Shown here piece by piece: positions 1-22,151 of a stretch of 22,151 bases of DNA (positions are counted from its first letter, which is position 1; every line of letters begins with the position of its first letter). Source of the stretch: a virus. The notes under the pieces were generated by a model. The model saw only the letters and a list, made by a program, of their open reading frames with translations, was not told the origin of the DNA and made no database searches. The position numbers were made by a program, and so were the translations under genes. The DNA lies in the IMG/VR virus record IMGVR_UViG_3300032331_000548, positions 1-22,151 of that record, one strand, 5' to 3'.

Positions 1-129
1 AGCAATCCAGCAAATGTTGTAAATAATGCTTGGATGTTTATATTAGAAAATAAAGAAACAATAACATACACACAATTGATAAACAGAAAATATGGTATAA
101 AAAACGAAAATGAATTTACTATATTATAA
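1..129 (+). CDS. C-terminal end of a PP-loop protein paralogue (5' truncated by window)
   Basis: Frame 1 is open from the first base to the TAA at 127-129, giving the last 42 residues of a protein whose start lies outside the window. The tail contains NNAWMFILENKETITYTQL, which aligns with NNNWMFLLENGKTIKQYDL near the end of the next gene, so the two are tandem paralogues. By that relationship this should be another adenine-nucleotide alpha-hydrolase-like (PP-loop) protein, but the catalytic part is not visible. The last 20 nt overlap the start of the next gene in another frame, consistent with coupled translation. Confidence 0.7.
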   Translation, partial: SNPANVVNNAWMFILENKETITYTQLINRKYGIKNENEFTIL

Positions 130-1177
130 TGGTACTCTAGTACATAATCAAAATACTTTATTTTTATTAAAAAAATTAAGTTTTATTAAAGAAAATATTT
201 CAAAAGAATATATTAATTTATTTAAAGAAGCTAATTTTTTTGCAAACAAATCAGCATGTTTGGTTGATAGAACAGATGCAAATCCTTTTTTTATTCCTTT
301 AATATCAAGTAAAATACCAAAAGAAAAAAACAACACACATTTATCTTTTAAAGAACTTTGCGAAAAAAGAGCACTAGAACTTTTAAATATAGGAAAAAGA
401 ATTAATATTATGTGGAGTGGAGGCATAGACAGCACAACAGTTTTATTTTCTTTGATTAATAAGGCTAACGATTTATCACAATTAAGAGTATTATTAACAC
501 CTGATTCCATATTAGAATCAGGAAATTTATTTGATCTTCATATAAAAAATAAAGTTCCTTTTATTTTAGAACCAAAAGTTGCAAAAAAATGTTATTTTTA
601 TAAAGATGAATTTGATAATTTTAAAATAGATAGAGAGATAATAACTTCAGGATGTTTATCAGATCATTTAAATAGTTTATTAAGACTTAATATACCTTAT
701 GATGAAAAATATCATCATTTGCAATACGAAGAAGTTTTAAATCAATTCACTAATAAAAATGTTATAGATTTTTTAAATAAATCCGTAAGAGCTTTTCCTA
801 AACAAATAAAAACATATATAGATTTTTTAAAATTTTATGGATTTAATTTTCATTGGCATAAAGAAAAATATTTTCCTTTAGTGGAATTAGATTCTAAATA
901 TTTTCCTTGTTTTAATCACTTTTTTGATACATACGACTTTCAAAATTGGTCAATGTGGAATAAAGAATCAGATATAATACCGGGAGTTTTAAAAAAACCA
1001 CAAAGAGATTTATTATATGAATTGACAGGAGACAAATTATATAGTTATGAAAAAAATAAAGGTATGTCCGGGCCAGGTGTTTATACTAATAATAATTGGA
1101 TGTTTTTGTTAGAAAATGGAAAAACCATAAAACAATACGACTTGACAAGTTCAAATAATTATGATACATTAACATAA
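110..1177 (+). CDS. PP-loop ATPase (asparagine-synthase-like / adenine nucleotide alpha hydrolase superfamily)
   Basis: The 355-residue protein carries SGGIDST at residues 103-109, preceded by a hydrophobic strand (INIMW). This is the pyrophosphate-binding PP-loop of N-type ATP pyrophosphatases such as asparagine synthetase and tRNA thiolases. These enzymes activate a carboxyl or carbonyl group by adenylation. There is no N-terminal Cys-type glutaminase domain, so it is not a complete glutamine-dependent asparagine synthetase. The substrate cannot be read from the sequence. The start overlaps the previous paralogue by 20 nt, and the 2OG oxygenase follows one base after the stop, suggesting a common modification pathway. 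The phage target (small molecule, tRNA, peptide or DNA base) is unknown. Confidence 0.65.
   Translation: MNLLYYNGTLVHNQNTLFLLKKLSFIKENISKEYINLFKEANFFANKSACLVDRTDANPFFIPLISSKIPKEKNNTHLSFKELCEKRALELLNIGKRINIMWSGGIDSTTVLFSLINKANDLSQLRVLLTPDSILESGNLFDLHIKNKVPFILEPKVAKKCYFYKDEFDNFKIDREIITSGCLSDHLNSLLRLNIPYDEKYHHLQYEEVLNQFTNKNVIDFLNKSVRAFPKQIKTYIDFLKFYGFNFHWHKEKYFPLVELDSKYFPCFNHFFDTYDFQNWSMWNKESDIIPGVLKKPQRDLLYELTGDKLYSYEKNKGMSGPGVYTNNNWMFLLENGKTIKQYDLTSSNNYDTLT
1142..1170 (+). promoter_or_regulatory. Possible sigma70-like promoter inside the PP-loop gene
   Basis: TTGACA (1142-1147) is followed after exactly 17 bp by TACATT (1165-1170). The predicted start, about 7 nt further on, is near 1177, two bases before the ATG of the 2OG oxygenase at 1179. 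The geometry matches the stronger promoters in the window, but the -10 box matches consensus in only 4 of 6 positions and the element lies in coding DNA, so it may be chance. Confidence 0.35.
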
Positions 1178-1178
1178 T

Positions 1179-1913
1179 ATGAAATATCCTTATCACGTCT
1201 ATGACAATGTTGTAGATTTAGAATTACAAAAAGAAATTTGGTCATATCTATTAAATCAAACATATCACGCAAAAAGAAAAGCAACCAATCACAGAAATGA
1301 AGTAGGTACAATTATATCATATAAACCTATAGATGGTAAAAAAGAATATTTAAATACTGATTTACCAAGCGTTAATGAACAATACATGCACCGTACTGTA
1401 TTTGGTGATAATGAGGAAGATATTAAATCTCATCCTCCAATTGAAAAATTATGGAATAAAATTAAAGAAAAAATAGGATCAGAATGGTCTATTGCAGGAG
1501 ATCCAGAAGGAATACCAAGCAATACTTTATCTAAAGGCGATTGGAGAGTTTATGTAAATATACAACCAAATGAAGAAATAAAAAGATCACACACCATTCA
1601 TAGAGATACAGTTAATATTGATGAAGAAAAAAATTACACACTTTTATATATTGCAAACTTAGAATGGCATCCATCTTGGTTTTCAGAAAATGTTTTTTAT
1701 GAATCAGATGATAACAGTTTAGATAAACAACAATTTCAAAAAGGCCATGGCCAATCAAGAAATTTTGGTATAGGGGATCCTTACGCAATTATACCACCTA
1801 AACCAGGTAGAGTAATTTTGTATGATGGTAGAACATTACATACTACAAGACCAACAGCTATATGGGCTAATGAAATGAGATATGCTGTTGCATTTAGAAT
1901 TAAAAAGAATTAA
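1179..1913 (+). CDS. 2OG-Fe(II) oxygenase (prolyl-hydroxylase-like)
   Basis: This 244-residue protein has the double-stranded beta-helix signature of 2-oxoglutarate/Fe(II) dioxygenases. The HxD iron ligands are H141-R-D143, in TIHRD. The segment EWHPSWFSENVFYE resembles the usual WGGxxxFY strand. The distal histidine is H221 in GRTLHTTRP, and the 2OG-binding arginine is probably R234 in EMRYAVAFR. Family members hydroxylate protein side chains, nucleic acid bases or small molecules; the substrate here is not predictable. It follows the PP-loop gene by one base and is probably in the same transcript. It is one of four such oxygenase-like genes in the window, and they are not close copies of one another. 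Confidence 0.85.
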   Translation: MKYPYHVYDNVVDLELQKEIWSYLLNQTYHAKRKATNHRNEVGTIISYKPIDGKKEYLNTDLPSVNEQYMHRTVFGDNEEDIKSHPPIEKLWNKIKEKIGSEWSIAGDPEGIPSNTLSKGDWRVYVNIQPNEEIKRSHTIHRDTVNIDEEKNYTLLYIANLEWHPSWFSENVFYESDDNSLDKQQFQKGHGQSRNFGIGDPYAIIPPKPGRVILYDGRTLHTTRPTAIWANEMRYAVAFRIKKN

Positions 1914-1928
1914 TAGTATATATAGAGT

Positions 1929-2138
1929 ATGAATAAAAAAAATAAAAACTGGTTACAAGAAACATCTTTAAGAATTACAGACAAAGTTACATCATGGCAT
2001 CATAAATTTTTTACGTATTTAATTAACAAATCAAAAAAGAGTGTTTTGTTTACATTTGTGTTATTGTTTATTTGTTTATATGAAATTGTGGAACACTTTG
2101 TTATACCAGGCATACTAATTTGGTGGGGTCTAAAATAG
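1929..2138 (+). CDS. Small single-pass membrane protein, unknown function
   Basis: This 69-residue product has a charged, Lys-rich N-terminal half (residues 1-37). It is followed by a strongly hydrophobic stretch from about residue 38 to 66, ending in IPGILIWWGLK. The positive-inside rule suggests a cytoplasmic N-terminus and one, possibly hairpin-like, membrane segment. I recognise no family. It begins 15 nt after the oxygenase stop with only a weak purine-rich site (TAGAG). The TAG stop lies inside a conserved promoter cassette, so this gene ends one transcription unit. A lysis, superinfection or membrane-modifying role would be guesswork. Confidence 0.6.
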   Translation: MNKKNKNWLQETSLRITDKVTSWHHKFFTYLINKSKKSVLFTFVLLFICLYEIVEHFVIPGILIWWGLK

Positions 2139-2139
2139 A

Positions 2140-2168
2140 TTGACTTTTAAATAAAGTTGTGATATATT
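2140..2168 (+). promoter_or_regulatory. Sigma70-like promoter for the DUF3310-45-44 operon
   Basis: TTGACT (2140-2145), 17-bp spacer, TATATT (2163-2168). The sequence TGTGA directly before the -10 box gives extended -10 character. The predicted start is around 2175, which is the A of the DUF3310 ATG, so the message would be leaderless. The wider segment 2133-2169 recurs at 18893-18929 with 31 of 37 identical bases. Confidence 0.75.
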
Positions 2169-2174
2169 AATATT

Positions 2175-2441
2175 ATGAAATACAATGAAGATAAGATACT
2201 AAACGAAATCTTAACGTACATTAAAGGTACGTATGGCCAACATTACTCAACAGGTAAAGATGGCTTTCAAATACAGGATTTGTTTAAGACTTTAAACATT
2301 GGAAAAGATTTTTGTCATGCCAACGCAATTAAGTACTTGTGTAGGTACGGTAAAAAAAACGGGTATAACCGAGCTGACTTGCTTAAAGCAGTACACTATG
2401 TTATACTATTATTAAACTATGATAAGGAGAACGTGAAATGA
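2175..2441 (+). CDS. DUF3310 family protein
   Basis: This 88-residue protein has the conserved core of the DUF3310 phage family. HYSTGKDGFQ is followed by an aromatic or aliphatic helix, then FCHANAIKYLCRYGKK and DLLKAVHYVILLL. The family is common in DNA phages, often beside replication or nucleotide-metabolism genes; its biochemical role is not established. It is the first gene after the promoter at 2140-2168 and the ATG coincides with the predicted transcription start, so no ribosome-binding site is possible on that transcript. The stop overlaps the clamp start (ATGA), which suggests coupled translation with gene 45. Confidence 0.85.
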   Translation: MKYNEDKILNEILTYIKGTYGQHYSTGKDGFQIQDLFKTLNIGKDFCHANAIKYLCRYGKKNGYNRADLLKAVHYVILLLNYDKENVK

Positions 2442-3103
2442 ACCTAAGTACAGACACACTGGCCATTTTAAAGAATTTTAGTGAGATCAATAACAATATT
2501 CTTTTTAAACCAGGCAGTAAGTTAAACACAATATCTGCTATGAAAAATATTCTAGCAGAAGCAACAGTAACAGAAAAATTCGATACAGAATTTGGTATAT
2601 ATTCCCTTGATGAATTTTTAAGAGCAGTAGAACTATTTGATAAACCTGCTGTTAAAATCAATGGGGCAAATTATGCTGTGATCTCTGATGAAAAATCTAA
2701 ACAGATAATCAGATACTTCTTTGCAGACAAATCAACATTAGTATCTCCTCAAAAAGGTATTAGTATGCCAGATAAGACGGTGGCATTTACTTTAAAGAAA
2801 GATGACTTTGCTAAGATACAAAAAGCAGCTACAACATTAAATTTACCAGATATCGCAATTAAAGGTAATGGTAAAACAATATCGTTTGTCGCAACTGATA
2901 AGAAAAATAAATCATCAAACGATTATTCTTTAGTATTAGGTGAAACAGATAAAACGTTTACTGCATATTTTAAAGCAGAGAACTTTAAAATCATTCCTGA
3001 TGATTATGATGTGGCAATATCTAAAGCCAAAGTTAGTAACTTCATTAACAGAAGCAAACCAGTACAGTATTGGATCGCATTAGAGCCAGATTCGGAGTTC
3101 TAA
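2438..3103 (+). CDS. 45: DNA polymerase sliding clamp (T4 gp45-like)
   Basis: This 221-residue protein resembles T4 gp45 along its length (T4: 228 aa). The N-terminus MNLSTDTLAILKNFSEIN parallels T4 MKLSKDTTALLKNFATIN. The middle has FGIYSLDEFL where T4 has VAIYDLNGFL, and the end YWIALEPDSEF matches T4 YVVALEADS. The trimeric ring encircles DNA and tethers polymerase; in T4 it also activates late transcription with gp33 and gp55. TATAAATA motifs elsewhere in the window fit that second role. The ATG overlaps the DUF3310 stop, and AAGGAGAACGTGAA supplies a good ribosome-binding site about 10 nt upstream. Confidence 0.95.
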   Translation: MNLSTDTLAILKNFSEINNNILFKPGSKLNTISAMKNILAEATVTEKFDTEFGIYSLDEFLRAVELFDKPAVKINGANYAVISDEKSKQIIRYFFADKSTLVSPQKGISMPDKTVAFTLKKDDFAKIQKAATTLNLPDIAIKGNGKTISFVATDKKNKSSNDYSLVLGETDKTFTAYFKAENFKIIPDDYDVAISKAKVSNFINRSKPVQYWIALEPDSEF

Positions 3104-3104
3104 T

Positions 3105-3389
3105 ATGAAATTTTCCAGAACGGAATGGCATCAAGTTTCTTCTGAATTTCAATGTGATCTTCCTGATGAAGAAGTCATAAAGCAATTTGGTTCAGTACAA
3201 CGCCTAAAAGAAATTATATCACACCAAGAGCAACAATGGGGTAGTGATATAGAACCTATGGGCGAACCTCCAACAGAAGAAGAAAACGAGTTGTTAGATG
3301 AGGCTTGTGCTAATTATTCTGAAAGAGTTGATGATTGGTGGACAGACCGTAAAGGTGGTTACGAAGTTAGTTATAGTTATGAAAAATAA
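3105..3389 (+). CDS. Small acidic conserved-type protein between clamp and clamp loader
   Basis: This 94-residue, Glu/Asp-rich soluble protein contains DLPDEEVIKQFGSVQRLKEI near the N-terminus and ERVDDWWTDRKGGYEVSY near the end. I recall similar proteins at the same place, between genes 45 and 44, in other marine T4-like phages, but no function is known to me. It starts one base after the clamp stop and ends 15 nt before gene 44. Position and acidity suggest a modulator of the clamp or loader, or a protein binding a basic partner. That is inference from context only. Confidence 0.75.
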   Translation: MKFSRTEWHQVSSEFQCDLPDEEVIKQFGSVQRLKEIISHQEQQWGSDIEPMGEPPTEEENELLDEACANYSERVDDWWTDRKGGYEVSYSYEK

Positions 3390-3390
3390 A

Positions 3391-3407
3391 TTGAGGATTA
3401 TATTATG
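3391..3407 (+). promoter_or_regulatory. Gene 44 initiation region, RegA-operator-like
   Basis: TTGAGGATTATATTATG ends in the start codon of gene 44. GAGG is the ribosome-binding site. The arrangement GAGGA-(A/U-rich)-UUAUG closely resembles the T4 gene 44 site bound by the translational repressor RegA, and a RegA homologue is encoded at 6476-6907. The final 17 nt (3396-3412, running into the codons for S-D) are identical to 9066-9082 at the start of the Sm-like gene. Confidence 0.5.
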
Positions 3408-4349
3408 TCAGACTTTTTGTGGGTTGAAAAATACCGACCAAGAAAGATACAAGATTGTATCTTATCAGAAGATTTAAAAAATACTTTCTTAGAGTTCGTT
3501 AAGAAAAAAGAAATACCTAATCTATTATTATCAGGTACAGCCGGCACAGGTAAGACTACTGTTGCTCGTGCTTTATGTGAAGAAATAGGTGTTGATTACA
3601 TTATCATAAACGGTTCAGATGAAGGCCGTCAGATTGATACATTAAGAAATAAAATCAAAAACTTTGCATCTACAATGTCTCTTACTAGAGAGGCCAATCA
3701 TAAAGTTGTGATTATAGATGAGGCCGATTATATGAACGCCGAATCTGTACAACCAGCATTGAGAAACTTTATTGAAACGTTTTTTAATAACTGTAGATTT
3801 ATTTTTACTTGCAATTACAAGAACAAAATCATATCTGCTTTACACAGTCGTTGCACTGTAATTGATTTTAGAATTGTCAATGGTCAAAAGGCAATTACTC
3901 AAAATGATTTTCTTAAAAGACTTGAAGATATATTAAAAGAAGAAGAAGTAAAATATGATAAAAAGATTTTAGTTCAACTTCTTTTAAAACACTATCCAGA
4001 TTTTAGAAGAACGATAAATGAATTACAAAGATATTCTGTTCGTGGTACTATAGACAGTGGTATTCTTTTTAATCTATCAGAAGAAAGTATTAAAGGATTA
4101 ATTATTAATTTAAAAGAAAAAGATTTTAATGCTATGCGTAAATGGGTGGTACAAAACTTAGATAAAGAAACAAGTGCTGTATTTAAAGAAGTCTATGACA
4201 GTCTTTATAAATCTTTAGATCCTAAATCAATACCACAGGCAGTATTAATTATTGCTGGCTATCAATACAAGGCGGCCTTTGTTGCCGATCAAGAAATCAA
4301 TATGGTGGCTTGTTTAACAGAAATAATGGCGGGGTGCAAATTTAAATGA
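3405..4349 (+). CDS. 44: Clamp loader large subunit, AAA+ ATPase (T4 gp44-like)
   Basis: This 314-residue AAA+ protein (T4 gp44: 319 aa) starts with the typical LWVEKYRPRKIQDCIL. Walker A is GTAGTGKT (residues 44-51), Walker B VVIIDEAD (101-108), sensor 1 lies in FIFTCNYKNKI (N137), and the trans-acting arginine finger is in HSRC (148-150). Four gp44 and one gp62 subunit open the gp45 ring and load it on primer-template junctions using ATP. The start has a clear GAGG site and a RegA-operator-like context. The stop overlaps the next gene (ATGA). Unlike T4, gene 62 does not follow directly; four genes and RNAs intervene. Confidence 0.95.
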   Translation: MSDFLWVEKYRPRKIQDCILSEDLKNTFLEFVKKKEIPNLLLSGTAGTGKTTVARALCEEIGVDYIIINGSDEGRQIDTLRNKIKNFASTMSLTREANHKVVIIDEADYMNAESVQPALRNFIETFFNNCRFIFTCNYKNKIISALHSRCTVIDFRIVNGQKAITQNDFLKRLEDILKEEEVKYDKKILVQLLLKHYPDFRRTINELQRYSVRGTIDSGILFNLSEESIKGLIINLKEKDFNAMRKWVVQNLDKETSAVFKEVYDSLYKSLDPKSIPQAVLIIAGYQYKAAFVADQEINMVACLTEIMAGCKFK

Positions 4350-4903
4350 TTGATGAAGTAAATCAAAGTATTTTAGATATAATGAATGATCATACCAAAA
4401 AACAACTACTTGTAAGAAGAAATGTTTTTGGAGAAGATTTTATAACAGATTTGAGACCAACAGCAGGACAAAGTGCTCAAGCATCAGGGGCTCTTTTCGA
4501 ATCTATAGTTCTACAAATATTAAAAAAATATAATATTTACAATAATTATGATATATGTGAAAAACCTAGTTTTCATTGTCATTTTGATTTATCTAGAAAA
4601 GGTGATTTTCAATTAAAAACAAAAAAAAGAATTATTCATATAGAATGTAAACAATTAGGAAATCTTGAATCTCATTTTGATAAAATTTCTCATTGTTTAT
4701 TAAATGTAATTTCAGGATGTTATGGTAAAAATTTTTGGTTAATATATGATTTTAATAGAGAAAAATTTAATAATAAAAAATTAAAAGCACTAGTAGAACG
4801 TTGTAAAAATATAAAAGAACAAGTGGCTTTACAAGGTATTACATTTGAAACTATTTTAACAGACGATCTTACTAATCATTTAAAAACATTAAACAATGAG
4901 TAA
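4346..4903 (+). CDS. PD-(D/E)XK superfamily nuclease
   Basis: This 185-residue protein has the three landmarks of a restriction-endonuclease-like fold. A glutamate in helix 1 is E52 (in GALFES), an aspartate is D87 (in RKGDFQL), and the ExK pair is E100-C-K102 (in IIHIECKQLGN). These would bind Mg2+ and cut DNA. No further DNA-recognition domain is evident. It overlaps gene 44 by 4 nt and the following oxygenase by 8 nt. It lies where T4 has gene 62, so it may be a free-standing homing endonuclease that entered the replication operon, or a resolvase or DNA-repair nuclease. The choice between these cannot be made from sequence alone. Confidence 0.6.
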   Translation: MIDEVNQSILDIMNDHTKKQLLVRRNVFGEDFITDLRPTAGQSAQASGALFESIVLQILKKYNIYNNYDICEKPSFHCHFDLSRKGDFQLKTKKRIIHIECKQLGNLESHFDKISHCLLNVISGCYGKNFWLIYDFNREKFNNKKLKALVERCKNIKEQVALQGITFETILTDDLTNHLKTLNNE

Positions 4904-5465
4904 TAGATACGATTATTGGGTACTTTCAAATGTTTTCAACAAAGAACAAATTTTAGAAATCAATAACTTTATTGATAATAATTTTAACAAGTTTGAAGAA
5001 GATGATAAGGCTGCCAGAGATTTACAAGGAAATAAAAAGAAATCTGGTATAGTCAAGGTAATTAATTACGAAAAGGTTAAACATTTATTAACAGATATAG
5101 TAGATAGAGTTATTAATATATCTGAACTTGAATTTGGTTATTTAATATACGGTTTAAAGAATAGAAGTGAATTACATTTAAACAGTTATTCATCAGATAA
5201 TTTAGAAAAATATGATTGGCATACAGATCAAACAAAATCAGACTTACATGATATTAAATTAACGGTATTAATCAACCTATCTACAGAACAATATGAAGGA
5301 GGACAATTTCAATTGTTCAATACAAATGAATATGAAGTAAAAGACTTAAATATACCAGGCAATGTTATTATGTTTAAATCTTATATAAACCATAGAGTAT
5401 TACCAGTAACAAAAGGTCAAAGAAGAACATTGGCCATATTTTTGAAGGGACCTAAGTTTAGATAA
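4896..5465 (+). CDS. 2OG-Fe(II) oxygenase (PiuC/prolyl 4-hydroxylase-like)
   Basis: In this 189-residue protein HxD is H109-T-D111 in YDWHTDQ, followed by LTVLINLST and EGGQFQLF, a textbook beta-helix strand. The distal histidine is H166 in NHRVLPVTKGQRRTLAIFLKGP, and R176 or R177 would bind 2-oxoglutarate. Length and motif spacing match the compact prolyl-4-hydroxylase-like proteins that are abundant in marine T4-like phages. The substrate is unknown. It overlaps the nuclease gene by 8 nt and the next oxygenase by one base (TAATG), so three genes are tightly coupled. It shares only motifs with the other oxygenases here. Confidence 0.9.
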   Translation: MSNRYDYWVLSNVFNKEQILEINNFIDNNFNKFEEDDKAARDLQGNKKKSGIVKVINYEKVKHLLTDIVDRVINISELEFGYLIYGLKNRSELHLNSYSSDNLEKYDWHTDQTKSDLHDIKLTVLINLSTEQYEGGQFQLFNTNEYEVKDLNIPGNVIMFKSYINHRVLPVTKGQRRTLAIFLKGPKFR

Positions 5466-6001
5466 TGTTTTACGTAGAAGATAATAATTTTTTAACACAA
5501 CAACAAATAGAGTTTATTAATAATATTTTCGTTGATAAACAAATGCCTTTTTATTATCAACAAGATTCTGTCAAAGGAGATAACGTTTCTTTTTTAGCAA
5601 ACATAATAAAAGATAGACCAGAATTTTCTAAAGACAAAACAAATGTAAATTCTCATATATACTATCCACCATTCAGAGATATATTAATATCGTTTTGTAA
5701 AAAGAATAAGATAATGTTTAATGAGATATTGAGGATAGCAGTTAATATTACATACAACAATGGTGCAGAAACATGTCCTATACACAATGACCATGATTAT
5801 CCACATAAACAATTATTATTATATTTGAACAATCCATTGGATAAACAATCCAAAACGGTTGTATTAGATGACGATAAAAAGACAATTTTAAAAGAGATTA
5901 TACCTGAAAGATTTAAAGGTATATGTTTTGATAATAAACCACACTACCATCATTACCCCAAAATGGGAGAAAGGATTGTAGCAGTTTATACGTTTAGATA
6001 A
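5465..6001 (+). CDS. Second 2OG-Fe(II) oxygenase in tandem
   Basis: In this 178-residue protein the iron-binding HxD is probably H107-N-D109 in CPIHNDHDYPHKQLLLYLN. The distal His is H160 or H162 in NKPHYHHYPKMGER, with R170 as the 2OG-binding arginine before IVAVYTF. Motif order and spacing fit the 2OG-Fe(II) dioxygenase fold, but it is clearly divergent from the oxygenase immediately upstream, so the pair is not a recent duplication. It starts by TAATG overlap with that gene. Its TAA stop is followed with no gap by the tRNA gene, so the tRNA must be processed from a polycistronic transcript. The substrate is unknown. Confidence 0.8.
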   Translation: MFYVEDNNFLTQQQIEFINNIFVDKQMPFYYQQDSVKGDNVSFLANIIKDRPEFSKDKTNVNSHIYYPPFRDILISFCKKNKIMFNEILRIAVNITYNNGAETCPIHNDHDYPHKQLLLYLNNPLDKQSKTVVLDDDKKTILKEIIPERFKGICFDNKPHYHHYPKMGERIVAVYTFR

Positions 6002-6076
6002 GCGGGCATAGTTCAGTGGTAGAACAATAGTTTACCAAACTATAGGTCGTGGGTTCGAGTCCCACTGTCCGCTCCA
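6002..6076 (+). tRNA. tRNA-Gly with anticodon ACC, CCA encoded
   Basis: A full cloverleaf can be folded by hand. The acceptor stem is GCGGGCA with TGTCCGC (one G-T pair), the D arm GTTC/GAAC with loop AGTGGTA, the anticodon stem ATAGT/ACTAT with loop TTACCAA, the variable loop AGGTC, the T arm GTGGG/CCCAC with loop TTCGAGT, discriminator T, then CCA. The anticodon at 6034-6036 is ACC, which reads GGU glycine codons. The body is like bacterial tRNA-Gly(GCC), differing at position 34 (A for G). It sits directly after an oxygenase stop codon and 7 nt before gene 62, inside a polycistronic transcript. Confidence 0.93.
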
Positions 6077-6083
6077 AAATTAT

Positions 6084-6473
6084 ATGTACGAATTAAAAGA
6101 TTATTTAAAAGCAATTAACGAAAGTAAAGAAAATCTATTAGACACAGATGACGCAACGTGGGAAAAGAAGTACCCACCTTATGTTATAAATCGTTGTCTT
6201 TCTATGTTTTGGGATACGGTAATGCCAGCCAATGAAATGAATGGACTTCACTTTCTATCTAAACAACTACAATTCCATTTTTTAATAAATAGTATCAGAA
6301 AAAAGAAGCGATTTGGCGGTAAGTGGTTATCACAAACCAAGTTGAAAGATTTGGAGTATGTGAAGGAATACTATGGTTATAGCAATGAAAAGGCAAGAGA
6401 GGCCTTAACTTTATTGACCAAAGAACAACTTGAACATATAAAAACAAAGTTATTTAAAGGTGGGAGAGAGTAA
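6084..6473 (+). CDS. 62: Clamp loader small subunit (T4 gp62-like)
   Basis: This 129-residue protein matches the short gp62 family of marine T4-like phages rather than the 187-residue T4 protein. It has PPYVINRCLSMFWDTVMPANEMN, then an LQFHFLINSIRKKKRFGGKW segment, and ends EQLEHIKTKLFKGG. T4 gp62 has a comparable RGKRYGKWAK stretch. As the stator-like partner of gp44 it completes the ATPase that loads the clamp. The identification rests on this pattern and on position directly before regA, as in T4. It begins 7 nt after the tRNA, with no strong ribosome-binding site visible because the upstream bases are tRNA. Confidence 0.8.
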   Translation: MYELKDYLKAINESKENLLDTDDATWEKKYPPYVINRCLSMFWDTVMPANEMNGLHFLSKQLQFHFLINSIRKKKRFGGKWLSQTKLKDLEYVKEYYGYSNEKAREALTLLTKEQLEHIKTKLFKGGRE

Positions 6474-6475
6474 TA

Positions 6476-6907
6476 ATGGATAATATTAAGTGGTCTATAG
6501 AGGACATGTTAGAAGTAACAATCAAACAGCCTGATGACTTTTTAAAAGTAAGAGAAACACTTACAAGAATAGGTGTAGCGTCAAGAAAAGACAAGACTTT
6601 ATTTCAGTCATGTCATATACTTCATAAACAAGGTAAATATTACATAGTACACTTTAAAGAGCTATTTGCTCTTGATGGTAAGACAGCTACATTATCAGAA
6701 AACGATATTCAAAGAAGAAACACAATTGCAGTATTATTAGCAGATTGGTCTTTAATTGATATAGTAAAAAAAGAGGCAGCTGAAAACAAAGCACCTTTAA
6801 GTCAAATTAAAGTATTACCTTTTAAAGAAAAGAAAGATTGGATACTATCCGCAAAATATAATATTGGTAAAAAAATAGTTAAAGATGATGAAACAAATGG
6901 TGAATAA
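6476..6907 (+). CDS. regA: RegA translational repressor of early genes
   Basis: In this 143-residue protein, residues from about 13 onward follow T4 RegA closely. VTIKQPDDFLKVRETLTRIG corresponds to T4 ITLKKPEDFLKVKETLTRMG, then FQSCHILHKQGKYYIVHFKE to T4 YQSCHILQKKGLYYIVHFKE. The end KYNIGKK parallels T4 KYTIGN. RegA binds AU-rich sites overlapping start codons of early messages, including its own and those of the clamp loader genes, and blocks ribosome binding. The N-terminus carries about 12 extra residues compared with T4. It starts two bases after the gene 62 stop (TAATAATG). The gene 44 start region at 3391-3407 is a good candidate target. Confidence 0.95.
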   Translation: MDNIKWSIEDMLEVTIKQPDDFLKVRETLTRIGVASRKDKTLFQSCHILHKQGKYYIVHFKELFALDGKTATLSENDIQRRNTIAVLLADWSLIDIVKKEAAENKAPLSQIKVLPFKEKKDWILSAKYNIGKKIVKDDETNGE

Positions 6908-8395
6908 ATGCAAGTATCTAAGTTTAAAGAGTTTATAAAAGAAGCAAGACAGCAAGATGAAACCGATCCTATTACGGTCGTTGTCATTAGCAAATCTTCT
7001 CCTAAAGTAAGACGACAGAAAACTGGTAACAAGAAATCTAAAAAAGAAATTACAGTAAGTTTTGTACAAAAGTCTTGTGCTAAAAGAAAAATACCTTGTT
7101 ACATAATCAATACAAAATTCTCAATTATCACAGATAAAGACGAAGGAAAAAATACATTAACTATCTATAACTATGATGGTGAAGATGGTGAACAAACATT
7201 CATTGGTAAGAATACAGTAGTTATTACAAGAGCAGGTGCCATAGAAGATGAAGCAGGTCTTTCTCTAATATCAGCATTTCAAAACTCTGGTGCGTTTATG
7301 TTAAACACCAGATCAGCAATGTTAACATGCGATAACAAACTAACTTCGGCATTGTTATTTGAAAAGTTTAATATACCAACTCCAAAAACTGCCTTCATAT
7401 CAAACGAAAAGAATTTAGATAACGCATTAAAACTTGTAGGTAATAAGTTTCCAGTTATCGTAAAGACATTAACAGGCACACAAGGTATTGGTGTTGTTAA
7501 AGTTGATAGTTATGATTCATTAGTATCAGTAGTACAAGCATTATTTAAACATGACGCTGAATTATTATTACAAGAATATATGCCAACAGATTCAGATATA
7601 AGAACTTTTGTTGTAGATAATAAAATATTTGCATGTACAAAACGTGTTAAAAAATCTGGAGAGTTTAGATCAAACGTACATAGAGGTGCTGTTGCTGAAC
7701 CATATAAATTATCTGACGAAGAAATAGAAATTGTTTTAAGAACAGCAAGAGCATCAAAAGCATATCTTGTAGGTATAGATCACATTACATATAAAGGGAA
7801 AATTTATGTATTAGAAGCAAATGGTTCACCAGGAACCGGAGCTGATTATGAAGGATATCATTATGAAGATTATATAGATACACCAAACACAATAGGACCG
7901 ATTAAAGGAAGTCAATTAGTTGATAACGTTATAGAATATATTTCAAATAGGAAACATTGGGATAGACAATCAATCGTAGAAGTTGGTTACCTAGAAACAA
8001 TAGAATTATCCTCTGTAGGCAAAGTAAGAGCAAAATTAGATACAGGTAACGGGGCGGAAACTTGTGCTTTACATGCTGAAGAAGTGGAAGTAAAAGATGG
8101 TAAAGTTACTTGGAAGTATGATGGTAAAAAACACACCAGTAAATTAGAAGGTTATCATAAAATTTTTAGGGCTAATACAAATGATGGTGAAGGAGAAAAA
8201 AGACCAGTTGTTAAATTAGATTTAACGTTTAACGGCTTTACATACAAAGATGTGTCGTTTGGACTTGATGAAAGAAAAAGATCAGCGTCTGATGTATTAT
8301 TAAATAGAGATATTATTAGAAAAATGAATGCTTCAGTTAACCCAAATAGAGAATTTGTATTAAGTAGAAGAATAAAACCTATTGATAAAAAGTAA
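6908..8395 (+). CDS. RimK-like ATP-grasp ligase fused to RimB-like retropepsin domain
   Basis: This 495-residue protein has two enzyme domains. Residues about 105-350 are an ATP-grasp ligase of the RimK type: FPVIVKTLTGTQGIGVV (181-197) is the nucleotide-binding loop, LLLQEYMP the adenine-contact region, and YVLEANGSPG (300-309) the metal-binding end. RimK adds glutamates to a protein C-terminus. Residues about 355-495 match the putative ATP-dependent zinc protease/RimB-like retropepsin family, with VRAKLDTGNGAETCALHA containing D378-T-G. The start MQVSKFKEFIKEARQQ resembles the T4 capsid-targeting tag, with I10-K-E12 as a possible prohead-protease site. It follows regA directly and precedes a 2OG-like oxygenase by 2 nt. 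The target protein is unknown. Confidence 0.8.
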   Translation: MQVSKFKEFIKEARQQDETDPITVVVISKSSPKVRRQKTGNKKSKKEITVSFVQKSCAKRKIPCYIINTKFSIITDKDEGKNTLTIYNYDGEDGEQTFIGKNTVVITRAGAIEDEAGLSLISAFQNSGAFMLNTRSAMLTCDNKLTSALLFEKFNIPTPKTAFISNEKNLDNALKLVGNKFPVIVKTLTGTQGIGVVKVDSYDSLVSVVQALFKHDAELLLQEYMPTDSDIRTFVVDNKIFACTKRVKKSGEFRSNVHRGAVAEPYKLSDEEIEIVLRTARASKAYLVGIDHITYKGKIYVLEANGSPGTGADYEGYHYEDYIDTPNTIGPIKGSQLVDNVIEYISNRKHWDRQSIVEVGYLETIELSSVGKVRAKLDTGNGAETCALHAEEVEVKDGKVTWKYDGKKHTSKLEGYHKIFRANTNDGEGEKRPVVKLDLTFNGFTYKDVSFGLDERKRSASDVLLNRDIIRKMNASVNPNREFVLSRRIKPIDKK

Positions 8396-8397
8396 TT

Positions 8398-9030
8398 ATG
8401 AATCCAGTTTTTTTATATGGAGAAATAGACTTACCACCAGTTCCACCAGAACTTATAATTGATACAAATAATTTTTCTTTGGAAAAATGGCATACAGTAG
8501 GCAATGGAAGACCTTTTACAAAAAATAATAAAGTAAAAAAATCTTGTGTTTATGCAAAGTGGACTGTAAATTACAATCCTTTAATTAATTGGATAAAAAA
8601 TAATGTTCCTGCTTGGCCTGAACATGAAAACTTAACAATACAAAAAAATTTACCAAATGAAAATGATAAAGATACTCTTTTTCCTATACATTATGATGTT
8701 AGAAGAATGTTTGCTTTAAATTATATTTTAACTGTAGGAGGAGAATCTGTTATTACCAGTTGGTTTAAACATCTTAATAAACCTATGCTTTACGGACTAC
8801 ATAAAACTGTTGAACAACCACCTAGATATGAAGAAGTAAAACTATTAGATTCAATGCAAGCTCATAAAGGTAAATGGTATTTACTAAGAACAAACGTATT
8901 ACATGATGTTGATCATATAGATTCTATTAGATCAGCTATTACTATACCATATTTTGACGAAAATATTATAACACAATTTAAACAAAGAAATTTGTTTAAA
9001 AACATTAAAGAAATAGATCATATAGAATAA
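8398..9030 (+). CDS. 2OG-Fe(II)-oxygenase-like protein (divergent)
   Basis: In this 210-residue protein PIHYDVRRMFALNYILTVGG supplies H98-Y-D100. NVLHDVDHIDSIRSAITI supplies the distal H169 and an arginine, R178, nine residues later. This is the HxD...H...R layout of 2OG-Fe(II) dioxygenases with the right spacing for a beta-helix core. A proline-rich start (DLPPVPPELI) is unusual. Overall similarity to the other three oxygenases is low and the class assignment rests on motifs, so a cupin-like protein of other activity is possible. It begins 2 nt after the RimK fusion stop and is the last gene before the promoter at 9037. Confidence 0.65.
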   Translation: MNPVFLYGEIDLPPVPPELIIDTNNFSLEKWHTVGNGRPFTKNNKVKKSCVYAKWTVNYNPLINWIKNNVPAWPEHENLTIQKNLPNENDKDTLFPIHYDVRRMFALNYILTVGGESVITSWFKHLNKPMLYGLHKTVEQPPRYEEVKLLDSMQAHKGKWYLLRTNVLHDVDHIDSIRSAITIPYFDENIITQFKQRNLFKNIKEIDHIE

Positions 9031-9036
9031 AATCTA

Positions 9037-9065
9037 TTGACAAAAAGTAAATAATAGTATATAAT
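9037..9065 (+). promoter_or_regulatory. Consensus sigma70 promoter for the Sm-like/ferredoxin/polymerase operon
   Basis: Perfect TTGACA (9037-9042), 17-bp spacer, perfect TATAAT (9060-9065). The expected start is near 9072, so the leader before the ATG at 9075 would be about 3 nt and could not hold a ribosome-binding site. This is the closest match to consensus in the window along with 14605-14633, and it drives the block that includes DNA polymerase. Confidence 0.85.
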
Positions 9066-9074
9066 GATTATATT

Positions 9075-9386
9075 ATGTCAGAAGTAAAAATCTTTAGATT
9101 AAGTACAGGTGAAGATGTTATCGGTCAAAAATCAGAAGATAGCGATTCAAATTTAACTCATATAAAACAACCGTTCGTGATTGTACCAATGCAATCAAAA
9201 CCAGGTGGGCCAGTATCTTTGGCGCTAACACCATACATGCCTTATTCTGAATCTGAAACTATCGTGCTAAAAACAAGTAACATTATAACAGAAGTACAAC
9301 CAAAATTAGAAATCAAAAATTCTTATAATCAGCATTTAGGAACAGGAATAATTCAAGCAAAGAAACCTAAACTTATTATAGATTGA
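9075..9386 (+). CDS. Sm-like (LSm-fold) phage protein
   Basis: The 103-residue protein begins VKIFRLSTGEDVIGQ, followed by THIKQPFVIVPMQ, SLALTPYMPYSESETIVLKTSNIITEVQP and a C-terminal SYNQHLGTGII. I recognise this as the Sm-like family known from cyanophage-like marine sequences, one member of which has a solved structure. Sm rings bind RNA; Hfq is the bacterial relative, so an RNA-chaperone role is plausible but not demonstrated for this family. It is the first gene behind a consensus promoter with an almost absent leader. Its start region shares 17 identical bases with that of gene 44. The stop overlaps the ferredoxin start. Confidence 0.7.
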   Translation: MSEVKIFRLSTGEDVIGQKSEDSDSNLTHIKQPFVIVPMQSKPGGPVSLALTPYMPYSESETIVLKTSNIITEVQPKLEIKNSYNQHLGTGIIQAKKPKLIID

Positions 9387-9724
9387 TGATTAAAGTATAT
9401 TTTGTTAGAAACGGCTCTAAGATTGGAGTTAATGTTCCAATTGGCATGACTCTAATGGAAGCTGCCAAGAAATATAGTGAAATAGATATAAGAGAAATAA
9501 CTGCTGATTGTGGTGGAGCTTGTGCTTGTGGTACTTGTCATGTTATAATAGATGAAAGTTGGATTGATAAGATATCACCAGCGAATACGCATTACGCAGA
9601 ATTAGATATACTAGAATTTGATAAACAATATAAAAAAGGATTGAGTAGATTAGCCTGCCAAATACAATTAACAAAAGAACACGATGGCTTAATTGCTCAC
9701 TTATTGGATGAAGATATTAGATAA
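9386..9724 (+). CDS. 2Fe-2S ferredoxin, adrenodoxin type
   Basis: This is a 112-residue protein. C42-x5-C48-x2-C51 lies in DCGGACACGTCHV and the fourth ligand C91 is in SRLACQI, the classic plant/adrenodoxin-type [2Fe-2S] pattern. An additional C46 lies within the loop. It should be a soluble one-electron carrier; phages use such proteins to feed host or phage oxidoreductases. The start chosen is the ATG at 9386, which overlaps the Sm-like stop (TGATG); a TTG three bases earlier is also in frame. Its stop overlaps the polymerase ATG (TAATG), so it is locked into the replication operon. The partner enzyme is unknown. Confidence 0.93.
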   Translation: MIKVYFVRNGSKIGVNVPIGMTLMEAAKKYSEIDIREITADCGGACACGTCHVIIDESWIDKISPANTHYAELDILEFDKQYKKGLSRLACQIQLTKEHDGLIAHLLDEDIR

Positions 9725-12210
9725 TGAACTTTTACAAATCAGTTATAGAACATAGAGGTAAAATCCTTGTTAGAGGTATACATGAGGGTAAAGAATATAA
9801 GGAAAGAATAGACTTTGGCCCAACTCTATATTCATTAACACAAGAAAAAACAGAATTTAAAACTCTACAAGGCCAGAATTTAAAACCAATAACGTTTAAA
9901 ACTATTGATGATGCGAGAAGATTTAGACGAGAAGTAGTTACAGAAAATTCACCTATCTACGGCCTAGAGAGATATCACTATCAATATATTAATAAATTTC
10001 ATACAGATAATATAGATTGGGATAAGAAGTTTATTAAAATCTTCACATTAGATATAGAAACTACCTGCGAAAACGGATTCCCAGATGTAGAAAAACCAAC
10101 AGAAGAAATACTTTGTATCACAGTTAAAAATCAATCCAATAAACAAATATTAACTTGGGGTGTTGGTGATTATAAAACAGACAGAGCAGATATAACTTAC
10201 GTTAAATGTAAAGATGAAAAACATTTGATGTTAGAATTTATGAAGTTTTGGATTAAAAATCATCCAGATGTTATTACAGGCTGGAATACTAAATTCTTTG
10301 ACTTACCTTATTTAATGAATAGAATTATATTAATTGCAGGCGAAAAAGTTGCACAGAAGATGTCGCCTTGGAATCTATTTCAAAAAGAGGAAGTAATGGT
10401 AAGAGGCAGACCTAAAACTGTTTATTCAATACATGGTATTACTAATTTAGATTACTTAGATTTATATCAATGGTTTATTCCTACTAGACAAGAGAGTTAC
10501 AAGTTAGATTTTATTGGTGAGTTAGAACTTGGTCGTGGTAAAGATGAAATGAAACACGATACATTTAAAGATTGGTACACAAATGACTTTCAATCATTTA
10601 TAGATTATAATATTCAAGACGTTGAAATCGTTGACGCATTAGAAGATAAACTTGGTCTAATTGACTTATCATTAACTGTTGCTTATGAATCTAAAGTAAA
10701 CTACGGTGATATCTTTTCACAAGTAAGAGTGTGGGACACTTTAATTGCAAATCATTTATTAAAGAAAAATATTTGTATTCCACCACGTGAAGATAATACT
10801 AAGGATGAAAAGTATGAAGGCGCTTATGTAAAAGATCCAATACTTGGTATGCACAAGTGGGTTGTTTCTTTTGATATCAATTCACTATACCCTCATATTA
10901 TTATACAATATAATATTTCACCAGAAAAAATTATTGGTTTAAATTCAGAAGGCATATCTGTTAATAAGATGTTAGATAAGTCATCATCATTAGATTATTT
11001 AAAAGATAAGAATGCTTGTATTACACCTAATGGTGCATTGTTTAAAAACGATAGTCAAGGTTTTCTACCAGAGATGATGGAGACTATGTATAATGAACGT
11101 GTTGTTTTTAAAGACAGAATGTTAAAAGCAAAAAAAGAATACGAGAAAACAAAAGATCCAAGTTTGATTAGAGAGATATCACGTTGTCATAATATTCAAT
11201 GGGCAAGAAAGATCGCTCTAAACTCAGCTTACGGTGCAGTAGGCAATGAATATTTTAGATATTATGATGTAAGACAGGCCAGTGCAATTACTACAGCAGG
11301 ACAATTTATCATTAGATTTATAGAAGAAAAGGTAAATAGTTATTTAAATAAAATATTACAGACTGATAATGTAGATTATATTGTGGCATCTGATACAGAT
11401 TCTATCTATGTTACATTAGATAAACTTGTAGAACAAACTTGTAAAGACAAAACAGAAGATCAAATATGTAATTTTTTAAATAAGGTAGTTGATAGTAGAG
11501 TTGAACCATTTTTAAATAAATGTTTTGAAGAACTTGCAGATTATACAAACGCATTTAAGAACTGTATGGTAATGAAACGAGAGGTAATTGCTAACAAAGG
11601 TATTTGGGTTGCAAAGAAAAGATATATGTTGAATGTATTGGATGAAGAAGGCGTTAGACTTTCACAACCTAAATTAAAGATTATGGGTATTGAAGCAGTA
11701 AAATCTTCAACACCACAAGTATGTAGAGGTAAGATTAAAGAAGCCATTAAAATTATAATGAGTAAAGATGAAGATACTTTACAAAAGTTTATTGCTGATT
11801 TTAAAAAAGAGTTTTTTACTATGTCGGCCGAACAGATATCTTTCCCTAGATCATGTAATAATATGAAGAAGTATTATGACAGTAATAATATCTTTATTAA
11901 AGGTACACCAATACACGTTAAAGGTTCTTTAATTTATAATCATCAAGTAAAAGAATTTAAACTTAAAAGTAAATATCCTTTAATACAAGAAGGAGATAAA
12001 ATTAAGTTTCTTAAACTAATAGAAGCAAATCCATTTAAGTTTGATGTTATAAGTTACATAACAACCTTACCAAAAGAGTTTAAATTGCAACAATATATAG
12101 ATTATGAAACTCAATTTGAAAAAACATTTTTAGATCCAATGAGATTTATATTACAATCTATTGGATGGTCGCAAGAAAAGAAAGCAAACTTAGAGGCATT
12201 TTTTCAATGA
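9724..12210 (+). CDS. 43: Family B DNA polymerase (T4 gp43-like)
   Basis: This 828-residue replicative polymerase with 3'-5' exonuclease compares with 898 aa in T4. Exo I is D110-I-E112 (TLDIETT), Exo II is in VITGWNTKFFDLPYL (N187, D193) and Exo III is Y295-x3-D299. Polymerase motif A is FDINSLYPHI (D384), motif B KIALNSAYGAVGNEYFRYYD (496-515) and motif C SDTDSIYV (D557, D559). All catalytic residues are present. The C-terminus KKANLEAFFQ parallels the T4 clamp-binding tail KKASLDFLFG, so it should dock on gp45. There is no intein, split or insertion, although this gene is a common site for them. Confidence 0.98.
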   Translation: MNFYKSVIEHRGKILVRGIHEGKEYKERIDFGPTLYSLTQEKTEFKTLQGQNLKPITFKTIDDARRFRREVVTENSPIYGLERYHYQYINKFHTDNIDWDKKFIKIFTLDIETTCENGFPDVEKPTEEILCITVKNQSNKQILTWGVGDYKTDRADITYVKCKDEKHLMLEFMKFWIKNHPDVITGWNTKFFDLPYLMNRIILIAGEKVAQKMSPWNLFQKEEVMVRGRPKTVYSIHGITNLDYLDLYQWFIPTRQESYKLDFIGELELGRGKDEMKHDTFKDWYTNDFQSFIDYNIQDVEIVDALEDKLGLIDLSLTVAYESKVNYGDIFSQVRVWDTLIANHLLKKNICIPPREDNTKDEKYEGAYVKDPILGMHKWVVSFDINSLYPHIIIQYNISPEKIIGLNSEGISVNKMLDKSSSLDYLKDKNACITPNGALFKNDSQGFLPEMMETMYNERVVFKDRMLKAKKEYEKTKDPSLIREISRCHNIQWARKIALNSAYGAVGNEYFRYYDVRQASAITTAGQFIIRFIEEKVNSYLNKILQTDNVDYIVASDTDSIYVTLDKLVEQTCKDKTEDQICNFLNKVVDSRVEPFLNKCFEELADYTNAFKNCMVMKREVIANKGIWVAKKRYMLNVLDEEGVRLSQPKLKIMGIEAVKSSTPQVCRGKIKEAIKIIMSKDEDTLQKFIADFKKEFFTMSAEQISFPRSCNNMKKYYDSNNIFIKGTPIHVKGSLIYNHQVKEFKLKSKYPLIQEGDKIKFLKLIEANPFKFDVISYITTLPKEFKLQQYIDYETQFEKTFLDPMRFILQSIGWSQEKKANLEAFFQ

Positions 12211-12398
12211 TGACTTGGCTATTTTATACTGTACCTGAAAACAGAAGATTACATTATTTAATATGTTTATGGGTAGCTCTTGTTATTATACCTCATTATG
12301 TATTAGGAATGACCTTTACTATACCAATGCAATTTATAAATTTTATATGTTATGATATATTATATTACTATCTTTTAGGAAAAGGTCTTTTTAATTAA
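12207..12398 (+). CDS. Small membrane protein, two predicted TM segments
   Basis: A 63-residue hydrophobic protein if started at the ATG at 12207, which overlaps the polymerase stop (ATGATGA); a second in-frame ATG follows at 12210. An upstream in-frame ATG at 12165 would add a charged segment read from polymerase coding sequence and is less likely. Two hydrophobic stretches, about residues 16-34 and 38-58, suggest a hairpin in the inner membrane with little outside it. No family is recognised. It ends one base before the methyltransferase start, so it is co-transcribed with polymerase and methylase. Confidence 0.6.
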   Translation: MMTWLFYTVPENRRLHYLICLWVALVIIPHYVLGMTFTIPMQFINFICYDILYYYLLGKGLFN

Positions 12399-12399
12399 T

Positions 12400-12936
12400 A
12401 TGATTAATTTTCCTAATAAAAAATATAAAGTAATTTATGCTGATCCGCCTTGGTACTTCAAATCATACAGTAAAAAAGGTGAAGGAAGAAATGCTACACA
12501 ACATTATGACTGTATGAAGATTGAAGATATTAAAAATCTACCAGTTAAAGATATATCAGAAAATGATTCAACACTATTAATGTGGGTAACAGATCCTTTT
12601 TTAAAAATATCACTTGAAGTTATTGAGTCTTGGGGATTCAAATATAAAACTGTGGCATTTACCTGGGTGAAAACCAATAAAAAAAGTCCAGGATATTTTA
12701 AAGGTTTGGGTTATTGGACAAGAGCTAATCCTGAAATGTGTTTGTTAGCAACTAAAGGAAAACCAAAAAGAATAAACAATGGAGTAGATCAACTTGTTGT
12801 TTCTAAATTAAGAGAACATTCAAGAAAACCTGATGAAGTTTATGAACGTATTGAAAAATTATTAGAAGGACCTTATATAGAATTGTTTGCTCGTAATAAA
12901 AAAGATAATTGGTCTAGTTGGGGAAATCAAGTATGA
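12400..12936 (+). CDS. MT-A70-type N6-adenine methyltransferase
   Basis: This 178-residue protein has VIYADPPWYF with the catalytic DPPW tetrad at residues 15-18. It continues with STLLMWVTDPFL, FKYKTVAFTWVKTNK, ANPEMCLLATKGKPKR, SRKPDEVYERIEKL and IELFARNKKDNWSSWGNQV. This is the complete MT-A70 architecture, methylating N6 of adenine in DNA (or RNA in eukaryotic members) from S-adenosylmethionine. No target-recognition domain is attached. In phages it usually protects DNA from restriction or marks it. Its ATG comes one base after the small membrane protein and its stop overlaps the next gene (ATGA). No cognate restriction enzyme is adjacent. Confidence 0.93.
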   Translation: MINFPNKKYKVIYADPPWYFKSYSKKGEGRNATQHYDCMKIEDIKNLPVKDISENDSTLLMWVTDPFLKISLEVIESWGFKYKTVAFTWVKTNKKSPGYFKGLGYWTRANPEMCLLATKGKPKRINNGVDQLVVSKLREHSRKPDEVYERIEKLLEGPYIELFARNKKDNWSSWGNQV

Positions 12937-14036
12937 AAACTTTAACTAAAGAACAAGCACTACATTGTGCTAAAATATTTAAAGATTATTTTGGCAATTT
13001 TAATCGTATAGATGATTACATGAGAGATCAAAAACTGGCCTCTATACAAAACATTCCTGCTGGATTACCAGGCATGAGTTTAGAAGATGATTTGTTTTCT
13101 GATTTTACAATGTCTCCTAATGATATGAAATTAGAAGTATTAGAAATAGATAATGTAACTTGGGACACTTGTATTAATATGATATCAAGCCATAGTAACA
13201 TGGTAAATATTCCTGGTAAAAATTTAAAACTAGCAGTTAAAGAAATGACTACTAACAAGTTTGTAGGGTTTATAAGATTGGCATCACCAGTTATTAATAT
13301 GAAACCTAGAAACGAAATGTTAGGCAACATACCCGATCTATCGCATTTTAATAAAACGGCTATTATGGGGTTTGTAATAGTACCATCTCAACCTTTTGGT
13401 TATAATTATCTTGGTGGTAAACTATTGGCAGCTATTTGTTGTAGTCATAAAGTAAGAGACATGATGAATAAGAAGTATGATATGAACTTATGTTTATTTG
13501 AAACTACAAGTTTGTATGGTAACAGTAAATCATCAAGTCAGTATGATGGTATGAAACCTTATGTTAGATATAAAGGTCTAACTGATAGTGATTTTATTCC
13601 TATGTTACATGGTAAACCTTATGAACAATTAAGAGACTACGTTGAGAACATAGTAGGTGATCTAGTAAAAGAGGATGCGTCTAGTAAGAAGTTAAAGTTA
13701 ACTAATGCAATTATAGGTTTAATTAAACGATCTTTAAAAGACGACAAGACAGAACTAGAACATTTTAATAAAGTTATCAACAACGCAAAAGACTTGACAG
13801 AACAGAAAAGATACTATATAAGCCATTATGGTATCAAAAATTATATTGATATAGTAAATGGTAAGACAGATACTATAATTAAAGATGATACCTATGATAA
13901 ATTTGAACTAGAAAGTATTATAGAATGGTGGAGAAAGAAAGCGGCCATTCGTTATGAGACTTTAAAGAAAGAAAATAGAATAAGAAATGAACTTGAACTT
14001 TGGACCAAAAATTGTTCAATACAAATCATACGATAA
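12933..14036 (+). CDS. DruA/GNAT-like protein of unknown function
   Basis: The 367-residue protein starts at the ATG overlapping the methylase stop (ATGA); a TTG at 12918 would add only MGKSS. Residues about 110-215 show FVGFIRLASPVINMKPR, then NKTAIMGFVIVPSQPFGYNYLGGKLLAAIC, then NLCLFETTSLYGNSKSSSQYDG. The order and the pattern GGKLLA...LFETT..YG resemble DUF4338, the DruA component of Druantia, and more broadly GNAT-like folds. The match is from memory and is remote. The C-terminal third is charged and helical. The neighbouring methyltransferase hints at a DNA-modification role, but it may equally be a phage-specific protein. Confidence 0.45.
   Translation: MKTLTKEQALHCAKIFKDYFGNFNRIDDYMRDQKLASIQNIPAGLPGMSLEDDLFSDFTMSPNDMKLEVLEIDNVTWDTCINMISSHSNMVNIPGKNLKLAVKEMTTNKFVGFIRLASPVINMKPRNEMLGNIPDLSHFNKTAIMGFVIVPSQPFGYNYLGGKLLAAICCSHKVRDMMNKKYDMNLCLFETTSLYGNSKSSSQYDGMKPYVRYKGLTDSDFIPMLHGKPYEQLRDYVENIVGDLVKEDASSKKLKLTNAIIGLIKRSLKDDKTELEHFNKVINNAKDLTEQKRYYISHYGIKNYIDIVNGKTDTIIKDDTYDKFELESIIEWWRKKAAIRYETLKKENRIRNELELWTKNCSIQIIR
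13794..13822 (+). promoter_or_regulatory. Possible internal promoter upstream of speD
   Basis: TTGACA (13794-13799), 17-bp spacer, TATAAG (13817-13822), within the DruA-like coding region. The sequence quality is high (11 of 12 consensus bases). However, it would leave a leader of nearly 300 nt before speD, and no start codon with a good ribosome-binding site follows immediately. It is either a real internal promoter or chance in AT-rich DNA. Confidence 0.35.
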
Positions 14037-14046
14037 AGATTTATTT

Positions 14047-14066
14047 TATATAAATAACTTTATATA
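14047..14066 (+). promoter_or_regulatory. T4-type late promoter motif within a perfect AT hairpin, upstream of speD
   Basis: TATAAATA, the T4 late promoter element, lies at 14049-14056. It is embedded in a perfect 8-bp inverted repeat (14047-14054 with 14059-14066, loop TAAC). If used as in T4, transcription would start near 14062 and give a leader of about 50 nt, containing GAGGAG at 14082-14087. The hairpin could alternatively be a protein-binding palindrome or a weak mRNA structure ending the preceding message. Confidence 0.45.
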
Positions 14067-14110
14067 TATTGATGTGAACGTGAGGAGTTAATTTTAAAAT
14101 TTACAGAGAG

Positions 14111-14587
14111 ATGGAACAGAACAAACTTTTAATACACAAACATTTAATTATTAGAGCCGAAGTGAAAAACCCACCAAAAAACGAAGAACAACTTACAAAC
14201 TGGTTAAAAGATTTTATTACTTTCATAGACATGAAAGTTTTAATGGGACCTTATGTTAGATATTGTAATACAGTGGGTAACAGAGGCATTACAGGTGTGG
14301 CCGTTATTGAAACAAGTCATATAGCAATGCACGTTTGGGACGAAACAGATCCTGGCATTATGCAGTTTGATGTTTATAGCTGCTCAGAATTTGATCCATA
14401 TAAGATTGCAGATAAATTACAAGCAGACTTTGAAGTAACTAAATTAGATTATAAGTTCCTTAATAGAGAAACTGAATTGAAACCTATAAGGTTAAAGAAA
14501 GATACAATGAAAAACGTGGAAACTCATAAATATGCAAATAGTAATAATCAACAGACTCAACAACCCACCCTATTTAATATCTCCTAA
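14111..14587 (+). CDS. speD: S-adenosylmethionine decarboxylase-like (SpeD family)
   Basis: This 158-residue protein resembles the prokaryotic pyruvoyl-dependent AdoMetDC family: GVAVIETSHIAMHVWDE and IMQFDVYSCSEFDP. Matching the Thermotoga-type enzyme, the self-cleaving serine would be S69, with H74 five residues on and C91 as the proton donor. The residue before the serine is Thr (E-T-S-H) where the family normally has Glu (ESH). SpeD makes the aminopropyl donor for spermidine; related phage and bacterial paralogues have shifted to arginine or ornithine. GAGAG lies immediately before the chosen ATG and a stronger GAGGAG 24 nt upstream has no suitable ATG. The C-terminal 25 residues are low complexity. 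Confidence 0.8.
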   Translation: MEQNKLLIHKHLIIRAEVKNPPKNEEQLTNWLKDFITFIDMKVLMGPYVRYCNTVGNRGITGVAVIETSHIAMHVWDETDPGIMQFDVYSCSEFDPYKIADKLQADFEVTKLDYKFLNRETELKPIRLKKDTMKNVETHKYANSNNQQTQQPTLFNIS

Positions 14588-14711
14588 CTTTCTTCCAAAA
14601 GAACTTGACAGTTTAAAGGAAATGTTATATAATGAGAATATCAAATACGTATTAATATCTAGTGAAAAGGAGAATTTAGAATATGAGCAATTTTTTAAAA
14701 GACATAATTAA
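14532..14711 (+). CDS. Possible overlooked 59-aa ORF bridging speD and uvsX
   Basis: An ATG at 14532, inside the end of speD, opens a frame that runs through the intergenic space and stops at 14709-14711 inside the start of uvsX. The product is a short, mostly hydrophilic peptide including [20 protein letters not shown], which looks protein-like. Against it, the ribosome-binding site is weak (GTGGAAAC), no family is recognised, and the frame overlaps a consensus promoter. It may be a real small gene or coincidence. Confidence 0.3.
14605..14633 (+). promoter_or_regulatory. Consensus sigma70 promoter for uvsX-41
   Basis: Perfect TTGACA (14605-14610), 17-bp spacer, perfect TATAAT (14628-14633). 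The start is expected near 14640, giving a leader of about 43 nt with AAAAGGAGAA about 8 nt before the uvsX ATG. A 10-bp palindrome, AATACGTATT (14644-14653), sits just downstream of the predicted start, where an operator could act. Confidence 0.85.
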
Positions 14712-15705
14712 AGATGTAGGCAACGAGTATGCAACATTAGTATCAGATGGCATTGATAGTGCTGATGTAACAAATTTTATAGACACAGGTTCATATTCAT
14801 TTAACGCATTATTATCAGGCAGTATCTTTGGTGGTCTTGCAGATAATAAAATTACAGCTATTGCAGGTGAAGCCGCAACAGGTAAAACATTTTTTGCTTT
14901 AGGTATTTGTAAAAATTTCTTAGATAAAAATAAAGAAGCAGGCGTAATTTATTTTGAATCTGAAAGTGCAATCTCAAAAGAAATGATTGTTAGTAGAGGT
15001 GTAGATGCAACACGAATGGTAATTATTCCTGTGGCAACTGTACAAGAATTTAGAAATCAATCAATAAAAGTATTAGACAAATATTTAGAACAGCCAGAAG
15101 ATAAAAGAAAACCATTAATGTTAGTGTTAGATAGTTTAGGTATGTTATCTACTACAAAAGAAATGGAAGATACGGCTGAAGGAAAAGAAACAAGAGATAT
15201 GACAAGATCACAAATTGTCAAATCAACATTTAGAGTTTTAACATTGAAACTTGGCAGGGCAAAAGTTCCAATGATAATGACCAACCACACATATGACGTA
15301 ATAGGTTCTATGTATCCACAAAAAGAAATGGGTGGTGGTTCAGGTCTTAAATACGCTGCCTCATCAATCATCTATCTCGGCAAAAGAAAAGAAAAAGATG
15401 CCGACAACGAAGTGATTGGTAATATTATCCACTGTAAAAACTACAAGTCAAGGTTAACAAAAGAAAATGCTCAAATAGATGTGAGACTAACATACAAGTC
15501 TGGATTAGACAGATACTATGGTTTGTTAGAGATCGCAGAAGAAGCAGGCATTTTCAAAAAAGTATCAACAAGATATGAAATGCCAGATGGTACAAAAGTA
15601 TTTGGTAAGTCTATCAATGATGAACCTGAAAAGTATTTTACAAAGGAAATATTAAAACAGATAGATGAAACAACAAAGAAAAAATTCCTATACGGAGCAG
15701 AGTAA
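14683..15705 (+). CDS. uvsX: UvsX, RecA-like recombinase
   Basis: This 340-residue protein is a RecA-fold ATPase (T4 UvsX: 391 aa). Walker A is GEAATGKT (residues 62-69), Walker B is in [12 protein letters not shown], and [12 protein letters not shown] and [22 protein letters not shown] correspond to the DNA-binding loop 2 region and following strand. It forms the presynaptic filament that drives strand exchange and recombination-dependent replication in T4-like phages, helped by UvsY and gp32, which are not in this window. It is transcribed from its own consensus promoter, has a strong AAGGAG site, and its 3' end overlaps the next gene by 41 nt. Confidence 0.96.
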
Positions 15706-15982
15706 TATAAAATATCTCTTTGTCCAAAAAGAAGGCGAAGATTATACTTGTATTAAACTTATAGAAGAAAAATACTTAGGTATTGTTTACAAATACGGTA
15801 ATGTACAATTTGCTAGTGAACCTAAAGAAGATGGTACACTACCAATGAGATTTACTTATGAAATTATTAAGAATCCTGATGAAATTAAATTTGATGAACA
15901 AGAGTTTATTAATTACATTGGCGATATATTAGTAGAACTATTAGAAAAACAATTGACGGATGGAAAAGTTGAATTTAAATAA
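15665..15982 (+). CDS. Small protein in the T4 gene 40 position
   Basis: This 105-residue protein lies between uvsX and helicase 41, the slot of gene 40 in T4. I see no convincing similarity to gp40. Visible features are [34 protein letters not shown] as separate beta-like stretches, [12 protein letters not shown], and an acidic helix [18 protein letters not shown]. The only ATG in frame makes a 41-nt overlap with uvsX; the conserved-looking part begins after the overlap, around residue 15. GGAG just before that point hints that a non-ATG start near 15707 might be used. It overlaps the helicase gene by 23 nt. Confidence 0.65.
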
Positions 15983-17342
15983 TGAACGAATAGAGATTAC
16001 GATACTACGTAATTTCATATTTAACGAAGCATTTACTAGAAAGGCCTTACCTTTTTGTAAAGAGGATTACTTTACAACACGTTCAGAAAGAATATTGTTT
16101 AGAGAAATAGATACCTTTGTAAACAAATATAAAAACATTCCAACAAAAGAAGCATTACTTATAGAACTAGGTCAAAGAAAAGATATTAACGAAGATGAGT
16201 TTAAATCTATAAAAGAATTACTATTATCTATCAGTGAAGAAAAAGTAGATTTACAATGGTTGTTTGATACAACTGAAAAGTTTTGTAAAGATAGAGCAAT
16301 ACATAACGCAGTATTAACTGGTATTAAAATATTAGATAAGAAAGATCCTAGATTAACGCCAGAGGCAATACCTGGTATTCTTGCAGACGCATTGGCCGTT
16401 TCTTTTGATAACCATATAGGGCATGATTACATAGAAGATGCAACTAGAAGATTTGATTTCTATCATACTAAAGAAAAGAAATATGAATTTGATTTATCTT
16501 ATATGAATCGTATTACAAAAGGTGGCGTACCACCTAAAACTTTAAACATTGCATTGGCAGGTACTGGTGTTGGTAAATCTTTATTCATGTGTCATTGTGC
16601 ATCCAGTTTCTTAACACAAGGTTTAAATGTATTATACATTACAATGGAGATGTCAGAAGAAAGAATTGCTGAACGTATTGATGCCAATCTACTAGATGTA
16701 AATATGGACGACCTACACAGCATGCCTAGACAAATCTATGATGATAAGATTACTAAGATCAGAAACAAGACTGCTGGTAAATTAATTATAAAAGAATATC
16801 CAACAGCATCAGCACACGCTGGCCATTTTAGAGCACTATTAAATGAACTTGCATTAAAGAAATCTTTTAGACCAAACGTTATCTTTATTGATTATTTAAA
16901 TATATGTTCTAGTAGTAGATTTAAAGGTGGTAATATATCTTCGTACTTCTTCATTAAGGCAATTGCCGAAGAACTACGAGGTCTTGCAGTAGAGTTTAAT
17001 GTACCTATCTTTAGTGCAACACAAACAACAAGAACAGGATTTATAAGTACAGATATTGGATTAGAAGATACTTCAGAATCGTTTGGTCTTCCAGCAACGG
17101 CCGATTTTATGTTTGCATTAATATCAAACGAAGAATTAGAAGCATTAGGTCAAATGAAGATTAAACAATTAAAGAATAGATATAATGATCCATCTATTAA
17201 CCGTTCTTTTATAGTAGGTGTGGACAGAGCAAAAATGAAATTATATGATGTGTCTGTTAATGCACAGAATATAGTAGATAGCAACCAAAAGGAACCGACA
17301 GTTAAAACAAGTTATGATAAATTCTCGGATTTTAAAATATGA
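15960..17342 (+). CDS. 41: Replicative DnaB-type helicase (T4 gp41-like)
   Basis: This 460-residue protein (T4 gp41: 475 aa) has an N-terminal helical domain of about 150 residues followed by the RecA-like core. MNRITKGGVPPKTLNIALAG leads into Walker A GTGVGKS (201-207). YITMEMSEERIAERIDANLL is the typical DnaB motif 1a region, NVIFIDYLN is Walker B, and FSATQTTRTG corresponds to motif H3. As a hexamer it unwinds ahead of the fork and works with primase (gene 61, not in this window). The start overlaps the previous gene by 23 nt and the stop overlaps the following gene (ATGA). Confidence 0.95.
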   Translation: MEKLNLNNERIEITILRNFIFNEAFTRKALPFCKEDYFTTRSERILFREIDTFVNKYKNIPTKEALLIELGQRKDINEDEFKSIKELLLSISEEKVDLQWLFDTTEKFCKDRAIHNAVLTGIKILDKKDPRLTPEAIPGILADALAVSFDNHIGHDYIEDATRRFDFYHTKEKKYEFDLSYMNRITKGGVPPKTLNIALAGTGVGKSLFMCHCASSFLTQGLNVLYITMEMSEERIAERIDANLLDVNMDDLHSMPRQIYDDKITKIRNKTAGKLIIKEYPTASAHAGHFRALLNELALKKSFRPNVIFIDYLNICSSSRFKGGNISSYFFIKAIAEELRGLAVEFNVPIFSATQTTRTGFISTDIGLEDTSESFGLPATADFMFALISNEELEALGQMKIKQLKNRYNDPSINRSFIVGVDRAKMKLYDVSVNAQNIVDSNQKEPTVKTSYDKFSDFKI

Positions 17343-17596
17343 AAAGACAAAAAGTAAAGTTTCACAAGAGTGATAGAAGACCTGGCCATTTAGACACTCA
17401 ATTATCATATGAAAAGAAGATGATTAAAAAAGAAAAAAGTATTTTATGGCAGGCCATTGAGAAACCAACAGGCACTATAATAAGACAATCTTTCTTTGAA
17501 GAAGATATCGAACATTTAGTTAAGTTTCAAAATGAACACCGTCAATGGCAACGCAATGGTGGTATACCTAAATTTCTTTGTGATACTATAAGATAG
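17339..17596 (+). CDS. Small basic protein of unknown function after helicase 41
   Basis: This 85-residue Lys/Arg-rich protein contains a helix-forming centre (TQLSYEKKMIKKEKSILWQAIEKPTG) and a second helix (FFEEDIEHLVKFQNEHRQWQ). The end is GGIPKFLCDTIR. The basic N-terminus suggests nucleic-acid binding or contact with an acidic partner. It overlaps the helicase stop by 4 nt and is the last gene of the uvsX-41 block; a late promoter motif follows 5 nt after its stop. I recall similar short proteins near helicase in marine T4-like phages but no function. Confidence 0.65.
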   Translation: MKRQKVKFHKSDRRPGHLDTQLSYEKKMIKKEKSILWQAIEKPTGTIIRQSFFEEDIEHLVKFQNEHRQWQRNGGIPKFLCDTIR

Positions 17597-17601
17597 TCAT
17601 T

Positions 17602-17609
17602 TATAAATA
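17602..17609 (+). promoter_or_regulatory. T4-type late promoter, predicted leaderless
   Basis: An exact TATAAATA. In T4 this element occupies -13 to -6, which would put +1 at 17615, the A of the ATG of the 427-residue gene. The transcript would start on the initiation codon. The late sigma gp55 and co-activator gp33 are not in the window, but the clamp that activates them is. Confidence 0.55.
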
Positions 17610-17614
17610 TATGA

Positions 17615-18898
17615 ATGGCAGACGAAACAGCGATTCAAGAATCAGCACAAGCATTATTTATTTCCATAGCAGATGGTTTAGGGGTATCTAAAGCTAAACA
17701 AGAATTTGATTGGAGAAAAAAATATCCAACCTACGAAGAATTTAAAAATAAAAATAATACAGCAATAGTACAAGCTTTTAAACACGTAGATTCAGTTGGT
17801 ATAACGTTAGATATAATAGATAAGTATTTACTACAGAAAAAAAATTTAGATTGGTATAAATCTTGTATTAATACAGGATTAAGAATCATTACCGATATTA
17901 CTACAATAGATTCAGATTTTTCAAAAGTACAACCAATAGGTTGGAAAGACATTTGGTATTATCGTGCAGGTGCATCAGGCGATAATGTTATGAATAATAT
18001 TGCAAAACTTTTTAGTATTGTTAACAAAAATCAACCTATATTTGGTCAAATTAATAAATGGAGTTCCGCAGATATTTATTTTTCTACAGATAAAGGTAAA
18101 AAAAAAATTAAAGAACAATTAGAAATAGCTTCTTCGGTAAAATATAATTTTACAAATTTAAATGAACTTATTTCTAAGTTGATAGATTCAGGAGATTTAT
18201 TAGGCATATCTTTAAAAAAATCACCAGTAGAAAGTCATCTTTATAAAGTAAATTTTTCTCCAACAGAGAATGAAAAACTTTTAATGGCTATTAAGTTTCA
18301 CCATATTAAATCCGACAACCCTAGAGATATGCAAGTATTCTTTGGTCAAAATGGAGAAAATCATTTTAAGATAAGACATGATCCTTATAGTGAAAATTTA
18401 GGAGTGAACTTAGCAATAAAGGTTGAAATTGTAGGTAAATATAGTAGATTGGGTTCACTTGCATCTTTTGGTTCAGCAAATCCTTCAGGCAAAGGTCTTA
18501 CAGATCATTGGCTTAAAGTAGATCCAATTACAGCTAGAACTATAGCTACCTCATTCAAATTAGGAGTAAAAAATTATGAAACAGGTATAAGTAAATTAAA
18601 TATTGAATATTCAAAAATGATTAAAAAACCTAATTTAAGAGGTAAAGAATTAAAAGCAGAACTTAAAAAACATAAATCTCCTAAGAATAAATCAAAAACT
18701 CTATACGATCAGTATCAAGATGATAGAGTTATATTAAGTCAAAAACATATAGTAGATAGTTATAAAAAACAAGTTGTAAATTTTTTCAATGCTAAGGGTC
18801 CTAAAAATGATATACAAAAAGATAATCTAATAAGAGAGTGGTTTAGATATGCTTCCGCTATGAATCCTGGCTCTGGAAAATTCATTATTGCCAAATAG
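17615..18898 (+). CDS. Unknown 427-aa protein, late-promoter associated
   Basis: I do not recognise this 427-residue protein with certainty. The N-terminal 110 residues are mainly helical. A central segment contains NKWSSADIYF (147-156) and, after a helical stretch, LLGISLKKS (195-203). An aspartate followed by a strand with S-L-K is reminiscent of a degenerate PD-(D/E)XK nuclease core, a weak analogy only. Residues 255-310 include FKIRHDP and a Gly/Ser-rich stretch; the last 100 residues are very basic (KKPNLRGKELKAELKKHK). It starts at ATG 17615, directly after a late promoter motif; an overlapping ATG at 17611 is out of frame. Its AAATAG end begins a conserved promoter cassette. Confidence 0.7.
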   Translation: MADETAIQESAQALFISIADGLGVSKAKQEFDWRKKYPTYEEFKNKNNTAIVQAFKHVDSVGITLDIIDKYLLQKKNLDWYKSCINTGLRIITDITTIDSDFSKVQPIGWKDIWYYRAGASGDNVMNNIAKLFSIVNKNQPIFGQINKWSSADIYFSTDKGKKKIKEQLEIASSVKYNFTNLNELISKLIDSGDLLGISLKKSPVESHLYKVNFSPTENEKLLMAIKFHHIKSDNPRDMQVFFGQNGENHFKIRHDPYSENLGVNLAIKVEIVGKYSRLGSLASFGSANPSGKGLTDHWLKVDPITARTIATSFKLGVKNYETGISKLNIEYSKMIKKPNLRGKELKAELKKHKSPKNKSKTLYDQYQDDRVILSQKHIVDSYKKQVVNFFNAKGPKNDIQKDNLIREWFRYASAMNPGSGKFIIAK

Positions 18899-18899
18899 A

Positions 18900-18928
18900 T
18901 TGACATTTATATAGAAGTGTGATATAGT
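18900..18928 (+). promoter_or_regulatory. Sigma70-like promoter upstream of the KxDG gene
   Basis: TTGACA (18900-18905), 17-bp spacer, TATAGT (18923-18928), with TGTGA before the -10. The surrounding 18893-18929 is a near copy of 2133-2169. Predicted start is near 18935, giving a leader of about 60 nt. Confidence 0.75.
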
Positions 18929-18935
18929 ATAAATA
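18928..18935 (+). promoter_or_regulatory. T4-type late promoter motif overlapping the early-type promoter
   Basis: An exact TATAAATA begins on the last base of the TATAGT -10 box. A late start would fall near 18941. The pair suggests that the same gene can be read by both the host-type and the late phage polymerase. Confidence 0.5.
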
Positions 18936-18968
18936 GTATTGTTGATATAGTCTATGGTTAGTTTGATT

Positions 18969-18984
18969 TTGTTTATGGAAACAA
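18969..18984 (+). promoter_or_regulatory. Small hairpin in the leader of the KxDG gene
   Basis: TTGTTT (18969-18974) pairs perfectly with AAACAA (18979-18984) around the loop ATGG. It lies 10 nt before the ATG, immediately upstream of the GAGAGAG ribosome-binding site, so it could influence initiation or bind a repressor. Stability is low because most pairs are A-T. Confidence 0.3.
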
Positions 18985-18994
18985 TGAGAGAGAA

Positions 18995-20215
18995 ATGTTT
19001 AGTTTTAAAGGATTTGTAACGAAGGGTACCAATACCCACCTAGAACACTTAGAAGATAGTATTATAGACCAAGGCTCAAAAGGTGGTCGTAATGCGGTCA
19101 ATTTTCTAAAGTCAATCAAAAAAATGCTTGCAGGTAATGTAGGCGGCCGACTTAACGTAACTGTTAAATGGGACGGTGCACCAGCAGTTATCTGTGGAAT
19201 TAATCCTGAGAACGGCAAATTCTTTGTAGCAACTAAATCTTTATTCAACGTAAATCCAAAAATCAATTATTCTACAGGCGACATTATGAAAAACCATGAT
19301 GGAGTTTTATCACAGAAACTTATTGTTTGTTTAAGAGAATTAGCTAAATTAGGCATTACAGGAATTTTACAAGGTGATCTTTTATTTACAAAAGGTGATG
19401 TTAAGACTACAACAATAGATGATAAAGAATATTATACATTTACACCAAATACAATTACATATGCAGTACCAGTTAATAGTGCAATAGGTCAAAGAGTTGC
19501 ACGTGCAAGATTAGGTATTGTATTTCATACACTATATTCAGGTAAAGATATTAAACATCTTTCAGCAAGTTTTGGAAGTGTTGCTGGTTTGCCTAAATCA
19601 TCTTCTATTTTTATTACAGATGCAACATATAGAGATACATCAGGTGCAGCCACATTTAATAAATCAGAAATGTCCCAATTTGATAATATTATTTCCATGG
19701 CAGAAGGCTCATTACAAAAAGCGGCACCAATGCTAGATATACTTAACGTTGCAGATTCTTTAGCAGTAGGTTATAAACTTAAATCATTCTTCAATCATTA
19801 CATTAGAAATTCGCAAGGCGATATGGCTAAAGTAAAAGATTTAGTAGATATGTTTAGAGTGTATTATAATAATATGTTACAACAAGAAGTTGAAGCAGTA
19901 AGTAAAGAAGAAACCAAAAACAAATATAGAAAAATTAGAGATGGTGGTTTAAACTTTATTGATAGAAATCAACAAGCATTATACTTTGCAATTGCAAGTT
20001 GGATATCATTACAACGTGCAAAGAATTTTCTAATAAGAAAAATGAATCAAATACAAAGCATTGGCCAGTTCATAAGAACACCAGATGGATTTAAAGTAAC
20101 TAATCCAGAAGGTTATGTGGCCGTTGATAGAGTTAAAGGTGCTGTTAAACTAGTTGATAGATTAGAATTTAGCAGAGCAAACTTTCAAATTGCTAAAGAC
20201 TGGTTAAAAGGATAA
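18995..20215 (+). CDS. KxDG nucleotidyltransferase-like protein (ligase superfamily motifs)
   Basis: This 406-residue protein contains motifs in the order seen in covalent nucleotidyltransferases (DNA/RNA ligases, capping enzymes). Motif I is VKWDG with K58, a candidate for AMP or GMP attachment. A motif III-like GILQGDLLF spans 123-131, motif IV-like EGYV 372-375 and motif V-like VKLV 384-387. A long helical insertion of about 200 residues separates III from IV, which is unusual, so the assignment is tentative. I recall DUF-type homologues in marine T4-like phages without known function. The start MFSFKGFVTKG resembles the phage tag FxxF-[IV] but lacks the final I-x-E. It has its own double promoter and precedes DUF6321 by one base. 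Confidence 0.55.
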   Translation: MFSFKGFVTKGTNTHLEHLEDSIIDQGSKGGRNAVNFLKSIKKMLAGNVGGRLNVTVKWDGAPAVICGINPENGKFFVATKSLFNVNPKINYSTGDIMKNHDGVLSQKLIVCLRELAKLGITGILQGDLLFTKGDVKTTTIDDKEYYTFTPNTITYAVPVNSAIGQRVARARLGIVFHTLYSGKDIKHLSASFGSVAGLPKSSSIFITDATYRDTSGAATFNKSEMSQFDNIISMAEGSLQKAAPMLDILNVADSLAVGYKLKSFFNHYIRNSQGDMAKVKDLVDMFRVYYNNMLQQEVEAVSKEETKNKYRKIRDGGLNFIDRNQQALYFAIASWISLQRAKNFLIRKMNQIQSIGQFIRTPDGFKVTNPEGYVAVDRVKGAVKLVDRLEFSRANFQIAKDWLKG

Positions 20216-20216
20216 T

Positions 20217-20495
20217 ATGAAAACATTTAAACAATTTATAAACGAAGATGCCAAAGGTCTAAAAAGTCCTAGTGGAGGATTAACACAAAAAGGTAGAGAT
20301 TATTATAATCGTAAAGATGGTAGTAATCTAAAAGCACCTGTAACAAAAAAACCATCTGAATTAAAAAAAGGCAGTAAGGCATACAATAGACGTAAGTCAT
20401 TCTGTGCTCGTATGTCTGGTAATCCAGGCCCAATGAAAGACGATAAAGGAAGACCAACTCGTAAAGCATTGGCATTAAAAAAGTGGAATTGTTAA
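20217..20495 (+). CDS. DUF6321-type small basic protein with capsid-targeting-like N-terminus
   Basis: This 92-residue protein has the family pattern PSGGLTQKGRDYYNRKDGSNL, KKPSELKKGSKAYNRRKSFCARMSG and a terminal ALKKWNC. These are features I associate with DUF6321, a strongly basic family with conserved cysteines that may bind DNA or metal. The first ten residues MKTFKQFINE are almost the T4 internal-protein targeting peptide MKTYQEFIAE, with I8-N-E10 as a prohead-protease-type cleavage site. If cleaved in the head it would become a basic, DNA-associated internal protein. It starts one base after the previous stop and its TAA overlaps the kinase ATG (TAATG). Confidence 0.75.
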   Translation: MKTFKQFINEDAKGLKSPSGGLTQKGRDYYNRKDGSNLKAPVTKKPSELKKGSKAYNRRKSFCARMSGNPGPMKDDKGRPTRKALALKKWNC

Positions 20496-21181
20496 TGAAA
20501 TCATTTGAACAAATACTTTCAGAAGGTTTATATGATCCAGCTATCTTTAAGGCTTTCTTTTTAGCAGGTGGGCCAGGTTCCGGCAAATCATTTGTCGCAA
20601 GAAACGTATTTACAGGTACAGGATTAAAGTTTGTAAATTCAGATACATTCTTTGAAAAAAGTTTAAGAGATGCTAATTTGTCTTTAACATTACCTGACGA
20701 AGAACAATATTTTAGAGATATGTTAAGAACACAAGCAAAGGCAAAAGCAGAAAATCAGGCCGCTCTTTATGTAAAAGGTAGATTAGGTTTAGTAATAGAT
20801 GCAACAGGCAGAGATTTTAATATAATACAAAGTCAAGCAAGTCAACTAAAACAATTAGGATATGATTGTTATATGGTATTTGTAAATACAAGTTTAGAAG
20901 TTGCATTAGAAAGAAATGCTAAAAGAGAAAGAACAGTGCCAGAATATATTACAAGAACATCTTGGCAAGGTGTACAAAACAACATTGGTAAATTCCAAAA
21001 CTTTTTTGGCATGGGAAATTTTATAGTAGTAGATAATAATAAATCAGAACAAGAATTAGTTACAATGACTATGAACAAAGTAAACACCGTAGTAAGAAGA
21101 TATTTAAATACACCTATTAAAAGTTATATTGCAAAAAGATGGATGGCAAAAGAAAGAATAGCGAGAAGAAAAGATGTTTAA
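20495..21181 (+). CDS. P-loop kinase (zeta toxin / polynucleotide kinase-like) with capsid-targeting-like N-terminus
   Basis: The protein has 228 residues from the ATG at 20495, which overlaps the previous stop; an upstream in-frame ATG at 20483 would add MELL and hide the conserved tag. Walker A is AGGPGSGKS (24-32). D50 (VNSD) and VIDATGRD (100-107) fit the base and Walker B region of small P-loop kinases such as polynucleotide kinase and zeta-type enzymes. R140-N-A-K-R144-E-R resembles the lid. The substrate may be a nucleic acid 5' end, a nucleotide or a nucleotide sugar. MKSFEQILSE matches the T4 targeting-peptide pattern with L8-S-E10. It overlaps the following gene by 8 nt. Confidence 0.75.
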   Translation: MKSFEQILSEGLYDPAIFKAFFLAGGPGSGKSFVARNVFTGTGLKFVNSDTFFEKSLRDANLSLTLPDEEQYFRDMLRTQAKAKAENQAALYVKGRLGLVIDATGRDFNIIQSQASQLKQLGYDCYMVFVNTSLEVALERNAKRERTVPEYITRTSWQGVQNNIGKFQNFFGMGNFIVVDNNKSEQELVTMTMNKVNTVVRRYLNTPIKSYIAKRWMAKERIARRKDV

Positions 21182-22151
21182 ATTAATTAATGAAGCAGTA
21201 ATAGATATACCTAGACGCACATACGCCAAAGATATATTTGATAATGCAGATACAGAAAATCCAAAACTAAAACAATCTGTATTAGATATTATTAATGCAC
21301 AACTAAAAGAATTTGAAAAACATTATCCTATTAAAAGATATAGTCTAGTTGGTTCCAGCATTACAAAAAACTATAGAGATGATGCAGACTTAGATATAAA
21401 TGTTTTATTTGATGTTGCACCGGCAGATAGAGAAGCTATTAGACTTAAACTATCACACGAGTTAAGAGGCATCAATGGTAAAGTAATACCAGGAACTAAA
21501 CACCCAATTAACTATTATATCATAACAGATCCAAATGTAAAAGAAACTAACGATAAAATGGCTGATGGAGTATTTGATATTAAAAACAATACTTGGTTTA
21601 CAAAACCAAAAGAATTTAAATTTGATGCTAATAGATATGCGGCCGACTTTGAAAGAAAAGTAAAAGAGATAGATGTAATAGAAGGAGAATTAAAAAGAGA
21701 TATCATTGATTACAAAGAGTTAACAGAATTAAATCCTGATGATGTTTTAAATCTACAAGAAATTGTAAATGAAAAGATATCTAAGATAGAAGATGATATT
21801 AAAAATTTAGTTGACATTGGTAATACAGTATTAAAAGATAGACGTGATGCTTTTGCTACTGATATGACACCAGAAGAAATAAAAACATTTGGTAAAAAAA
21901 ATTTATTGCCTAAGAATGTTATCTACAAGATGTTAGAGAAATATCATTATTTAAGATTGTATCATCAATTAAAAGATATATTAGATGACGGAGAAATAAC
22001 AGACGCAGAAATACGTTCTATACAGACTGAAGATAAAGAAGATGATACAGTAATGATGTATAAACTAACAGGTAAAGCAATGAAGGCTATGCCTGGTTCT
22101 ATAATACAAAAAGAAATTATAAAACAATTAAATGTTTACAGAAAAAAATTA
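21174..22151 (+). CDS. Pol-beta-type nucleotidyltransferase (3' truncated by window)
   Basis: A frame open from the ATG at 21174 to the end of the window (326 codons, no stop); the true end is outside. YSLVGSSITKNYRDDADLDINVLF has the minimal nucleotidyltransferase signature hG-S-S followed by D72-L-D74, which binds metal and NTP, as in CCA-adding enzymes, 2'-5' oligoadenylate synthetase-like and antibiotic nucleotidyltransferases. Later parts are helical and acidic (about residues 165-220). The start MFKLINEAVID contains I5-N-E7, a prohead-protease-type site in a shortened targeting-like peptide. It overlaps the kinase by 8 nt, so both are probably translated together. The substrate is unknown. 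Confidence 0.7.
   Translation, partial: MFKLINEAVIDIPRRTYAKDIFDNADTENPKLKQSVLDIINAQLKEFEKHYPIKRYSLVGSSITKNYRDDADLDINVLFDVAPADREAIRLKLSHELRGINGKVIPGTKHPINYYIITDPNVKETNDKMADGVFDIKNNTWFTKPKEFKFDANRYAADFERKVKEIDVIEGELKRDIIDYKELTELNPDDVLNLQEIVNEKISKIEDDIKNLVDIGNTVLKDRRDAFATDMTPEEIKTFGKKNLLPKNVIYKMLEKYHYLRLYHQLKDILDDGEITDAEIRSIQTEDKEDDTVMMYKLTGKAMKAMPGSIIQKEIIKQLNVYRKKL

What the first reader, a model, noticed from the sequence alone, without database searches (positions are those of the whole stretch)
20217..22151. Consecutive enzymes carry T4 capsid-targeting-like N-termini
Seen: MKTFKQFINE (DUF6321), MKSFEQILSE (kinase), MFKLINEAV (nucleotidyltransferase) and, elsewhere, SKFKEFIKEA (RimK fusion). 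Known: T4 internal proteins use the ten-residue peptide MKTYQEFIAE, removed by prohead protease gp21 after [I/L]-x-E. The downstream domains are unrelated, so the shared start is not common ancestry of whole proteins. With late promoters nearby, this suggests a set of enzymes packaged in the head and injected with DNA: a kinase, a nucleotidyltransferase, a basic protein and a protein-modifying ligase/protease.
Basis: partly seen in the sequence, partly recalled or inferred. Interest (0 to 1): 0.78.

Follow-up and report, generated by a model that had tools for sequence, protein, structure and literature searches.

The report
Enzymes tagged for phage head packaging
Several unrelated enzymes of an uncultured T4-like phage start with the same kind of short peptide that phage T4 uses to load proteins into its head, which suggests, though nothing here proves it, that the phage carries a small enzyme kit into its host along with its DNA.

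Summary
A T4-style rule (aromatic at E-6, hydrophobic at E-3 and E-2, Glu) marks 3 of 30 window genes; shuffled N-termini give 0.14 on average, never 3. Across related contigs, 5 of 127 gene families carry it in at least 40% of distinct N-termini (expected 0.07): DUF6321, RimK fusion, kinase, an adenylate kinase and a small protein. In RimK, F6 and E12 are invariant in 26/26 nonredundant homologs, followed by a hypervariable linker before the domain. These positions correspond to T4 IPIII residues 4 and 7 (targeting), 8 and 10 (processing) (PMC9026906). Relatives encode a gp21-type protease, and their gp23 site aligns with T4's (FLTE|A, FLSE|A, FLNE|A). A late promoter precedes the operon in 73/79 homologous loci but none of the replication genes tested. 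T4-type capsid-targeting sequences on a set of enzymes is thus well supported by sequence for DUF6321 and the kinase, good for RimK (no late promoter of its own), weakest for the nucleotidyltransferase (only LINE|A). Packaging, cleavage and injection are untested; the sequence rule gives concrete predictions.

The parts
20217..20246 (+). capsid-targeting-like N-terminus of the DUF6321 protein, MKTFKQFINE, predicted cut before D11
   Evidence: sequence; rule met in 13 of 13 distinct N-termini of the family
20217..20495 (+). DUF6321 protein, 92 aa, basic
   Evidence: Pfam PF19846, E 1.9e-27
20495..20524 (+). capsid-targeting-like N-terminus of the kinase, MKSFEQILSE, predicted cut before G11
   Evidence: E and the following G invariant, F/Y and L/I conserved in 29 nonredundant homologs; predicted as a low-confidence short helix ahead of the kinase domain
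20495..21181 (+). P-loop kinase, polynucleotide-kinase/zeta-toxin type
   Evidence: AAA_33 E 2e-14; best Foldseek matches are polynucleotide kinases, E 4e-7
21174..21194 (+). N-terminus MFKLINE of the nucleotidyltransferase; weak member (only [I/L]xE)
   Evidence: sequence; orthologs MRFKDFLKE|S
21174..22151 (+). pol-beta-type nucleotidyltransferase, cut by the contig end; relatives are 698-929 aa with a cytidylyltransferase-like second domain
6908..6943 (+). capsid-targeting-like N-terminus of the RimK fusion, MQVSKFKEFIKE, predicted cut before A13
   Evidence: F6 and E12 invariant in 26 of 26 nonredundant homologs, hypervariable linker after it
6908..8395 (+). RimK ATP-grasp ligase fused to a PF05618 protease-like domain
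18995..19024 (+). DUF6267 N-terminus MFSFKGFVTK: targeting-type F4 and F7, but K10 instead of E10
18995..20215 (+). DUF6267 protein, first gene of the late operon
   Evidence: Pfam PF19782, E 3e-115
18928..18935 (+). T4-type late promoter box TATAAATA, 67 bases before DUF6267
   Evidence: present in 73 of 79 homologous loci

Best explanation
The N-termini are T4-type capsid-targeting sequences. Proposed steps: (1) late in infection a late promoter drives the operon DUF6267-DUF6321-kinase-nucleotidyltransferase (promoter shown in sequence; activity inferred). (2) The amphipathic peptide, aromatic at E-6 and hydrophobic at E-3, binds the prohead scaffold core and carries the attached enzyme inside (inferred from T4 genetics). 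(3) The gp21-type protease cuts after [I/L]-x-E, leaving new N-termini at D11, G11, A8 and A13 (site conservation shown; cleavage inferred). (4) The enzymes are ejected with the DNA and act at once in the new host, most likely on nucleotides or nucleic-acid ends (polynucleotide-kinase-type kinase, nucleotidyltransferase, in relatives adenylate kinase) or on host proteins (RimK-like ligase) (inferred). DUF6267 of this clade would be targeted but not cut.
For: Motif excess over shuffles in the window and in relatives G001-G004; 5 of 127 families against 0.07 expected; conserved positions match the T4 residues for targeting (4, 7) and processing (8, 10); hypervariable linker after the RimK tag; in relatives the tag is an N-terminal addition to an otherwise normal adenylate kinase; gp21-type protease in 4 of 6 longer relatives and a gp23 site aligned with T4; late promoter in 73 of 79 loci; kinase homologs in RB16 (MKSFKDFVSLDEA) and in a virion-protein-rich block of Atu_ph07 (MKWNDLNEA).
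Against: No virion proteome of this or a near phage; window lacks its own gp21 and gp23; no motif excess in HTVC008M and Mosig; RimK has no late promoter of its own; the window's nucleotidyltransferase fits only partly; the kinase tag is followed directly by highly conserved domain residues, so part of its conservation may belong to the domain.
Confidence: 0.7

Rival explanations
1. The peptide is a docking helix for a shared phage or host partner (replisome, membrane or scaffold) that is not cleaved and does not lead to packaging.
For: RimK lies in the replication block without a late promoter; the pattern is amphipathic; DUF6267 keeps the hydrophobic residues without Glu.
Against: Glu is invariant in RimK, kinase and adenylate kinase tags although a docking helix would not need it; it coincides with the protease rule and with the gp23 site; the operon is late.
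Confidence: 0.17
2. Mixed case: only the late-operon proteins (DUF6321, kinase, nucleotidyltransferase, DUF6267) are packaged; the RimK start resembles the tag for another reason.
For: Late promoter only before the operon; only RimK lies outside the cluster.
Against: RimK shows the cleanest tag of all; a RimK homolog is annotated as structural protein in YerA41, whose virions were analysed by LC-MS/MS, though without a similar N-terminus.
Confidence: 0.1
3. Chance similarity in AT-rich genomes rich in K, F, I, N and E.
For: The nucleotidyltransferase start alone could be chance.
Against: Composition-matched shuffles and internal Mets; invariant positions across homologs.
Confidence: 0.03

Closest known systems
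T4 internal proteins IPI, IPII, IPIII and their capsid targeting sequence (Mullaney and Black 1996, as described in PMC9026906)
   Same: 10-19-residue N-terminal peptide; same residue classes at positions 4, 7, 8 and 10; predicted cut after [I/L]-x-E; attached to unrelated mature proteins
   Different: Here on recognisable enzymes and domains of unknown function in an uncultured phage lineage; packaging and cleavage not demonstrated; RimK tag shifted by two residues
T4 Alt ADP-ribosyltransferase (virion enzyme trimmed by gp21, PMC5694885)
   Same: Enzyme carried in the head and cut at ITE/LTE sites
   Different: Unrelated enzyme; its propeptide is six residues plus a C-terminal one; here several different enzymes are involved
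SPN3US / phiKZ-type processed ejection proteins (PMC5694885, PMC10052503)
   Same: Prohead protease removes N-terminal propeptides; many proteins are carried in the head
   Different: Mostly long propeptides and a different cleavage rule (AxE)

Membership tests
T4-type capsid targeting sequence | Short N-terminal peptide with the residues needed for targeting (4 and 7) and processing (8 and 10) | tested here: met
   DUF6321 F4 F7 I8 E10; kinase F4 I7 L8 E10; RimK F6 F9 I10 E12; not met by the window's nucleotidyltransferase (lacks the aromatic) nor by DUF6267 (K10)
T4-type capsid targeting sequence | Same peptide on proteins with unrelated mature parts | tested here: met
   Five families with unrelated domains
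T4-type capsid targeting sequence | Phage has a gp21-type prohead protease that cuts after [I/L]-x-E | tested here: inconclusive
   Protease present in 4 of 6 longer relatives and gp23 site conserved; the window itself is a fragment without head genes; cleavage not observed
T4-type capsid targeting sequence | Late expression of the cargo | tested here: inconclusive
   Late promoter box before the operon in 73 of 79 loci, none before RimK in 83; expression not measured
T4-type capsid targeting sequence | Protein found in the virion, trimmed, and injected | not testable with these tools
   No virion proteome of the lineage; indirect support only

The most novel reading that the evidence does not exclude
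This phage lineage packages and injects a multi-enzyme kit for nucleotides or nucleic-acid ends (polynucleotide-kinase-like kinase, nucleotidyltransferase fused to a cytidylyltransferase, adenylate kinase in relatives, perhaps a ligase-like DUF6267) together with a RimK-type protein ligase. The larger members would be polyproteins cut by the prohead protease also at domain junctions (Glu at KIKE|A, SIDE|A, PITE|G just before the second domain). The kit would act before any phage gene is expressed, for example repairing RNA damaged by host defences.
Probability: 0.18. Interest if true: 0.85.

Novelty: new variant of a known kind. Interest (0 to 1): 0.6.

Why it matters
Capsid targeting is known mainly from T4's small internal proteins and Alt. 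Extending it to several enzyme families in uncultured aquatic phages would give a sequence rule for predicting injected cargo from metagenomes, and a first functional placement for families of unknown role (DUF6321, DUF6267). Injected proteins are the first to meet host defences (T4 IPI blocks GmrSD), so these enzymes become concrete candidates for counter-defence or host takeover.

Tried and rejected
Peptidase S77 search in the window: none, because the window is a fragment without head genes. DUF6267 against solved structures by profile: no match; its AlphaFold2 model is poor (pLDDT 68, C-terminus below 50) and Foldseek gave nothing credible, so a ligase assignment rests on motifs read by eye only. 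HTVC008M and Mosig: genome-wide motif counts are not above shuffles, so the tag set is lineage-specific. UvsX (MSDFLKDIIKE) met a relaxed pattern in some homologs; set aside as ordinary homology, not a tag. A methyltransferase-like ORF in G001 (MISDEDFKFLLQE) met the rule and is probably chance. In the held library only the T4 review turned up for 'capsid targeting sequence' together with 'cyanophage'; that does not show that nobody has described this. Homologs of DUF6267 in cyanophage P-HM1 lack the tag.

Full report
The window is a 22,151-base record of an uncultured T4-like phage. It carries a replication block (gp45, gp44, gp62, RegA, DNA polymerase, UvsX, helicase by content and order) followed by the genes DUF6267, DUF6321, kinase and nucleotidyltransferase. 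The nearest cultured relatives by these genes are the Kyanoviridae phages Mosig, HTVC008M and Melnitz, at 30-53% protein identity.

Observation. The four N-termini are as reported. The kinase starts at the ATG at 20495, which overlaps the DUF6321 stop codon. The residue numbers D11, G11, A8 and A13 are correct. Pfam gives unrelated domains.

Chance. I fixed a rule modelled on T4: aromatic at E-6, hydrophobic at E-3 and E-2, Glu, with Met at most a few residues before. In T4 it finds IpII, IpIII, gene 61.1 and a defective homing endonuclease. In the window it finds 3 of 30 genes (shuffled mean 0.14; 0 of 500 shuffles reach 3). In the 165-kb relative G001 it finds 4 of 209 genes (mean 0.46; 0 of 500), three of them in the cluster after the helicase. 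Internal Mets match in 0 of 96 (window) and 0 of 729 (G001) cases. HTVC008M and Mosig show no excess, so the tag set depends on the lineage. I then grouped 2,828 proteins from about 160 related loci into families. Of 127 families with at least 4 members, five carry the rule in 40% or more of distinct N-termini, against a null of 0.07 (maximum 1 in 300 runs) that keeps conservation within families: DUF6321, RimK fusion, adenylate kinase, a small protein (MKYDDLIQE) and the kinase. The next three are DUF6267, the MKTFKQHIKE protein and the nucleotidyltransferase; the families listed after them score zero.

Selection on the peptide. In RimK (26 nonredundant homologs) F6 and E12 are invariant, position 9 is F/Y, position 10 is I/L/F, position 11 is the most variable of the peptide, positions 13-20 form a hypervariable linker, and the domain starts at about 21. 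In the adenylate kinase of relatives F4 and E10 are invariant, position 7 is F/Y and position 8 is I/L. The adenylate kinase fold begins only after the tag: Pfam ADK matches from residue 19, and other phage adenylate kinases align from about residue 15. In the kinase the Glu is invariant, but the domain sequence that follows is conserved too, so this case is less clean. In T4 IPIII genetics assign targeting to residues 4 and 7 and processing to residues 8 and 10, and Asp at position 10 blocks processing (PMC9026906). The same positions are conserved here. DUF6267 in the window clade keeps F4 and F7 but has K10, which predicts targeting without cleavage; other relatives have E10.

Protease. Four of six longer relatives carry a gp21-type S77 protease. 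Their gp23 N-termini align with T4 around its processing site: T4 FLTE|AEIGG, G001 FLSE|AAP, G006 FLNE|AAP, Mosig FLSE|AAP, HTVC008M FLGE|IAN (the T4 site is from general knowledge). G006 is a relative of the window phage by its RimK (66% identity).

Timing. TATAAATA lies 67 bases upstream of DUF6267 in the window and near the same place in 73 of 79 homologous loci, but in none upstream of gp43, gp41, gp44, gp45, gp62, regA, uvsX or RimK. So the operon has a late promoter, and RimK has none of its own.

Other phages. A kinase of the same family in enterobacterial phage RB16 starts MKSFKDFVSLDEA. In Agrobacterium jumbo phage Atu_ph07 the kinase domain lies in a 778-aa protein starting MKWNDLNEA, next to five proteins that start M[KR]W[EQ]QL[TN]E. 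By accession order it is gp53, inside the CDS 31-76 block in which MS of virions found 29 proteins (PMC6102473); whether gp53 is one of them I could not check. A RimK homolog in YerA41 is annotated 'structural protein' in a phage whose virions were analysed by LC-MS/MS (PMC7354516), but that list also holds many replication enzymes, and its N-terminus does not show the tag.

Enzymes. The kinase resembles polynucleotide kinases and zeta toxins. The nucleotidyltransferase is fused to a cytidylyltransferase-like domain in relatives. A Glu stands just before that second domain in the variants listed, and in about two thirds of copies it fits [I/L]xE. That could mean further cuts between domains, but it is speculative.

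Verdict. The shared start is real, non-random, separable and conserved at the residues that define T4 capsid targeting sequences. Head targeting and trimming is the most likely function (0.7), firmest for DUF6321 and the kinase, less certain for RimK and the nucleotidyltransferase. Packaging, cleavage and injection are inferred, not shown.

Noticed in passing
window 18995-20215: DUF6267 shows ligase-like motifs by eye (VKWDGAP, QGDLLF, NPEGYVAVD, VKLVDR), which suggests a nucleotidyltransferase/ligase fold; profile search and structure model gave no support.
   Followed up: partly
L189:18966-19130 (T4 gene 61.1): T4's own gene 61.1 product starts MKTFKEFIKED, a near-perfect capsid-targeting sequence on a 54-residue charged protein: a candidate further T4 internal protein.
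   Followed up: partly
L186:1-6590 (Atu_ph07 39484-46418): Six consecutive Atu_ph07 genes share the start M[KR]W[NEQ][DQ]L[NT]E; each has a YRGM motif that recalls ADP-ribosyltransferases (by eye), and one is fused to the kinase. Possibly another packaged effector set.
   Followed up: partly
window 12918-14036: A DruA/DUF4338-like protein is encoded between the N6-methyltransferase-like gene and the SpeD-like gene.
   Followed up: no
window 14049-14587: A gene that looks like S-adenosylmethionine decarboxylase (by eye) has a late promoter box upstream in 22 of 22 loci, within a replication block that otherwise has none.
   Followed up: no
L009:17766-20130: Genes downstream of the window's end in a near relative start MKRFKSYIIE, with an internal MKSFKQHIKEA, and MKKFKNFRE and MTKKTFKSFKEF: further possible tag carriers.
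   Followed up: partly
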